Source of the DNA: Belliella pelovolcani | GTDB taxonomy: Bacteria > Bacteroidota > Bacteroidia > Cytophagales > Cyclobacteriaceae | NCBI RefSeq assembly: GCF_900156785.1 | Contig: NZ_FTOP01000001.1 | Coordinates: forward strand, 310,001-374,000 | Direction: 5' to 3' | Length of the DNA stretch: 64,000 nucleotides | Shown: positions 1 through 64,000 of the stretch, one piece after another | Position numbering within the stretch: the first letter of the stretch is position 1 | How the letters are laid out: each line of letters starts with the position of its first letter | The notes under the pieces: model-generated | Seen by the model: the letters and a program-made list of their open reading frames with translations, nothing else | The model's database searches: none | Told to the model about the DNA's origin: nothing | Translations under genes and position numbers: made by a program

Positions 1-174
1 AATACAGGCCTACAGTTTCTACAACAAATTAAAGTAGGTTCCCAATTTGAGATAAAGGGTAGAATATTTGAAAAGCTGGAGGTAAAAAGAACCAGGGTGC
101 TTTGTTTGGAAATCGATTCTGGAAGAAAGTTTTTGATCTCAGGACATGCTGAGGTAAAGTTGAAAAAAAATTAA
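1..174 (+). CDS. C-terminal part of a hotdog-like thioesterase/dehydratase (partial)
   Basis: The window opens inside a gene. Frame 1 is open from base 1 to a TAA at 172-174 and gives about 57 residues. The pattern, a charged beta-strand segment (KVGSQFEIKGRIFEK) followed by a strand ending SGHAEVKLKKN, resembles the last strands of hotdog-fold thioesterases or MaoC/FabZ-like dehydratases. That is a resemblance only, because the catalytic part lies outside the window. Its stop codon overlaps the stop of the convergent scpB gene by 4 bases. Confidence 0.45.
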   Translation, partial: NTGLQFLQQIKVGSQFEIKGRIFEKLEVKRTRVLCLEIDSGRKFLISGHAEVKLKKN

Positions 175-731
175 TCTTTTGCCTCGCCTATTTGATTTTC
201 TTCAGTATTGAAATCTTTTGGTTGTGGCAGGTCAGAGATGGCATTGATACCAAAATACTCCATAAACTTTTCACTAGTTCCATAAAGTATGGGTCTGCCT
301 ATGCTGTCTGATTTACCTTTGATAGTAATCAATTCCTTTTCGAGCAGTTTTTGAATAGAATAATCGCAACTTACGCCTCTAATTTGTTCAACTTCAGTTT
401 TTGTGACAGGTTGCTTGTAAGCTATGATAGAAAGTGTTTCAAGCTGAGCAGTAGAGAGTCTTTTTTGTGATTGTTGCTTGAGCAATATTGAAATACTGCT
501 CTGATAGGCTGGTTTTGTCAAAAACTGATAACCTCCAGCAATTTGCTCTAAGGCAAAAGAAAAATCATCAGCTTCATATTTTGACTGCAACTCAGTGATT
601 GCGGTCAAAATATGATCTGTAGGGACTTCTGACTCAAACATCTCGGATAAGCACTTTTGAATCTCATCTACCGATATAGGTGATGGAGAGCAAAATACCA
701 GCGCCTCAATATGTCTATGTAAGAAATCCAA
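171..731 (-). CDS. scpB: ScpB, segregation and condensation protein B
   Basis: This is the winged-helix subunit of the SMC-ScpAB complex, which compacts and separates newly replicated chromosomes. The 186-residue length fits the family. The N-terminal stretch HRHIEALVFCSPSPIS and the central LSTAQLETLSIIAYKQPVTK followed by VEQIRGV are the hallmark ScpB segments of its two winged helices. The start is a TTG one base after the stop of the upstream DksA-like gene, with no ATG nearby, so translation is probably coupled. ScpA is not in the window. Confidence 0.93.
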   Translation of the reverse strand: MDFLHRHIEALVFCSPSPISVDEIQKCLSEMFESEVPTDHILTAITELQSKYEADDFSFALEQIAGGYQFLTKPAYQSSISILLKQQSQKRLSTAQLETLSIIAYKQPVTKTEVEQIRGVSCDYSIQKLLEKELITIKGKSDSIGRPILYGTSEKFMEYFGINAISDLPQPKDFNTEENQIGEAKD

Positions 732-732
732 T

Positions 733-1116
733 TTATTTTTTAGCCAATTTAGCCTCTATGGAATGCATAGTATGAGGCACAGCTCTCAATCTTTCCTTGG
801 CAATCAATTTCCCAGTATCAACACACACACCATAAGTGCCATTTTTGATTCTTACCAAAGCATTCTCAAGGTTGATGATAAACTTCTGCTGTCTCCCAGC
901 CAATTGGCTTAAGCTTTCTCTTTCTAATGTATCAGCACCATCTTCCAATAATTTTGAAGTTGAAGCTGTATTGTCTGTACCACTATCGTTACTCTTACTC
1001 AGTGTTTGCTTCAATGAATTCAACTCTTCTTTAGCCACACTCAATTTCTGTAGGATGATCTCTTCAAACTCCTTCAATTCATCAGGAGAATAAGCTGTTT
1101 TTTCTTCTGCACTCAT
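733..1116 (-). CDS. TraR/DksA-family protein with degenerate zinc finger
   Basis: A 127-residue DksA/TraR-like protein: an N-terminal helical hairpin (residues about 10-90) and a C-terminal module with YGVCVDTGKLIAKERL and the RAVPHT segment. Canonical DksA has four zinc-binding cysteines, while only Cys98 remains here. Family members of this type are common in Bacteroidota and bear the same TGKLI.KERL signature. They are thought to bind RNA polymerase through the secondary channel, but direct function is inferred. It is the first gene of a likely two-gene unit with scpB. Confidence 0.85.
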   Translation of the reverse strand: MSAEEKTAYSPDELKEFEEIILQKLSVAKEELNSLKQTLSKSNDSGTDNTASTSKLLEDGADTLERESLSQLAGRQQKFIINLENALVRIKNGTYGVCVDTGKLIAKERLRAVPHTMHSIEAKLAKK

Positions 1117-1200
1117 AGCTTTCTAATTTATTAGTGGTATACTAGATAAACCCACCCCGGGTTTTAAAAGCCCCTAAAATACAGCTAGGTTTTGGATTTC

Positions 1201-1231
1201 CAAAAATAAAAAAACCGCCAATTTGGCGGTT
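1201..1231 (-). terminator. Intrinsic terminator after the small gene at 1233
   Basis: Read on the minus strand, a perfect 8-bp stem (AACCGCCA / TGGCGGTT, 1213-1231, 3-base loop) is followed by an almost unbroken run of T. It lies directly after the TAA of the small gene and would end transcription from the lamin-tail gene and that small gene. Confidence 0.85.
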
Positions 1232-1232
1232 C

Positions 1233-1388
1233 TTAATTCACTGACAGATTCTGTAATCTCTTTTCTAATAACTTTTCATCCATGATTAGATGATACTTCA
1301 TGCGTAAGTATCTCTGTATCAATTTGATGGTCTTTCCTTTTTCGAGAAAATAAGTTCTCAAGGTTTGGGCGATTATGTCGTGGTTCAT
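1233..1388 (-). CDS. Small conserved-looking hypothetical protein (51 aa)
   Basis: Basic, helical 51-residue protein starting MNHDIIAQTLRTYFLEKGK. I chose the ATG at 1388. An earlier in-frame ATG at 1439, 12 bases after the stop of the upstream gene, would add 17 residues that look like untranslated sequence. No domain recognised. It lies between a large exported protein gene and a strong terminator, so it is probably the last gene of that transcript. Confidence 0.5.
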   Translation of the reverse strand: MNHDIIAQTLRTYFLEKGKTIKLIQRYLRMKYHLIMDEKLLEKRLQNLSVN

Positions 1389-1451
1389 TTTGGATAGGTT
1401 TTTACGGTTAGAGCAATGAAAATAAGGAGAATATTCCATTGATAAAAATTT

Positions 1452-4400
1452 TTACCTGATTTTTGTACCAACAATAACAGTTTTCTTTGTTTGAGATACA
1501 TTTCCAGTTAGGTCAAACACATCCGCGATCAAGATGTAATAGCCCGTTCTGACTTTTCTCCCTGAGGAATCTGTTCCATCCCAAATGTAAAAACCTGAAG
1601 TACCCCAAATTTCATTTTGACAAATCTCTCTGACCAAGGAACCATTTGTAGCAAAGATCCTCAGCGTAGCCAAACACCCAGGCTGATCAACTTGATAGCT
1701 GATCGTAGTAAAATTCTGCTCTCCAGCAGCATCAGGCACAAATACTTTAGGATAGATTTCAATTCCAAACCTTTCTGAACCTTCAAAGGTGTTGGAATTT
1801 TTGAAGCCTGGGCTAGCAAATCCTACCGCTGCTGAGGCCGATTGCCAATTATCTACTTGGTCTACTGGTGCTGTCCCACTCAATCGCTCTAAAGACACCC
1901 CTCTAGGTTCGCGCAGCAATCGATGGTGCATGCGCTCCGAATAGGTGAAAATCTCTGGAAAATTCTCTTCTGGATCTAGCCAAACCACATTGCCTTGAGA
2001 TTGAGGATAGCTGGGAAGCGTATTGAGCTGTATAAAGTTTGTCTTTTCTCCTTTTGGATATTCACTCAAAAGTCTGTCTGAGTCAGTAGTAAAAACTAAA
2101 AAGCCAAAAGGCTCCATAATCAAATCAACCGTAGCAACAATCCTTCTATTGGCAATTTCACCATCGCTATTTAAGTTAGCCAGTTTCCAATCTTTCAGAT
2201 TGATGAATTTATTGGATTGATTGTATACCTCAACAAATTTTGGCCCTCCCGTTCTAGCATTGAATAGCACCTCATTGATCACGATATCACCAGCCTCGGG
2301 TGCTGACGGGATGGTGAAGAAGAATGTCTCTTGACCTGCCTTGATCTCGTTTCCTACACAATCTCTAAGTCCCTTGATTTTCCCTTCATACTTGATACCT
2401 TCTTTTAGCTCGGCATCAAAAGATAATAGTATTGTCAATTGATCTGGACTCAATTCAATACTCCTTAAACCAAGGTTTGATGAAAATTCAAAATCCAATA
2501 TTTGCAGATTTGGACTTAGCACTTTAGAAAAAATAATTGCTACTCGATTATTTTCCAATACTCTCGCGCCAATAATTTCTGGCGAAGTCTGGTCAGGAGA
2601 TTCATCAAATACCGCATTTACCCGACCAGGCGTTCCCCTTGCTGAACTGGTTGATGACTTTAGATTAGTACTGAGGTTGCAATCAAGATAAGGGTTGACA
2701 ATTTCTAGACTGTATCCGCCTGAAGCAAAAGAACTCCCTCCAAAGCTGGCTGTTGTATAATTCAAGCTATCGATAATTTGTTCGGTCGCATCCCAAAGCT
2801 TTATTTGATCTGCACTATTGAGAAGCGTTGGCCAATTTGTCAAGCCTATGACTCTACCATACGGAGCAAATTCAGCTGCCCTAGTCCTCGGACAAAGAAT
2901 TACATACTCATCAGGAAGCAAAATTTCATTTGGAATAGTAGTAGTCCTCCTAGAATTTGCCAATTGAAACCCACCCAGATTGACAGCGGCACTACTTCTA
3001 TTGTACAATTCTACGTACTCTACATTGGGCAGTGAGTTTCCAGCTCGGGGAGCCGGCATGATTTCATTGATTATGATGGACTTAAAACCAATCTGAGGGG
3101 GTAATTCAAAGGTAAAATCAAGGTTGAGTACCTCTGAAAAATTTCCTACAAGGTCTGCTATTTGGTTGGCTGAAATATAGTAGGTTTGACCTTCATTGAA
3201 ATCAAAATCCCAAGAAAGTAAAACAGCAGAGCCACTTTCTTGTAATTCCGCTTGGATTGGCTGATGATTTTCGATGGCATAATTTCCTAATATGCCAGCA
3301 TAAATAGGATCTAGAGGCTCTGAGAACAATAGTATTAGCTCTCGCCTGCCCACTATCAGTACTTGAATCAGTTCAGGTGCAGTGGCGTCCCATACAAAGT
3401 CTCTGTAGCTCCCATGCAATAGTTTCCCCCGAGTTGTCCACCTAGGTGGAATAGCCAATGTATAATTGATGTTTTCCTCAAATACTTCATTTGGAATTAA
3501 AACAACTTGATTACTTTCTTGACCTTGTGCTTCCGAAAAAGTAATCTCAGATTCAAGTAATATAAAATCAGAAATTGAAAAAGTGTTTCGATTCAGGGAC
3601 TCTGAGTGACCTATCAATAGTCTTGAGTCTGTTAAAGCAAAAATTTCTGCAATGCCATCTTCGTAGAAAAGCCGAAATTCTGACGGCTCCCCCATCAGCT
3701 GATTTTTATTTTGAATAGCCTCAGATTCTACCTTGATTTCTTGTGCAAGACTTAAAGCTTGAGACAATTCCAAACTCATTGAAAAACCATCATCTGAAAG
3801 GGTCAATCCAGAGGGTATAGCTCCGTTGACGCGAAATTTGCTCGCTTGACTGACAGATGATGCATCGTAAGACTGAGAAAAACTCAGCTCAATCAATTCA
3901 GGGTTTTTAATCAAAACATCGCCCAATCTGATGAATCGATGATCAAGTTCAATATCGATAGCCGTTGTCATTTGACCACTCAGAGCTTCTATGTCAACCA
4001 ACTGTAAATTGAATTTCTCAGCTGGAACCTCTGATTCAAACTCAATCACTGCTTCATGATCCTGAGGAAAATAAAGCCCACTAATTCTCGGACTTGAGAA
4101 ACTGATTTGACGCTGTTCAAAGGGTCTGATTGGCCGATCAAAAGACAGGTTTAGTTCAAATGGATTGCGCATGCTTGCGTTTAAGACTTTGATGGGGTCT
4201 ACCTGCTCGTCTATCTCATAAAAACCAAAATCATCCAAAAAAAATCTAGCAGCAGAGCCTGTTCCAGGCCCATATTTGACTTCGATTTTAATAAATACCC
4301 GCTTATTCCAAAACTCTACAGGCACCTCCAGGTCAAAGAGCTTATAATCAGTATGCTGATTAGGAAAAGTGTTATTATCACCAATTTGTACTGCTTGCCC

Positions 4401-4793
4401 ATAACCGCCCAATTCTACCCCAAAGGAAACAAAAACAGTAGCAGGTCTATTTCCAGAGCCATTTTGATGAGTTTTTGCAAAAAATGCGATTTTGGGTATT
4501 TCAAATCCACTAAGGTCAAAGCTAGTATAAATCTCCCCATCAAAAGTGGAAATGGGTTGTACACCTAGCGCTTTAGAACCATTTCTTCCTTCGTCGTTGG
4601 CTTGAAAGACACGTGCAGCCGTACTTCTCACCTCATTTGCAGACCAAAATGGCAAAAACTCATCAGGATGATTGACGATCTCAAAATTGCTTTCGAAGTC
4701 CTGAACTTGGGCAAAAATCTCAGCCGAATACAAACAGCTGAAACCTAGTATGGAAAAAGCAAAGAAACTCCATACATCTTGGAATATCCTCAT
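1452..4793 (-). CDS. Large secreted lamin-tail / Ig-like repeat protein
   Basis: A 1113-residue exported protein. It has a signal peptide (hydrophobic stretch about 8-28, ending around FAQ), an N-terminal sheet-rich region, and several Ig-like repeats of the type found in bacterial surface adhesins. It has two lamin-tail domains, recognisable as IIINEIMPAP...EYVELYN and IVINEVLFNA...KFVEVYNQS. The C-terminal FlgD-like Ig module contains GFYIWDGTDSSGRKVRTGYY. Bacterial lamin-tail proteins sit at the cell surface or are secreted, often with nucleases, but no nuclease domain is visible here. Substrate and role are unknown. Transcribed with the small gene downstream. Confidence 0.82.
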   Translation of the reverse strand: MRIFQDVWSFFAFSILGFSCLYSAEIFAQVQDFESNFEIVNHPDEFLPFWSANEVRSTAARVFQANDEGRNGSKALGVQPISTFDGEIYTSFDLSGFEIPKIAFFAKTHQNGSGNRPATVFVSFGVELGGYGQAVQIGDNNTFPNQHTDYKLFDLEVPVEFWNKRVFIKIEVKYGPGTGSAARFFLDDFGFYEIDEQVDPIKVLNASMRNPFELNLSFDRPIRPFEQRQISFSSPRISGLYFPQDHEAVIEFESEVPAEKFNLQLVDIEALSGQMTTAIDIELDHRFIRLGDVLIKNPELIELSFSQSYDASSVSQASKFRVNGAIPSGLTLSDDGFSMSLELSQALSLAQEIKVESEAIQNKNQLMGEPSEFRLFYEDGIAEIFALTDSRLLIGHSESLNRNTFSISDFILLESEITFSEAQGQESNQVVLIPNEVFEENINYTLAIPPRWTTRGKLLHGSYRDFVWDATAPELIQVLIVGRRELILLFSEPLDPIYAGILGNYAIENHQPIQAELQESGSAVLLSWDFDFNEGQTYYISANQIADLVGNFSEVLNLDFTFELPPQIGFKSIIINEIMPAPRAGNSLPNVEYVELYNRSSAAVNLGGFQLANSRRTTTIPNEILLPDEYVILCPRTRAAEFAPYGRVIGLTNWPTLLNSADQIKLWDATEQIIDSLNYTTASFGGSSFASGGYSLEIVNPYLDCNLSTNLKSSTSSARGTPGRVNAVFDESPDQTSPEIIGARVLENNRVAIIFSKVLSPNLQILDFEFSSNLGLRSIELSPDQLTILLSFDAELKEGIKYEGKIKGLRDCVGNEIKAGQETFFFTIPSAPEAGDIVINEVLFNARTGGPKFVEVYNQSNKFINLKDWKLANLNSDGEIANRRIVATVDLIMEPFGFLVFTTDSDRLLSEYPKGEKTNFIQLNTLPSYPQSQGNVVWLDPEENFPEIFTYSERMHHRLLREPRGVSLERLSGTAPVDQVDNWQSASAAVGFASPGFKNSNTFEGSERFGIEIYPKVFVPDAAGEQNFTTISYQVDQPGCLATLRIFATNGSLVREICQNEIWGTSGFYIWDGTDSSGRKVRTGYYILIADVFDLTGNVSQTKKTVIVGTKIR

Positions 4794-4940
4794 GCCATTA
4801 AATTAAAACTCAGCCAATAAATAAACGGTAATTGAAACGACTAATTGACATTTGTTTTAAAAATGGCAAAACTCTGGACATTTATTTGATGTTTAGCTAA
4901 TTGTAAAGGTAAAAAGCATTCATTTTGAAAATTCTTACCT

Positions 4941-4948
4941 TACCTTTG
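4941..4948 (+). promoter_or_regulatory. Bacteroidota -7 box (TACCTTTG) upstream of asd
   Basis: TACCTTTG matches the TAnnTTTG -7 consensus of Bacteroidota sigma-A promoters and lies 37 bases upstream of the asd ATG. A TTTG at 4924-4927 is closer (13 bases) than the usual 19-21, so the -33 element is uncertain. Confidence 0.6.
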
Positions 4949-4985
4949 CCTTTCATTTCAAAAAATTAATTCTAAAACTTTAAAA

Positions 4986-5975
4986 ATGAAACTAGCCGTT
5001 GTAGGAGCTACCGGATTGGTAGGCTCAGAAATCCTAGAAGTGCTGGCAGAGCACAATTTCCAATTTGATGAATTACTCTTGGTCGCAAGCGAAAGATCCG
5101 CAGGGAAAAAGATGACTTTCAAGGGTAAGGAATATACGGTAATTGGACTCAAACAGGCTGTTTCTGAGAAGCCTGACATCGCTATTTTTTCGGCTGGAGG
5201 TGATACATCTAAAGAGTGGGCACCACAATTTGCCGCAGCAGGTACTATTGTAATTGATAATTCTTCTGCTTGGAGAATGGACCCAACCAAAAAATTGGTC
5301 GTACCTGAGATCAATGCCAAAGATCTAAGAATAGATGATAGAATCATCGCTAATCCTAACTGCTCTACCATACAGATGGTATTGGCATTGGAGCCATTGA
5401 GAGCTAAATATGGTATCAAGAGAATCGTGGTATCCACTTATCAATCCGTGACAGGCACTGGCAAAGCTGCTGTGGATCAAATGATGGCAGAGCGTGCAGG
5501 GGAGCAAGCCGAAATGGTCTATCCACACAAAATTGACTTGAACGTACTCCCTCATATCGATGTGTTTCAGCCTAATGGCTACACCAAAGAAGAGATGAAG
5601 ATGATCAATGAAACCAAGAAAATCTTCAACGATGATAGTATACAAGTAACGGCTACTACAGTAAGAATACCAACCATGGGTGGTCATTCTGAGTCAGTCA
5701 ATGTGGAATTCCACAAAGATTTCGATCTTGAAGAAGTGAAAAGTCTACTTGCAGCAGCACCAGGAGTGATTGTACAAGACGATCCTGCCAACAATGTGTA
5801 TCCTATGCCATTGACTGCTCATAAGAGAGATGAAGTGTTTGTAGGAAGGCTGAGAAGAGACGAGTCCCAGGCAAACACACTCAATATGTGGATAGTCGCT
5901 GACAACCTCAGAAAAGGAGCTGCTACCAATGCGGTGCAGATTGCGACATACTTGGTAGAACACAATTTGGTTTAA
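4986..5975 (+). CDS. asd: Aspartate-semialdehyde dehydrogenase
   Basis: NADPH-dependent reduction of aspartyl phosphate to aspartate semialdehyde, the branch point to lysine/diaminopimelate, threonine and methionine. The 329 residues start with the nucleotide-binding GATGLVGSE. Catalytic Cys126 sits in NPNCSTIQ, and the substrate-binding segment GHSESVNVEF with its His is present. The next gene begins two bases after its stop, so they are likely cotranscribed. A -7 box lies just upstream. Confidence 0.97.
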   Translation: MKLAVVGATGLVGSEILEVLAEHNFQFDELLLVASERSAGKKMTFKGKEYTVIGLKQAVSEKPDIAIFSAGGDTSKEWAPQFAAAGTIVIDNSSAWRMDPTKKLVVPEINAKDLRIDDRIIANPNCSTIQMVLALEPLRAKYGIKRIVVSTYQSVTGTGKAAVDQMMAERAGEQAEMVYPHKIDLNVLPHIDVFQPNGYTKEEMKMINETKKIFNDDSIQVTATTVRIPTMGGHSESVNVEFHKDFDLEEVKSLLAAAPGVIVQDDPANNVYPMPLTAHKRDEVFVGRLRRDESQANTLNMWIVADNLRKGAATNAVQIATYLVEHNLV

Positions 5976-5976
5976 T

Positions 5977-7173
5977 TTGGATTTAAGCCAATTCGATACT
6001 GAAACCTTTAAACAATTTGTGCAGGATCATCTTCATGAAGATCCTGCACAATTGCTTTTAAAATATGCTGATAAGACTGATTTTGACCTCAGATTTGCAG
6101 TGCAGCAGATTCATGCGAGGCAAAAAGCAAAGCATAAAATTCCCTCGTGGGCTTCAAATTTCAATTTACTTTTTCCTGCATCTATTTCTATGGAACAAGC
6201 ATCTTCCGAAGAGACGGCACTTTTCAAAGCGGACTTGGTTTGTGGTAAATCCATGATTGACCTCACAGGAGGCTTGGGTGTAGATACTTACTATCTAGCT
6301 AGTAACTTCGAACATGCCACTTATTGTGAACGACAAGAAGTATTAGCAAAATTAGCTGAGCACAATTTCAAGCACCTGTCTCCTGATAAATTCACCATTA
6401 TGAATGGTGACAGCTTGGATTTTCTATCCAAAACCTCTTCAAACTTTGACCTGATCTATGTCGATCCAGCTCGTCGAGGTGGGCATAATCAAAAGCTCTA
6501 CAAATTAGCAGACTGCGAGCCTGACATAGTAAAACACTGGAACTTGCTGAAATCCAAGGCTAAAACCCTATTAATCAAAGCTTCTCCAATGCTTGATATC
6601 AAGCAAGCGTTGGTAGAAATCCCCGAAATTCAACAAATATGGGTAGTTTCCCTTCGCAACGATGTAAAAGAAGTTTTGCTGTTGTGGCAGGAGGAATCCG
6701 TTGTAACACAAAGGATAATTCACTGTGTAGACCTACATCCAGCTGGTAGTCGATCTTTTACTTTTACTTTTGAAGCTGAGGAGTCTTTTGAGAGTGAGTT
6801 TGGTAAGCATAGCAATTATCTGATTGAACCCATGGCTAGTATACTCAAAGCTGGAGCTTTTAAGTCATTTGGCAACAAGTATGGACTGAAAAAGCTGCAT
6901 CCCAATAGCCATCTTTTTACTTGTGATTCTTTACCAGAAGTACAGATTCCAGGACGGATTTTTAAAATTTTACAAGAAGTCCAAAACCCCAAAAAGGAAT
7001 TGAAACAGCTAGTTCCTTCTGGAAAAGTCAATATCATCACGAGAAATTATATACTCTCCCCAGACGAGTTTAAGAAGAAATATAAATTGAAGGATGGTGG
7101 TACACAGTTCTTAATTGGGACCAAGTCAGGGGAAAGACAAGTCTTATTTTTAGCTGAATTGGTGTTTCAATAA
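5977..7173 (+). CDS. THUMP-like class I SAM-dependent methyltransferase
   Basis: A 398-residue protein with an N-terminal helical region (FAVQQIHARQKAKHKIPSW), a Rossmann SAM site (MIDLTGGLGVDTYYLA, about 94-109) and a catalytic-type motif DLIYVDPARRGG. The C-terminal part resembles the THUMP-like domain. These Bacteroidota proteins are annotated as RNA methyltransferase-like, and the substrate is unknown. The start is TTG, one base after the asd stop codon, with no better start nearby, which suggests translational coupling. Confidence 0.85.
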   Translation: MDLSQFDTETFKQFVQDHLHEDPAQLLLKYADKTDFDLRFAVQQIHARQKAKHKIPSWASNFNLLFPASISMEQASSEETALFKADLVCGKSMIDLTGGLGVDTYYLASNFEHATYCERQEVLAKLAEHNFKHLSPDKFTIMNGDSLDFLSKTSSNFDLIYVDPARRGGHNQKLYKLADCEPDIVKHWNLLKSKAKTLLIKASPMLDIKQALVEIPEIQQIWVVSLRNDVKEVLLLWQEESVVTQRIIHCVDLHPAGSRSFTFTFEAEESFESEFGKHSNYLIEPMASILKAGAFKSFGNKYGLKKLHPNSHLFTCDSLPEVQIPGRIFKILQEVQNPKKELKQLVPSGKVNIITRNYILSPDEFKKKYKLKDGGTQFLIGTKSGERQVLFLAELVFQ

Positions 7174-7176
7174 TCT

Positions 7177-7214
7177 AAAAAGGACTTAGATTTTGTCAAA
7201 ATCTAAGTCCTTTT
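7177..7214. terminator. Bidirectional terminator between convergent genes
   Basis: Long inverted repeat (AAAAGGACTTAGATTTTG pairs with the complementary arm ending at 7214) flanked by A-tract and T-tract. It works in both directions, serving the methyltransferase gene on the plus strand and pheS on the minus strand. Confidence 0.85.
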
Positions 7215-7252
7215 ATTATCAATATTACTTGTACTTCAATTTAAATAACCAA

Positions 7253-8281
7253 TCAAAGCATCGGCCTAAACTGCCTCAGGAATCTGACATCATTCTCAGT
7301 GAAGAGTCTTAAATCTTTGATTTGATACTTGAGCATGGCAATTCGCTCGATTCCCATACCAAAGGCAAAACCAGTGTATTTTTTGGAATCTATCCCGCAA
7401 TTTTCAAGGACATTAGGATCTACCATGCCTGAGCCACCGATTTCTACCCAGCCGGTACCTTTACATACATTGCAGCCTGATCCTCCACAGAGTTGGCAAG
7501 AAATATCAATCTCTGCGCTTGGCTCAGTAAATGGGAAGTAGGAAGGTCTGAACCTTACTTTGGTCTCTTTTCCAAACATCTCCTTGGCGAAGTGATAAAG
7601 GGTATTTTTCAAATCAGCAAAACCTACATTCTCGTCCACATATAGTCCTTCTACTTGATGAAAAATACAATGTGCTCTTGCTGAAATAGCCTCATTTCTA
7701 TATACCCTTCCTGGAGAAAGTGTTCTGATAGGTGGCTTTTGATTTTCCATCACCCTCACCTGTACGGAGGAAGTATGCGTTCTTAGCGCTATATCAGGAT
7801 TTTTTTCGATGAAGAAGGTATCCTGCATCTCTCTAGCTGGATGATTCTCCGGAAAATTAAGGGCTGTGAAATTGTGCCAATCATCTTCTATCTCAGGACC
7901 CTCAGAAAGATTGAAGCCAATTCTTTCAAATATTTCAATGATTCGCTGACGAGTAGCTGTCAGAGGATGAATCCCACCCACAGAGATATTTGTAGGAGGT
8001 AATGTTAAGTCGATGTCTTGAGATTTTGATTGTTTCTGGCTGTTGTTGACCTTATCGATCAATGCTTGAAACTTCTCTTCAGCAAGTACCTTGACCTCGT
8101 TGATCAGCTGCCCATAAGCTTTTTTATCTTCATTGGGGATATTTCGCATTTCAGCAAAAAGCTCTCCCACGACACTCTTTTTACTTATATATTTCATTCT
8201 GAAAGCCTCAAGCTCTTCTGCATTGTTTGCATCAGCTGCTGCTAGTTCAGATTTTATCGCATCTATTTTCTCTTGTTGCAT
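7253..8281 (-). CDS. pheS: Phenylalanine--tRNA ligase alpha subunit
   Basis: Catalytic alpha subunit of the (alpha-beta)2 enzyme that charges tRNA-Phe. It has an N-terminal coiled-coil arm, then the class II core: motif 1 region around RQRIIEIFERIGF, motif 2 with FRPSYFPFTEPSAEID, and motif 3 GFAFGMGIERIAML. I place the start at the ATG at 8281 rather than an upstream GTG at 8305, because a TAGATTTG -7 box at 8305-8312 would start transcription between the two. The protein is then 342 residues. pheT is elsewhere. Confidence 0.96.
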   Translation of the reverse strand: MQQEKIDAIKSELAAADANNAEELEAFRMKYISKKSVVGELFAEMRNIPNEDKKAYGQLINEVKVLAEEKFQALIDKVNNSQKQSKSQDIDLTLPPTNISVGGIHPLTATRQRIIEIFERIGFNLSEGPEIEDDWHNFTALNFPENHPAREMQDTFFIEKNPDIALRTHTSSVQVRVMENQKPPIRTLSPGRVYRNEAISARAHCIFHQVEGLYVDENVGFADLKNTLYHFAKEMFGKETKVRFRPSYFPFTEPSAEIDISCQLCGGSGCNVCKGTGWVEIGGSGMVDPNVLENCGIDSKKYTGFAFGMGIERIAMLKYQIKDLRLFTENDVRFLRQFRPML

Positions 8282-8304
8282 TGGATCAAGATTTATTGAA
8301 AACA

Positions 8305-8312
8305 CAAATCTA
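8305..8312 (-). promoter_or_regulatory. -7 box (TAGATTTG) of pheS
   Basis: TAGATTTG on the minus strand fits the TAnnTTTG -7 consensus 24 bases before the pheS ATG. No clear TTTG -33 element lies at the expected distance. Confidence 0.5.
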
Positions 8313-8358
8313 AAATTTTCTGATAGAAAGGGAGGGACTTTAATAAAGAAAAAGCGCC

Positions 8359-9549
8359 CTAATCCTTCTTTTTGAGTTTGGCGATATAGAAGCCATCAAA
8401 ACCACTTTCTTGTGCCAGTACCTTTTGATCTTCGATCAGCTCAAAGGTTTTACCTTTTTCTGAAGTCAAGAATTTTTCTATCTGATGTTGATTTTCGCTA
8501 GGAAGGATGCTACAAGTCGCATAAACCATGATTCCACCGGGTTTCAGCATGACAGCATAGTTTTGGAGAATTTCCTGTTGAATTTCTTGCACCTTGGCAA
8601 CTGATTCTGGAGAGATTTTCCATTTGGTATCAGGATTTCTCCTCAATACTCCAAGACCAGTACATGGTACATCGAGTAGCAATCTATCAGCAGATTCTTT
8701 GAGTCTTTTGATGGTTTTGTTACCTTCAATAGGTCTTGGTTCGATGATGCTGATACCGTTTCTTCTTGCCCTTAATTTCGTGTTCTGAAGTTTCCAGCCC
8801 TCTACATCCATGGATATGATTCGGCCTTTGTTTTCCATCAAAGCAGCCAAGTGTAGGGATTTGCCACCTGCACCTGCACAAGCATCGATCACTCGCATTC
8901 CGGGTTCTACCTCTAGGGCTTGGGCTACAAGCTGAGAAGAGGCGTCTTGAACTTCAAATAGCCCCTCTTTGAATGCTGCGTTTTTGAAAATATTCTGCCT
9001 TCTTCCAAGTACAAGGGCATCTTTGTAGCCTTTTGGTGCATAAGTGTCAATATCGTCTTTAGCCAATCTATTCATCAGGTCTTCACGACTGATTTTTAGG
9101 GTATTGACTCTGAGTACTACATCAGCTTGGGTATTGAGGGTGCTGAGTTCTTCTTCCCATTTTTCTCCAAGAAGCTCTTCCCCCATTTTGTCTAACCATT
9201 CTGGGATCGACTGCAAAGTAGCCCTATCTGTGATCCTTTTGTATTTTCGCTCAACTACCTCGGCATTGATTCCTTTAAACTCCCTCCATTCTGGTAGTTC
9301 TTTGCCTTGCAATAGCCAATATGTTCCGAAAAGATGAAAAGTATCGGAAGATGGGCTGACAGCATTGATTAATTTCCACCAGCGAACCATATCATAAACA
9401 GATTCTGCAATAAAGCCTCGATCTCTTGCTCCCCATTTGGGATTTGATTTAAGCGTACGCTCGATAACCTTGTCGGCATATCTATTATTTTTGAATATTT
9501 CGTCAATTGCTGTGACTACGCCATTGACAGTACTGGTATGGAGTTTCAT
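8359..9549 (-). CDS. rsmB: RsmB/NOL1/NOP2/Sun-family RNA m5C methyltransferase
   Basis: SAM-dependent cytosine-C5 RNA methyltransferase of the Fmu/Sun family; 16S rRNA C967 is the usual target of RsmB. The 396 residues comprise an N-terminal NusB-like helical part with VIERTLKSNPKWGARDRGF, SAM motif VIDACAGAGGKSLHLAA, the two catalytic cysteines in DVPCTGLG and YATCSILPSEN, and RRNPDTKW after the first Cys. The exact rRNA position methylated is inferred from family, not seen. Confidence 0.9.
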   Translation of the reverse strand: MKLHTSTVNGVVTAIDEIFKNNRYADKVIERTLKSNPKWGARDRGFIAESVYDMVRWWKLINAVSPSSDTFHLFGTYWLLQGKELPEWREFKGINAEVVERKYKRITDRATLQSIPEWLDKMGEELLGEKWEEELSTLNTQADVVLRVNTLKISREDLMNRLAKDDIDTYAPKGYKDALVLGRRQNIFKNAAFKEGLFEVQDASSQLVAQALEVEPGMRVIDACAGAGGKSLHLAALMENKGRIISMDVEGWKLQNTKLRARRNGISIIEPRPIEGNKTIKRLKESADRLLLDVPCTGLGVLRRNPDTKWKISPESVAKVQEIQQEILQNYAVMLKPGGIMVYATCSILPSENQHQIEKFLTSEKGKTFELIEDQKVLAQESGFDGFYIAKLKKKD

Positions 9550-9705
9550 AATTCTGATTTTGAACTCGCAAAGATAGGAAGAATTGAAAGGATAAAGGTG
9601 AAATTCAAAAATTCCAAATAAAATACTGAGCCTTGGTTTGATATTTGAAGCTATTTGGATAGGTATTGGACAGTACTTTTAAATCAAAAAACTTAATTTT
9701 GAATT

Positions 9706-9990
9706 ATGGGAGAGAAAAAATGCCCTCATTGCGGGGAATGGTCCAAATGGACAACTGATGTAAATGATACCTGTGAACACTGCGGTAAACCACTTGGTGG
9801 TCGTGATTTGGAATATAAGGAAAAGAGAGAGCGTGACACCAAAGCCAATGAAGAGCAGTGGATTTTCTACATCAAAGAGACAGATTCTGATTTTGTCAAA
9901 GGAATGAAAAAAGTCGGAAACTTTTTTTACACCATCTATATGGCCATTATCACCTTTTTGGCTTGGGTTGTAGCTGCACTTCCAGGATAA
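9706..9990 (+). CDS. Small zinc-ribbon membrane protein
   Basis: A 94-residue protein with an N-terminal double CxxC zinc ribbon (KCPHCGEWSKW...CEHCGKPLGG), a charged linker with KEKRERDTKANEEQW, and one C-terminal membrane segment (about 71-92). No named family recognised. A TAATTTTG -7-like box at 9694-9701 lies only 4 bases before the ATG, so either the message is nearly leaderless or the real promoter lies further up. It is followed immediately (0-base gap) by another small membrane protein and then prmC. Confidence 0.75.
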   Translation: MGEKKCPHCGEWSKWTTDVNDTCEHCGKPLGGRDLEYKEKRERDTKANEEQWIFYIKETDSDFVKGMKKVGNFFYTIYMAIITFLAWVVAALPG

Positions 9991-10359
9991 ATGTCAGTCA
10001 TCAGTAATCCATTCTTCCTTTTCTGTTGTCTATTGTTTTGGGTCAACCAAGCCATAGAGCGCCTTTGGGGAATATTTATTCCATGGATTCATGCTTATTT
10101 GGATGATTTGCTTGCCATGCCTGTGATATTTGGCATCACACTTCAAATATTCAGATGGATTCATCCTTTAAGAAATCAATTTGTATTCACTAAGGTACAG
10201 TTGCTTGTTGGTTGGTTTTATTTCTCCTTGATATTTGAAGTATTCTTGCCGAGAAGGTCAGATATTTACACAGCAGATCCTTGGGATGTCTTATGTTATG
10301 CCATTGGTACCCTATTATTTTACAAATTGATCAACTTTCCAATTTCAGATCCTAAATGA
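9991..10359 (+). CDS. Small multi-pass membrane protein upstream of prmC
   Basis: 122 residues with about three or four membrane helices and a short loop containing LPRRSDIYTADPWDVLCYAIGTLLFY. This loop resembles the VanZ-like pattern in which a DPWD segment precedes a helix. Function unknown. It begins on the base after the preceding stop, and its own stop overlaps the prmC start (ATGA), so the three genes are tightly coupled. Confidence 0.7.
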   Translation: MSVISNPFFLFCCLLFWVNQAIERLWGIFIPWIHAYLDDLLAMPVIFGITLQIFRWIHPLRNQFVFTKVQLLVGWFYFSLIFEVFLPRRSDIYTADPWDVLCYAIGTLLFYKLINFPISDPK

Positions 10360-11198
10360 CAACATTGAGACAGTTATATCGACATTGTGTGGAGCAGCTT
10401 GAAACTATCTATGATCCTCAAGAAGCTGAAAGTCTCAGTATGTGGCTGCTAGAGGAATTACTCTCAGTGAAACGTTTCGATATATTGAAGGATATTGAAA
10501 TACAGCATCTTCCCGATAACTTTGATCAAGTCTTAGAACAATTATTACAGAAAAAGCCAATCCAATATATTTTTGAGAAGGCGCCATTCTATGGAAGAGA
10601 TTTTTATGTCAATGAAAATGTTTTGATCCCGAGAAATGAAACCGAAGAATTGGTCCATCTGATCATTCAAGAAAATAAGGAACTCAATTTGCGGGTTTTA
10701 GACATTGGCACTGGCTCGGGTTGTATTCCTATAAGTTTGGCATTAGAAATCCCTTCGTCCAAGGTCTTTGCATTAGATATCAGTGAGCTTGCTCTTGAGG
10801 TGGCTCAAAGAAATGCCAATACACTGGAAGCCAATATTGAATTACACAAAATAGACATATTAGCCGAAGACATACCAGTCAGGGACTTGGATATCATTGT
10901 AAGTAACCCTCCTTATGTCTGTGAATCAGAGAAAAACCTGATGCATGACAATGTGCTCCAATATGAGCCACATTTGGCCTTGTTCGTTACAGATCAGGAT
11001 CCGCTTCAATTTTATAGGATAATTGCGACAAAAGCAAAATCAAATCTAAAACCAGGTGGAAAGCTTTATTTTGAAATCAATGAAGCGCTAGGGATAGCTA
11101 CCAGGAACCTTTTAGAAAGCTTGGGTTACCAAGATGTAAAAGTACTCCAAGACCTCAACGGGAAAGATCGCATGGTAAAGGCAAATATAAAAAGTTGA
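10356..11198 (+). CDS. prmC: PrmC, release-factor glutamine N5-methyltransferase
   Basis: Methylates the GGQ glutamine of release factors RF1 and RF2. The 280 residues have an N-terminal helical domain, SAM motif VLDIGTGSGCIPISLA and the diagnostic NPPY motif (DIIVSNPPYVCESE). Length matches the family. Its ATG overlaps the upstream stop by four bases. Last gene of the 9706-11198 unit. Confidence 0.95.
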   Translation: MTTLRQLYRHCVEQLETIYDPQEAESLSMWLLEELLSVKRFDILKDIEIQHLPDNFDQVLEQLLQKKPIQYIFEKAPFYGRDFYVNENVLIPRNETEELVHLIIQENKELNLRVLDIGTGSGCIPISLALEIPSSKVFALDISELALEVAQRNANTLEANIELHKIDILAEDIPVRDLDIIVSNPPYVCESEKNLMHDNVLQYEPHLALFVTDQDPLQFYRIIATKAKSNLKPGGKLYFEINEALGIATRNLLESLGYQDVKVLQDLNGKDRMVKANIKS

Positions 11199-11279
11199 AA
11201 TTTTTACAAAAAAACACTTATCTTCATTTTCACTTCATTTACAGTCATTTACTTTGAATTGTAAATTATAAGTAAAGTC

Positions 11280-11768
11280 ATGAAAACGACAGCAATCATC
11301 CTATCTATCTTTCTCTTTGTAGGTTTGGCAAAGGCTCAAACTGAAGAGAAGGTGGAAACTAAACCAACTAAGACGGAACTTCCTGAAAAAGCAGAAAAGG
11401 GTTCTGATATAAGCGAAATGGCTACCACACTTGAAGGTGGTAAAGAAAAAGGACTTAGCATTTCAAGTGCTGCAAGAAGAAGTTCTTTGCTACGTGAAAG
11501 AGCAGCAAGAGGAGCTGAAAATGCGGAGGCCGGTAAAGAAAGAGCTGAAATGGGAGCTGCAAACTCAGAAAAAGGTAAAGAAATTTCTAATAAGGCAAGG
11601 ACTGGTCAAATGAGACCTGATAGACCGGCCAATGGTGCTAGACCTAATATAACAGTACCACAAGCTAGACCAAATCTGCCTATAGTTCGCCCAGGCAAGC
11701 CTGCTACGCCTCCAGGTAGACCTGCCACACCTCCAGGTAGACCGGGCGGGGTTCCAGGAGGAATTTAA
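11280..11768 (+). CDS. Low-complexity exported protein rich in Ala, Glu, Arg and Pro
   Basis: A 162-residue protein with a clear signal peptide (MKTTAIILSIFLFVGLAKAQ). A charged helical middle follows with imperfect repeats such as RERAARGAENAEAGKERAE and GAANSEKGKEIS. The C-terminus is Pro/Gly/Arg-rich with repeated PGRPATPPGRP units. No family recognised. It looks like an intrinsically disordered periplasmic or surface protein. It has its own terminator downstream. Confidence 0.6.
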   Translation: MKTTAIILSIFLFVGLAKAQTEEKVETKPTKTELPEKAEKGSDISEMATTLEGGKEKGLSISSAARRSSLLRERAARGAENAEAGKERAEMGAANSEKGKEISNKARTGQMRPDRPANGARPNITVPQARPNLPIVRPGKPATPPGRPATPPGRPGGVPGGI

Positions 11769-11803
11769 AAGCATAATCAATTAATCATCCTTATATTAAT
11801 TCC

Positions 11804-11838
11804 AACAGGTGCCTTTTTATAATTGGCACCTGTTTTTA
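11804..11838 (+). terminator. Intrinsic terminator
   Basis: Perfect 10-bp stem AACAGGTGCC / GGCACCTGTT (11804-11834) with an 11-base loop and a following TTTT. It ends the low-complexity exported protein gene and separates it from the two-component operon. Confidence 0.85.
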
Positions 11839-11879
11839 TAATTTAGCTTAGATTTAAAGTAGTATTTCAATTTACCTCT

Positions 11880-12710
11880 ATGAAAAACCACTTATTAGTA
11901 TTCCTACTTGTTGTTTTTTCTTTTGGCTTTCCTTCAATGGCACAAGAAAACGACACAACTGAGCAAGAATCAAAAAAAGAGGTATATGATTTTATTCTAC
12001 TAAGCTCAAGGTATCAAAATGCCTTTAACTTTTTAGGAAGAGACTTCGGAGCAGACATTGATCTAGTTTCTACAGATTTGATGTATTATTTCAACTCTGG
12101 AATTTATTTCAATATATCTGCGATCAAGTTTCTACAAGAAGGTCTACCTTGGCAATATGGTGGTACCTTGGGTTTCAATAAAGATCTAGGAGCAAAAACA
12201 GATATTAACTTAAGCTATTCTCAATTTTTGATCGATGGGCAAAGTGAAGTTACCGGTATACAAGATTTAGGCTTTGCTCAAGCTACTTTTGGATGTGAAT
12301 GGGGATTCTTATATAGCACCATCCAATTTCAGACACTCTTCAATGAAAGGACTGATTACTTCATCAACTCAAGTCACTCTAGATACTTTGAATTTGATCA
12401 AAAATTATTCAAAAAAATCACGATCTCCTTTGAGCCCAAATTTACTTTGATGTCGGGTACATCTGAATTCTATAGAATGGGAGGATTTGACTTGACTGTC
12501 GAAGACACGTCTAGTTTTCAGAATTTCCAATTATTAAACTGGGAAGCCATGCTTCCTATCACTTTTGGAATAGGGTACTGGGATCTAGAATTCCAAGCTA
12601 GGTATATCAATCCCCTGAATCTTCCAAATTTTGACGAGTCAAATAACCGGTTCATTTTTGGTTTTCAATTGTCTTATGCTATTCCAATCAAAAAAACCAA
12701 ATCAAAATGA
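11880..12710 (+). CDS. Outer membrane beta-barrel-like protein in a two-component operon
   Basis: 276 residues: signal peptide ending around SMAQ, a short acidic linker, then alternating aromatic-rich strands (for example LMYYFNSGIYFNISAIKF and FQARYINPLN) and a C-terminal aromatic strand, FGFQLSYAI. This suggests a small outer membrane barrel. The stop overlaps the start of the response regulator gene (ATGA), so it may be the sensed or controlled component of the system. Specific function unknown. Confidence 0.65.
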   Translation: MKNHLLVFLLVVFSFGFPSMAQENDTTEQESKKEVYDFILLSSRYQNAFNFLGRDFGADIDLVSTDLMYYFNSGIYFNISAIKFLQEGLPWQYGGTLGFNKDLGAKTDINLSYSQFLIDGQSEVTGIQDLGFAQATFGCEWGFLYSTIQFQTLFNERTDYFINSSHSRYFEFDQKLFKKITISFEPKFTLMSGTSEFYRMGGFDLTVEDTSSFQNFQLLNWEAMLPITFGIGYWDLEFQARYINPLNLPNFDESNNRFIFGFQLSYAIPIKKTKSK

Positions 12711-13381
12711 GAGTATTACTGATAGAAGATGAAAACTCTTTAGGTAAAGAAGTCAAGAGATTTCTAGAAGAAGAGAGCTTCTTATGTGATTGGGCATCAT
12801 CCTTAGCGGATGCATCGGAAAATATTGCGATCAACCCTTATGATTTCATCTTATTAGATCTTGGGCTTCCAGATGGTGATGGATTAGATTTGATGGAAGA
12901 AATTCAAGAAAATCAAAAAGAAAGCTCAGTAATCATTCTTACTGCAAGATCAGAAATCAACGATAGAGTAAAGGGACTAGAAAGAGGTGCTGACGACTAC
13001 CTATCCAAACCTTTTTCACTTCTTGAGCTGAAAGCAAGGATGCAGGCAATCTCTAGAAGAAAAGGTGGATGGAATACAAATACACTAGAAATAGGCGATT
13101 TTCAGCTTGACCTAAGCGCAAAGACAATTCAGTTTGAAGATCAAGAAATCCCCCTGACAGCAAAAGAATACAAACTGCTACATTTCATGCTGATCAATAA
13201 AGGTAGAGTTCTCAACCGCTTTCAGCTTGCCGAACATTTATGGGGGGATCATTTGGATGATGACCACCAATCCAACTATATTGATGTACATATCAAAAAC
13301 ATCAGAAAGAAATTAGGAGATTTTGCTCCTACTGACTGGCTACAAACAGTAAGGGGATTGGGCTACAAGATTCAAAAATAA
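12707..13381 (+). CDS. OmpR-family response regulator
   Basis: 224 residues. The receiver domain has acidic pair ED at the start, phospho-acceptor Asp51 in FILLDLGLPDGDG, a conserved Thr in ILTAR and Lys in YLSKPFS. A winged-helix DNA-binding domain follows (about 125-224), containing LTAKEYKLLHFML and YIDVHIKNIRKKLG. It overlaps the upstream barrel gene by 4 bases and is followed by its kinase 4 bases later. Confidence 0.95.
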   Translation: MRVLLIEDENSLGKEVKRFLEEESFLCDWASSLADASENIAINPYDFILLDLGLPDGDGLDLMEEIQENQKESSVIILTARSEINDRVKGLERGADDYLSKPFSLLELKARMQAISRRKGGWNTNTLEIGDFQLDLSAKTIQFEDQEIPLTAKEYKLLHFMLINKGRVLNRFQLAEHLWGDHLDDDHQSNYIDVHIKNIRKKLGDFAPTDWLQTVRGLGYKIQK

Positions 13382-13385
13382 AGCT

Positions 13386-14711
13386 ATGCGGCTATCGGCA
13401 AAACTGCTTATTTATAATTTGTTAGCAAAAGGACTTATCCTTTTGATTTTTATTTCTGCCGCACCTTTTGTTCTCAAATATTTCGCCGTCAAAAACACAG
13501 ACAATCAACTTCGTGAAAAAAGAGATGAAGTAATCTCTATCATAATTGAAGATGGGATGGAGAAATTTATATCTTCTGAAAACCCTGAAATTGGTTTTGG
13601 TTCTTATAATATTCTCAAGGAAGAATATATCTTACTCGAGCTATGGGAACAAGGCTTAGTCGTAGATACAATCTTCGTAGAAGATAGGATTCTAGAGCGG
13701 GAGACGGTCACCTACCGTGTCTATTCAAATACTTTCGAATACGAAGGAGATACCTATATCCTTGAAATCGGACGAAGTCTAGAGACAATCAAAGCAATAG
13801 AAAGGATTATTTACAACATCCTGATTGGGACTTTGATCATTTTCCTAGCCCTCACATTCTTTTTGGACACCGCTTTTACCGAGAAAATATTACAACCATT
13901 CAAGAAAATCATCAATCAAAAGATATCTCAAATCAATGAGCCTCAGCAGTTCTCATATAAACCTATCAAAACTAATACTGAAGAATTTAGGCTATTAGAT
14001 CATGCCATTTCAGATATGATGCGAAGAATCCAGAAAGCTTTTAATCAGGAAAGGATCTTCATTTCTCATGCATCGCATGAATTAAAAACCCCGATTTCAG
14101 TTCTTCAAAGTAAGGTGGAAGCGCTCTTTTCGAGCGAGGAAATTAGTGATTTGGAAATGGAAAAATTGCTGGATATGCAAGTAACTATTCAGCAAATGAA
14201 AAAGACCGTCAATGCTCTACTTTTGATTTCTAAGGTAAACAATGCACAATTTATCAAAACAGAAAGTGTGCAGGTCAATCAACTGATTGACGAAATGATG
14301 GAAGAATGGAAGGATTATGCAGAGGATAAGGAGATTGTTTTGACAATAGAGCGAAATGACCCTTTTACCTTTGAATCATCTAATGAATCATTGTGCCGAA
14401 TGATGATCCAAAATGCCCTCATCAATGCACTTAAATACACTCCAAAAGGAGGTAAGATTAGCGTCATTAGTACTTCAACAAATTCACATCATCAGGTGAT
14501 CATCAAAGATACTGGGCCAGGAATCAGCGATGACTTACTGAATCAAGTGAAAGATGGGATCGTCTTTTTAAAAGATGCAGAAAAAGACAAATCTGGTTTT
14601 GGGCTACAAATCATGCTTAAGGTTGCACTCTATCTGGACGTCATGGTTGATATCAAGAGTAGTACAGATGGCACAGCGATTACTTTTACTTGTCCGATTC
14701 AGCAAGACTAG
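13386..14711 (+). CDS. Sensor histidine kinase
   Basis: 441 residues. Two membrane helices (about 11-33 and 142-162) flank a roughly 105-residue periplasmic sensor. The dimerisation/phosphoacceptor segment FISHASHELKTPIS carries His231. The ATPase domain has N-box MIQNALINALKYT, DTGPGIS and GFGLQIML. No typical HAMP signature is visible after helix 2. Partner of the regulator immediately upstream. Its stop overlaps the stop of the convergent downstream gene by 4 bases. Confidence 0.94.
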   Translation: MRLSAKLLIYNLLAKGLILLIFISAAPFVLKYFAVKNTDNQLREKRDEVISIIIEDGMEKFISSENPEIGFGSYNILKEEYILLELWEQGLVVDTIFVEDRILERETVTYRVYSNTFEYEGDTYILEIGRSLETIKAIERIIYNILIGTLIIFLALTFFLDTAFTEKILQPFKKIINQKISQINEPQQFSYKPIKTNTEEFRLLDHAISDMMRRIQKAFNQERIFISHASHELKTPISVLQSKVEALFSSEEISDLEMEKLLDMQVTIQQMKKTVNALLLISKVNNAQFIKTESVQVNQLIDEMMEEWKDYAEDKEIVLTIERNDPFTFESSNESLCRMMIQNALINALKYTPKGGKISVISTSTNSHHQVIIKDTGPGISDDLLNQVKDGIVFLKDAEKDKSGFGLQIMLKVALYLDVMVDIKSSTDGTAITFTCPIQQD

Positions 14712-15325
14712 GCTTCTGCAACAAACTCACCAATCCAGAAAACCTGATTAGATTTTAAAGTCAACAATCCTTCTTCGACTTCGATAAAGGTGGCATAAGA
14801 AATTTGATGGATTTGGTTTTGATCTTCTGCTAATACTTCCACAAAAGTACCCTCAGGCGCATGAATTTGGATTGAACAAGTAGTAAACCACTTTTTGAAC
14901 TGGCCATTTTTTACAGGAAAGTACCGAAGGGGAGCATCCCAAACCACCAAATCAATAAACTCCAGCTTTTGCTCCAAAGTGAATACTTCCTGATGTGGAA
15001 AACCAATAATATTGACTGCTCCATGCTTGGTAGCTACTAGATATTGAAGTGCCTCTTCTAAATAAGCACCCTCTGTTACCCCAATAAATTTGACGGGGTA
15101 CTGCTCTTCCAAAAGCCTATAATTTGCCTGCTGAAAATTCAAATCAGCTAAAATGAAATCTATCTTAATCCCCCATGAAATCACTTTATAAACTTCTTCT
15201 TGTGCAACCATCACAGTCGGAGACCATTCCAAGAGAGAGGCAATCGTATCGTATTCAAAGCCCTCGGTGCTCAATATCAATAGTGCTGGTTCCTGCTGTT
15301 CTTTGACAAAATGATGTGAAGACAT
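14708..15325 (-). CDS. Thiamine pyrophosphokinase-like protein, possibly inactive
   Basis: 205 residues. The order of an N-terminal nucleotide-binding-like fold followed by a beta-rich C-terminal part with KSNQVFWIGEF fits the thiamine pyrophosphokinase family. The usual GDFDS-type motif is replaced by DFILADLNFQ, so the metal/ATP site looks incomplete. I can support the resemblance only weakly. A degenerate family member or an unrelated Rossmann-like protein is possible. Convergent with the kinase gene. Confidence 0.45.
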   Translation of the reverse strand: MSSHHFVKEQQEPALLILSTEGFEYDTIASLLEWSPTVMVAQEEVYKVISWGIKIDFILADLNFQQANYRLLEEQYPVKFIGVTEGAYLEEALQYLVATKHGAVNIIGFPHQEVFTLEQKLEFIDLVVWDAPLRYFPVKNGQFKKWFTTCSIQIHAPEGTFVEVLAEDQNQIHQISYATFIEVEEGLLTLKSNQVFWIGEFVAEA

Positions 15326-15346
15326 ATTTGCTTAATTTACAAATGG

Positions 15347-16336
15347 TCAAGCCCAAGTTTTAAGGAAAAATGACTGTGCATTTTGATATGCAAGTTTTTC
15401 CAATTGTTCCTTCGATAGTTTTTCAGCCAAATTTTCCAATAAAGAAGGATACTTGCTGGCATTTTCTACAATTGGAAAATAAAATGGATGTCTACTCTTA
15501 TCAGGAAAATCCTTTGTGTAGAAAAAATCAGCCCCGAAGCAGATTTGATCTCCAAAACCTCTTTCAAAAGCGTAAAGAATATGATCTAAAATTCGCTTAG
15601 GTCTATCATTATCCAAGAATGCCCTTAAGAAATTTACACCAATGATTCCCCCTCTCTGCATGATTTCTTGAGCAAATTCATCACTCAAGTTACGCTTATG
15701 ATCCCAAACCCCTCTAAAATTAGAATGACTGGCAATCACTGGGATATCCAAGTGTTCGAGATCGATATGGTTTAGAATTCCTTCAGCCAATAGATCTGAG
15801 GTATGGGAAAGGTCAATGGCTATCTTTTTTCCTGACATGTAGTCCAAAAGCTTTTTTCCATCTTCTTTTAATCCAATCCCTTCTGTATAATTCCCCCCTC
15901 CAAATCTATTCTCCGTATGATGGGTCAAGCTGATATACGCTATTCTTCCTGTCTCTTTGATCAAAACATCAAGATTTTCGACAGCTGCTTGAATAGGAGC
16001 ATCTTCTGAAGCCAAGCCCGCAGCATTTTCTATAGCAGCCACTACTGATATCCTATCTTCTTCATTTATGCGCTGGAGGAACTCTACATTTGCATGACAA
16101 AGCTCTTCTTTAAACTCTTCTAGCAATTGTTTGAATTTTTGCCCTTGTATACTAGCTATATCCATACTTCCTGGAAATACATCGGTATAAATCGCCAACA
16201 CTTGCATTTTTACATTTCCTTGCTGCAACAAAGGCAAAGCACAGGCAATGTCCTCTGCATGATCAGCCCTAGCATCAGGCACCTTAGCAAGGTAGGAAAG
16301 TAAATCACAGTGAGTATCAATGATGGGAAGCTTCAT
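15347..16336 (-). CDS. Membrane-dipeptidase-family (M19) peptidase
   Basis: Zinc dipeptidase of the renal-dipeptidase family, cleaving dipeptides. 329 residues. Signature residues include the N-terminal IDTHCDLL (H and D ligands), the Glu in VAAIENAAGL, IDLSHTSDLL and the later VIASHSNFRGVWDH with further His ligands. GADFF near the C-terminus is also typical. There is no signal peptide at the annotated start, so it is probably cytoplasmic. Confidence 0.92.
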   Translation of the reverse strand: MKLPIIDTHCDLLSYLAKVPDARADHAEDIACALPLLQQGNVKMQVLAIYTDVFPGSMDIASIQGQKFKQLLEEFKEELCHANVEFLQRINEEDRISVVAAIENAAGLASEDAPIQAAVENLDVLIKETGRIAYISLTHHTENRFGGGNYTEGIGLKEDGKKLLDYMSGKKIAIDLSHTSDLLAEGILNHIDLEHLDIPVIASHSNFRGVWDHKRNLSDEFAQEIMQRGGIIGVNFLRAFLDNDRPKRILDHILYAFERGFGDQICFGADFFYTKDFPDKSRHPFYFPIVENASKYPSLLENLAEKLSKEQLEKLAYQNAQSFFLKTWA

Positions 16337-16451
16337 GGGAATAAATCTTTTGACAATTCAAAGAAACTCAAAAAATGAGAGTTTTTTCATACTTTTAGGC
16401 TTCTTTTGAGTTAGTAAGATAGAAATACAACAAATCACAAACCACGACATC

Positions 16452-16964
16452 ATGTCAATCACTAAGCCTATCAATTTTACCAAGTGGATCGAAGACAATC
16501 GGCACCTACTCAAACCACCCATCGGCAATCAGCAAATATTCAAAGACAATGAAGACTTTATCGTCATGGTGGTAGGTGGACCTAACGCTAGAAAGGATTA
16601 TCACTACAACGAAGGGGAAGAGTTCTTCTATCAAATCGAAGGAGACATCACGCTTAAAGTCATCGAGAATGGCAAACCAACTGATGTGTCGATCAAAGAG
16701 GGAGAGATTTTTCTATTACCCCCTCGTACTCCCCACAGCCCAAGAAGGCCTGCAAATACCATTGGATTGGTTTTTGAACGTTACCGAAGAAAAGGTGAAA
16801 AGGATGGTTTCATCTGGCATTGTGAAAATTGCGGCAATAAACTCTATGAAGAGTATGCCGAAGTCTCAGATATTGTCAACCAACTCCCTCCAATCATGGA
16901 ACGCTTTTGGTCCAACCCAGCCAATACTACTTGCAAAAGCTGTGGCACAGTCATGACTAAATAG
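16452..16964 (+). CDS. nbaC: 3-hydroxyanthranilate 3,4-dioxygenase
   Basis: Opens the ring of 3-hydroxyanthranilate to give the semialdehyde that cyclises to quinolinate for NAD synthesis. This is a 170-residue cupin. The Fe(II) ligands expected for the family fall at His51, Glu57 and His95 (YHYNEGEEFF and PRTPHSPRRP). A C-terminal rubredoxin-like metal site is formed by CENCG and CKSCG. It heads a three-gene kynurenine set with gaps of about 30 bases. Confidence 0.96.
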   Translation: MSITKPINFTKWIEDNRHLLKPPIGNQQIFKDNEDFIVMVVGGPNARKDYHYNEGEEFFYQIEGDITLKVIENGKPTDVSIKEGEIFLLPPRTPHSPRRPANTIGLVFERYRRKGEKDGFIWHCENCGNKLYEEYAEVSDIVNQLPPIMERFWSNPANTTCKSCGTVMTK

Positions 16965-16996
16965 AAGCTAAAGCAACAATAACCCACCCCAAATTC

Positions 16997-18286
16997 ATGA
17001 GTACTTCTACAAATTTTGAATTTAGCTACTCCTTTGCAAAAAGTATGGATGAAGCAGACCCGCTTCGATCATTTCGCCAAAAATTCATTTTCCCAAAAGT
17101 TGATGGAAAAGAAGCGATTTATTTTTGCGGTAATTCCTTAGGACTACAGCCCAAATCGACACAAAATTATATTCAAAAGGAGCTGAATAACTGGGCTGAT
17201 AAAGCCGTAGATGGTCATTTTCATGGTGAAGATGCTTGGTATCATATCAGGAAAAAATCAAAGCCAGCCCTTGCCGCAATAGTTGGAGCTCACGAGCATG
17301 AAGTAGTGGCTATGAACAACCTTACTTCAAACCTACATTTCTTGATGGTCTCTTTTTATCAACCAACAGATAATAGGTTTAAGATCATCACAGAAGCTGG
17401 AGCATTTCCTTCGGATATGTACATGCTAGAGACACAGGTTAAATTTAGAGGCTTGAACCCTGATGAAGTTATTATAGAACTTTCGCCTAGAGCAGGTGAG
17501 CATACGCTTAAAACAGAAGATATCATAGCAGCCATTCAGGAAGCAGGAGACAGCCTTGCCCTTGTTATGATGGCTGGATTGCAGTATTACACAGGGCAGG
17601 TTTTTGATATGAAGGCCATTACTGATGCTGCTCATCAAGTTGGAGCAAAAGCAGGTTTTGACTTAGCTCATGCCGCTGGCAATGTGAAATTAGCCCTACA
17701 TGACTGGGAGGTTGATTTTGCTACTTGGTGTAGTTATAAGTATATGAATTCAGGCCCTGGAAATGTTTCAGGCATATTCGTTCATGAGCGACATGCTGAA
17801 AGGCCTGATTTGGTTCGTTTTGCTGGTTGGTGGGGACATGACGAAGGGGAGCGCTTCAAAATGGAAAAAGGATTCAAGCCGATGTACGGTGCTGACGGTT
17901 GGCAGCTCGCCAATTCTAATGTCCTTGCTTTGGCAGCACATCAGGCAAGCTTGGATATTTTTCAAGAAGCAGGAATGGACAGTCTAAGGGCCAAAAGCGA
18001 AAAACTAACTGCATATTTGGAGTTTTTGATTCAAGAAATCAGTGGAGATAGTGGTGTTTTAGAAATAATTACCCCTAATCACAAGGATGAAAGAGGCTGT
18101 CAGTTATCTTTGCTGGTTCATAAAGGAGGGAAAGCTGTCTTTGATGAGTTTTATAGAAATGGAATTGTTGGAGATTGGAGACATCCAAATGTCATTCGCA
18201 TAGCTCCAACACCCCTGTACAATAGCTTCATGGATGTCTATCAATTTGCGGAAATCCTGAAACAATCCCTCCAAAAATTCGCTTAA
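16997..18286 (+). CDS. kynU: Kynureninase
   Basis: PLP enzyme cleaving 3-hydroxykynurenine (or kynurenine) to 3-hydroxyanthranilate and alanine. 429 residues. Key segments are FCGNSLGLQPK near the N-terminus, the PLP Asp in GFDLAHAAGN, the Schiff-base Lys in WCSYKYMNSGPG and GWWGHD. It supplies the substrate of the dioxygenase encoded just upstream. Confidence 0.97.
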   Translation: MSTSTNFEFSYSFAKSMDEADPLRSFRQKFIFPKVDGKEAIYFCGNSLGLQPKSTQNYIQKELNNWADKAVDGHFHGEDAWYHIRKKSKPALAAIVGAHEHEVVAMNNLTSNLHFLMVSFYQPTDNRFKIITEAGAFPSDMYMLETQVKFRGLNPDEVIIELSPRAGEHTLKTEDIIAAIQEAGDSLALVMMAGLQYYTGQVFDMKAITDAAHQVGAKAGFDLAHAAGNVKLALHDWEVDFATWCSYKYMNSGPGNVSGIFVHERHAERPDLVRFAGWWGHDEGERFKMEKGFKPMYGADGWQLANSNVLALAAHQASLDIFQEAGMDSLRAKSEKLTAYLEFLIQEISGDSGVLEIITPNHKDERGCQLSLLVHKGGKAVFDEFYRNGIVGDWRHPNVIRIAPTPLYNSFMDVYQFAEILKQSLQKFA

Positions 18287-18314
18287 ACTTTAAGTGGAAT
18301 CTGAATAAGATACA

Positions 18315-19667
18315 ATGAAAAAAAATGAAATAAGCATCCTTGGTGCTGGGCTGATAGGTTCTCTTTTGAGTATTTATCTCAAAAAACGTGGGTTGGATGT
18401 AACCATATATGAAAAAAGGGCTGACAATAGAAAAACCTTCTACAAAGAAGAGGGTCGATCTATCAACATGGCCTTGAGTGACCGTGGATGGAAAGCGCTT
18501 GAAAAAATCGGCTTGAAAGAAAAAGTCATGCCATTAGCAATCCCCATGTATGGCAGAAAGGTTCATGACGAGCATGGTAATACTACTTTTATTCCATATG
18601 GAAAAGATAATCAGGCCATTTACTCGATTTCAAGAGGGAATTTCAATAGAATATTGATAGACGAAGCGGAAAAAGTTGGCGTAAAGCTAGAGTTTTCTCA
18701 TAAATGCGAAGACGTCAATCTTCAAAAAAGCAGCATCAAATTCCTCAACGGAGAATCAAAGCAGGAGGTAGAGTCAGAGGTAATCATCGGCTCGGACGGT
18801 GCGTACAGTTCCCTGCGCATGGCTATGCAAAAGCAAGTAAGGTTCAATTACCTTCAAGAGTATATTTCTCATGGATATAAGGAATTGACCATTCCTGCAA
18901 CAGCAAATGGGGAATTTGCAATGGATCCTAATGCACTTCATATTTGGCCAAGAGGAAAATTCATGCTAATTGCTTTACCTAATCCAGACAAGTCTTTTAC
19001 ATGTACTTTGTTCTTACCTTTTGAGGGAACAAAAGTATGTTTTGATAAAATCAATGATAAAAAAGATATTGAAGGTGTATTCAGAACTTATTTTGATGAT
19101 GCCTTTCAATTGATGCCAAATTTGGTAAATGAATTCCAAAACAACCCTACTTCAGCTCTTATAAACATTGAATGTTATCCTTGGGTACAAAACAAAGCCT
19201 TATTAATTGGTGATGCTTCTCATGCCATGGTTCCTTTCTATGGACAAGGTATGAATTGTGGATTCGAAGATGTCTTTATCTTGGATAGCTTGATTGACAA
19301 ATTAGGAACCAATGTATGGGATTTGGTTTTCGCTAAGTTCCAAAAAATCAGAAAACCTGATACAGATGCCATTTGTCAATTAGCCTTAGAGAATTTTGTG
19401 GAGATGAGAGATTCTGTGGCAGATCCAAAGTTTATGCTCAGAAAAAAAATTGAAGCCAAACTTCACGATCTCTATCCAAAAGATTGGATTCCCCTTTACA
19501 CCATGGTTACATTCTCGAACATGCCTTACTCTGAAGCGCTTGCTCAAGGAAAACTTCAGGAAAAAATCATGGATAGAATTATGTCCAACCCCCTGATTAC
19601 TCAAAACTGGGACAAGCTGGATTACGAGGATATTATAGATCAATTAGATGCTGCTAAAGCGGTATAA
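18315..19667 (+). CDS. kmo: Kynurenine 3-monooxygenase
   Basis: FAD-dependent hydroxylation of L-kynurenine to 3-hydroxykynurenine. 450 residues: N-terminal dinucleotide fold GAGLIGSLLSIYLKKRG, then INMALSDRGW, then GSDGAYSS, and the second FAD motif GDASHAMVPFYGQGMNCGFED. Together with kynU and the dioxygenase it makes quinolinate from kynurenine. Tryptophan dioxygenase and formamidase are not in the window. Confidence 0.97.
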   Translation: MKKNEISILGAGLIGSLLSIYLKKRGLDVTIYEKRADNRKTFYKEEGRSINMALSDRGWKALEKIGLKEKVMPLAIPMYGRKVHDEHGNTTFIPYGKDNQAIYSISRGNFNRILIDEAEKVGVKLEFSHKCEDVNLQKSSIKFLNGESKQEVESEVIIGSDGAYSSLRMAMQKQVRFNYLQEYISHGYKELTIPATANGEFAMDPNALHIWPRGKFMLIALPNPDKSFTCTLFLPFEGTKVCFDKINDKKDIEGVFRTYFDDAFQLMPNLVNEFQNNPTSALINIECYPWVQNKALLIGDASHAMVPFYGQGMNCGFEDVFILDSLIDKLGTNVWDLVFAKFQKIRKPDTDAICQLALENFVEMRDSVADPKFMLRKKIEAKLHDLYPKDWIPLYTMVTFSNMPYSEALAQGKLQEKIMDRIMSNPLITQNWDKLDYEDIIDQLDAAKAV

Positions 19668-19670
19668 AAA

Positions 19671-19705
19671 AAGGGCTGATTTGAAGATAAATTAGCCCTT
19701 TTTTA
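19671..19705. terminator. Bidirectional terminator after kmo
   Basis: Stem AAGGGCTGATTT / AAATTAGCCCTT (19671-19700, one G.T pair, short loop) flanked by an A-run and a T-run. It serves kmo from the left and the thioredoxin-like gene from the right. Confidence 0.8.
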
Positions 19706-19713
19706 TTTTTTCA

Positions 19714-20337
19714 TTAGTCAGCTTTGGTCCATTTGATAGTACAACCGATAGCCTTGGTTGTTTCTTGTGCTATCTTATTTCCTGAAAGCAAAGCATCCAT
19801 TGCATCCTCTACATATTTTTCTGTCACAGCTGAGGCATCCTGGTAGTTGTTGTCAATAGCTCCAATATATTTCACTACAAAATCATTCCCTTCTTTATTT
19901 AAAAGATAAACATGCGGGGTTCTAGATCCTCCGTAAGCTTTGATGATGTCTTGAGATTTGTCATAGACATAAGGGAATGGAAAACCTTTTTCCTTAGCCC
20001 TTTCCTGCATTTTCTCGAAGCTATCACCTGGACTGACTTTGTCATCATTGGAGTTGATTGCAATGACAGGATACCCTTTTGCTGCATACTTGTTATGTAA
20101 GTCGATCATTCTGTCTTCGTACGCCACTACATAAGGGCAGGTGTTGCATGAGAAGATGACAATGGCTCCTTTGGCTCCATTGATTCCTGCCAAAGATACC
20201 CATGATTCATCTACACTTTTAAGATTAAAATCCGTGGCTTTGTCTCCGACTTGATAGCCTTGAGTTTGCGCATTGACCAATGGTGTTAAGGCAAACATGA
20301 ACATCAGTGCTAATAATGTGTTTGATAATTTTTTCAT
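19714..20337 (-). CDS. Exported thioredoxin-fold (AhpC/TSA-like) protein
   Basis: 207 residues: signal peptide ending at VNAQ, then a thioredoxin/peroxiredoxin-like fold (KATDFNLKSVDES, VIFSCNTCPYVVAYEDR with an NTCPY active-site motif, SRTPHVYLLNKEG). In this family the CxxC-like pair sits in CNTC. Probably a periplasmic thiol protein, with partner unknown. It may share a transcript with the TlpA-like gene 23 bases upstream. Confidence 0.85.
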   Translation of the reverse strand: MKKLSNTLLALMFMFALTPLVNAQTQGYQVGDKATDFNLKSVDESWVSLAGINGAKGAIVIFSCNTCPYVVAYEDRMIDLHNKYAAKGYPVIAINSNDDKVSPGDSFEKMQERAKEKGFPFPYVYDKSQDIIKAYGGSRTPHVYLLNKEGNDFVVKYIGAIDNNYQDASAVTEKYVEDAMDALLSGNKIAQETTKAIGCTIKWTKAD

Positions 20338-20360
20338 GATTTAGATGTTTATGGTTTATT

Positions 20361-20873
20361 TTATTTAATACCTGCAATTAAGGCTTTGAGTTCTGATTCA
20401 TTGACTTCTCCTTCATGGAAAACTTTACTTCCATCGGATTTGATAAAAAGCGTAGCTGGAATGGCGCCCGACCAATCTTCGCTGATTTTATCAATCCATT
20501 TATTGTAATCTACATCGTTGAGTAAATATACAGGAGCTTTTACATTTCTTTTTTCTATAAAATTGGTAACTCTTTCTGGCTTGCGACCATCATCCATAGA
20601 TATAAAAATAAGTTCGATCTCAGCATCATCGGCAGCTACCTTTTCAAAATACGGCATTTCCTTCACACATGGAGCACACCAAGTCGCCCAAAAATTAAAA
20701 ACTCGTAGCTTATCTGATTTTTGATTCATCATCTGCTCAAACTCCTCAAAAGTGATAATCTCAAATATTTTCAGATGTGGCTTTTCATCAATTGTAAATG
20801 AAGATAGGCCTAGTATTAACGAAAAGGTAATGATGACCTTGAACAAGCCGCGAAATTTGATTTTAAAATCCAT
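20361..20873 (-). CDS. TlpA/ResA-like thioredoxin
   Basis: 170 residues with an N-terminal hydrophobic export segment (about 12-27) and a thioredoxin core with FWATWCAPCVKEM (WCAPC active site) and the cis-Pro region GAIPATLFIKSDG. TlpA-like proteins reduce disulfides in the periplasm, for example in cytochrome maturation or stress defence. It lies next to a second thioredoxin-fold gene and borders the candidate origin. Confidence 0.9.
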   Translation of the reverse strand: MDFKIKFRGLFKVIITFSLILGLSSFTIDEKPHLKIFEIITFEEFEQMMNQKSDKLRVFNFWATWCAPCVKEMPYFEKVAADDAEIELIFISMDDGRKPERVTNFIEKRNVKAPVYLLNDVDYNKWIDKISEDWSGAIPATLFIKSDGSKVFHEGEVNESELKALIAGIK

Positions 20874-21103
20874 ATTTGTACTATTTCAACTATGATATAG
20901 ATATTTTAAACTTGATTTTTATGAATTTGCTAATCAAATTCAGGACCTTAAAATGATCATGTTTTTCAAACAAAATTTTATTCTATTTGAAATTCGAATA
21001 ATTGATTGCAATTATGCTACGCTTTAATCGAATAATTGTTTAGCCACTCATCAAAAACCTGTATTCTAGCCCGTATTTAATGATGTTAAAAAGCAAGCTT
21101 TTT

Positions 21104-21132
21104 TTATCCACATTTATCCACACTTATCCACA
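21104..21132 (+). repeat. Three DnaA boxes (TTATCCACA) with 10-bp period
   Basis: Perfect TTATCCACA at 21104-21112, 21114-21122 and 21124-21132, one per DNA helical turn, so bound DnaA would sit on one face. This spacing is tighter than the scattered boxes of E. coli oriC. Confidence 0.85.
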
Positions 21133-21200
21133 CACCTGTGACAAAACCTATTTAACTGCTGATTATCAAGTACTTATGTCCAAGAACAAAAAGCAGGATT

Positions 21201-21209
21201 TGTGGATAA
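21201..21209 (-). repeat. Inverted fourth DnaA box
   Basis: TGTGGATAA, the reverse complement of TTATCCACA, lies 69 bases right of the direct triplet inside the same gene-free gap. This gives the convergent arrangement often seen around unwinding sites. Confidence 0.8.
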
Positions 21210-21324
21210 AATACTGTAAATGAGTTTTTTACTTTTTAAAAAAAATTCAAACAAGTGGACAAATGAGAGAAACAAAATTTTATTTCACGTCAGTCAATCT
21301 TGATTTTGTCTAATTTCAAGATAC

Positions 21325-22728
21325 TCACTTTTTCAAGTAATATACACCAGTATCTTTCTCTTGATAGATTTCCGCTAGTAGTGGTATCCTCACTAATAGG
21401 TTAGCAAATAATCCTTCTTGATCAATTACCAATTCGGGTTTTTCGATCAAAAACTGTTGGTAGACAGACGCCATATCAGCATAATCATCAAAATCTGTTA
21501 AAATCCTAGCAGAAAGCTTATGATTCAAATATGATGTCGCTAAAGATGCATGCTTGTAATAGGCAATATCATCACCTAAGACAACAATTGATTTCCCTTT
21601 GGAGATCTCGTGTTCAGAATTTGTTTCTACAATGTAAGTGGAAAGTTGTTCAGTTTGCAAACCCAAAATTAACCATGAATAACCAGCTATTGGAACGCCG
21701 ACAAATAAAAGCACAGAGAAAATAGCTAGGGCTCTTTTATTACTCAAATAGATGAAAATCTGTGTTATAAAATATGTCAATGCTGGTAAAATAATCAAAA
21801 ACTGATAAGGTGTCTGCCTGTTAGTGAGCAGAATCGAAAAAAGTGCAAATATCAAATAAAGGAAGATTAACTGCCTTTGCTTTTGTTGGTTGACTGTAAT
21901 CATCTTGAACAAAAGGCCTACAAAATACCCAATCATCGCCAATACTAAAGGCAATGCAAAGGCAATAAGAATATAAAATAGACTCACATGGGCATAAACA
22001 TCCACAATCCTAGTGGCAAAGAGGTATTCAAGCACAAACTCAGGCAAGCTGTCTATCCAAAAATAATAAAGTGCACACAGAAAAATGGGTAAGAAATAGC
22101 CAAACAAGGAAAGTATAAACTGTCTGAAAGTAAATCCACTAATAGTAATACCAGCTACTATCAAAAAAGGTAAAAACACAATCAGAGGAAAATGAAAAAG
22201 AACAGCAATCCCTCCAAACATCCCTACTAATAAAACGGAGTCTGAGCCTTCTTTTTGTAGTACTGTTTGCGAAAAAAGCTGACCCAAAGCCATGATCAAA
22301 AATGTACCTCCCATCAACGAGGGTGACAATGTCAATAAATCAAAAGAAAGATGAAATAGCACCAACATGACTACAGCTGGGATGTATGTATTTTCTTCAA
22401 ATGACTTATATCGAATGAACAAAGCATTGATATAGATAACTTGGAAAACAATCAAAATAGCAGCGAGGAATTTATAAATGAATAAGCTCCTACCAAAAAT
22501 CAGGTGTATGATCCAATATGTACCAACAGATAGAGGTCCTGTATCATCAACAATATCTTTGTACATATGAAGACCTTCACTAAGCCTCTCACCTGCCAGC
22601 ATCCAAATCAATTCTGGCTGTATCATGGGAGCTTGCAAGATAAAATAATAAATTCCACTGTATACCAACAGTAGTACAAGAATTCCAATCAGTCTGAAAG
22701 GGTCGTTGATCTTAAAAAAACGTAGCAA
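21325..22728 (-). CDS. Multi-pass membrane protein, GT-C glycosyltransferase-like
   Basis: 467 residues with about ten membrane helices and a C-terminal soluble tail (about 370-467). The first extracytoplasmic loop holds GERLSEGLHMYKDIVDDTGPLS, placed and patterned like the acidic catalytic loop of PMT/ArnT-type GT-C glycosyltransferases. This suggests transfer from a lipid-linked sugar, but I see no decisive family motif. Function unassigned. Confidence 0.6.
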   Translation of the reverse strand: MLRFFKINDPFRLIGILVLLLVYSGIYYFILQAPMIQPELIWMLAGERLSEGLHMYKDIVDDTGPLSVGTYWIIHLIFGRSLFIYKFLAAILIVFQVIYINALFIRYKSFEENTYIPAVVMLVLFHLSFDLLTLSPSLMGGTFLIMALGQLFSQTVLQKEGSDSVLLVGMFGGIAVLFHFPLIVFLPFLIVAGITISGFTFRQFILSLFGYFLPIFLCALYYFWIDSLPEFVLEYLFATRIVDVYAHVSLFYILIAFALPLVLAMIGYFVGLLFKMITVNQQKQRQLIFLYLIFALFSILLTNRQTPYQFLIILPALTYFITQIFIYLSNKRALAIFSVLLFVGVPIAGYSWLILGLQTEQLSTYIVETNSEHEISKGKSIVVLGDDIAYYKHASLATSYLNHKLSARILTDFDDYADMASVYQQFLIEKPELVIDQEGLFANLLVRIPLLAEIYQEKDTGVYYLKK

Positions 22729-22795
22729 AATATATTATTATTGAGAGGTGGGACAATCGTAACTCACGAAATTAAAGGTAACTCATTTAATTCAC

Positions 22796-22803
22796 TAAAT
22801 TTG
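22796..22803 (+). promoter_or_regulatory. -7 box (TAAATTTG) of rbfA
   Basis: TAAATTTG fits TAnnTTTG and lies 17 bases before the rbfA ATG, giving a short leader. No convincing -33 TTTG is present. Confidence 0.5.
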
Positions 22804-22820
22804 TACCAACAATTATTGAT

Positions 22821-23201
22821 ATGGAAAGTAAAAGACAACAGAAATACTCCAAACTCATACAAAAAGAACTGGGAGAAATTTTTCAAAAAGAAGCAAAACA
22901 CATGGTGGGTAATGCCATGGTAACTGTAGTAAGGGTATTGATGAGCCCAGATTTAAGTGTGGCTAAGGTGAATTTGAGTTTTTTATTAGCCAATAACGAA
23001 GTGCTCTTTGAGAAAATCAATGAAAATAAAAAGGAGATCAGAAAGCATCTTGGTTTGAGAATTGGGAAAAGTGTAAGGATAGTACCAGAATTAGCATTTT
23101 TTATGGATGAATCAGCTTCTTATGCACAGCATATGGATAAGATCATCTCATCTTTGGACATTCCCGAAGCTTCTGACGAAGATGAGGAAGAAGAAGATTA
23201 A
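22821..23201 (+). CDS. rbfA: Ribosome-binding factor A
   Basis: 126-residue KH-type protein that binds the 30S subunit and aids maturation of the 16S 5' end. Recognised by RQQKYSKLIQKELGEIF, MVTVVRVLMSPDLSVAKVNLS and IRKHLGLRIGKSVRIVPELAFFMDES. The acidic tail (DEDEEEED) is common in this phylum. It precedes a permease gene by 11 bases. Confidence 0.94.
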   Translation: MESKRQQKYSKLIQKELGEIFQKEAKHMVGNAMVTVVRVLMSPDLSVAKVNLSFLLANNEVLFEKINENKKEIRKHLGLRIGKSVRIVPELAFFMDESASYAQHMDKIISSLDIPEASDEDEEEED

Positions 23202-23212
23202 TTGCACTTTAT

Positions 23213-24436
23213 TTGAATCTTTCATTTTTCATAGCGTCCCGGTATTTCCGAAGTAAGAAAAAGCGGAATTTCATCACCATTCTGTCTCGCATTTCAATGA
23301 TCGGGGTGGCAGTGGGTACGATGGCCTTGGTGATTGTTCTCTCCGTATTCAATGGTCTTGAAGATTTGGTCAGAGGTCTCTATGCTTCTTTTGACGCCGA
23401 ACTCAAGATTGAAGCTTCACAGGGCAAGTCTTTCCAAGTGGATGAAGTTTGGCTCAATAAAATCAAAGATACAGAAGGAGTGGCAGTATTGACAGAAGTG
23501 ATTGAGGACAACGCGCTTTTCAAATACAGAGACTACCAACACTTAGCCAAAATCAAAGGAGTAAGTGATAATTATCTTGACCAAGGAAGATTTCAGCAAG
23601 GCTATGTTTGGGGAGATTTAAGCTTGGGTACAAGCACTCAACCTCAAGCTATTATTGGCCGAGGCGTAGGTTTTTTTCTTTCCATAGATCTTGACAATGA
23701 GTTCGAACTCCTTCAAGTTTTCTATCCCAAGGCACCTAGAAATGCGGGTACTTTAGATCCTAGACAACTTTATTCTAGGGAAGTTATCAAGCCAACCGCT
23801 TTTTTCAGCATTGAAAAAGAATTCGATGACAACTATATCATCGCTCCTCTTAGTTTTGTCCAAGGTCTTTTGAATTATAGCAATAAAAGAACATCCCTAG
23901 AGGTGAAGGTGCAGGAGGGAACCAAGATTTCCACTGTCAAAAAAAGGCTCAATGCACTCCTAGGTGAGGAATTTACGGTAAAGGATACAGATGAGCAGCA
24001 TGCTAGCTTGCTCAGGACTATTAAAATAGAAAAGCTTTTTGTGTTTATCACGCTTAGTTTTATTCTCGCAGTGGCTTCATTCAATATTTTCTTTTCGCTT
24101 TCAATGATGGCCATTGAAAAGAAAAAAGATACCGCCGTATTATTTGCCATGGGCGCAACAGAAAAGCTAATACGCCAGATCTACATCAAGCAGGGCGCTA
24201 TTATCGCATTCTCAGGAGCCATTATTGGCTTAGTATTGGGTTATATGATTTGTTGGATTCAGGACAACTATGGCTTGGTTACTTTGGGAATCAGCTCCTC
24301 AGTGATAGATAGCTATCCTGTCAAAATGATCTGGACAGATTTTTTATGGACGAGCATTGCAGTAATCACCATTACATTTCTTGCTTCGTACAGACCTGCT
24401 GTGATCGCCGCCAAAGTCAAATTGACAGAGCTTTAA
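23213..24436 (+). CDS. LolC/LolE-like ABC transporter permease
   Basis: 407 residues: N-terminal helix with FIASRYFRSKKKRNFITILSRISMIGVAVGTMALVI, a large periplasmic domain, then three C-terminal helices with FFSLSMMAIEKKKDTAVLFAMGA. This is the FtsX/MacB-type topology of the lipoprotein-releasing permeases. The start is a TTG because no ATG precedes the conserved NLSFFIASRYF. The matching ATPase is not adjacent. Confidence 0.87.
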   Translation: MNLSFFIASRYFRSKKKRNFITILSRISMIGVAVGTMALVIVLSVFNGLEDLVRGLYASFDAELKIEASQGKSFQVDEVWLNKIKDTEGVAVLTEVIEDNALFKYRDYQHLAKIKGVSDNYLDQGRFQQGYVWGDLSLGTSTQPQAIIGRGVGFFLSIDLDNEFELLQVFYPKAPRNAGTLDPRQLYSREVIKPTAFFSIEKEFDDNYIIAPLSFVQGLLNYSNKRTSLEVKVQEGTKISTVKKRLNALLGEEFTVKDTDEQHASLLRTIKIEKLFVFITLSFILAVASFNIFFSLSMMAIEKKKDTAVLFAMGATEKLIRQIYIKQGAIIAFSGAIIGLVLGYMICWIQDNYGLVTLGISSSVIDSYPVKMIWTDFLWTSIAVITITFLASYRPAVIAAKVKLTEL

Positions 24437-24450
24437 ATTATAAAAAGTTA

Positions 24451-25968
24451 TCAAATCAATTTCAGCACTTCATCTAGGTGCTCACGGGTGTTGGAAAGTC
24501 TGGGAACTTTATTCTGACCACCTAGCTTACCACGGGAGCGCATCCAAGTTTCAAAAACTCCTTCTGATACCAAATGAACCTTGGGCTTAGTCAGTGCCAT
24601 ATCCTTGTATCGCTTGGCATCATAATCAGAATTGATCTTTCTGAGAGTTTCATCTAGACATTGAACAAAAAAATCTTGGTCTTCTGGCATTTTTCTAAAC
24701 TCTATGACCCATTCATGCGCACCCTTTGACTTGGAATCGCCGAAATAAACTGGAGCCGCTGTGAAATTGGTAATCGTAGCGCCAGTAGCATCAGCAGCTT
24801 CTTGAACTGCCTTTTCTGCATTTTCGACAATCACCTCTTCTCCAAATGCATTGATAAAATGCTTAGTTCTACCAGAAATCTTTATCCTGTAAGGCTCAAT
24901 ACTGGTAAACTTCACAGTATCACCGATTTTGTATCTCCACAAACCTGCATTCGTTGTTATCAAAATCGCATAATTCTTACCTAATTCTACTTGACTCAGA
25001 GGGACTACCTTTGGATTTTCACGCTCCCATTCTTCCATTGGAATAAACTCATAAAAAATTCCATAATCCAACATCAGAAGCAATTCATCAGAATCTCTTT
25101 GATCCTGAATACCAAAAAAGCCCTCCGAAGCATTGTAAGTTTCCATATATCGCATCTTCTCAGAAGGAATCAACTCTTTGAAAAGACTTTTGTACGGGCC
25201 AAAAGCCACAGCTCCATGGAAAAAAACTTCAATATTGGGCCATACTTCTAGGATGTTGTTGGCCTTTTTCAATTCTAGGATACGCTGAAGCAATACGATC
25301 GTCCATGTGGGAACCCCTGAAATACTGGTGACGTTTTCATCCATTACCTCGCGTGCCATTTTATCAATTTTGGTCTCCCATTCATCCATCAAGGCCGTTT
25401 CCAAACTTGGAGTGCGAGCCATCTGAACCCAAATCGGCAAGTTGTGGGTTATCACGGCTGAAATATCACCGACCTTACTTTTGGATCTTGAAGCAAGGGG
25501 ATTTTCTGACAAGCTTCCTCCGATCGTCAGCGCCTTTCCTGAAAATAACTTGCTGTCTGGGTAATTATTGACGTAGAGGGATATCATATCTTTCCCTCCT
25601 TTGAAATGGCATTCTTCTAAAGCTTCTTGAGACACAGGAATATACTTACTCCTACTAGAAGTTGTTCCGGAAGATTTGGAAAACCACTCAATCTCCGTTG
25701 GCCAGATGATATTCTGCCTCCCTTTCATAGTCTCTTCAATGTAGGGCTTCATCTGTTCGTAATCATGAATAGGAACTTGCCTAGCAAAATCAGCATATGT
25801 TACTATATCAGCAAATCCATACTTTTTCCCAAAATCCGTTCTTCTTGCTTCTTGGATGAGTTCAAAAAGTATCTCATTTTGTATGGCTATAGGGTTTTCC
25901 TTAAAATTTTCGATTTGACCTATACGGTTTTTGAAAATCCAGGTCATAAAAGTGTTGACTACCTCCAT
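24451..25968 (-). CDS. GH3-family (auxin-responsive-type) adenylate-forming protein
   Basis: 505 residues of the GH3 superfamily, acyl-adenylating enzymes that in plants join hormones to amino acids. Bacterial substrates are unknown. Motifs include WFSKSSGTTSSRSKYIPV (ATP loop), YNASEGFFGIQD, and YKIGDTVKFTSIEPYRIKISGRTKHFINAFGEEV near the C-terminal hinge. It shares one base with the lptB start/stop region, so it is likely cotranscribed with lptB and recJ. Confidence 0.9.
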   Translation of the reverse strand: MEVVNTFMTWIFKNRIGQIENFKENPIAIQNEILFELIQEARRTDFGKKYGFADIVTYADFARQVPIHDYEQMKPYIEETMKGRQNIIWPTEIEWFSKSSGTTSSRSKYIPVSQEALEECHFKGGKDMISLYVNNYPDSKLFSGKALTIGGSLSENPLASRSKSKVGDISAVITHNLPIWVQMARTPSLETALMDEWETKIDKMAREVMDENVTSISGVPTWTIVLLQRILELKKANNILEVWPNIEVFFHGAVAFGPYKSLFKELIPSEKMRYMETYNASEGFFGIQDQRDSDELLLMLDYGIFYEFIPMEEWERENPKVVPLSQVELGKNYAILITTNAGLWRYKIGDTVKFTSIEPYRIKISGRTKHFINAFGEEVIVENAEKAVQEAADATGATITNFTAAPVYFGDSKSKGAHEWVIEFRKMPEDQDFFVQCLDETLRKINSDYDAKRYKDMALTKPKVHLVSEGVFETWMRSRGKLGGQNKVPRLSNTREHLDEVLKLI

Positions 25969-26708
25969 CAGTTAAAGATTTTTCGTTTGAGTTCAAAATG
26001 CTGACCTAGATATACTCTTCTCACTTGTTCATCTGCTGCCAAATCTTCTGCTGTACCTGCCTTGAGCAGCTTTCCTTCAAACATCAAATAGGCCCTATCA
26101 GTGATTGAAAGTGTCTCGTTCACGTTGTGGTCAGTGATCAAGATACCTATGTTTTTGTTTTTGAGCTTGGCTACAATCGTTTGGATTTCCTCTACTGCAA
26201 TAGGGTCAACTCCAGCGAATGGCTCATCCAATAACACAAATTTTGGATCAACAGCAAGTGCTCTAGCAATCTCAGTTCTTCTACGCTCACCACCGGAAAG
26301 AACCATGCCAAGATTCTTTCGCACATGAGTCAATGAAAACTCCTCCAAAAGACTTTCTACCTTTTCCTTCCGCTCAGCTTTTGGCATCTTCTTCATCTCA
26401 AGCACTGCCATGATATTTTCTTCTACGGAGAGTTTTCTGAATACACTCGCTTCTTGAGCCAAATAGCCTATCCCCAATTGAGCACGCTTATACATAGGAA
26501 GTGAGGTGATATTCTGATCATCTAAAAAAATCTGGCCTTGATTGGGTTGGATCAAACCCACTATCATATAAAAAGAAGTCGTCTTACCAGCACCATTAGG
26601 ACCAAGTAGCCCAACGATTTCTCCCTGTTTGACCTCTACAGATATGTTATTTACTACCTTACGGCCTTTGTAAATTTTGACAAGGTTATCTGCCTTTAAT
26701 ATCTTCAT
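25968..26708 (-). CDS. lptB: LPS export ABC transporter ATP-binding protein
   Basis: 246-residue ATPase driving LptFG extraction of LPS from the inner membrane. Walker [16 protein letters not shown], signature [15 protein letters not shown], Walker [14 protein letters not shown] and H-loop [10 protein letters not shown] are all intact. The [11 protein letters not shown] segment is typical of LptB. Between recJ and the GH3 gene on one strand with gaps near zero. Confidence 0.95.
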
Positions 26709-26709
26709 A

Positions 26710-28434
26710 TCAATCGAATTTGATGTCTTTGACGTATAGTTGCAAGCTACTATTATTGCGGAAAGTATTTTCTCTTATTTCAAAAGCCAAATCAAAACGC
26801 ATTTTTCTTTTTAACATTTTATAGACTATCTCGTCTTCGTATTTTGTTCGGTCAGCCATCCCAAAAGCTATACACACCGGCCGAGTTACCTGACCATCCT
26901 GTACGACATTGAAGCGAAGATGTTTGTCTTTGAGAATTCTCACATCTTCTGCATAAACTTGATTGGCATAGAAAATCGGCTCTGGATTACCAGGTCCAAA
27001 TGGCGCCATCTGCTTCAGAATATTGTAAAACTTATAATTGATCTGATCCAAAAGAATCTCATCGTCCACTTCCAAGACAGGCATCATGTGGACATCTTGA
27101 ATTCTGGCACTCACCACTTGCTCAAACTTCTCTTGAAAAGCGACAACTTTATCCACTGACATGGTCAAACCCGCAGCATACTTATGACCACCAAACTGCT
27201 CCAACAAATCGCTACATTCACTTATTGCCTCGTAAATGTCAAAATCATAAACTGATCTCGCTGACCCAGTGGCCTTATTGTTGGACTCAGTGAGGATAAT
27301 GGTAGGTCGGTAGAATTTCTCTATACACCTTGAAGCTACGATGCCAATGACCCCTTTATGCCAATCTTCTTTGAACAATACCGTGGATTTCATCTCTTGT
27401 ATGGCATTCCGCTCCTCAATCATCATCAAGGCTTCCTTGGTGATGTTTTCATCGAAGTTCTTTCTTGCTGCATTGACAGTATCCACAGCCTCTGCCTGTC
27501 TCAAGGCATCGTCTAAGTCTTTGGCGATCAATAATTCTACAGAGGCCTTAGCATGTTCTAGACGTCCAGAGGCATTGATTCTTGGGCCAATTTTGAAAAC
27601 TATATCAGAAATCTCAATTTCTTTCTCAATCTTACTCTTCAAAATCAAGGCCTTGATTCCCGGTCTTGGATTATTGTTGAGTCTCTCAATTCCATAAAAT
27701 GCCAGCACTCTGTTCTCACCAGTGATTGGCACAATATCCGCAGCAATACTGATCGCTAATAAATCCAAATATGACATCACAATGGCTGCATCTCTTCCTG
27801 TATGCTGAGCATAGGCTTGAACTAACTTAAAGCCAACCCCACAGCCACTTAACTCTTTGTAGGGATAATTACAATCTTTCCTCTTCGGGTCTAGGATAGC
27901 CACTGCAGGAGGGAGTTCCTCGCCTGGCGTATGATGATCACAGATGATGAAATCTACACCAAGCTCTTTACCCAATTTAACTTTCTCTATGGCTTTAATT
28001 CCACAATCCAAAGAAATTATCAATTTGAAATTATTGCTCGCAGCATAACGAACTCCCTTTTCAGAGATTCCATAACCCTCCTTATACCTATCTGGAATAT
28101 AAAACTCCAAGTGTTGATAAAACTGACTTAAGTAACCATATACCAAGGCGACAGAGGTAGTTCCGTCCACATCATAATCTCCATAGATAAGAATCTTTTC
28201 TTCCTGCTGAATTGCCTGAATGAGTCTATCGATGGCTTTGTCCATATCCTGCATCAAAAAGGGGTCATGCAGCTTATCCAAATCAGGTCTAAAGTAATCC
28301 TTAGCCTTTTGAAAAGTATTGATACCTCGGTTGACCAACATATTGGCTAGGGTAGTATTGACATTGATCTCTTTACTTAGAGCTGTCACACTCCCCTCTT
28401 CTGCTTTCTCTCTGATCTTCCAGTTGTACTCCAT
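26710..28434 (-). CDS. recJ: Single-stranded-DNA-specific exonuclease RecJ
   Basis: 5'-3' ssDNA exonuclease of recombination and mismatch repair. 574 residues. DHH-family motifs are [41 protein letters not shown] and the later DHHA1 region with [21 protein letters not shown] and [13 protein letters not shown]. Length is normal. It starts the recJ-lptB-GH3 unit. Confidence 0.96.
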
Positions 28435-28540
28435 GTGGCTAAATTACTAAACTGCTCGGCTATTTTGGTAAGCCTTCTGAATAATTTTGATTTCCGATCA
28501 ATTTGAATGAAAATGGAAGCCCTCGATGAATAAAAATAAA

Positions 28541-28566
28541 AAAAGAAGCCCTAAAGTGCTTCTCTT
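28541..28566 (-). terminator. Terminator of the heme operon
   Basis: On the minus strand AGAAGC-(8-base loop)-GCTTCT (28544-28563) is followed by a T-rich tract. It lies about 70 bases after the hmuY stop. Confidence 0.7.
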
Positions 28567-28635
28567 TCTAAGAATCAATAAACCATACATTATAAGGTGA
28601 TTGATAGCATTGCCTGATTACCCTACTTTGACAAT

Positions 28636-29244
28636 TTAAAACTTAGATGTACCATTTGACTGAAGCACAAACTGGAAAGTATAGTATCCACTAGGGGTTG
28701 TTCTTGGATCGATTTGTTCCACTGGTGGATTTCCTCGGTAGTAACTCAGAATTTCGATCTTAGCATAATTATCAGCTGCTGTCTTTACCAAAATCACCCT
28801 TCCAGGTATAGGAGTTACGGTAAAAGTTGCTGAATTGTAATTATACCAACCATTTCCACTTCCTGTAGGTATGGCAAAACTGTTTGCAGTATCTGTATTG
28901 AATTTAGCAGATGCTGGAACTTCGGTAATTTCTTCAAATACCCCACTCACAACCGCTGCTGTTACATTTTTTGAACTGTTAACCCGAATAGTGGTTCCTT
29001 TGAAAGCTATATCCCAGTTCTCGTTTTCTTCCACCAATTCATTGAGTTCTAAACTGAAATATTGAAACGAGCGTGCCTGAATTACTTCGCCTGTATTTCT
29101 GTCAATTTCGTCATTTGGTGCAGCCAAGTCTTCTACTAGCGTCACCTCCAATGGTGTCAATGGTCCTAAGTCTTCAGCATTGTCACAAGAGATCAAGAAT
29201 GCTGCTATTAAGCTTGTAAAGATTAGTTTTTGGATAGTTTTCAT
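28636..29244 (-). CDS. hmuY: HmuY-like heme-binding lipoprotein
   Basis: 202 residues: lipoprotein signal with lipobox LISC (Cys20), then a HmuY-type all-beta fold (SFQYFSLELNELVEENENWDIAFKGTTIRVNS, GNGWYNYNSATFTV, YAKIEILSYYRG). HmuY proteins sit on the outer membrane and hand heme to the HmuR TonB receptor. It is the last gene of the operon, six bases after the receptor gene. Heme ligands cannot be assigned by eye. Confidence 0.88.
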   Translation of the reverse strand: MKTIQKLIFTSLIAAFLISCDNAEDLGPLTPLEVTLVEDLAAPNDEIDRNTGEVIQARSFQYFSLELNELVEENENWDIAFKGTTIRVNSSKNVTAAVVSGVFEEITEVPASAKFNTDTANSFAIPTGSGNGWYNYNSATFTVTPIPGRVILVKTAADNYAKIEILSYYRGNPPVEQIDPRTTPSGYYTFQFVLQSNGTSKF

Positions 29245-29249
29245 TTTAA

Positions 29250-31553
29250 TTATCTGTTTATAAGTTTAAGTATTGGTATTTTCATTCCTATGAATAAGAC
29301 TCTTCCTGGATTATTTGGCTGTGCAGGCGTAGCTGTATTGAGCAGATTAGTGCCGCCAAGCTCCAAGAAAAGGCCGTTTTCAAAAGTCTTGGACGCGGTC
29401 AAGTTATAGCTTACCCATGCAGGAGCGTACTCCCTATCGTCATCCAAAATCAAATTTCCATTGATATCCCCAAAGCCAAATCGACCTCGGTAGATAGCCC
29501 TAAACGCCAAGTCTATACCGCTGTAATTTTCTCGGTAATTCACCTTGAAATTCCCGCTATGACGACTTCTATTGAAAAGCCCACCATAGTCTGCTCGTGT
29601 GACTCTTCGCGTTTGGTTCTGTGCATTTCTCTTGAATATTTCCCCGTTGTCAATTCGATCCAAGACATCTAGGTCCCTAGCATCTAAAAATGCGTAACCT
29701 CCACTCATGGTTAGATTTTCGAGTAGCCTAACTTGAACATCCATCTCTACCCCTTGTGTAATCACACTCCTGATGTTGAAGTAGGAAAAGGCAATCTGAC
29801 CTGTGACCAATTGTGCAATTGGTGCTGTCTCAATCAGGTTGTCTATGGCATTTCGATAAGCATTGATGTGAATTTGGGTATTGCTGCTGGGCTTCCATCT
29901 GAATCCTGTATTGATCGCTCTAGAGGTTTCGGCATTTAATTGGCCAATGGTCTCGGGATTGATCAATATTTGCGCAACAAGCCCCTGCTCTTGAAGCCTA
30001 GCAATTCCATCGGCCGCTAGGTTTGCCCCAAACACATAGTATCCAGCAGCTGCATTATTGAAATTCAATAGCAATTGTCTAAAATCAGGAGCCTTGAAGC
30101 CAGCTCCTAGGGAGGCTTGCCAACTCAGCTTTTCGGAAATTTGATATTGCCCAGAAATTTTCGGACTTAGCCTATTGCCAAATTGACTATGAAAATCAGC
30201 CCTTAGACCTGTGACAATGTTGACTTTGGATACAGGATCCCAGAGATGCTGAAGGAAAAAATATCCTGCATCAAATCTATTGAGCGCATCATATCTAGTC
30301 GCATCTACGGTTTCTTTCACTTGGCCCAGTCCTAATGTGAAGAGATTTTTGGCATTAGCCATGTAGTCAGTCTGCAATTCAGTTCTATGGAAAAACTGAC
30401 TGAACTCCTGAAAATCAAAGGCTTCACCACTGCTCCTAAAGTTTGTCTCTGATAGCGTACCAAACCAAGAACTCATACCTCTCAAGGTGATCGTCCAATC
30501 AGCATTGGGTTTGAATCGCAAAGTGGGATTGAAATTGATATCTCGCCTTTGATTACCTAAGTCCAGAAGTTGAGCTCCAATAGCACTACCTGTCTCTAAT
30601 ATTCCATCTGATACTTCCTGATATGCCCTCCCAAAAAGGCTGATTTTGAATTTTTCAGAAAGCTCACCAGATACTTTCAATTGAGCAGTGGATGCTCGAT
30701 ATGGATTTTGTGTTTGGCCTACTACCTCTGATCTAAGGTCAAAACCATCAGTCTGAAAATGATCTAAAAATAGCTGTGTATTCCATTTTCTATTTCCCAA
30801 TCCCATTTCCAAATATGGATTCCAAGAATTGAAAGACCTATGCCTCAATCCAAGATTCAAATCTGATTGATTTTGGTATGACTTGGTGATGATATTGATC
30901 ACTCCGCCCATGGCTTCACTTCCATAGATGGCGCTAGAGGGGCCACGTAGAATCTCTATGCGATCTATATTAGAAACAGAGATTCTATCCAAATCAAAGG
31001 TCCCCGCAGTTCTCCCTATGAGAGGCTCTCCATCGAGTAATATTAAAATGTAGTCTGAATCCAAACCCTGCATTTGTAAACCTGAGCCATGATTCGATGT
31101 TATCTGAAGTACTGTTTGTTCCCTGAGAATCTCAGACAATCGGATTCCTCCAGTTTCCTGAATCTGCTCAGTAGTCAATACTGTCACGGGAATTGGAAGC
31201 TGCTCTACACTTCGCTCTGTTCTCGTCGCAGATACCACTACTTCTTGGAGATTCCCAGATTTTTCTTTTAAGATGATTTCTTCTCTACTGACCCACTCCT
31301 CCCAACTCAATTGCAAACTTTCGAAACCCATCGCAAAGACAGTCACTTTTTCTGCCATCCTGCCTTGAGGAATTTTACCTAGTTCATCTACAAGCATTGC
31401 TTTTTGACCTTCTAGTTTGACAAGCGCATGAGGTATTATATTTCCATTGCTATCCAATATCCTTTTGTCAGCTTCAAAGGAGGCTGCCATAGAAAGCTCT
31501 GAGAGTAATAATAAAAAGATCAGTTTAATTTTATTTAGATTAAATCTAATCAT
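29250..31553 (-). CDS. hmuR: HmuR-like TonB-dependent heme receptor
   Basis: 767 residues: signal peptide (about 1-23), short carboxypeptidase-regulatory-like domain (ILDSNGNIIPHALVKLEGQK), plug domain (ATRTERSVEQLPIPVTVL, DGEPLIGRT, RIEILRGPSSAIYGSEAMGGVINI) and a 22-strand-type barrel ending in FIGMKIPIL. Neighbouring hmuY/S/T/U/V make heme the likely cargo. The start codon is followed at once by a 15-bp palindrome like the operators upstream of hmuT. Confidence 0.92.
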   Translation of the reverse strand: MIRFNLNKIKLIFLLLLSELSMAASFEADKRILDSNGNIIPHALVKLEGQKAMLVDELGKIPQGRMAEKVTVFAMGFESLQLSWEEWVSREEIILKEKSGNLQEVVVSATRTERSVEQLPIPVTVLTTEQIQETGGIRLSEILREQTVLQITSNHGSGLQMQGLDSDYILILLDGEPLIGRTAGTFDLDRISVSNIDRIEILRGPSSAIYGSEAMGGVINIITKSYQNQSDLNLGLRHRSFNSWNPYLEMGLGNRKWNTQLFLDHFQTDGFDLRSEVVGQTQNPYRASTAQLKVSGELSEKFKISLFGRAYQEVSDGILETGSAIGAQLLDLGNQRRDINFNPTLRFKPNADWTITLRGMSSWFGTLSETNFRSSGEAFDFQEFSQFFHRTELQTDYMANAKNLFTLGLGQVKETVDATRYDALNRFDAGYFFLQHLWDPVSKVNIVTGLRADFHSQFGNRLSPKISGQYQISEKLSWQASLGAGFKAPDFRQLLLNFNNAAAGYYVFGANLAADGIARLQEQGLVAQILINPETIGQLNAETSRAINTGFRWKPSSNTQIHINAYRNAIDNLIETAPIAQLVTGQIAFSYFNIRSVITQGVEMDVQVRLLENLTMSGGYAFLDARDLDVLDRIDNGEIFKRNAQNQTRRVTRADYGGLFNRSRHSGNFKVNYRENYSGIDLAFRAIYRGRFGFGDINGNLILDDDREYAPAWVSYNLTASKTFENGLFLELGGTNLLNTATPAQPNNPGRVLFIGMKIPILKLINR
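31535..31549. promoter_or_regulatory. Operator-like palindrome at hmuR codons 2-6
   Basis: Perfect palindrome TTAGATT-A-AATCTAA, part of a longer element starting TTATTTAGATT. It matches the two operator copies upstream of hmuT. It lies inside the first codons of hmuR, so it would act on an internal promoter or reflect coding coincidence. Confidence 0.45.
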
Positions 31554-31570
31554 ATTGGAAAATTTTTTTA

Positions 31571-31589
31571 CCGGGAGGGATGCTCCCGG
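31571..31589 (-). other. Intercistronic hairpin between hmuS and hmuR
   Basis: Perfect GC-rich 7-bp stem CCGGGAG / CTCCCGG with a 5-base loop in the 47-base gap. On the minus strand it is followed by TAAAAAAATTTT rather than a U-run, so it looks like an mRNA-stability or attenuation structure more than a full terminator. Confidence 0.6.
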
Positions 31590-31600
31590 CTTTTGTTGAT

Positions 31601-32644
31601 TTAAAGACTATCTACCAGGTTTTTCCATGCTGTAAGTTGAGGAATTCCGGGCTTTCTCAATCCGAAAAACTGAGCGATCATTTCGCCTTCTTGATCAAAC
31701 AATTCAAGTGAAGAAACCAAGCCATCTGTAGTCTGCTTATGCACCACAAAAGCATGGGCAATCAAATCTTCGTTGAGATGCATATTGAATTGAGGATCTA
31801 GTACATTAAGCCAATTCCCCATTTGTCTGATAGTTCTCACTTTTCCTTGATGGATCTGTATGTTTCCTTTATTACCAGCAAAAATCATAATCGGCATTTG
31901 CTCTGCAGAGGCAGTTTCTACTATTTTCCTTGCAGACAACCTATCTACTTCGTAAGCCCATTTATCATCAATCCACTTTACAGCATCCAGTCTGTGTACT
32001 TTATATTTTCTTAGCATTCCAAAGAAATCGTGGGTATCCTCCATATTTTCCCAATCTTTAGTAAATGCCTCCATATCAATGTGCTCAGCATAGACAGGAT
32101 TTGCAAATTCTTCTGTTTCTAAGTTGGTATCTTGATCAGCTGATTTATACTGGTCAACTAGCTCCTGAAAAACATCTACTTTGGAATCATCTTGCAGGTA
32201 CACTTTCAAAATGGCCGTTCCTACTTTATCAAAAAACTGAAAACTTCTCATCGTACCCCTTGGAGTCTCATTGACTACAGCAAATCCAAATTTCCAAGCA
32301 GAGAAGAAAATACGCTGCTCTATAGGACCAATTACTGTAGCGACTTGATGAGGAGCATTTCCTTCAATATTGATTTTTTGAAAATTACCTTTATGTTCCA
32401 AGACACAGCCATTACTTCTGCAAAGTGACATGACTTTACCTAGTTTTTTGAATGCTACGAGGAGTGAAGACCACTCAGGGTTCAAGCGAATCACTGAGTC
32501 TCCAACTTGAGTAGCTAGCAATTCTGCTTCCGATACTCCCAATACTTCCGCTGCGTCCCTTATCCTGAGATTAGGCTGCTCCGTTTTCAATTTTTCCCAT
32601 GCACTTTTCAGCGCAATTTCATGATTCAAAGTTGTAGTTTCCAT
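31601..32644 (-). CDS. hmuS: HmuS/HemS-like hemin-degrading factor
   Basis: 347 residues, the usual length of the two-domain HemS/HmuS fold. The two halves each carry a related segment (AEVLGVSEAELLA; later SARKIVETASAEQMPIMIFAGNKGNIQIHQGKVRTI and NWLNVLDPQFNMHLNEDLI). These cytoplasmic proteins bind incoming heme and release its iron. Read in one direction with the permease genes, 5 bases after hmuV. Confidence 0.92.
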   Translation of the reverse strand: METTTLNHEIALKSAWEKLKTEQPNLRIRDAAEVLGVSEAELLATQVGDSVIRLNPEWSSLLVAFKKLGKVMSLCRSNGCVLEHKGNFQKINIEGNAPHQVATVIGPIEQRIFFSAWKFGFAVVNETPRGTMRSFQFFDKVGTAILKVYLQDDSKVDVFQELVDQYKSADQDTNLETEEFANPVYAEHIDMEAFTKDWENMEDTHDFFGMLRKYKVHRLDAVKWIDDKWAYEVDRLSARKIVETASAEQMPIMIFAGNKGNIQIHQGKVRTIRQMGNWLNVLDPQFNMHLNEDLIAHAFVVHKQTTDGLVSSLELFDQEGEMIAQFFGLRKPGIPQLTAWKNLVDSL

Positions 32645-32649
32645 ATTTA

Positions 32650-33453
32650 TTATTGTGCTTGTATTAATCTTTGATTGATATGATGAAGCGGTAGGCTATG
32701 AACCAGCATACCCAAACCATCGTCGTATTTTTTTACTTTTATCGGATAGCCAAACAAGTATTCAAGGTTTTGACTGGTAAAGACCGCTGAAACTTCTCCT
32801 TGAAATGCTACATCACCAGCTTTCATCATGATCACCTGATCGGCATAATTTGCCACCAGACTCAAATCGTGCAACACTGAGAGCACGCCGATATTTCTTT
32901 TCTTGAGAACATTGAGTAAGTCCAAAACGAGGTGTTGCAAAGAGACGTCCATGCTAGAAATTGGCTCGTCTAAAAGAAGAAATCTCGGGAATGCCTGCTT
33001 TTTCCATATTTGGATTAGGACTCTTCCCAATTGTACCCGTTGTTTTTCTCCACCAGAAAGTAAGTTGTATGCTCGGTCTCGAAGATGCCATATTTGGAGT
33101 TTTTGCATGACCTCCGTGATTTCCTCTTGGCCAATTTCTGTCGGGGCATTGAGTGTACCCAGTTCCACTACCTCCCATGCGGAAAAGGGGAAAGAAACAG
33201 CACTATGCTGCGGCATTACTGCGCGGATTCTGGCGAGCTGTTGACTTGAATAGCTTTTGATTGATTTTCCGTTATATAAGACCTCTCCTCTACTACAGGC
33301 TACATCGCCTGAGAGTATTTTGAATAGTGTAGATTTCCCTGCTCCATTAGGGCCTATGATTACCGTGAACTTTCCTGGCTCCAACTTGATATCTACATCG
33401 CCGATGATTGGCTTATCACTGATACAGAAGTGTATATTTTTTCCTTGTAGCAT
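32650..33453 (-). CDS. hmuV: Heme ABC transporter ATP-binding protein
   Basis: 267 residues with Walker A IIGPNGAGKSTLFK, Q-loop region MPQHSAVSFPFSAWEVV, signature LLSGGEKQRVQLGRVL, Walker B FLLLDEPISSMD and H-loop LSVLHDLSLVANY. The FecE/HmuV type is supported by the adjacent FecCD-type permease and HmuT. One-base gap to the hmuU stop. Confidence 0.94.
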   Translation of the reverse strand: MLQGKNIHFCISDKPIIGDVDIKLEPGKFTVIIGPNGAGKSTLFKILSGDVACSRGEVLYNGKSIKSYSSQQLARIRAVMPQHSAVSFPFSAWEVVELGTLNAPTEIGQEEITEVMQKLQIWHLRDRAYNLLSGGEKQRVQLGRVLIQIWKKQAFPRFLLLDEPISSMDVSLQHLVLDLLNVLKKRNIGVLSVLHDLSLVANYADQVIMMKAGDVAFQGEVSAVFTSQNLEYLFGYPIKVKKYDDGLGMLVHSLPLHHINQRLIQAQ

Positions 33454-33454
33454 G

Positions 33455-34528
33455 TTAGTACTTTACTTTTTTGAAATTGACAATCAGATAAATGAAAAAT
33501 GGAGCTCCCAACAAAGCTGTAATGATACCGATCGGGAGCTCTGCAGGTCGGACAAGATTCCTAGCCAAAAGGTCCGCTGCGGAGAGCAAAATCGCTCCCA
33601 GCAAAAATGACCCTGGCAAAACCAATCTATGATCAGCACCAAATCCTAACCTGATCAAGTGTGGGACAACCAAGCCAACAAACCCTATCGTACCACTCAT
33701 GGATACCGCGGTTCCCACTATCAAAGCAGAGGCTAAAAAGAGCACATACTTGACATATTGGATATTTACTCCCATGTGATAGGCTTCGCGCTCCCCCAAA
33801 GCCATGGCATTAAGCTGGGGAAATAACCTCAGAATAAAGATCAGCGCAGGTAAAATCAGTATAGCAGCAATACCCAACTTGGACCAATTACTTCCTCCTA
33901 GATCTCCCAAACTCCAGAAAGTAAAGTTTCTCAAAGCAGCATCATCTGCATAAAAAAGGACCAAACCAATCAATGCCCCCATCAGCGCATTGATCGCAAC
34001 ACCTGCTAATATCAAAACAGAGATATCTGTTTTTCCGGAGTAACTGGAAATATTATATACCAATAAGGTTACTAAAAGCCCTCCTAAGAAAGCAAATAGA
34101 GGCAATCCAATTAGAGAAAATAAAGGGGTAATGGAAGTAAGGCTTGCTCCAAACACTATAAATACCACAGCAAAAAAGGCACCTCCAGAACTGACACCAA
34201 TCAACCCTGGCTCTACCAATGGATTTCGAAAAAGCCCTTGCAAGGCAGCTCCAGCCAATCCCAATCCTCCTCCAATAAGTATTCCCATCAAAATCCTTGG
34301 AAGTCGAATTCCCATTAGCACATTCGCTTCAGCTACAGTAAACTCCCCTAAGTTCAATCCAACAATGTTGAATAGAATGGATATCACAGACTTGAGTGAA
34401 ATCTGGTATGCTCCAATTGATGCCGATAGCAAGACAAGGGTAATAAACACCAAACCAAGAAAAACAAGGACTGTGTTCTGAACCTTATGCTTGCTCTGAG
34501 GAATACTCGCCTGTAAAGTCTTAATCAT
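33455..34528 (-). CDS. hmuU: Heme ABC transporter permease (FecCD family)
   Basis: Iron-siderophore/heme permease with about ten helices. Family segments include GIRLPRILMGILIGGGLGLAGAALQGLFRNPLVEPGLIGVSSGG and GTIGFVGLVVPHLIRL. An in-frame start exists at 34603, but it lies deep inside hmuT and would add 25 non-hydrophobic residues. I chose the ATG at 34528 (MIKTLQAS, 357 residues), which overlaps the hmuT stop by 8 bases. Confidence 0.94.
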   Translation of the reverse strand: MIKTLQASIPQSKHKVQNTVLVFLGLVFITLVLLSASIGAYQISLKSVISILFNIVGLNLGEFTVAEANVLMGIRLPRILMGILIGGGLGLAGAALQGLFRNPLVEPGLIGVSSGGAFFAVVFIVFGASLTSITPLFSLIGLPLFAFLGGLLVTLLVYNISSYSGKTDISVLILAGVAINALMGALIGLVLFYADDAALRNFTFWSLGDLGGSNWSKLGIAAILILPALIFILRLFPQLNAMALGEREAYHMGVNIQYVKYVLFLASALIVGTAVSMSGTIGFVGLVVPHLIRLGFGADHRLVLPGSFLLGAILLSAADLLARNLVRPAELPIGIITALLGAPFFIYLIVNFKKVKY

Positions 34529-35375
34529 GGTAAGCATTTTTGGCCAACTCCAACGCAACCTCAGCCACTCTCGGTCCAAATCCAGACAGTAATAAGCCGT
34601 CAAAAGCTAATATTTGATCTTTTTGAAAAGCCAGTGTCTGTTCCATCCCTCTAATTTTGGTTAAGCCAGTCTTTCCACCCAAAGAGGCCAAACCTGAGTC
34701 AAAGAGCAGTATATAATCGGGATTGAATTTGGCTAGCGCTTCAGGAGTCAATGGAATGAAATCTTTGAAACCTACTGCGGTGGGTCTTAAGCCCGCTAGT
34801 TCTATGATAGAAGAAGCAAATGTGTCATCACCTCCCACGAAAATCATGTCTTCTCCTCTAGCCATGATAAATAGTGCAGTTGGTTTAGCCTCCTGATTTT
34901 TATCAGCCAAATATTGATTCAGTTCGGCTAATTGTTCTTGAATTTTTTGTTTGATTTTCAATCCCTTTTCTGGCACCTCCAAAAATTCAGCTAGCTCTTC
35001 GATCAAGGTAAATGTACCTTCAACCGTTTTCGGCTTTTCAAAAAAAAGAACTTCCAGCCCTGTTGCTTTCAGCTGAGCTACCACATCGGGCGTGAGATAG
35101 TCCGTTTCTGCTAAAATCAAGTCAGGCGACAAGGATAGTATGCCTTCTGACTTGATTTGATTGCGATAACCTATAGAAGGGAGGTTTTGCATCCCCGAAG
35201 GATAAGTAGAAGTAATATCCGTCGCAATGATAAAATCGCCAAAGCCCAATTCATGGACAATTTCTGTAATTGTTCCACCTGCTGTGATGATGCGTTTGGC
35301 ATTTTTTTCTTCTGCTTGTTGAGGAGCACTACAAGCACTCAAAAGGAATAAGAATAAAATCAGCTTTGCTTTCAT
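34521..35375 (-). CDS. hmuT: Heme-binding lipoprotein HmuT
   Basis: 284 residues: lipobox LLSACS near residue 15, then a BtuF/HmuT-type fold (RIITAGGTITEIVHELGFGDFIIATDITSTYP, NLPSIGYRNQIKSEGILSLSPDLILA). In gram-negative bacteria HmuT delivers heme to HmuUV. The lipidation suggests tethering to a membrane. First gene of the hmuTUVSRY operon, right behind two operator copies. Confidence 0.93.
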   Translation of the reverse strand: MKAKLILFLFLLSACSAPQQAEEKNAKRIITAGGTITEIVHELGFGDFIIATDITSTYPSGMQNLPSIGYRNQIKSEGILSLSPDLILAETDYLTPDVVAQLKATGLEVLFFEKPKTVEGTFTLIEELAEFLEVPEKGLKIKQKIQEQLAELNQYLADKNQEAKPTALFIMARGEDMIFVGGDDTFASSIIELAGLRPTAVGFKDFIPLTPEALAKFNPDYILLFDSGLASLGGKTGLTKIRGMEQTLAFQKDQILAFDGLLLSGFGPRVAEVALELAKNAYHD

Positions 35376-35398
35376 TTATTTAGATTGATTTAAAATAA
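35376..35398. promoter_or_regulatory. Operator copy 1 upstream of hmuT
   Basis: Element TTATTTAGATT-G-ATTTAAAATAA: the right half matches the reverse complement of the left half at 8 of 11 positions. It abuts the hmuT start codon. It shares its left half exactly with operator copy 2 and with the palindrome at hmuR. Likely bound by an iron-responsive Fur- or DtxR-type repressor (inference). Confidence 0.6.
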
Positions 35399-35414
35399 CA
35401 TGACAAATGTCACA

Positions 35415-35437
35415 TTATTTAGATTAAATCCAAATAA
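35415..35437. promoter_or_regulatory. Operator copy 2 upstream of hmuT
   Basis: TTATTTAGATT-A-AATCCAAATAA is a 23-bp palindrome with a single mismatched pair. Its centre lies 39 bp from that of copy 1. Between the two copies is TGACA-AA-TGTCA (35401-35412), a second small palindrome. Position upstream of the whole heme operon fits iron control. Confidence 0.7.
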
Positions 35438-35605
35438 ATATTGATTGATTTTTTCTATGATATCTATAAGTGCATTAAATCTTTATGCATAACTGAATGG
35501 ATCTAATAAGCAGCCAACAATGGGCTAAATCTTCAATTTCAAATGTTATCAATTAAATGTCCAGCTAAAAAAAAGAGGCGTTGAGAACCCTAAGCGTGAA
35601 AAAAT

Positions 35606-36379
35606 CTAAATCCACCCTGCTCCCAAAGCAAGAGAGATCAAAATCAACATGATGGCAACGGTAACCTGCAAAAACTTCAAGGTCACTTTTTTCAAAAGCT
35701 TATTCCCCAAATATGCTCCGGCAATTGCAGAAAGTGTGGCTATTGCTACCAGTTGGATGTTGTCAATAAGGTCTGTTTGGGCAAATCGGGTCGCATAGAC
35801 ACTGAGCCTGGTGAAGTCTACAAATGTTGATACCACTACCGCCGTCCCAATAAAAGCCTCCTTAGAAAGTCCTGCTTTGATCAGAAATGCAGAACGCAGC
35901 GCTCCCTGATTTCCAGATAATCCTCCAAAAAATCCGCTCAGAGTACCACCTATGGGGAGTTTTTCCTTGCCGAAGCTTAGGTTTTGGAAATAGGGGGTCA
36001 AGTCCATCAAAGCAAAAATGATCAGTAATATAGAGATGATGAATTTCACAGGCTCGACGATAAAGGTTCGGCCAAACATTTCATAACTGAAGAGCGATTC
36101 CAGGTCAGTGATATTCAAGAGCACCCAGGAACCCGCAAAAGCAGCAATTACCGCAGGGATCCCAAATCTGATCAATACTGATTTATCCGCATTTCTTCCT
36201 ACCAAAAAGAGTTTGAAGATATTGTTGAAAAAATGCACCACGCCAGTCAAGGCTATCGCCAAGTCAACCGGAAAAAATACCATAAACACCGGAGTCAATA
36301 TCGTTCCCAAGCCAAAACCTGAAAAGAAAGTCAGGATGGCTACTAGGAAAGCGGTGAGGGAGATGATGATGATTTCCAT
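35606..36379 (-). CDS. TauE/SafE-family sulfite exporter-like permease
   Basis: 257 residues with about eight membrane helices in two related halves. The GFGLGTILTPVFMVFFPVDLAIALTGVVHFFNNIFK and LSGFFGGLSGNQGALRSAFLIKAGLSKEAF segments are typical of TauE/SafE transporters of sulfite, sulfoacetate or related anions. Substrate not determinable. A 16-bp perfect palindrome lies 22 bases before the ATG. Confidence 0.88.
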   Translation of the reverse strand: MEIIIISLTAFLVAILTFFSGFGLGTILTPVFMVFFPVDLAIALTGVVHFFNNIFKLFLVGRNADKSVLIRFGIPAVIAAFAGSWVLLNITDLESLFSYEMFGRTFIVEPVKFIISILLIIFALMDLTPYFQNLSFGKEKLPIGGTLSGFFGGLSGNQGALRSAFLIKAGLSKEAFIGTAVVVSTFVDFTRLSVYATRFAQTDLIDNIQLVAIATLSAIAGAYLGNKLLKKVTLKFLQVTVAIMLILISLALGAGWI

Positions 36380-36401
36380 GGTACATTGTTTTAACCTTTG
36401 G

Positions 36402-36417
36402 TACCGTACGTACGGTA
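36402..36417. promoter_or_regulatory. 16-bp palindromic operator before the TauE-like gene
   Basis: Perfect palindrome TACCGTACGTACGGTA, GC-richer than its surroundings, between the TauE-like start codon and the upstream repeat island. TetR/AcrR-type repressors often bind such sites, but no regulator gene lies next to it. Confidence 0.6.
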
Positions 36418-36433
36418 TCGAAGATTTTTAATT

Positions 36434-36548
36434 GTTTCACGCAACGAGCGCAAAGAGACTCGAAGCGATCGAAACGTGGGTTTAACTGTTAATTTATGTT
36501 TTCCCTCGCTGCGATCGCTGCGTCACCGTTGCGACCGCTGCGAGAAAC
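36434..36548. repeat. REP-like imperfect inverted repeat
   Basis: Arms at 36434-36455 (GTTTCACGCAACGAGCGCAA...) and 36527-36548 (...CGCTGCGAGAAAC) are reverse complements with a few mismatches. The interior is also rich in GCGATCGC-type words. Its GC content is far above the local average. An open frame through it carries an Arg/Ser/Cys-rich translation typical of such non-coding repeats. Confidence 0.55.
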
Positions 36549-36550
36549 TA

Positions 36551-36742
36551 TTATTTCTTATGAAACTTAAACCCAACACCTACAGACCAAAGCCATTCAT
36601 CAGTTGTATCAAAATGATAGAAGGGCACAAAGAATACCCAATTTTTGATATCTAATCGAGGCGCAACTCCAAGCTTGGCTCCGGTTTTTCCATCTCTAAT
36701 ATAAAAACAAGTTTCGGATTCAACCCAAGGCTGGAATATCAA
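36551..36742 (-). pseudogene. 3' fragment of an unidentified gene
   Basis: Minus-strand frame encoding CFYIRDGKTGAKLGVAPR, then a DIKNWVFFVPFYHF segment, then WLWSVGVGFKFHKK. This looks like a genuine protein C-terminus, possibly the last strands of an outer membrane barrel. There is no ATG (a TTG at 36742 is the only nearby start), and the upstream frame turns into unrelated sequence. Best read as a remnant of a truncated gene in a repeat-rich island. A short real protein is possible. Confidence 0.35.
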
Positions 36743-36916
36743 AGATGATATAGAATATCTAGATTGATGAAGAAGGGGATGAGTAGGTTATGAATTTCGG
36801 TTTTCTTATCAGCCTGAGCATGCAGAAATTCATAGAAGTGAATCAGAAGTCGGGGCGGGCTAGGAATTTGAGTAGGGCCGTAAGGCTTGAATTTTTTGAC
36901 CCTGTGATCTAGTGTC

Positions 36917-36949
36917 AGACCTGTCAGGTTTTGAAAACCTGACAGGTCT
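36917..36949. repeat. Perfect 33-bp palindromic intergenic repeat
   Basis: AGACCTGTCAGGTTTT-G-AAAACCTGACAGGTCT, arms of 16 bp with a single central base and no mismatch. Palindromes with a CCTGTCAGGTTTT core are, to my knowledge, frequent between genes in several Bacteroidota genomes. Whether they are REP-like mobile elements or protein-binding sites is not settled by this window. Confidence 0.8.
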
Positions 36950-37015
36950 AAATGGATCTCATTCGTTTCGTCGGCCATTTTTATTAAATTCACACTTCAC
37001 TTATTATGAACCACA

Positions 37016-37828
37016 ATGCCTATTTTGCCTTCCAAATCAAGACTTGCCCATATCGTCTTCGAACATGATGACAAAGCTTCCAAAAATTTTGATTTAGCCA
37101 TTCTGATATTGATTCTGGGAAGTCTTATCGTGGTGATTTTAGATTCTGAGCCCAGTATATACCGTGACTACCATCGAGAGCTCTTGATCCTTGAATGGGT
37201 ATTTACAGGACTTTTTACTGTAGAGTATGGATTGAGAATTTGGCTCAGTAAAAGAAAATGGGGATATATCTTTAGTTTTTATGGACTGGTAGATCTTTTG
37301 GCCATAGTACCTACCTTTTTGAGTCTAATTTTAGCGGGCACACAGTTTCTAGTGGTGATCAGGGCATTGAGGCTACTTAGAGTTGTGAGGATCCTCAAGC
37401 TTGGCCGATACATGAAAGAAGCGGAGGTCCTCAAGTCAGCCTTGAAAGCAAGTAAACTCAAAATCCAACTTTTTTTAGGAACGGTTGTGACCATAGTATT
37501 GATTGCAGGCACACTTATGTTTATAGTGGAAGGTCCAGAAAGCGGATATACCAGTATAGGAATGTCTATGTATTGGGCCATTGTGACGCTGACTACAGTG
37601 GGGTTTGGTGACATAACACCCTTGACTCCTCTAGGTAAATTTTTGGCTTCTGTTATCATGCTTTTGGGTTATGCAATCATTGCCGTACCCACAGGTATCG
37701 TTACGTCAGAACTTGCCATAGCCAATACCAAAAGCAAGAAAAAGCAAGGGAAAACTTGCAAAAATTGCGAAAGCAAAGGGCTTGACTTGGATGCTGCATT
37801 CTGCAAGTATTGTGGAAAAGAAATTTAA
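37016..37828 (+). CDS. Voltage-gated-type potassium channel with zinc-ribbon tail
   Basis: 270 residues with six helices. S4-like RALRLLRVVRILKLGRY carries regularly spaced arginines. The pore loop has selectivity filter TTVGFGD, and S6 follows. The C-terminus adds a soluble zinc ribbon (CKNCES...FCKYCGKEI). Kv-type bacterial channels are usually tetramers. The zinc ribbon tail is an unusual but recurrent addition. Confidence 0.93.
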   Translation: MPILPSKSRLAHIVFEHDDKASKNFDLAILILILGSLIVVILDSEPSIYRDYHRELLILEWVFTGLFTVEYGLRIWLSKRKWGYIFSFYGLVDLLAIVPTFLSLILAGTQFLVVIRALRLLRVVRILKLGRYMKEAEVLKSALKASKLKIQLFLGTVVTIVLIAGTLMFIVEGPESGYTSIGMSMYWAIVTLTTVGFGDITPLTPLGKFLASVIMLLGYAIIAVPTGIVTSELAIANTKSKKKQGKTCKNCESKGLDLDAAFCKYCGKEI

Positions 37829-37830
37829 TA

Positions 37831-38370
37831 CTATTTCTTTAAAAGCCTCATTTTACTCATAAAGTCCCACAACCCTATTCCCAAAGTCACTGAAATATTG
37901 AGAGAGTGCTTGGTTCCAAGTTGTGGAATTTCAATGACATGATTGGAGGCCTCAATCACTTCCTCCTCCACCCCAAAGACCTCATTACCAAATACCAAGG
38001 CATACTTCTTATCAGCCAATGCTTCGAACTCGTGCAACTTGATACTCCTATCCACTTGCTCGAAGCTACAAATTTCAAAACCTTTCTCTTTCAACTCTTC
38101 CAAAGCCTCCAAGGTAGTTTCTTTGTATTCCCAGTCAACCGATTCCGTTGCTCCAAGGGCGGTTTTTTGTATATCGCGATGGGGTGGAGTACCGGTGATC
38201 CCACAGAGGTAAATTTTCTCGATCAAGAATGCATCTGATGTTCTGAAAGCTGAGCCGACATTATTGAGGCTACGCACATTATCTAAAACTATTACGATTG
38301 GACTTTTTTTTACTTCCTTAAACTCCTCTACTGAGAGCCTGCTGAGCTCTTCCATGCTTAATTTTTTCAT
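37831..38370 (-). CDS. SpoU/TrmH-family RNA 2'-O-methyltransferase
   Basis: 179-residue SPOUT methyltransferase: motif 1 NVRSLNNVGSAFRTSDAF, motif 2 ALVFGNEVFGVEEEVI and motif 3 IPQLGTKHSLNISVTLGIGLWDF. Compact length and no N-terminal substrate-binding domain, like TrmL/TrmH-type tRNA enzymes. The modified base is unknown. Convergent with the channel gene, 2-base gap. Confidence 0.9.
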   Translation of the reverse strand: MKKLSMEELSRLSVEEFKEVKKSPIVIVLDNVRSLNNVGSAFRTSDAFLIEKIYLCGITGTPPHRDIQKTALGATESVDWEYKETTLEALEELKEKGFEICSFEQVDRSIKLHEFEALADKKYALVFGNEVFGVEEEVIEASNHVIEIPQLGTKHSLNISVTLGIGLWDFMSKMRLLKK

Positions 38371-38455
38371 CGGGCTTTGTTTACCTTTCTTTATATTATA
38401 ATTTCAAGCTTTCAAGCAATTCAAAATTAGCACAAAGATTTAATTCAGGGAGCAT

Positions 38456-41068
38456 ATGGCCAAGGCGAAGGCAAAAGAAGTAAAAGAAACCCCATTGATG
38501 AAGCAGTATAATGCCATCAAAGCAAAACATCCAGGGGCTTTATTACTTTTCAGGGTTGGAGATTTTTACGAGACATTTGGAGAAGATGCGATCACTGCCA
38601 GCCGTGTATTAGACATTGTATTGACCAAAAGAGCCAATGGGGCAGCATCTCACATAGAGTTAGCTGGCTTTCCGCACCACTCTTTAGATAGTTACCTCCC
38701 CAAACTCGTGAGAGCTGGCAATCGAGTTGCGATATGTGATCAACTCGAAGACCCCAAGGAAGTCAAAGGAATCGTCAAAAGAGGGGTGACAGAATTGGTC
38801 ACACCAGGCTTGTCTTTCAATGACAATGTCCTAGACAAAAGAAGAAATAACTACCTAGCTTCAATATACTTTGGTAAAGAAACCTTTGGAATTGCTTTTC
38901 TCGACCTTTCTACCGGTGAATTTATGTGTGCTGAGGGCTCTCAGTCCTACATTGAAAAACTACTTCAGAGCTTCACCCCATCTGAAGTCATCTACTCCAA
39001 AGCAGCAAAAGCAAGAGCAGCTGAAATGCTGAAAGACAATTATTCTACTTTTCATTGTGAGGATTGGGTTTTTCAGTATGATTACACTTATGAAAAACTC
39101 ACCAATCACTTTGCAACCAAAAACTTAAAGGGATTTGGGATTGAAAATCTAGATCATGGCATCATATCGGCTGGAGCAATTCTATACTATCTAGAGGAAA
39201 CCGAGCATAAGGACGTCAAACATATCTCTCAAATCTCCAGAATAGCAGAAGAGAAGTATGTATGGCTAGATAAGTTTACCATTCGAAACCTAGAACTCGT
39301 CTACCCTCAGCAAGATGGTGGCATCCCTTTGATTTCCATCTTAGACCATACCGTCACACCTATGGGTTCAAGGATGATGAAAAAATGGATGGTACTTCCA
39401 CTCAAAGAGAAAGAGCCCATTGAAGAAAGGTTGAAAATTGTAGAGCACTTTTACACAGAACAGGAAGGTGCCGAAGAGATATTATCCCACCTTAAGCATA
39501 TTGGTGACTTAGAAAGGCTGATTTCAAAGGTAGCTGTTGGGCGAATCAACCCAAGAGAAATGAATCAGCTGAAGAAAGCGCTTAAAAATACCCTTCCAAT
39601 CAAAGATCAATTAAGAAACGCTACCAATGATTCTTTGAAAAAGATAGCAGATCAGATCAATTCCTGTGAATTTTTGCTAGAGAAAATCGAAAAAGAGCTT
39701 CAAGAAGATGCTCCAATGCTAACCCACCAAGGTAATATTATCAAGGATGGTGTAGACCCTGAACTGGATGAATATCGTGGACTTGCCAATACAGGAAAAG
39801 ATTATCTCGTCCAACTCCAACAAAGAGAGGTACAACGCACAGGAATTAGCTCCTTAAAAATTGCCTTTAATAAGGTCTTTGGCTACTACCTTGAGGTGAC
39901 CAATGCACATAAAGATAAAGTACCCAATGAGTGGATCAGAAAGCAAACTCTGGTTAATGCTGAAAGGTATATCACACCAGAACTTAAAGAATATGAGGAA
40001 AAAATTCTCAATGCAGAAGAGAGAATGATTGCAATTGAGCAGAAATATTTCCTGGCACTGGTACAGGATGCTTCTGAGTATGTGACACAAATCCAACAAA
40101 ACGCAAGAATTTTAGCGACGGTTGATAGCTTGCTTTCTTTTGCAACTGTAGCAAGATTGAATAAATATTCTAGACCAAAAATATCCGATACAGATGCATT
40201 GGAAATCAAAGATGGACGCCATCCTGTGATCGAAAAACAACTTCCTGCAGGTGAAGCATATGTACCCAATGACATTTACTTAGACAATGAAACCCAACAA
40301 ATCATCATCATCACCGGGCCAAACATGGCTGGTAAATCAGCCTTGCTAAGACAGACAGCTTTGATTGTACTTATGGCTCAGATGGGAAGCTTTGTTCCAG
40401 CTTCTTATGCTCGAATCGGAATTATTGATAAAGTTTTTACTCGAGTAGGAGCATCAGATAACCTTTCAAAGGGAGAGTCAACTTTTATGGTAGAAATGAC
40501 CGAAACTGCGAGTATTCTAAATAACCTTTCAGACAGAAGCTTGGTCTTGATGGATGAAATTGGACGTGGCACCTCCACTTATGATGGGATTTCCATAGCT
40601 TGGTCCATTGTAGAATTTCTGCACAATCATCCAAAAAGTAGGGCTAAAACACTATTCGCCACCCACTACCACGAGCTCAACCAACTAGCAGAAGAGTTCC
40701 CAAAGATCAAAAACTTCAATGTCTCAGTCAAAGAAGTTGGCAACAAGGTAATTTTCATGCGCAAACTCAAAGAAGGAGGAAGCGAACATAGCTTTGGTAT
40801 ACATGTGGCACAAATGGCCGGCATGCCAAATCCTGTAGTGCTGAGGGCTTCTGAAATTATGCTTCACTTGGAAAAAGACAAATCTCTAAATGAACAGAAA
40901 GAAAAGATCAAGGAAATGCCCAAAAACAACTATCAATTGAGCCTTTTCGAAATAGACCCTAAATTCAAAGAAGCACAGGAAATGCTCGATGCAATTGACA
41001 TCAATACCATTTCACCTGTAGAGGCCTTAATCAAACTCAATGAAATCAAGAAAAAACTTGAGAATTAA
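38456..41068 (+). CDS. mutS: DNA mismatch repair protein MutS
   Basis: 870 residues, full length. The mismatch-binding domain has the Phe-x-Glu motif in [16 protein letters not shown]. The ATPase domain has [15 protein letters not shown] (Walker A), [29 protein letters not shown] (Walker B) and [12 protein letters not shown]. The C-terminus includes the LSLFE segment and a small tail. Recognises mismatches and recruits MutL. Confidence 0.98.
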
Positions 41069-41128
41069 TTGTATTTGGGACTTTTTGGTTATAGTTTGGA
41101 GGGTTAATAAATAAGGAGTATCAATCAT

Positions 41129-41932
41129 ATGGATAGTTTTTTACGGGATCGGCTAAGAAAGCAAGGAAAGTTTTCTGATTTTTTTATAGAGTGGAAGGAA
41201 CGAGAGTTTACGGAGACTGACATTGATGAAGATAAACTACTCAAAGACTTAGAAATACTCAGCCAAAACATGGGTATGAAAGAGGGCATCATCATCGGCT
41301 GTATTGATTATAGGGATTTGAGTCTGGCATTTTTTACAGATAATGTGGAGGACATTATGGGATATCCAAGTTCTTTTTTTAGAAAAAAAGGCATGGAAGC
41401 TGTTCTCAGCATGCTACATCCTGAGGATGTGCCAGAGTTGGCCAAATTCCAAAAAATCGTTTTTGACCTTCTTCAAGAACTCAGCAGGGAAGAAATGGAT
41501 ACCTTCGAATTTACCTATATGGTGAGATGGGTGCATAGAGATACAAAAGAGATCAAATGGTTTGCTTGCAAAGTAAGACCCTATTTGATCGATAGGAACA
41601 AGAATGTGGTATTTGATCTTCATGTTCTACTGCTCTTGACGACTCCTCCGCAAGTCAGTAATTTTGACTGGAGCTACTCCTACACTTCCAAAGACGGAGA
41701 TAAAATCCATGCGAGTAAGCGAGAGCCAAAAACAATCAATTTCAAATTAACCAGAAAGGAAAGTTTAATATCGGATATGATCTTGGAGGGAAAAAGTTCG
41801 ATAGATATTGCCAATGATTTGAATATTTCAAAAAACACAGTCAATACCCATAGAAAAAATATCCTAAAAAAGCTCAATGCTAAAACAACGGCTGAAATGG
41901 TGAAAATTTTGCTCAACACAAGGATGAATTAA
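41129..41932 (+). CDS. PAS-like sensor with LuxR-type DNA-binding domain
   Basis: 267 residues. The middle (about 50-170) has a PAS-like fold: IIIGCIDYRDLSLAFFTDNVEDIMGYPSSF, then HPEDVPELAKFQK, then YMVRWVHRDTKEIKWFACKVRPYLI. The C-terminal LuxR helix-turn-helix has LTRKESLISDMILEGKSSIDIANDLNISKNTVNTHRKNILKKLNAKT. Probably a one-component transcription regulator. Ligand and targets unknown. Followed by the tRNA promoter. Confidence 0.85.
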   Translation: MDSFLRDRLRKQGKFSDFFIEWKEREFTETDIDEDKLLKDLEILSQNMGMKEGIIIGCIDYRDLSLAFFTDNVEDIMGYPSSFFRKKGMEAVLSMLHPEDVPELAKFQKIVFDLLQELSREEMDTFEFTYMVRWVHRDTKEIKWFACKVRPYLIDRNKNVVFDLHVLLLLTTPPQVSNFDWSYSYTSKDGDKIHASKREPKTINFKLTRKESLISDMILEGKSSIDIANDLNISKNTVNTHRKNILKKLNAKTTAEMVKILLNTRMN

Positions 41933-41996
41933 TCAGCTGAAAATCAATCTTACAGCGAATAGAAGTAAAAATATTTGATTTTTTTTGATTCCCCCT

Positions 41997-42027
41997 TTTG
42001 CAAATTTAGAAAACTGCTATACCTTTG
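41997..42027 (+). promoter_or_regulatory. Promoter of the tRNA-Gly/tRNA-Leu unit
   Basis: TTTG at 41997-42000, exactly 19 bases, then TACCTTTG at 42020-42027. This is a near-ideal match to the Bacteroidota -33/-7 consensus TTTG-N19-21-TAnnTTTG and the best promoter in the window. Confidence 0.9.
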
Positions 42028-42075
42028 CACACACAAAAGACGAAGATACAAGATCAAAGTCTCAAAATAACAAAA

Positions 42076-42148
<73 letters not shown>

Positions 42149-42152
42149 CACA

Positions 42153-42174
42153 AAAGCCCTTGAATAAGGGCTTT
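42153..42174 (+). terminator. Hairpin between the tRNA genes
   Basis: Perfect 9-bp stem AAAGCCCTT / AAGGGCTTT with a 4-base loop and a GTTGTTT tail. It may terminate part of the transcripts or guide processing between the two tRNAs. The T-tract is interrupted, so termination is likely partial. Confidence 0.6.
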
Positions 42175-42211
42175 GTTGTTTACAAGTAGCTCAGACATCC
42201 GTCAGAGTGAA

Positions 42212-42295
42212 GCCGGGATGGTGGAATTGGTAGACACGCAAGACTTAAAATCTTGTGGCTTCACGGCCGTGCGGGTTCGATTCCCGCTCCTGGTA
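42212..42295 (+). tRNA. tRNA-Leu (TAA)
   Basis: 84-nt class II tRNA: acceptor GCCGGGA with TCCTGGT (two G.U pairs), anticodon loop ACTTAAAA giving anticodon TAA, a long variable arm (TGGCTTCACGGCCGT region) and T-loop GTTCGATTC. The discriminator is A, as required for Leu. CCA not encoded. Confidence 0.96.
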
Positions 42296-42298
42296 CAT

Positions 42299-42330
42299 AA
42301 ACCTCGTAGAAATACGAGGTTTTTTGTTTT
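42299..42330 (+). terminator. Terminator of the tRNA unit
   Basis: Stem AAACCTCGTA / TACGAGGTTT with loop GAAA, followed by TTTTGTTTT, directly after tRNA-Leu. Confidence 0.9.
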
Positions 42331-42380
42331 ATAATACATTTCTAATTCCAACTCCCATCGTTCTTCCTTAACTTTAAGGC

Positions 42381-43073
42381 ATGACTGCTGCAAAAATACT
42401 TGTTATTGAAGATGATGTACGTCTTGCTTCTATCCTTCAGAGAGGTCTCGAAGAGTCAGGGATGCAGGTATTGATTGCATATGATGGCGAACTTGGACTC
42501 AAATTGTTCGAAAGCTATCACCCAGACCTCGTCATTACAGACCTTATTCTACCCAAAATTAATGGATTGGAGCTATCCAAACAGCTAAGAGCAAAATACC
42601 CTCAAGTCCCCATCATTATGCTCACTGCTTTGGGGACGACAGATGACAAAGTAGAGGGTTTCGATGCTGGAGCAGATGATTACCTGGTAAAACCATTTGA
42701 TTTCAGAGAACTTTTGGCTCGGGTCAAAACATTACTTAAAAGAACTAAGGGGAAAAGTAACTATAAACAGCCAGAGACCATAGCATATGCAGATCTAAAA
42801 ATAAACCTCCAGCTCAAAAAGGCCTTTAGAAAAGAGGAGGAAATTACCCTAACTCCAAAGGAATTCAATTTACTCTCTTATTTGATCCAAAACCCTGATA
42901 GAGTACTCTCAAGAGAAGAAATCGCCCAGGAGGTCTGGGGTGTCAATTTCGATACAGGTACGAACTTCATTGATGTATACATCAATTATATTCGGAAAAA
43001 AGTAGATAAACCTTTTGAAGAAAAATTGATTCACACAAGACCTGGTATGGGCTTTATTTTAACAAACCAATGA
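42381..43073 (+). CDS. OmpR-family response regulator
   Basis: 230 residues: receiver with EDD at 10-12, phospho-acceptor Asp54 in LVITDLILPKING, Lys in YLVKPFDF, then a winged helix (LTPKEFNLLSYLI and FIDVYINYIRKKVD). The kinase gene starts inside its stop region (4-base overlap). Its likely DNA target is the TTCTAAT repeat set at 44421-44449, in front of the outer membrane protein gene (inference). Confidence 0.96.
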   Translation: MTAAKILVIEDDVRLASILQRGLEESGMQVLIAYDGELGLKLFESYHPDLVITDLILPKINGLELSKQLRAKYPQVPIIMLTALGTTDDKVEGFDAGADDYLVKPFDFRELLARVKTLLKRTKGKSNYKQPETIAYADLKINLQLKKAFRKEEEITLTPKEFNLLSYLIQNPDRVLSREEIAQEVWGVNFDTGTNFIDVYINYIRKKVDKPFEEKLIHTRPGMGFILTNQ

Positions 43074-44419
43074 ATATCCAACAAAGGATAACTTTTCTAT
43101 TCACTGCAGTGTGCGCTGGGATTCTAGGCATTTTTATGCTAGTTGTATACCTCTCTGCCTCAAAAAACAGGGCAAATGAATTTTATAATATTCTAGAAAA
43201 AGAAGCCATTACCAAGGTTAATTTATTAATAGAGACACAGCTGGATTCATTCACCCTACAAACAATCTACAGGAACAATAGAAAAATCCTCTATGAGGTA
43301 GAGACAGCCATATATGATGACCAGTATAACTTGATCTACCACGATGCTGTAGACATTGATTTTGTCAAAGAGACTCCAGAGATGCTGAGTGAGATTCTCG
43401 ATGCCAAGAGGATTCAATTTACTCAGGAAGATTGGCAAGTGATTGGTATAGTACATCATTCAAAAGGAATGGATTACTTGGTGACTGCTGCGGCATTTGA
43501 CGGCTATGGATTTAGTAAGCTAAATAACTTACGCTCTACCATGATGATTACATTTATCATTGGTTTGGTTGTTATTTTCATGACAGGAAAATACTTCTCT
43601 AAGAATTCTCTGCTCCCACTATCCAAAATGTCTGAGGAAGCCAGAAAAATCTCTGCTAGCAACCTTGACCTTAGACTCAAAGAGGGAAATGATGAAATAG
43701 GAACCATGGCAAAAACTTTCAATGCTATGCTCGAAAGATTAGAAAAATCTTTCGAATCGCAAAAGCAATTTGTCTCCTACCTGGCCCACGAGTTCAGAAC
43801 TCCATTAGCGATCATCATTGGTGAAGTAGAGCTTAGCTTATCCAAACCTCGTCAGGCAGAGGACTATCAACAAACACTTGAAACAGTCCTGAAAGATTCC
43901 AAAAAAATTGCGCAACTCTCTGAATCATTTCTCGATTTAGCCAAAGCTAGTTATGACAAAGCAGAGGTGAATTTTCAAAAAGTAAGGCTTGATGAATGTC
44001 TAATAGAAGCCAGTCAAAAATTACAAAGGAATCATGCTAACTATCGAGTTGAACTGGATCTTGACGAAAGTATCGATGAAGGAACTATTACGATCAATGG
44101 CAACAGCTACTTACTTAGCACGGCATTCAGAAACCTCCTTGAAAATGCTTGCAAATACTCAGAAAACAACTCCTGCAAAGTCCATATCACCTCAATAGAT
44201 AAAAAATGTCATATCTCCTTTTCAGATCAAGGAGTAGGAATCTCAATCGATGAATTGGATGACATTTTCAAACCATTTTTTAGGGGGAGCAGTAGAGAGC
44301 TTTCAGAAGGATCAGGTATAGGCCTCTACTTGGTAGAGAAAATCATCCAACTTCACGAGGGAAAAATCTTCGTGGATTCTGAAGTTGGTAAAGGGAGTAC
44401 ATTCACGGTCATCTTGTAG
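43070..44419 (+). CDS. Sensor histidine kinase with HAMP domain
   Basis: 449 residues: helices about 8-29 and 157-175 around a periplasmic sensor. A HAMP linker follows (PLSKMSEEARKISASNLDLRL), then phosphoacceptor His240 in YLAHEFRTPLAI, N-box FRNLLENACKYS, SDQGVGIS and GSGIGLYLVEKII. Partner of the regulator upstream. The sensed signal is unknown; the neighbouring outer membrane protein suggests an envelope cue. Confidence 0.95.
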   Translation: MNIQQRITFLFTAVCAGILGIFMLVVYLSASKNRANEFYNILEKEAITKVNLLIETQLDSFTLQTIYRNNRKILYEVETAIYDDQYNLIYHDAVDIDFVKETPEMLSEILDAKRIQFTQEDWQVIGIVHHSKGMDYLVTAAAFDGYGFSKLNNLRSTMMITFIIGLVVIFMTGKYFSKNSLLPLSKMSEEARKISASNLDLRLKEGNDEIGTMAKTFNAMLERLEKSFESQKQFVSYLAHEFRTPLAIIIGEVELSLSKPRQAEDYQQTLETVLKDSKKIAQLSESFLDLAKASYDKAEVNFQKVRLDECLIEASQKLQRNHANYRVELDLDESIDEGTITINGNSYLLSTAFRNLLENACKYSENNSCKVHITSIDKKCHISFSDQGVGISIDELDDIFKPFFRGSSRELSEGSGIGLYLVEKIIQLHEGKIFVDSEVGKGSTFTVIL

Positions 44420-44420
44420 A

Positions 44421-44449
44421 TTCTAATAGAATTCTAATTTTTTTCTAAT
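44421..44449 (+). promoter_or_regulatory. Three TTCTAAT repeats with 11-bp period
   Basis: TTCTAAT at 44421-44427, 44432-44438 and 44443-44449, exactly 11 bp apart. Direct repeats at this period are the classic binding pattern of OmpR/PhoB-type regulators. They end 33 bases before a TATTTTTG -7 box, a fitting activator position for the downstream outer membrane protein gene. Confidence 0.7.
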
Positions 44450-44482
44450 TGTCCTCCAATTAAGCTTTGCATTAACCAGAAG

Positions 44483-44490
44483 TATTTTTG
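44483..44490 (+). promoter_or_regulatory. -7 box (TATTTTTG) before the Omp85-like gene
   Basis: TATTTTTG fits TAnnTTTG. The nearest TTTG (44466-44469) is only 13 bases away, so a proper -33 element seems missing. That fits a promoter that depends on an activator. Confidence 0.55.
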
Positions 44491-44561
44491 TATTCTCAAA
44501 TTAAAACTAAAAACACCTATTTGAGACCCGCCTTTTTTTGAATTTCATAAAACCACAAGAT

Positions 44562-46067
44562 ATGAAAAAATTAGCACTACTATACCTGCTTTTATTAGCG
44601 GGGATGGCCTCCGCGCAAGAAGCTGCAATTGGTACTAGAGATCCAGAAGCTCACAAAAACACTGACCGTTTAGCCATTCTAGACACCATCAGCTTACCCT
44701 TTGACCTGTCTGATGAAAAGAAGCTATCCCGAGAAGATATCCTCAACAAAAAGGAGGGTTTTTTTGTGACAGGCTTGCCAAGGTTTGAATTTGATCCTAT
44801 CCGTGGATTTGGAGTGGGTGGAAATGTGTTTTTCTTCCAGAATAAGACTAAAGAAGATCCTTTCTTTTATTATACCCCTTACCGTTACAGCATCAACACA
44901 GAATTCTTTGTATTCGAAAATGGTAGGATCAAGGCGGCTGTAAACTTGGATGTACCCTATATCTTCAATTCAAAGTGGAGACTTCGCGCCGATGCAGTAG
45001 TCTGGGAAGACCCCAATGCCCAATATTGGGGTATAGGTCGGGAATCACTCAATAACCTGAGTTTTCAGGATAAATCAGCAGGAGCTGAAGGAGGAGTCCG
45101 ACAGTTCAACAGAGTAAATGACTACGAAGAAAATCTGAAAATCGCGGTACCCGGTAATGGCGGCAGACTTCAGACGGACACTCACTACAATCAATTTATC
45201 CAAAGAGAATTGCTTTTCAATGCACTTGGTGAAAGGGTAGAAATGGGGGGAAAGCTGCGCTTAATGTTTGGATATGAGGCTTTGTTTACTGCATTTGAAG
45301 ATTATACAGGCCGTATAGCTGAAGAAGCCTTTCTGCCAGATGGCACAGAAGTCGAGGCCGTTCAAAGACAGACCTTAGTCAATCAACAAATCAATGACGG
45401 GACATGGGATAGGTTTAACCTGTCTGGATTCTCCGATGGCTTCAAATTTACTTCTATGCTAGCAGCAGCATTGATTTATGACACCAGAGATTTGGAACCA
45501 GATCCTTCTAAGGGTGTTTTCTTACAGTATTCCCACGAGTATTCTGCTCCTTGGTTGGGCTCTGACTTCAACTTCAACAAGTTCATGGTGCAGGGACAGG
45601 TTATCCATACATTCCACCGATGGAAAAACAATCGAAATAGATTGACTTTCGCAGGCTTGGCGGCCTTTGGGCATATCTTCGGCCCAAATATCAACTTTAT
45701 CGAAATGTGGGATCTGTCCTCACAGGCTGAAGCCGGAGGGATTTTGGTTCTTGGAGGTGGTAGGTCACTGAGAGGCTATAGAGAAGCTAGGTTTATGGCT
45801 CCTACAGTTGGCTTGGTCAACTTGGAGATGCGTGCGAGATTGTACGATTTCAATGCCTTTAATCAGCATTTTGCACTTGGGGTGACACCATTCTATGATT
45901 TTGGTACTGTATGGGAAGGATTGAGCGATGTTCAGCTCAATAATTTCAGAGGAGCTCCAGGTGTGGGAGGAAGAATCGCCTGGAACCAATCGACTGTATT
46001 ACGTTTAGACTATGCCCAGAGTAGAGAGGGAGGTCAGTTCTTCTTTGGCTTTGGTCATATTTTCTAA
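44562..46067 (+). CDS. BamA/TamA-like outer membrane protein
   Basis: 501 residues from the ATG at 44562 (an upstream TTG would add 8 residues before the signal peptide). Signal peptide ends at MASAQ. No POTRA domains are evident. The C-terminal barrel carries Omp85-type signatures ALIYDTRDLEPDPSKG and LGGGRSLRGYRE, ending in aromatic QFFFGFGHIF. Likely a two-partner/Omp85-type barrel without known substrate. A two-component system lies directly upstream, and TTCTAAT repeats lie in its promoter. Confidence 0.85.
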   Translation: MKKLALLYLLLLAGMASAQEAAIGTRDPEAHKNTDRLAILDTISLPFDLSDEKKLSREDILNKKEGFFVTGLPRFEFDPIRGFGVGGNVFFFQNKTKEDPFFYYTPYRYSINTEFFVFENGRIKAAVNLDVPYIFNSKWRLRADAVVWEDPNAQYWGIGRESLNNLSFQDKSAGAEGGVRQFNRVNDYEENLKIAVPGNGGRLQTDTHYNQFIQRELLFNALGERVEMGGKLRLMFGYEALFTAFEDYTGRIAEEAFLPDGTEVEAVQRQTLVNQQINDGTWDRFNLSGFSDGFKFTSMLAAALIYDTRDLEPDPSKGVFLQYSHEYSAPWLGSDFNFNKFMVQGQVIHTFHRWKNNRNRLTFAGLAAFGHIFGPNINFIEMWDLSSQAEAGGILVLGGGRSLRGYREARFMAPTVGLVNLEMRARLYDFNAFNQHFALGVTPFYDFGTVWEGLSDVQLNNFRGAPGVGGRIAWNQSTVLRLDYAQSREGGQFFFGFGHIF

Positions 46068-46083
46068 AACTCAAAATAATTAA

Positions 46084-46118
46084 AAAAGAGGGAAGGCTAC
46101 GGTAGCCCTCCCTCTTTT
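46084..46118. terminator. Bidirectional terminator
   Basis: AAAAGAGGGAAGGCTAC pairs with GTAGCCCTCCCTCTTTT with one mismatch. It lies between the Omp85-like gene and the convergent carbonic anhydrase gene and overlaps the latter's stop codon. Confidence 0.85.
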
Positions 46119-46806
46119 ATTCTTCTAGTATAGATACTTTCCCTGTATCCACATCATATATAGCGCCGACGACTCTTAATTTCTTAGCTTCAATCAGTTC
46201 ATTGACCAATGGGACTTTGTTTTTGAGTTCGTGAATGCCATGCATTATATTAGCTTCTATGGCTTTTTCATAAAAATCAGGTAAATCTCTAGAAAGTGCT
46301 TTTTCTTCCTCTTCAGCATCTATAAAATCTATGATCTTTTGGATGTATTCGGAGTAATGATGTGAATGGTCATGGTCATGATCTACAAACGCACCAATAG
46401 CACCACACTTCGTATGGCCCAATATAATGACTAAAGGAACTTCCAAATGCTCAATGGCATATTCCAAGCTTCCAATTTCATAATCTCCAACAATATTCCC
46501 GGCATTTCGAATTACGAATAAATCTCCTAAACCTTGATCAAAAATCAATTCTGGTGGCACCCTAGAATCCGAACAGCTGACTATAGCTGCCACAGGATGC
46601 TGACCTACAGAAAGATCCCTCAAGCGAGCCAATGTCTGATCTGGGTGAATGGGATGATCTTCAGAAAATCGCTCATTCCCTGCCAAGAGTACATTTAGCA
46701 GATTCTCTTTCGGAACATTCTCTAGATGCTGGTCTAACTGCTCTGATTTACAGGAAACAGCAAGAATTATCAGGAAAATGACATATATAAAGCTTCGCAT
46801 ACTCAT
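46117..46806 (-). CDS. Beta-carbonic anhydrase lipoprotein with His-rich insert
   Basis: 229 residues. The lipobox region LAVSCKS (Cys19) indicates export and lipidation. Zinc site residues are CSDSRVPPE (Cys, Asp, Arg) and HTKCGAIGA (His, Cys), giving the beta-class Cys2His-type site that interconverts CO2 and bicarbonate. A His/Asp-rich insert, VDHDHDHSHHY, follows the zinc site and is not part of the core fold. It could bind metal. Confidence 0.92.
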   Translation of the reverse strand: MSMRSFIYVIFLIILAVSCKSEQLDQHLENVPKENLLNVLLAGNERFSEDHPIHPDQTLARLRDLSVGQHPVAAIVSCSDSRVPPELIFDQGLGDLFVIRNAGNIVGDYEIGSLEYAIEHLEVPLVIILGHTKCGAIGAFVDHDHDHSHHYSEYIQKIIDFIDAEEEEKALSRDLPDFYEKAIEANIMHGIHELKNKVPLVNELIEAKKLRVVGAIYDVDTGKVSILEE

Positions 46807-46910
46807 TTTTTTTGAAGTAGCAAATCTCTACATTTTGATAGAAATGAATCGTGATATTAGTCACTCAAGAGTATTCAAAAATTAAAAACTTTTAAACTAA
46901 TTTCTTGCTT

Positions 46911-46937
46911 CTTACTTACTTACTTACTTACTTACTT
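46911..46937. repeat. (CTTA) microsatellite, 6.75 units
   Basis: 27 bases of uninterrupted CTTA tetranucleotide repeat, ending 44 bases before the ATG of the small exported peptide gene, that is, within its promoter region. Tetranucleotide tracts change length by slippage, and a length change here would shift promoter spacing. Confidence 0.85.
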
Positions 46938-46981
46938 TAAGCATAAGTCAAATCATTTATCATTTCAATAAACATAAAACT

Positions 46982-47212
46982 ATGCTCAAAAAATTAAAAT
47001 TTATTTTAACATCAATCTTATTACTGACAAGTTTTGTATTGTTAAATACGGAAACAGTCATGGCAGATTGTAATCCAGGCCATTATTCAACGGGAAATCA
47101 AAGTTATGGTGGACCAAATGGTAGATGGGAGTTAGTTTGCGATGAGGCACATGCGGCAATTTGTTGTATTTCTCATCCTAGTGAGGAAGAGGAGGAAGAA
47201 ACCTTAAATTAA
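46982..47212 (+). CDS. Small Cys-rich exported peptide (NVEALA-like)
   Basis: 76 residues: signal-like helix (about 5-21), then LLNTETVMADC, which resembles the NVEALA signature of short Bacteroidota exported peptides. The rest holds four cysteines (after MAD, in LVC, and an adjacent pair ICC), a Gly/Ser/Asn-rich middle, and an acidic tail EEEEEE. Two disulfides are possible. It sits 55 bases upstream of a beta-propeller lipoprotein gene, a pairing typical of this peptide group. The role is unknown. Local DNA is more AT-rich than its surroundings. Confidence 0.6.
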   Translation: MLKKLKFILTSILLLTSFVLLNTETVMADCNPGHYSTGNQSYGGPNGRWELVCDEAHAAICCISHPSEEEEEETLN

Positions 47213-47267
47213 ATCTTTAGGATCAGATAAAAATTATCTGATCCTAATTTCATATTTTAATTTTATT

Positions 47268-48350
47268 ATGTTAAAATCGCCGAGTATTCTTATTGTAATT
47301 GTCTTGTTATTTTCTTGCTCAATAAAAAACACTGAAGTAAATCAAGACGGAATTAAGAGAATTTCTATGGAAGCGGAATTCTCAAATACAACTAATTACT
47401 TTACTGATACATTGTTTATTCCTTTGGAATTCTGTGAAAATTGTATAATTGGCAACATTGACAAAATTTTAAAAGTAAGGGATGGATTTATAATTTCCGA
47501 TAAAAACATTTCTAATGAAGTTTATAAGTTTGACGAAAGTGGAGCATTCCAATTTAAAATTGGTAATAAAGGAGATGGGTTAGGTAATTATGTATTGCCA
47601 TTTGATATCAGTTTAATTCCTTCTACAAATCAGATTGCGATTTTAGATCAAAATCAAAGAAAAATTATTTTTTATTCATTGGAAAACGGAAGTTTTCTTA
47701 GAGAGCTACCTATAAATTTCCAAGCAAGATCTATCCATTTTCTTTCTCCTAGTACTATTGCAGTTCATTTTGACGGTCAATTTTCTGGAAATGAAATGGA
47801 TTATTTAGCGGGTATCCTTGATTTAGAAAAAGGTGAGTTTATATACAAAGGAGTTAATGATTTCTCCAAAACAGATCAAAATAAAACTGCTGGGGATTTT
47901 TACTCTTCAGGTCATGATCTCATTTTTTCGAAGTCTTTAAATGATACGATTTACAATGTTTCTGAAAAAAAATTCACTCCTAAATATTTTATTGATTTTG
48001 GTGAGAAAAAAGTTTCAAGAGATATAAAAAATCTTCCTTTGATGGATATGCGAATGCGTATGATGCAAGAATTACCTCATTATCATAACGGTAATTTTAT
48101 TGAAAATGATGATTTATTATTTTTCCTATGGTGGGGAGATGATGATTTTGAAAATCTTGCTTTTTATAATAAAGCGAACGATAAGCTTGACCTTTTAAAA
48201 GGGCGTTATCAAATAATTAAGCGACCTTTTTTTATCGATAATGAATATCTATATTCTTTTCTTACAAACTCAGACTATGAAAGCTTAAACAGCGAGCCTT
48301 TTTTTGGATTATCTGAAAATCAGGTTATTATTAAAGTTAAACTTAAATGA
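47268..48350 (+). CDS. Six-bladed beta-propeller lipoprotein
   Basis: 360 residues: lipobox LLFSCS (Cys17), then repeated propeller-like blades (DGFIISDKNISNEVYKFDESG, KIGNKGDGLGNYVLPFDISLI, NQIAILDQNQRKIIFYSLENG). The GxGxGxYxxPxD-like segment is typical of Bacteroidota 6-bladed propeller proteins. Surface- or periplasm-facing, partner presumably the peptide encoded just upstream. The biochemical role is unknown. Confidence 0.75.
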   Translation: MLKSPSILIVIVLLFSCSIKNTEVNQDGIKRISMEAEFSNTTNYFTDTLFIPLEFCENCIIGNIDKILKVRDGFIISDKNISNEVYKFDESGAFQFKIGNKGDGLGNYVLPFDISLIPSTNQIAILDQNQRKIIFYSLENGSFLRELPINFQARSIHFLSPSTIAVHFDGQFSGNEMDYLAGILDLEKGEFIYKGVNDFSKTDQNKTAGDFYSSGHDLIFSKSLNDTIYNVSEKKFTPKYFIDFGEKKVSRDIKNLPLMDMRMRMMQELPHYHNGNFIENDDLLFFLWWGDDDFENLAFYNKANDKLDLLKGRYQIIKRPFFIDNEYLYSFLTNSDYESLNSEPFFGLSENQVIIKVKLK

Positions 48351-48569
48351 TTAAGTTGAAATTTTATTATAGAACTCTTCGGAATTATAAACTTACCTGA
48401 ATTATTATATAAAAGCTGATGAAAATGGTTTTTTTTACTTATAAAAGGCATATAGGTGGGTAAACACATACACGTGCCAATAATAGATTTTATCTAACAT
48501 TTTCTTAATGAGAAAGGCCGCTTAATTTCATTATAAATTCAAGCTAATTTTTTATAGACATAAAATTTT

Positions 48570-48585
48570 ATCGTAATATTGCGAT
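48570..48585. promoter_or_regulatory. ArsR-type operator before arsR
   Basis: ATCGTAATATTGCGAT is a 16-bp near-palindrome (one mismatched pair) of the kind bound by ArsR/SmtB repressors. It lies 44 bases before the arsR ATG. Confidence 0.7.
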
Positions 48586-48629
48586 GTAATTAAATTCATA
48601 CTTCATCCTTCTAAATTCTATCTTCCACC

Positions 48630-48959
48630 ATGGGTGTCACCAAAACAGATCTCTTCACAGAAAAGCAAAACGAACTGGCCAAAGTAGCCAAGGTTTTTGC
48701 GCATCCGGCACGTGTAGCCATCCTTGAATACCTGATCCAAGCCAACTCATGTATCAATGGAGATTTGGTTCAAGAACTGGGATTGGCGCAGGCAACCATT
48801 TCCCAGCACCTCCGTGAACTCAAGGAAATCGGGCTGATCAAAGGAAGTATAGAAGGTGTTTCAGTGAACTATTGTATTGACCCCATTCGATGGGCAGAAG
48901 TGCAAAACCTATTTCAGGACTTATTCAGCGGTTTTCCTAAGATATCGGGATGCTGTTAG
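48630..48959 (+). CDS. arsR: ArsR-family repressor
   Basis: 109 residues with a winged helix (FAHPARVAILEYLI, GLAQATISQHLRELKEIGLIKG). Cysteines are Cys41, Cys82 and the terminal pair Cys108-Cys109 (SGCC). The usual CVC metal site in the recognition helix is absent. The terminal CC pair may sense arsenite (inference). First gene of the arsenic operon. Its own operator lies upstream. Confidence 0.92.
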   Translation: MGVTKTDLFTEKQNELAKVAKVFAHPARVAILEYLIQANSCINGDLVQELGLAQATISQHLRELKEIGLIKGSIEGVSVNYCIDPIRWAEVQNLFQDLFSGFPKISGCC

Positions 48960-49050
48960 GAATTGTACGAAGTACAATGTACCAAGTACCAAGTAAGGTG
49001 CAGTCTTGGTACTTTATACTTGGTACCTGGTACAAAAAATACAAACTATG
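48945..49050 (+). repeat. Ars intercistronic repeat, copy A
   Basis: Begins with TCGGGATGCTGTTA, the last codons of arsR. It then runs through TTGTACGAAGTACAA, GTACCAAGTACCAAGTA, AGGTGCAGTCTTGGTAC and TACTTGGTACCTGGTAC to ACAAACTATG. The arms are self-complementary, so the RNA would fold strongly. Near-identical to copy B, 631 bases downstream. Confidence 0.85.
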
Positions 49051-49590
49051 AAAACAACCGAATTCACCAAAATCCTTCAAGAAAACCCTGAAAAGGCCCT
49101 TTTTTTTGAATACCAGTCTGGGCAATATGTCAGAACGGACTACCACATTACGGAAATCAAAAACGTGAACTTCGATACAGTAGACTGTGGAGGAATCCGC
49201 AACCAATGGTCAGAAGTGCATATCCAACTCTGGGAAAATGAAGTTCCTGAGCCGGATCATGCTGTGGATACAAGCAAGGCCATGAAGATCTTTGATGTAG
49301 TCAATAAGGTGAGGGAAACCTATCCCGATGCAGAGATCAAGTTCGAATATGGCAATGCTGTGTTCCCTACCGCCGTACTTCCAGTTCACAATATAAAGGA
49401 TAGCGGAAATGCCCTGATCGTACAACTCACACCTGACCAAACAACTTGTAAAGCAAAAGACAGAGCTACTACTCCTGAAGAAAAAGCTGCTGCTTGTTGT
49501 GGACCTGTTTCGGAAAAGCCAAAAATCAGAGTTTCACTTGCTTCTCTCCAGTCAGCAAATAGCTGCGAACCTGGATCGGGATGCTGTTAA
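49048..49590 (+). CDS. DUF6428-like arsenic-operon protein
   Basis: 180 residues from the ATG at 49048 (an upstream in-frame ATG lies in the repeat). The core YHITEIKNVNFDTVDCGGIRNQWSEVHIQLW and EIKFEYGNAVFPTAVLPVHNI matches proteins often found in Bacteroidota ars operons. The tail is Cys-rich: AACCGPVSE, then SANSCEPGSGCC. Probably binds arsenite or assists the reductase/exporter (inference). Flanked on both sides by repeat copies A and B. Confidence 0.75.
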   Translation: MKTTEFTKILQENPEKALFFEYQSGQYVRTDYHITEIKNVNFDTVDCGGIRNQWSEVHIQLWENEVPEPDHAVDTSKAMKIFDVVNKVRETYPDAEIKFEYGNAVFPTAVLPVHNIKDSGNALIVQLTPDQTTCKAKDRATTPEEKAAACCGPVSEKPKIRVSLASLQSANSCEPGSGCC

Positions 49591-49676
49591 TTTATTGTAC
49601 GAAGTACAAAGTACCATGTACCAAGTAAGGTGCAGTCTTGGTACTTCGTACTTGGTACTTGGTACAATACACTATG
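49576..49676 (+). repeat. Ars intercistronic repeat, copy B
   Basis: Repeats copy A with few changes: TCGGGATGCTGTTA (the last codons of the DUF6428-like gene), TTGTACGAAGTACAA, GTACCAAGTAAGG, TGCAGTCTTGGTAC, CGTACTTGGTAC, ending CACTATG at the arsC start. Confidence 0.85.
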
Positions 49677-50288
49677 AACTTATACCCCACTCTCAAATCC
49701 CACATCGAGCAAGCGCAGACGCTGCCGATTAGCGAAGAACGCAAAGCCGTACTTCAAGTTCTGATTGACTATGTTCAGCAGAAAGCCGATCAAAATCAGG
49801 AAATCAACCTGAATTTTATCTGTACACACAATTCCCGAAGAAGCCAGTTTTCGCAAATCTGGGGGAAAGTAGCTGCAGCCTTTTTTGGCATAGACATCAA
49901 CTCCTTTTCAGGAGGTGTGGAAGTCACAGCCTTCAATGAAAGGGCGGTGGCTTCGATCAAAAGATTTGGATTCAAGGTCAGCAAAAAAGGTGATGGCAAT
50001 CCCAAATACTTTGTGTTTTATTCAGAGGAAGAGGCCCCAATTGTAACCTTCAGCAAGGTATATGATGATGCCGCCAATGCTCCTGATGGATTCGCCGCTG
50101 TGATGACCTGTTCACATGCTGATGAAAATTGCCCTTTTATCCCTGGCGCTGAAGCCAGAATTCCCGTTCGCTACGAAGATCCAAAAGCATTTGACGACAC
50201 CGATCAGGAAGCTGAAATGTATGATAAAAGGTCTATGCAGATTGCCTCTGAAATGCTATTCGTTTTCTCAAAAATTCATAAGAAATAA
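49674..50288 (+). CDS. arsC: Thioredoxin-coupled-type arsenate reductase (LMW-PTPase fold)
   Basis: 204 residues from the ATG at 49674. It has a P-loop CTHNSRRS (Cys50, Arg56, pattern C-x5-R) and a later pair Cys146/Cys153 in MTCSHADENCPFIPG. This spacing matches the redox cysteines of thioredoxin-coupled arsenate reductases. Reduces arsenate to arsenite for export by the neighbouring Acr3. About 60 residues longer than the S. aureus type, with a helical N-terminus. Confidence 0.88.
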   Translation: MNLYPTLKSHIEQAQTLPISEERKAVLQVLIDYVQQKADQNQEINLNFICTHNSRRSQFSQIWGKVAAAFFGIDINSFSGGVEVTAFNERAVASIKRFGFKVSKKGDGNPKYFVFYSEEEAPIVTFSKVYDDAANAPDGFAAVMTCSHADENCPFIPGAEARIPVRYEDPKAFDDTDQEAEMYDKRSMQIASEMLFVFSKIHKK

Positions 50289-50556
50289 AGTAGAAATACC
50301 CCGCTGGCGAAATAAATTAGAAATATGCTTTGCGAAATATGCCTACGGCGATATAAAGTAGAAATATACTTCGTGAAATATGTTTTCGGAGAAATAAATA
50401 GAAACCTAAGCTTGAGGGAAGGTCCCGAGAGCATATAGATTCGGGATATGCTCTTCGGAGTATAGTGAAATCTTATTTCTTATATATTTCCACAATATAT
50501 CTACAGTATTTCAATCATATTTCTACACTATTTCCTTTAATATCAATTGAAAAAAA
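50289..50556. repeat. Degenerate GAAATA/TATTTC repeat block before acr3
   Basis: The left part repeats words such as AGAAATATGCTTTGCGAAATATG-like and AGAAATATACTTCGTGAAATATG-like units. The right part carries the complementary TATTTC, ATATTTCC and ATTTCTAC words. The block could fold into a long hairpin. No gene is seen. It differs in sequence from copies A and B but has the same self-complementary style. Confidence 0.6.
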
Positions 50557-51585
50557 ATGTCTGATACTAAGAAGATCGCCTTTTTCGAAAAATATTTAAC
50601 CCTATGGGTTGCCTTGTGTATAGGTGTGGGGATTCTGATCGGTCATTTGGCGGGAGATGATATCTCGGTCTTGTCGGGTTTGGAAATCTACAATGTCAAC
50701 CTACCTATTGCCATTCTGATCTGGCTGATGATTTATCCCATGATGTTGCAGATTGACTTTGGAAGCATCAAAGGAGTCGGCAAAGCGCCAAAGGGATTGA
50801 TCTGGACATTGGTTATCAATTGGCTGATCAAGCCTTTCACCATGGCCTTTTTCGCATGGATTTTCTTTGACCAATTGTACTCGGCTTACATCGAACCGGA
50901 TATGGCCGGTGAATATATTGCAGGTGCAATCCTCTTGGGCGTGGCGCCTTGTACCGCTATGGTATTTGTTTGGTCTTACCTGACAGATGGAGATCCCAAC
51001 TATACCTTGGTGCAGGTTTCTGTCAATGACCTGATCATTTTGGTAGCCTTTGTGCCATTGGTAGGTTTTCTATTGGGCATTACCAATGTGACTGTACCTT
51101 ATGAAACCCTGGTGGCCTCTGTAGTGATATTTGTGGTGATTCCATTGATAGCAGGGGTCATTACCAATAAAAGCCTGATTGCCAAAAATGGAGAGGAGTG
51201 GTTTAAAAATGAATTCCTGCCCAAATTCAAACCGGTAAGCATCATTGCCTTATTACTGACCTTGATCTTGCTTTTTGCCTTCCAAGGACCCAATATCCTG
51301 AATAATCCATTGATCATCTTACTGATTGCTGTACCCTTGATTATTCAAACCTACTTTATCTTCTTCATTGCTTGGTTTGGAGGAAGGAAATTAAAGCTTA
51401 GACATGCAGTATGTGCTCCAGCTTCCATGATTGGTGCGAGTAATTTCTTTGAACTGGCTGTGGCCGTAGCCATTGCCTTGTTTGGCTTGGACAGCCCAGC
51501 TGCTTTGGTCACTGTCGTGGGTGTGCTTGTAGAAGTCCCAGTAATGCTACATTTGGTAAGTTTGGCGAATAAGTGGAGATATTAA
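50557..51585 (+). CDS. arsB: Acr3-type arsenite exporter
   Basis: 342 residues, about ten helices. The catalytic-type Cys132 sits in GVAPCTAMVFVWSYLTDGDPNYTLVQVSVND, the signature of the Acr3/BASS family, and ASNFFELAVAVAIALFG is in a late helix. Exports arsenite. Fourth gene of arsR-DUF6428-arsC-acr3. Confidence 0.95.
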   Translation: MSDTKKIAFFEKYLTLWVALCIGVGILIGHLAGDDISVLSGLEIYNVNLPIAILIWLMIYPMMLQIDFGSIKGVGKAPKGLIWTLVINWLIKPFTMAFFAWIFFDQLYSAYIEPDMAGEYIAGAILLGVAPCTAMVFVWSYLTDGDPNYTLVQVSVNDLIILVAFVPLVGFLLGITNVTVPYETLVASVVIFVVIPLIAGVITNKSLIAKNGEEWFKNEFLPKFKPVSIIALLLTLILLFAFQGPNILNNPLIILLIAVPLIIQTYFIFFIAWFGGRKLKLRHAVCAPASMIGASNFFELAVAVAIALFGLDSPAALVTVVGVLVEVPVMLHLVSLANKWRY

Positions 51586-51628
51586 AACTTGAGTTTATTT
51601 GAATGAAATAAATTTCAATTCTTAATTT

Positions 51629-51682
51629 TAGGCCAAATATTTAGAATATAATCGAAAAATTAGGCCTAATTTTTCGATTATA
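51629..51682. repeat. Upstream repeat and 36-bp palindrome of the DUF4143 cassette
   Basis: A 38-bp unit (51629-51666) of the form GGCC-A-AATATTTAGAATATAATCG-AAAAATTA-GGCC, with its GGCC blocks 32 bp apart. Its right half continues into a mirror copy, so 51647-51682 is a perfect 36-bp palindrome centred on TAGGCCTA with arms running out through TTTTTCGATTATA. It lies 41 bases before the ATPase start codon. Confidence 0.9.
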
Positions 51683-51723
51683 AATTTTTTCTTCTATATT
51701 CGAAGTGACTAAAATATACGAAT

Positions 51724-52854
51724 ATGCTAAGAAGGGATCTAATGGAAAGTATCATCAAAAGTTGCTTTCATGGAAAAATCATCCTTCTCTTTGGTGCCCG
51801 TCAAGTTGGCAAAACCACACTTTTGCAAGAATTGGTATGCCAGTTGAACCTGCCAACTTCTTGGCTAAATGCAGATGAATCCGATGTGTTCGAAGCTTTC
51901 AACAATGCCACCACTAGCACTCAACTGCTACAATTGATTGGTCAAAACAATAAATTAGTGGTCATCGATGAAGCTCAACAGATACCTGAAATTGGGAAAA
52001 AACTCAAACTGATATTTGATAGCAAAGCGGATATTCAGGTCATAGCTACAGGTTCTTCGGCATTTGAACTGCAGAACCAAACAGCAGAACCACTTACAGG
52101 AAGAAAAAAAAGCTATCATCTTTATCCCATCAGTTATAAGGAAATTGTAGCCAATAGCTCAATCTTGGAAGCCAAGCGTCTATTGGATACACGCTTGGTG
52201 TATGGCTCCTACCCAGATGTGGTTAATAATCCTGGCAGAGAAAAGGAAATATTGGTAGAAATTGCCCAAAGTTACCTTTACAAGGATGTTTTACAAGTTG
52301 ATAATATTAGGAAACCAAGTCATATAGACAAATTGCTTAAAGCTTTGGCTTTCCAGGTTGGAAGTGAAGTCAGCTATCACGAACTCGCACAAACCATAGG
52401 TAACATTGATACTGCAACAGTTGAAAAATACTTAGATCTTTTGGAGAAAGCTTTCGTCATTTTCAAACTACCGGCATTCAGCAGAAATCTGAGAAATGAA
52501 ATTAAAAAGGGCAAGAAATATTATTTCTATGATAATGGGATTCGAAACGTATTGATCAGCAATTTCTCCCAACCTGAAATGCGCTTGGATAAAGGCGCAC
52601 TCTGGGAAAACTTCTTGATTTCAGAAAGGATGAAAATCAATAATTATCAAGGAAGGTTTGTCAACTCTTATTTTTGGAGAACACATGATAGGGCAGAGAT
52701 TGATTACATTGAAGAGATTGACGGAATCCTCCATGCTTATGAATTTAAATGGAAAGAGCAAAAAGTCAGGTTTCCAGCGTCTTTTCTGACTACCTACCCT
52801 GAAAACGAAACCGTTTTGGTCAACAGATCCAATTTTGAACAATTTCTCTTATAA
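51724..52854 (+). CDS. AAA_14 / DUF4143 ATP-binding protein
   Basis: 376 residues. Walker A LLFGARQVGKTTLLQ (about 24-38), Walker B VVIDEAQQIPEIG and sensor IQVIATGSSAFEL form an AAA core. Residues about 200-376 are the DUF4143 half: YYFYDNGIRNVLI, GALWENFLISE, and AEIDYIEEIDGILHAYEFKWK. The last contains Asp327 and Glu340-x-Lys342, the layout of a PD-(D/E)xK nuclease-fold site. Function of the family is unknown. Bracketed by matching repeats, like a cassette between the ars operon and a TonB receptor gene. Confidence 0.9.
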   Translation: MLRRDLMESIIKSCFHGKIILLFGARQVGKTTLLQELVCQLNLPTSWLNADESDVFEAFNNATTSTQLLQLIGQNNKLVVIDEAQQIPEIGKKLKLIFDSKADIQVIATGSSAFELQNQTAEPLTGRKKSYHLYPISYKEIVANSSILEAKRLLDTRLVYGSYPDVVNNPGREKEILVEIAQSYLYKDVLQVDNIRKPSHIDKLLKALAFQVGSEVSYHELAQTIGNIDTATVEKYLDLLEKAFVIFKLPAFSRNLRNEIKKGKKYYFYDNGIRNVLISNFSQPEMRLDKGALWENFLISERMKINNYQGRFVNSYFWRTHDRAEIDYIEEIDGILHAYEFKWKEQKVRFPASFLTTYPENETVLVNRSNFEQFLL

Positions 52855-52859
52855 AAAGG

Positions 52860-52892
52860 AACTTTTCCAAACTTCAAAACTTTGGAAAAGTT
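52860..52892 (+). terminator. Hairpin after the DUF4143 gene
   Basis: Perfect 12-bp stem AACTTTTCCAAA / TTTGGAAAAGTT, 9-base loop, starting five bases after the stop codon. No T-run follows, so termination efficiency is uncertain. Confidence 0.6.
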
Positions 52893-52910
52893 AAATCTCT
52901 TAAAAAAAAA

Positions 52911-52979
52911 TGCCTAATATTTCAAACGTATTCTAAAAATCAGGCCGAATATTTAGAATATAATCGAAAAATTCGGCCT
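52911..52979. repeat. Downstream tandem repeats of the DUF4143 cassette
   Basis: Two units with exactly 32-bp period, marked by GCC at 52912, 52944 and 52976. The right unit (52942-52979) is nearly identical to the unit upstream of the gene: GGCC-G-AATATTTAGAATATAATCG-AAAAATTC-GGCC. The left unit is diverged (AATATTTCAAACGTATTCTAAAAATCA). Confidence 0.88.
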
Positions 52980-52986
52980 GATTTTC

Positions 52987-55167
52987 TTATTTCAACCTCA
53001 GCTTCACTCCCCCATTGATCACAAATCCATCCAGTGGTGCATAGATTTCTCTGAAAGTTGGGGCATCGATGCTTCCTGTGAAAATGGTATCAAAACGGGT
53101 CTGACGGGCATCTAGGAAATTTTCGAAATTAATAAATACCGAAAATTTCTCCCAAATCTTCTCCGCCATAAAACCCATGATCCAATACGGTCGGCCAACA
53201 GCCCCATCACTCAACTGCTGCTCACTGAAATAATAGGATTCCCAGCCGATTTTCCACTGATCATGCACTTCGTAGAACAGCACTGAATTGATCCTATGTC
53301 GCGGAGTCAGGGGATTTTCTCTGATATCTCCATTACTCACAATTCTGGCATGGGTATAGGTATATCCCATAAACCACTTGAAATCTCCCAATTCCCATTT
53401 GATATTCGTTTCTGTACCCTTGGTATCACTGTAGCCATCAATATTCACAAACCTGAATTCATTTCCTCCAAGTGTCTCCAAGAATAATGGATTGTTGAGA
53501 TATGTGTAGAAAAACAAATGGTTGACACTAAAGAAAAGCCGATCATCGAAAAGAGAAGTCTTGTAATTCAAATCCCAATTGAGTCCATAACTTTTCTCCA
53601 AAGTATTGAAATCAGCATCGATTGGCTGGATATTCTGATATTGCAACCTTTCACTTTCTTCTGTGAAAATCGTAGGAGCCTTATAGCCCAATCCTCCACC
53701 TAATCTGGAGCTGAAGTTGATGTTGGCTCGATAAAGCAAGGCAATTCTTGGCAACACTGCCCAGCCATAATCCAATACATAGTCTGTACGCAAGCCAGAC
53801 TCCAGTACCCATTTTTCACTGAGATTGGTATTGTTCTGAGCAAAGGCACCGAGCGTGTTCATGGTGTAATCACGTATGGGGAAATTGCCGCCAGGCTGCT
53901 CTACAAAAGCCTCTGTCCATAGATTCCCTCCAAACACCCAGTCCGATTGCGTTCCATCCAACTGATAATTGACCTCAGTAAAGGTGGAGTGCTGCACTGC
54001 ATTGAAATCATAATCTCTTGTACTTAGTCTTCTGTCGAAGTAGTTGTAACTATTTTTTACCTGTAATCTTTTGCCTTCTTCGAGCCTATGATTGAGTACA
54101 AACTGAGAACTGATCCGCTCACTTTGATTACTTTCAAAAAAGGCAAGAGGATTTTCCCTCTTTCCTCTCAAGAAATCCATGTTTCCACCGATGCGGTCTT
54201 CTACCGAAATGTTGACGCCCAGCTCAAGGTCAGTACGCGAGGATGGATAGAGAAATAGCTTTGGGTTGAAAGTAAATCGGTCAAACTTTGGGATGGCGCT
54301 CAGCCCAATGTCTGATGGGTCAAAGGGAGAGTTGGTATTGTAGGCCGCAAAAAGTGTGGTACCCACCCTGTCTTTTCGCTTGCCATAAAAGCCTGAAGCA
54401 TCAAATCCCCCTGCATTGGTTCCGTTGAAGACAAAATCAAGGTTGCCCTTTTCAGTGGGTCTTTTGGAAATCAAGTTCACCAATCCGGCTATTGCCCCAC
54501 CACCGTAAAGTGTGGAAGCGGAGCCTTTGATCAGTTCCACTTGCTGAAGATCAAGCGGTGGAATCTGTAATAAGCCCAAACCGCTTGCTGCTCCTGAATA
54601 TAGCGGAAACCCATCTTTCAAAATCTGGGTGTACCTTCCATCCAGTCCTTGGATACGAATTGACGCATTGGCAGAGGTAGGAGAGGTGACCTGCACCTGA
54701 ATACCCGTACTCTCACTCAGGAGCACCCTGATGTCTCCCGGCTTCATGTTCACTTTTTCATCCAATTCTTCCCCTGCTATGAATTCCACACGGGTGGGAA
54801 TATCCTCTATCGTTCGTGAACTCCTGGTGGAAGTGATGGTGACCGTTTCCATGTGGTCGTGTTCCTCGTGTAGCAGCACGTCCATTGGCATCTTTGCGAG
54901 GTCTTCAGGTAAGTTGATGACCAGCTGCTTGCGCTCGTAACCGATCAACTGAAACCTGATGGTATATTTCCCATCAGGTAATGATGGCAAGGTTACATGG
55001 CCATTTTCATCGGAAACATCCCCTTTTCTATTTTCCAATATCAAGGCAGTCGCACCCATCAGTGCCGTGCCTTCATGCTCGTCCATGATGACGAACTTCA
55101 TTTCCTGTGCAAAAGCAAAGGCGTATAGTCCCAAGCCCAAAAGGCAGGACATAAATATTTTTTTCAT
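52987..55167 (-). CDS. TonB-dependent receptor, possibly for a metal ion
   Basis: 726 residues: signal peptide ending AFAQ, a carboxypeptidase-regulatory-like domain with GATALILENRKGDVSDENGH, then a linker HEEHDHMETV rich in His/Glu. The plug domain has TITSTRSSRTIEDIPTRVEF and VELIKGSASTLYGGGAIAG, and a barrel ends in FVINGGVKLRLK. The metal-friendly linker and the adjacent His/Cys-rich exported protein gene suggest metal traffic (inference). A leader hairpin lies at 55200-55227. Confidence 0.85.
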   Translation of the reverse strand: MKKIFMSCLLGLGLYAFAFAQEMKFVIMDEHEGTALMGATALILENRKGDVSDENGHVTLPSLPDGKYTIRFQLIGYERKQLVINLPEDLAKMPMDVLLHEEHDHMETVTITSTRSSRTIEDIPTRVEFIAGEELDEKVNMKPGDIRVLLSESTGIQVQVTSPTSANASIRIQGLDGRYTQILKDGFPLYSGAASGLGLLQIPPLDLQQVELIKGSASTLYGGGAIAGLVNLISKRPTEKGNLDFVFNGTNAGGFDASGFYGKRKDRVGTTLFAAYNTNSPFDPSDIGLSAIPKFDRFTFNPKLFLYPSSRTDLELGVNISVEDRIGGNMDFLRGKRENPLAFFESNQSERISSQFVLNHRLEEGKRLQVKNSYNYFDRRLSTRDYDFNAVQHSTFTEVNYQLDGTQSDWVFGGNLWTEAFVEQPGGNFPIRDYTMNTLGAFAQNNTNLSEKWVLESGLRTDYVLDYGWAVLPRIALLYRANINFSSRLGGGLGYKAPTIFTEESERLQYQNIQPIDADFNTLEKSYGLNWDLNYKTSLFDDRLFFSVNHLFFYTYLNNPLFLETLGGNEFRFVNIDGYSDTKGTETNIKWELGDFKWFMGYTYTHARIVSNGDIRENPLTPRHRINSVLFYEVHDQWKIGWESYYFSEQQLSDGAVGRPYWIMGFMAEKIWEKFSVFINFENFLDARQTRFDTIFTGSIDAPTFREIYAPLDGFVINGGVKLRLK

Positions 55168-55199
55168 TGATATACTTGATCTGATTTAACATAGTACTG

Positions 55200-55227
55200 G
55201 CTGCTGAGGAGACTGAGCCTCAGTAGC
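55200..55227. other. Leader hairpin upstream of the TonB receptor gene
   Basis: GCTGCTGAGG pairs with CCTCAGTAGC (9 of 10), 8-base loop, in the 145-base gap before the receptor gene. It has no U-run and no match to the cobalamin riboswitch core that I can see. Could affect mRNA stability. Confidence 0.5.
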
Positions 55228-55312
55228 ATGGCTTTGAAACCCTTCTTTTCTATTAGGTTTACTAGGAAGCTTCCCAATGAAAATCAGGGTAAAAAAGACT
55301 TTCAGAAAAAAA

Positions 55313-55615
55313 TCAAATCAACTGAGGGGGTTGCCATATTGAAAAACTGGTTTCCTGAAAAACCGGCATCTTAAGCAAAAATTCACTAGAAATAATCCTG
55401 TCTGGCACGATGGCTTCAAATTGAAAACGAACTTGGTAAATGAAAATAGAGCAGACCTTGCAGAAAGAAAAGGGCGGGCAGCATTGGTTCTCAGCATGCT
55501 CAGAGGCATGCTGCTCTGTATGCCCTACATGGTCGCAGATATCTTCTCCATGGACAGGAGTATACATCAAAATGCTCATGTATAAAATTAAAAGTATAGA
55601 AAAGACACTTTTCAT
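55313..55615 (-). CDS. Small exported His/Cys-rich protein (DUF6660-like)
   Basis: 100 residues: signal peptide (about 1-23), then ICDHVGHTEQHASEHAENQCC and FCKVCSIFIYQ, five cysteines and four histidines in a short span. The pattern resembles DUF6660-type proteins that precede metal-linked TonB receptor genes in Bacteroidota. Probably periplasmic and metal-binding (inference). Same strand as, and 145 bases upstream of, the receptor gene. Confidence 0.65.
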   Translation of the reverse strand: MKSVFSILLILYMSILMYTPVHGEDICDHVGHTEQHASEHAENQCCPPFSFCKVCSIFIYQVRFQFEAIVPDRIISSEFLLKMPVFQETSFSIWQPPQLI

Positions 55616-55736
55616 ATTATAAAAATAATCAAAAAAATAACGGTGAAAGCAAATCCTTGAATAAAAGTAAAAAGTTGCTGTACAATCTACTTCTTGCTAC
55701 AAGACATTTACATTTCACCGAGTACCACCAAACTGA

Positions 55737-56303
55737 TCATAGATTGAGTTCTGAAGTGCTAATCCATCTTCTTTGGCTGATGTCAAAGGATACTCTTGAA
55801 TCAGGAAATTCTATGTATTCTTCATCTCCCGAATTTTGTGGATAATAAGGGCTCAAATCTTTACCCTGTACCATCAAATCAAAAAGGAACATCCCTTTTT
55901 CTAACATTTCTTCTTCCTCAAACTTCCAAGTTCTAAATACCTCTTCATAATACTCAAGTGCTCCATCTGAATTTCTTTTCATTTTTACACCTATGGCAAC
56001 TTTCTTAACTTTCAAAGAAGGAGCAATTCTACTGGCCATAAAAAATTCATATTCTCCCTCCTGATGGTAGGCTTCCACTGTATAATCAAGTGCAAGATTG
56101 CTGTAGTATTCATCAAAAACAAGATCAAATTTGTTGTCATGAGTTCCCTTTTTAGGCAAATGACCCATGTACCTGATCACAGACAGCATAACCTGATGTT
56201 GTTCTTGCGCGCTCAGATGCTTATCTGCTTTATACTTGTTAGAGGCAGTACAACTCGCCATCAGCAATATGGCTAGTACAAATATTTGGATAGCATATTT
56301 CAT
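55737..56303 (-). CDS. Hypothetical lipoprotein
   Basis: 188 residues from the ATG at 56303; an in-frame start at 56342 would add 13 residues before the signal. Lipobox LLMASC (Cys18). The rest is mixed alpha/beta with DNKFDLVFDEYYSNLALDYTVEAYHQEGEYEFFMASR. No family recognised. Near but 78 bases downstream of the beta-helix lipoprotein gene on the same strand. Confidence 0.65.
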   Translation of the reverse strand: MKYAIQIFVLAILLMASCTASNKYKADKHLSAQEQHQVMLSVIRYMGHLPKKGTHDNKFDLVFDEYYSNLALDYTVEAYHQEGEYEFFMASRIAPSLKVKKVAIGVKMKRNSDGALEYYEEVFRTWKFEEEEMLEKGMFLFDLMVQGKDLSPYYPQNSGDEEYIEFPDSRVSFDISQRRWISTSELNL

Positions 56304-56381
56304 TTTCCTTGCAGTTTTAGAAAAAAGACTTGCCCCTTGCACATAGCAAAAGACAAGTCTTAGGTTTAATCGGTTGTGTGA

Positions 56382-57797
56382 TTATTGTTGTTTGTAAACT
56401 TTGTTCAATGGAGCAAACTCAGCCCATCCATCTGTCCAATCTGTAGATCCAAATGCACCAATATATGGAACATTTTTATCGAAATAAGTGGATCTACCTG
56501 CTTCAGAGAATTTAGGGTCATCAAACTTAGCTCCTGTGGCCAAAGTACCATTAGCTAAAAGGGTGAAGTTTGGATTATTTGGATAAGTTGATACAGTATA
56601 TCTTGCGAAGAAATTTTCAGGTCTCAAACCATAGGTTCTATAGAAATCCTCCCAAGGACCATCAGCAGCGGGCAGGGAAACTGTAGTATTTTTTGCTTCC
56701 CAGATTGATTGTACATCAGCTACTGCTGCACCACCACCTGCTGCATAGTTTGCATTTGGATTGATAATGATGTTGTTGGCAAGAACACCTGTTCCAGCAT
56801 TGTATTGATCTGTTACTGATTGCGTATTGAATCTTACCCCTGTTGGGAAACCAGTAAATACAGAGTTGAAAATCGAAACAGCTGTTCTTCTTCTCAAGTC
56901 AATCGCATGAAAATTATTGCCCGAAATCGATCTGCCTACTCTGTCTCTTGGTCCGTAAACAGTTACGTTTGAAAATGTTCCAGTAGTATATGGTTGTACA
57001 TCGTTGTCATTTGGCCCGTTGTCACATTCAAATGCGTTGGATTGAGATTGATCTGCATAAAATGGATTTCTTACTACAAGAGCCCACTGAACATTACCAG
57101 AATATCCATAATCCACATCCAAATCATCATCCCAAGTAGAGTGAGAAATTAGATATCTAGCATCCACATTTCCACCAAACCACTCAAAACCATCATCTCC
57201 ACCGAAGGAAACCATCAAATGCTCCATGAAAGTACCTTTACCTACACCAGCCATGGTAATGGAGTTGGTCTCGTTATTTGGTGTCAATTCGATTCCTGCA
57301 TATTCTACTCTCAAATACTCATACTCACCTGAGCTATCATTGTCATCAGTTCCACCAAAAATCAAGACCGGATCAATCCCTTCTACAGCTGGATCTACTT
57401 GGTTTGTTCTAGCTCTACCTGCGATTACCAATCCTCCCCAGTCTGATCTATCTCTTTCACCTTCGGCTTGAGCAGATGTCATGATAATCGGATTTTCTTT
57501 TGTACCTCTTGCGATCAATTTACCCCCTCGATCAACGATCAAAGTGCCTTTGGATCTTTTTTCCCCATAAATCACTGTACCTGGCTGTATGGTTACAGTC
57601 TGGCCACTTCTTACAAAAACCTGACCTTGCAACAAATATTGTTTGTCGGCAGTCAAAGTTTGAGTGGACAAATTACCCGATAAAGCTACCAATTCGTCCT
57701 CTGGCTCAGGAGTTACAATTGGTTCTGGATCCTCGCTACAAGCAAAGGAGAACGCTAACAAAGCGGCAATTGCGGCAAATTTTAGATTCTTTTTCAT
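56382..57797 (-). CDS. Beta-helix lipoprotein paired with a TonB receptor
   Basis: 471 residues: lipobox SFACS (Cys20), Pro-rich linker, then a right-handed beta-helix type body (QVFVRSGQTVTIQPGTVIYG, GTLIVDRGGKLIARGTKENPIIMTS, SDWGGLVIAGRA, VSFGGDDGFEWFGGNVDARYL). Likely a surface lipoprotein that works with the receptor encoded 31 bases upstream, as in other Bacteroidota receptor/lipoprotein pairs. Ligand unknown. Confidence 0.78.
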   Translation of the reverse strand: MKKNLKFAAIAALLAFSFACSEDPEPIVTPEPEDELVALSGNLSTQTLTADKQYLLQGQVFVRSGQTVTIQPGTVIYGEKRSKGTLIVDRGGKLIARGTKENPIIMTSAQAEGERDRSDWGGLVIAGRARTNQVDPAVEGIDPVLIFGGTDDNDSSGEYEYLRVEYAGIELTPNNETNSITMAGVGKGTFMEHLMVSFGGDDGFEWFGGNVDARYLISHSTWDDDLDVDYGYSGNVQWALVVRNPFYADQSQSNAFECDNGPNDNDVQPYTTGTFSNVTVYGPRDRVGRSISGNNFHAIDLRRRTAVSIFNSVFTGFPTGVRFNTQSVTDQYNAGTGVLANNIIINPNANYAAGGGAAVADVQSIWEAKNTTVSLPAADGPWEDFYRTYGLRPENFFARYTVSTYPNNPNFTLLANGTLATGAKFDDPKFSEAGRSTYFDKNVPYIGAFGSTDWTDGWAEFAPLNKVYKQQ

Positions 57798-57828
57798 TTT
57801 AATTGATATTAGATAAAGTTTAGTGTGT

Positions 57829-60645
57829 TTATTTTATTCTGTAAGTCAGTGAACCTGTGAAAAGCGTACCTCTTCTCCAGAGATACATAGGATCATCGAT
57901 TGAAGTATCTATTTTTCTATCAAAATTGGAATCCTGATAGAATCTATACTGGAAGTTCAAGAGATCCTGAATACCAAACTTGAAGGTTGTCCTGTCCCTG
58001 AATGTCTTGGACACGGTCAAGTCAATGGTATGTCTTGGTAATTCGTAGATTTCAGGATTATTTGCATTTCCCGCAACAAAAATTCTAGGACCAGTTACAT
58101 TGTAAGCAATACTCGCCTGTAGGTCAGTGACTGGATTGATGTAATACATTGCTGCATTTATCATATAAGGAGATTGACCTTGAAGGGCTCTTCTACTATC
58201 TTGGAAAGCAACATCATCACCTAGAAACACCTCCGACCATATCAATGATGCATTGACATTGAAGGATAGATCTCTTATGAAAGGGGTAGAGCTTATAGTG
58301 GAAAGTGCCTTTCTTCCTTCTACTTCTAGCCCATAGACCGTCGCATCGATGGCATTGGCATAAGTAAACTGCAATTGCTCAGTAACATTCTGCTGTACAG
58401 TCTCAATAGGTTTATCAAAAAACTTATAAAATGCTCCAATGCTAAAGGTCTCTCCTTCATTAGGATAGATTTCATAACGGAGGTCGATGTTATCTATTCT
58501 AGCCATCTGGAGATTTGGGTTTCCAAAGAAGCCAGCTAAGTACTCAAAACTGTAATACAAGAAAGGAGCAAACTCTCTAAACTCAGGTCTATTGAGTGTC
58601 CTGCCGTATCCAGCTCTGATCAAAGACTTTTTATTGAAGTTATAATCTACATTGAGAGAAGGTAGAATGGCTAGTTCTCTATTGTTAACCCTTACTGGTC
58701 CTAGGTCATTTTGAGAATCGAGTTGCTGATTGCTATATTCTGTTCTCAAACCACCTGAGAAATTAAACTCTCGAATAGGAAATACCCCTCCTACATATCC
58801 AGCAGAGATGAAAGTAGAAGCATCATAATTATCTGTTCGCCTGGTTCCTTCTTGGATCAACCATCCATCACCAGTCCTATAATTTTCTGGAGCAAAAGCT
58901 TGATCAATTGGAAGTCTAATCAAAGCTTCCTTAGACTGCACATCATGAAATCCTGGGTAGTAAGTAGTAATATAACGCGCATCAAAATTTCTGGCTTTGT
59001 AATCTACTAAGTAACCTGCCCTTAGAATTCGAGGCCTGTCTTTTTCTTCACCTTTGAATTTCCTTTCGTAATTAAGGCCTTGACTTAAACCATAGTCTTT
59101 CAAATAGCCATAGTATCTACCCAAATCCTGTGGGCTTGATGCTGGTGGATCGATGATAACAAATTGTCCTTCAGAGCCCTCTTGACTAAAAAACGTTCTT
59201 AATCTTCTGAAATCAGGCTCTTCATGATACATATAATTACCACCTAAAACCCAGTTCAACTTTGTTTTTTCTTCATTAAAAAGGTGAGTACCTTCCAATT
59301 GTCCTGTATAGATAAGTTTGGATTCATATCTAAATGCATAATCCCTAGCACCCTCAGTACGCTGCACAAAATCCTTCCCCTCTCTGAGCACCGTTTCATT
59401 GAGACCTGATTGGTTAAATAGATTTCTAAATTCAATTTTATTGTCTGGATTAAGTCTCAACATCCAGTTTGACATTACTCCAATTTCATTGGTTTTTGTA
59501 AAAAAATCGTCAAAGTACTCATCTCTCTTTTCGGTAGGCTGGCCTGGTACGGGGAAAAAATATCTATTCCTTTCCGCTTGAAAATATTGGAAAGACTGAC
59601 CATAGCTCATGCTCGTAATGGTTGATAGTCTTTTTCCTCCTAACAGCCTCCAAGTTTTGCCAAATGCCAAACCTGTACTGAAATCTGGTAATGCTGTTGA
59701 AGTCTCTACACTATAATTATTATCTAACATCCTACCAGCCTCGGCTCTTAGAGGTGAGCCTCCCCCAGCATTCAAAAGTTGATCAGTGGTAGGAAACCCT
59801 GCAGGAAGATCTCTTGATGTATCAAACCCTAACCAATCGGTTTTTGATCCACGAGTTTGCTTGTAATCTTGCAGGGTAGTATTCTGCCTATATCCTGCAC
59901 CCATGCCAAAAGTGATGAAATCTTCATCAGGAGCATTCTTGGTAAAAACCTTTACCATTCCACCAGCAAAATCTCCAGGTACTTCTGGTGATGGTGACTT
60001 GTAAATCAACATCCTATCCAAGCTCTCACTAGGAATCAAATCAAAAGAAAAAGTACGCTTATCAACCTGAGTACTAGGAGCTAAGGCGTTATTAATCATC
60101 ACCACATTGTAGCGATCATCCACGCCTCTTACTCTGACAAATTTATTATCAACAATGCTCACACCTGAGACACGCTTCATAACTTGCGCAGCATTGCCGT
60201 CTTGAGACAGTTTGATCTGATCTGCAGAAATCCCACTGACTACTTGAAGGGATTTCCTTATTTCAGAAACTACAGCGACATTGGAACCAGATTCTCTGGT
60301 AGCAACTACTACCACTTCACCTAGGTCGCCGAAATCTTCTTCAAGAAGCACGTCAAAAACGGTAGCTTTTTCACTAACTACCTGCACATCTTCGTATTGT
60401 ACTGTTTTGTAAGAAATAAAAGATACGATAACCGTATAATTTCCCGGCTCAACTCTAGAGATCTCAAAATCCCCATCCAAGCCAGTAGCTACCCCATAAC
60501 CTGTATTTTCGAGCCGAACATTGGCTCCTATGATAGTCTCTCCAGTCTTGGAGTCTTTGACCACACCTCTGATAGATCCAGATTGAGCGACAGCATACCC
60601 AATTGTGATCAGTGTGATAAGTAATGTAAATGTGTACTTTTTCAT
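57829..60645 (-). CDS. TonB-dependent receptor with carboxypeptidase-regulatory-like domain
   Basis: 938 residues from the ATG at 60645 (MKKYTF), which begins a normal signal peptide ending at AVAQ. A start at 60678 would precede it by 11 residues. The regulatory-like domain reads GSIRGVVKDSKTGETIIGANV. The plug follows with VATRESGSNVAVVSEIRKSLQVVSGIS and VRGVDDRYNVVMINNA. A long barrel ends FTGSLTYRIK. Closest in style to outer membrane receptors of the OmpA/CirA/SusC-like spectrum with a beta-helix lipoprotein partner. Confidence 0.87.
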   Translation of the reverse strand: MKKYTFTLLITLITIGYAVAQSGSIRGVVKDSKTGETIIGANVRLENTGYGVATGLDGDFEISRVEPGNYTVIVSFISYKTVQYEDVQVVSEKATVFDVLLEEDFGDLGEVVVVATRESGSNVAVVSEIRKSLQVVSGISADQIKLSQDGNAAQVMKRVSGVSIVDNKFVRVRGVDDRYNVVMINNALAPSTQVDKRTFSFDLIPSESLDRMLIYKSPSPEVPGDFAGGMVKVFTKNAPDEDFITFGMGAGYRQNTTLQDYKQTRGSKTDWLGFDTSRDLPAGFPTTDQLLNAGGGSPLRAEAGRMLDNNYSVETSTALPDFSTGLAFGKTWRLLGGKRLSTITSMSYGQSFQYFQAERNRYFFPVPGQPTEKRDEYFDDFFTKTNEIGVMSNWMLRLNPDNKIEFRNLFNQSGLNETVLREGKDFVQRTEGARDYAFRYESKLIYTGQLEGTHLFNEEKTKLNWVLGGNYMYHEEPDFRRLRTFFSQEGSEGQFVIIDPPASSPQDLGRYYGYLKDYGLSQGLNYERKFKGEEKDRPRILRAGYLVDYKARNFDARYITTYYPGFHDVQSKEALIRLPIDQAFAPENYRTGDGWLIQEGTRRTDNYDASTFISAGYVGGVFPIREFNFSGGLRTEYSNQQLDSQNDLGPVRVNNRELAILPSLNVDYNFNKKSLIRAGYGRTLNRPEFREFAPFLYYSFEYLAGFFGNPNLQMARIDNIDLRYEIYPNEGETFSIGAFYKFFDKPIETVQQNVTEQLQFTYANAIDATVYGLEVEGRKALSTISSTPFIRDLSFNVNASLIWSEVFLGDDVAFQDSRRALQGQSPYMINAAMYYINPVTDLQASIAYNVTGPRIFVAGNANNPEIYELPRHTIDLTVSKTFRDRTTFKFGIQDLLNFQYRFYQDSNFDRKIDTSIDDPMYLWRRGTLFTGSLTYRIK

Positions 60646-60749
60646 ACGATAGAAAACACTTGTAAACGAACGCCACAAATGTCACTATCCAATATGAATT
60701 GACAGGGTAGAGAAAATTAAGAATTAATGAATTTCATACCTATAAAAGA

Positions 60750-60791
60750 ATAGCCGACATCACAATTTTTTCATATTGCAATGACGGCTAT
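60750..60791 (-). terminator. Terminator after moxR
   Basis: Seen on the minus strand: ATAGCCGTCATTGCAAT pairs with ATTGTGATGTCGGCTAT (14 of 17), followed by TCTTTTAT. It lies about 40 bases after the moxR stop and before the TonB receptor gene. Confidence 0.65.
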
Positions 60792-60834
60792 GGTATTACA
60801 AACAACTCCAAATAAGAAATTACTGAAATTTAGC

Positions 60835-61806
60835 TTATTTGAATGTTACGTTTTTGTTAATCGGTATTTTATCCAGAATAATACGTATCAGATCACGAGT
60901 ATTGATGTTGTCAGCTTCGGCCTCATAATTCAAGATAATTCTATGGTTCAAGACATCTTCAGCGACCTCTTTGATATCCTCTGGTAGCACATAATCCCTA
61001 CCATCCATAAAGGCTGCCGCACGAGCTGCTAGGTTGAGGTTGATACTTGCCCTAGGTGATACACCAAACTGAATGTATTTCGCTTCTTCCTTCAACCCAT
61101 ATTTCTCTGGGAACCTAGTCGCAAATACCAATTCTATAATATAGTTTTCCAAAGGTTCTGCAATTTGCACCTCATTGATTTTGGCACGAATAGCAAAAAT
61201 ATCTTCCTTGGAAAGAATCGCATTTACTTCTGATGCAAAAGACATATTGGCCATACGGCGCATTACTTCAAGTTCATCTGACTTGGATGGATAGTCTATA
61301 TGCACCTTCATCATAAACCTATCCACCTGTGCTTCTGGCAATGGATAAGTCCCTTCTTGATCTACAGGGTTTTGGGTAGCCAATACTAGGAAAGGCCTAT
61401 CCAATTGGTAAGTTGTCTCACCTATGGTAACCTGCTTTTCCTGCATGGCTTCTAATAGAGCCGACTGAACCTTGGCAGGGGAGCGGTTCACTTCATCCGC
61501 TAAAATGATATTTGAAAAAATCGGTCCTTTCTTTACTTCAAAGTTTGATTCTTGCTGGTTGTAAATCATCGTACCTATCAAATCTGACGGTAACAAATCA
61601 GGTGTAAACTGAATTCTTTTGAAATCCAAGTGCAAGACTTTTGCGAGCGTGTTTACCGTCAAGGTTTTCGCCAAACCCGGCACACCTTCCAATAAAATAT
61701 GACCATTGGTAAATAAGCCGATCAAAAGTCTGTTGACCATTCTATCCTGACCAACGACTATCTTTTTGACTTCATCTATGACCTGCTTGATTTTTTCCTG
61801 ATGCAT
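60835..61806 (-). CDS. moxR: MoxR-family AAA+ ATPase
   Basis: 323 residues from the ATG at 61806 (MHQEKIKQ); an upstream frame extension lacks family similarity. Walker A GVPGLAKTLTV, Walker B IILADEVNRSPAKVQSALLEAMQE, sensor ATQNPVDQEGTYPLPEAQVDRF, C-terminal lid with GVSPRASINLNLAARAAAFM. Usually works as a chaperone-like partner of DUF58/VWA proteins, but none of these genes lies next to it here. Confidence 0.94.
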   Translation of the reverse strand: MHQEKIKQVIDEVKKIVVGQDRMVNRLLIGLFTNGHILLEGVPGLAKTLTVNTLAKVLHLDFKRIQFTPDLLPSDLIGTMIYNQQESNFEVKKGPIFSNIILADEVNRSPAKVQSALLEAMQEKQVTIGETTYQLDRPFLVLATQNPVDQEGTYPLPEAQVDRFMMKVHIDYPSKSDELEVMRRMANMSFASEVNAILSKEDIFAIRAKINEVQIAEPLENYIIELVFATRFPEKYGLKEEAKYIQFGVSPRASINLNLAARAAAFMDGRDYVLPEDIKEVAEDVLNHRIILNYEAEADNINTRDLIRIILDKIPINKNVTFK

Positions 61807-61984
61807 GGAATATGTTTGTTTAAATTCTTTCTTATCAATTAACTCCCTAAAGCAACGAAAAGTCCCCATTGATCTTGTCTTTGGAAGGACAGAAAGTGTT
61901 AATTGATGCTTTTTGGGAAAAGTGTTGGCTAAATTAGAACAAATTCAGCTTTCTGCAAAAATGTAAGTGATAAGTGGAGGCAGA

Positions 61985-62233
61985 TCACTCTGATAAGCGC
62001 TGAATGCGAAAGTAAAGATCATTATCAGCATCATAATCCCAGCCTTCCAAGCGCATCATTTTGGTAACCAGATCTTCTACTTCATCATCCTTTAGACTCG
62101 GAAATATGGCTTTTGTAGAATCAAATCGGAGCTGAAACTCCACATCAAAAAGCGCCGCAGAGCGATACTCCTCCAGACTTGGCTTCTGATTGATCGATCG
62201 TCTCTTTGGTTGATTAGGCTCTAAAGAATACAT
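61985..62233 (-). CDS. Small hypothetical protein (82 aa)
   Basis: 82 residues, charged: RRSINQKPSLEEYRSAALFDVEFQL then DDEVEDLVTKMMRLEGWDYDADNDLYFRIQ. No domain recognised. The stop of the upstream small gene (62235) sits one base from its start, so these genes are read as one unit. Confidence 0.65.
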   Translation of the reverse strand: MYSLEPNQPKRRSINQKPSLEEYRSAALFDVEFQLRFDSTKAIFPSLKDDEVEDLVTKMMRLEGWDYDADNDLYFRIQRLSE

Positions 62234-62234
62234 A

Positions 62235-62645
62235 CTAGGGCTTATCTTTCAGGTATTGATTAGCAGCATTGGCAATCGCCATTTTAGCTTTACTGATTTG
62301 TCGAGCCGCAAGTGCCAGATCTATATTCAGTGTATTTTCTAATGCTTGATTTTTAATCCAAGTATCAGGATCTTGATCTCGAAGTGAAGCTAGTACTTCT
62401 GTATGAGTCACGATGACATTAGAAGGGCAATTGATTACCTGTGCGATTTCTTCTTCACTGAGTACAGCTTGGTATGTTTCACAAATCATTTTTGGACTGT
62501 AGATGTAGCCAAATTCGAACGAATCATCCGCCCAAAGGAGTTTGCCTGTAAAAGCATCTTGATAGATCGCTCTTCCTTTGCCTTGATTGATGGCCTGAGA
62601 AAGCATCTTCGACTTGACCAATGAAAAATGCTTGAAGACTTCCAT
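62235..62645 (-). CDS. Hypothetical protein (136 aa)
   Basis: 136 residues from the ATG at 62645 (MEVFKHFSLVKSKM); an in-frame start 33 bases earlier would overlap the upstream leader. Contains GRAIYQDAFTGKLLWADDSFEFGYIYSPKMI and helical C-terminal half ALAARQISKAKMAIANAANQYL. No family recognised. Middle gene of a small three-gene cluster. Confidence 0.6.
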   Translation of the reverse strand: MEVFKHFSLVKSKMLSQAINQGKGRAIYQDAFTGKLLWADDSFEFGYIYSPKMICETYQAVLSEEEIAQVINCPSNVIVTHTEVLASLRDQDPDTWIKNQALENTLNIDLALAARQISKAKMAIANAANQYLKDKP

Positions 62646-62678
62646 ACAAATAGCGTTATGGGATTGACTGTTGCTCAA

Positions 62679-62849
62679 TTAAGCTTCCTTATTTTGATTG
62701 AACTTGCTAAAAAAAATAGCTTCCGTCAGCTCAATCGCCTTATCAGCAATCACATTCACAAAACTGAAATAGGGCTGTGGCTTATCCTCTACAGAAATGT
62801 GATTCTCTAAGCTTTGGATATTTTCTTCTTGTTGTAAGGTTTGATTCAT
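62679..62849 (-). CDS. Short hypothetical protein (56 aa)
   Basis: Starts MNQTLQQEENIQSLENH and ends SKFNQNKEA (TAA at 62679). Acidic N-half, amphipathic C-half PYFSFVNVIADKAIELTEAI. It lies 33 bases upstream of the 136-residue gene on the same strand, with normal codon use, so it likely opens the three-gene cluster. Function unknown. Confidence 0.55.
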   Translation of the reverse strand: MNQTLQQEENIQSLENHISVEDKPQPYFSFVNVIADKAIELTEAIFFSKFNQNKEA

Positions 62850-62953
62850 AGTATGAAATTGTAATTGACTCCAGGAATAATACCTATTTGATTTAAAAAC
62901 TACCTTGTCTCAATTTCAAAAGTAAAACAATAGCCGTTCAGTTTTTTAGTCAA

Positions 62954-62997
62954 TTCATATCCGCAGGGTTTGACTTCATATCCGTAGGGTTTTTGAC
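62954..62997 (-). repeat. 21-bp tandem repeat
   Basis: Two copies of the unit TTCATATCCG(C/T)AGGGTTT, at 62954-62971 and 62975-62992, each followed by a GAC. The 21-bp period equals two helical turns, so the pair could be a protein-binding site in front of the 62849 gene. Confidence 0.6.
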
Positions 62998-63213
62998 AAA
63001 ATCCGCAATTTAGCGACGGTGTTCTCGCAGAGGAAAGCAAAGGGGCAGAGCTTGCTGAGGAGGGTGGAAGGAGTTGAAGAAAGCTACATGAAAACACCTT
63101 ATATTGATAAAAGGCAGGAAGCACTAAAAACTAAATTTCTTAAAGTTTGTGGATTTTAACGCGCCTCATTGATTTACAAGGTCATTACAAAATTGTCAAG
63201 TAAAATAAGCACC

Positions 63214-63246
63214 AAAAAAACCTCCAAGAATTTAATCTCGAAGGCT
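63214..63246 (-). terminator. Weak terminator-like hairpin
   Basis: On the minus strand an imperfect 9-bp stem (7 pairs; bases 63221-63229 with 63236-63244) is followed by an eight-base stretch rich in T. It lies about 30 bases after the stop of the CxxC peptide gene. Confidence 0.4.
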
Positions 63247-63276
63247 TAAAAGTTAAAATATCTTTGGGTATGAAAA

Positions 63277-63453
63277 TTAACTTCCACAACCAATACAATC
63301 GATATGGCTGTCCATGGGTTTGACACCTTTGAGTTGCATTTCTAAATTATGAATCTGATCACGGGTGTCCATATCCTGAAACATGTCCCCGGTCAAGGAT
63401 CCTTTCAGTTCTTCGATTTTCTTCTCCAATGAAGTTTGCTGTTCTGTAGTCAT
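63277..63453 (-). CDS. Small protein with C-terminal CxxC (58 aa)
   Basis: Starts MTTEQQTSLEKKIEELKG and ends DSHIDCIGCGS. A coiled-coil-like N-terminal half, then a CIGCG pair that could bind zinc or iron. Real codon structure and a terminator-like hairpin follow it. No family recognised. Confidence 0.6.
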   Translation of the reverse strand: MTTEQQTSLEKKIEELKGSLTGDMFQDMDTRDQIHNLEMQLKGVKPMDSHIDCIGCGS

Positions 63454-63639
63454 GATTTATTTGGTTTTAAGTGGTAAGCACCTTACAAAATAAAAAAGTT
63501 CTATAAAATTTTCAGCCTCTTGATGCTCAGAATTATAAAAAAACCAATTCATTTCTGTACGCCGGAACAATCCCCGCATAAATTTTGTCAATCTATTAGG
63601 TATTCTACAATTTTGATTTTTAACAACAGCTATTTTCTT

Positions 63640-64000
63640 ATGGATCAAAAGTCCTTCCTAAAACTCAAAAATCTCCGTCATACACTCCACCAATACCCCG
63701 AAGTATCAGGTGAAGAAAAACAAACTGCCGAGCGTATTTTAGATTTCTTCGAACCACTACAGCCTGATCAAGTAATCAGAAATATCGGAGGACATGGGTT
63801 AGCATTTATTTTTGAAGGGAAGGAAAAAGGCCCCACTTCACTCTTCCGCTGTGAACTTGATGCCTTGCCAATTTTAGAAAAAAACAACATCAAACATCAA
63901 TCCACAATCCCAGGCAAAGCACATCTCTGTGGACATGATGGTCATATGGCAATTATCTCAGGATTGGGTTTATTCCTACATCAGCAGAGACCACAAAAGG
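63640..64000 (+). CDS. M20-family amidohydrolase (N-terminal part, cut by window end)
   Basis: Starts MDQKSFLKLKNLRHTLHQYPE and continues to the window edge (120 residues visible). Hallmarks: LRHTLHQYPEVSGEE, the metal site RCELDALPI and LCGHDGHMAI, typical of N-acyl-amino-acid amidohydrolases/carboxypeptidases of the M20D type. The substrate cannot be fixed from the visible part. Divergent from the CxxC peptide gene. Confidence 0.9.
   Translation, partial: MDQKSFLKLKNLRHTLHQYPEVSGEEKQTAERILDFFEPLQPDQVIRNIGGHGLAFIFEGKEKGPTSLFRCELDALPILEKNNIKHQSTIPGKAHLCGHDGHMAIISGLGLFLHQQRPQK

Follow-up and report, generated by a model that had tools for sequence, protein, structure and literature searches.

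Autoregulated toxin-antitoxin operons encode a DNA-binding product that acts on palindromes in their own promoter, and paralogues of such operons in one genome keep separate operators. Orc1 binds repeated origin sites, and the genes of REP/RAYT and other repeat-associated transposases are flanked by palindromic repeats. RptR, the repressor of a restriction-modification defence island, binds three direct repeats in its promoter (PMC12255303). PDC-S01, an ATPase fused to a PD-(D/E)XK domain, is a candidate defence system and the fourth most common across prokaryotes; for most such candidate systems, experimental validation is pending (PMC12988326).

The analyzed window is a 64,000-nucleotide stretch of the Belliella pelovolcani genome. 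It contains an AAA_14-DUF4143 ATPase-nuclease gene (PADLOC PDC-S01) at 51724..52854 on the + strand, which encodes 376 aa. The protein matches the PADLOC profile PDLC04789 over its full length (residues 1-375, E=2.5e-161) and exceeds the curated Pfam cut-offs for PF13635 and PF13173. The Pfam domains found in it were AAA and DUF4143 only, with no transposase domain. In the AlphaFold2 model (mean pLDDT 95.6), the chain comprises an AAA+ domain, a helical part, a winged helix-turn-helix and a C-terminal alpha/beta domain. The AAA+ domain (residues 1-135, 51724..52128, +) contains the Walker A motif GARQVGKT (24-31) and the Walker B motif VVIDEAQ. The predicted winged helix-turn-helix spans residues about 196-252 (52309..52479, +), and the feature annotated within it as the predicted recognition helix covers residues 229-242 (52408..52449, +). 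At the C-terminus, a PD-(D/E)XK-like nuclease domain (residues 271-376, 52534..52851, +) carries E325, D327 and E340-x-K342.

Sequence searches of solved structures with the window protein returned no homologue. Structural comparison of the AAA+/winged-helix part gave SSO1545, RuvB and DNA-bound Cdc6/Orc1 as best matches, and the fold search with the nuclease domain weakly returned Cdn1/Can2/Card1, McrC, RecU and Hjc (best E about 0.01). E325, D327, E340 and K342 are invariant or nearly so in the two sets of relatives compared, of 29 and 62 sequences. The original prediction, made from the DNA letters of the window, had described an AAA core and a nuclease-fold-like C-terminal half (Asp327, Glu340-x-Lys342); the AAA core was confirmed, and the residues named for the C-terminal half are among the conserved ones. 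The conservation of these residues and of the Walker motifs suggests that the ATPase and the nuclease are both kept functional.

Near-identical repeat units lie on either side of the gene, as that prediction had described. A 26-bp core, AATATTTAGAATATAATCGAAAAATT, occurs exactly at both 51636-51661 and 52948-52973, and 100 shuffles of the window yielded no such pair. The upstream array, a putative operator (51629..51682, no strand assigned), consists of palindromic units with CGAWT half-sites and a period of 32 bp. Within it, two dyad centres alternate at a distance of 16 bp, so the half-sites alternate in orientation. The perfect 36-bp palindrome that had been claimed, TATAATCGAAAAATTAGG/CCTAATTTTTCGATTATA, is present at 51647..51682 (no strand assigned). 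The consensus of the Bacteroidota -7 box is TAnnTTTG, and a putative box with one mismatch to it, TATATTCG, lies at 51695..51702 (+), 29 bp upstream of the ATG. The end of the array, at -42, precedes this box by 12 bp. The positions of both the array relative to the ATG and the putative box agree with those in relatives.

On the other side of the gene, a terminator-like hairpin, AACTTTTCCAAACTTCAAAACTTTGGAAAAGTT, lies at 52860..52892, and a similar hairpin is also found 3' of orthologues. It is followed by a diverged extra repeat unit with 64% identity and a 32-bp step (52912..52941), which had likewise been predicted along with the period, and by the downstream copy of the array unit (52936..52985), located at the 3' end of a convergent TonB-dependent receptor gene; none of these three features was assigned a strand. 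Between 51629 and 52985, the upstream and downstream copies are 1312 bp apart, which is exactly 41 x 32 bp and places them in register. This spacing may be due to chance, at about 1 in 32.

To place the upstream array in its family, DUF4143 genes were collected from relatives and from the phylum, and the 200 bp before each start were scored. A rule fixed the gene starts, the remaining genes in these regions and shuffled sequences served as controls, and direct repeats were called at z>4. Direct repeats preceded 33 of 72 DUF4143 genes versus 17 of 394 neighbours (p=1.7e-18), and inverted repeats preceded 36 of 72 versus 20 of 394. Named genomes from several phyla made up a second set, which replicated these results: 27/85 DUF4143 genes versus 25/450 others for direct repeats and 33/85 versus 29/450 for inverted repeats. 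Overall, repeats were found upstream of 32-50% of DUF4143 genes and of 4-6% of neighbouring genes. The original prediction had tied the repeats to the gene family, and for the upstream arrays this association held in both sets. For about half of the DUF4143 genes, no array passed the threshold; this group pools wrongly placed starts, lone short palindromes and true absence.

The repeats are phased. The lag was 32-34 bp in 20 of the 33 genes of the first set and 22-23 bp in seven, and it was 32 or 33 bp in 24 of the 27 genes of the second set; the lags of control genes were scattered. Successive dyad centres within an array are 16 bp apart, so that half-sites alternate in orientation. The -7 box marks the end of the array or lies just beyond it, and the array reached the -33/-7 promoter region in 17 of the 20 loci with a TAnnTTTG box, with overlap counted by hand. 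Plasmid-borne relatives in Treponema, Moraxella and Runella have palindromes that end at or near the start codon. One DUF4143 subfamily (L102, L133 and L053) has long arrays with a step of 22 bp, or two helical turns, instead of 32 bp; in L133, AATTCAAAATTGAAGTTGTGTA is repeated many times over.

Fic genes failed as a clean negative control, as promoter palindromes or repeats preceded 12 of 30 of them (PF02661, L390-L419). They also preceded 16 of 30 ATPase_2 genes (PF01637, L420-L449). Among the ATPase_2 genes, for example, L433 has ATTACGTAAATTGCGTTACGTAATTTACGTAAT just before the start codon, and L429 has a 54-bp repeat there. The pattern is therefore not unique to the DUF4143 family. This weakens the case for uniqueness, yet it fits autoregulation, and stand-alone or one-gene modules with DNA-binding domains may commonly have private operators.

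Each array is private to its gene. The window genome carries 11 DUF4143 genes with 11 distinct upstream sequences, of which some, not all, have a clear array by repeat score. When the 110 bp before each gene were searched against this genome, they matched their own locus only (E<0.005), besides the second copy in the window; one marginal 21-bp match fell outside the own loci. Similarly, the inner 16-mer of AATATTTAGAATATAATCGAAAAATT, allowing up to 1 mismatch, occurs in the 4.1-Mb genome only at its two places in the window. A scattered REP-like repeat family is ruled out by this uniqueness, and in the window genome the repeats are not dispersed apart from the gene.

The array also follows the protein. 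We compared upstream similarity with protein identity for 176 distinct genes, using the 99th percentile of shuffled scores as the cut-off. The share of upstream pairs above it was 1.5% at <25% protein identity, 14% at 50-55%, 38% at 60-70% and 90% at 70-80%. An array can be common to different genera: L059 and Pedobacter borealis L210, whose proteins are 62% identical, align over 67 bp up to the start codon. Based on this rise with protein identity and the sharing across genera, the array follows the protein and not the host. A site for a host factor, as the main reading, is ruled out by this behaviour and by the 11 distinct upstream sequences in one genome.

We then evaluated which part of the protein varies with the array, correlating protein columns with array similarity among 93 clade members after removal of overall identity. 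The top three columns were D229, A231 and K235, at the start of the predicted recognition helix (230-242), and the best 8-residue window started at 229. D229 ranked first of all columns with a family-wise p=0.003, and A231 and K235 were significant only singly. Partial correlations by domain singled out no domain, being about 0.07 for the AAA, helical and winged-helix parts alike.

Among D229 proteins, the half-site is predicted by residue 231: K occurs with GGA[AT]T, E, Q or A with CGA[AT]T, and N with GGTGA. This code fits 35 of 38 called genes, for which the half-site classes had been chosen by eye after viewing the data. The rule was therefore frozen before it was applied to 57 new genes. 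Out of sample, the rule held in 13 of 15 callable cases (permutation p=0.00075). It failed for two of the three A231 genes, so that agreement for A231 was 1/3. On a tree built without the helix, the residue class and the half-site class changed together on 8 branches, versus 1.75 expected (p=1.1e-5), and shared ancestry alone is thus insufficient to account for the code. Together, these covariation data indicate that the protein's own predicted recognition helix reads the array and determines the half-site. By eye, S229/N231 proteins (SKNT) mostly had TGAC/GTCA half-sites, and N229 proteins with I or M at 231 tended to have GGTCA-like half-sites (L366, L373, L378, L380-L384, L387). These two groups are apparent further classes of the code.

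Based on the abovementioned comparisons of sequence and predicted structure, we consider it probable (roughly 0.7) that the gene is a one-gene, self-regulating AAA+/winged-helix/PD-(D/E)XK-like module with a private operator array. The winged helix would bind half-sites whose orientation alternates every 16 bp, with like-oriented sites 32 bp, or about three helical turns, apart. As the array lies just upstream of the promoter and overlaps it, the protein would control transcription of its own gene, most likely by repression, and the position of the array fits activation as well. Paralogues would read different arrays, so many copies could coexist in a genome without cross-talk. As in autoregulatory winged-helix repressors, palindromic sites lie in the gene's own promoter and, judging by covariation, the recognition helix determines the site. 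Two elements of the original prediction, an autoregulated module and an ATPase that binds DNA at recognition repeats of its own, are well supported at the level of sequence. We infer physical binding of the array, repression and a role for ATP; that the nuclease serves defence is our guess.

A broader form of this model is possible, if doubtful. DUF4143 ATPases may represent a huge set of one-gene modules with diversifying protein-array pairs, in which the array, with its phasing of two or three helical turns, would serve as operator and as assembly platform alike. Occupancy of the array would keep the nuclease off until disturbed by an invader. If the platform reading is true, the helix code would be a natural library of orthogonal AAA+/DNA pairs.

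The original prediction favoured a self-contained cassette with matched ends, possibly a mobile unit. In this explanation, the end arrays would be the ends of an element moved by the ATPase-nuclease, or array, gene and array would be gained or lost together by homologous recombination. We compared congeneric genomes at the locus between the arsenite transporter and the TonB-dependent receptor gene (the TonB locus). The ATPase gene is present there in G000, G002, G004 and G005 and absent from G001, G003, G006 and G007. G001 reads X-array-TonB and G005 reads X-array-gene-terminator-array-TonB; the flank X is the same, and the alleles differ by the gene and one array copy. A shorter array is kept without the gene in G007 and G003, and only a scar in G006. 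A second locus follows a Y-family polymerase gene; it has a paralogue with array in G000, G006 and G007 and orphan arrays in G001 (L196, G001:C10:76745) and G003 (L197, G003:C1:259668). In other genera, the gene occupies different contexts, and in one case, G027, an array again lies on either side of it. Finally, 544 plasmid records contain a relative of the protein, many of them in Acinetobacter, Rhizobium, Agrobacterium and Moraxella (hits H1-H30).

These observations speak for the mobile cassette, but bracketing by arrays is not general. Among orthologues with at least 75% identity, all nine genomes have the upstream array and only four (G000, G004, G005 and G027) have a close downstream array; in G002, the downstream array is about 2 kb away. 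Sequence shared by the upstream and downstream sides was found for 9 of 72 DUF4143 genes, in part from unrelated duplications, and bracketing is ruled out as a family rule by these two counts. Neither a transposase nor a target-site duplication was seen. Moreover, the right half of the G001 array matches the right-hand array of G002, so the G001 array could equally be a deletion product between two arrays. Recombination between arrays, in the direction of gain or loss alike, would explain the alleles of the TonB locus. Of the predicted bracketed cassette, the gene-specific upstream array stands and the downstream copy is the exception; a mobile unit between repeats does not hold as a general account, and we regard the mobile cassette as unlikely. 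Congeners do have arrays without the gene, but across the seven congeneric genomes that were searched, arrays of this type were confined to the neighbourhood of DUF4143 genes and to the TonB and second loci, at both of which the gene is present in other congeners. Some DUF4143 genes are broken or fragmentary, with stops or cut frames: L051 (G025), G025:C89:98727-99053 and G029:C77:7591-8481; of these, L051 has 32-bp repeats downstream.

Beyond its operator role, the array could serve a defence or addiction device as assembly platform, on which the AAA+ protein would assemble in phase and be held inactive; when array binding is lost during infection, the nuclease would be freed or activated. 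The strict two- or three-turn phasing of arrays of 2-4 units, the conserved ATPase and nuclease residues and the listing of PDC-S01 as a candidate defence system speak for such a device. However, arrays without the gene are tolerated at the TonB and second loci, the gene's patchy distribution shows no hint of addiction, and a plain operator explains all of the data with fewer assumptions. We consider this explanation improbable.

The downstream copy itself has a plain reading. On either strand, its unit can fold into a strong hairpin (-23.4 and -26.3 kcal/mol, z about -7), with the T-rich ends and stable G+C stem that characterize the sequence of a Rho-independent terminator, and it sits between two convergent genes. 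It thus looks like a bidirectional terminator, and it may be a secondary array that came to serve as one between these genes. This hairpin, and the array found at the TonB gene in congeners that lack the ATPase gene, might suggest that the repeats are only terminators, or a generic intergenic repeat with no relation to the protein. We consider this very improbable, and for the upstream arrays it is already contradicted by their promoter position, their gene specificity, their passage with the protein from genus to genus and their covariation with the recognition helix.

For the self-regulating module, the private promoter array and the residue-level code between helix and half-site make the family testable with respect to the DNA that is bound, how the protein is kept quiet and what releases it. 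A very common, uncharacterised ATPase-nuclease family thereby gains a concrete handle on its control and offers many apparently orthogonal protein-operator pairs. As arrays occur at loci without the gene, they also provide a sequence signature for such gene-less loci. In the open-access literature searched, DUF4143 itself is very rarely mentioned, and no published account of DUF4143 arrays was found.

With respect to known systems, REP/RAYT elements share a gene with palindromic repeats on its flanks and differ in that the gene described here has no transposase domain and its repeats are not dispersed through the genome. An AAA+ domain followed by a winged helix is likewise seen in Cdc6/Orc1 and other AAA+/winged-helix DNA binders (2qby, 2fna), but here the array lies in a promoter instead of an origin, a nuclease-like domain is added and sequence identity is low (13-16%). 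Toxin-antitoxin operons resemble the module in their own-promoter palindromes, here with predicted binding, and in a separate operator for each paralogue; here, in contrast, there is one gene with AAA+ and nuclease domains, no separate antitoxin, and arrays phased at 22 or 32 bp. RptR represses its own promoter via three direct repeats, with a palindrome as the minimal site (PMC12255303), but it is a small stand-alone repressor, whereas here the predicted reader is within an ATPase-nuclease whose paralogues have their own arrays. PDC-S01 of PADLOC (AAA_14-DUF4143 / COG1373 ATPases) is the same kind of protein, with a full-length match to PDLC04789 and the ATPase-PD-(D/E)XK fusion, and it differs in that the literature searched describes no DNA arrays, autoregulation or winged helix for it.
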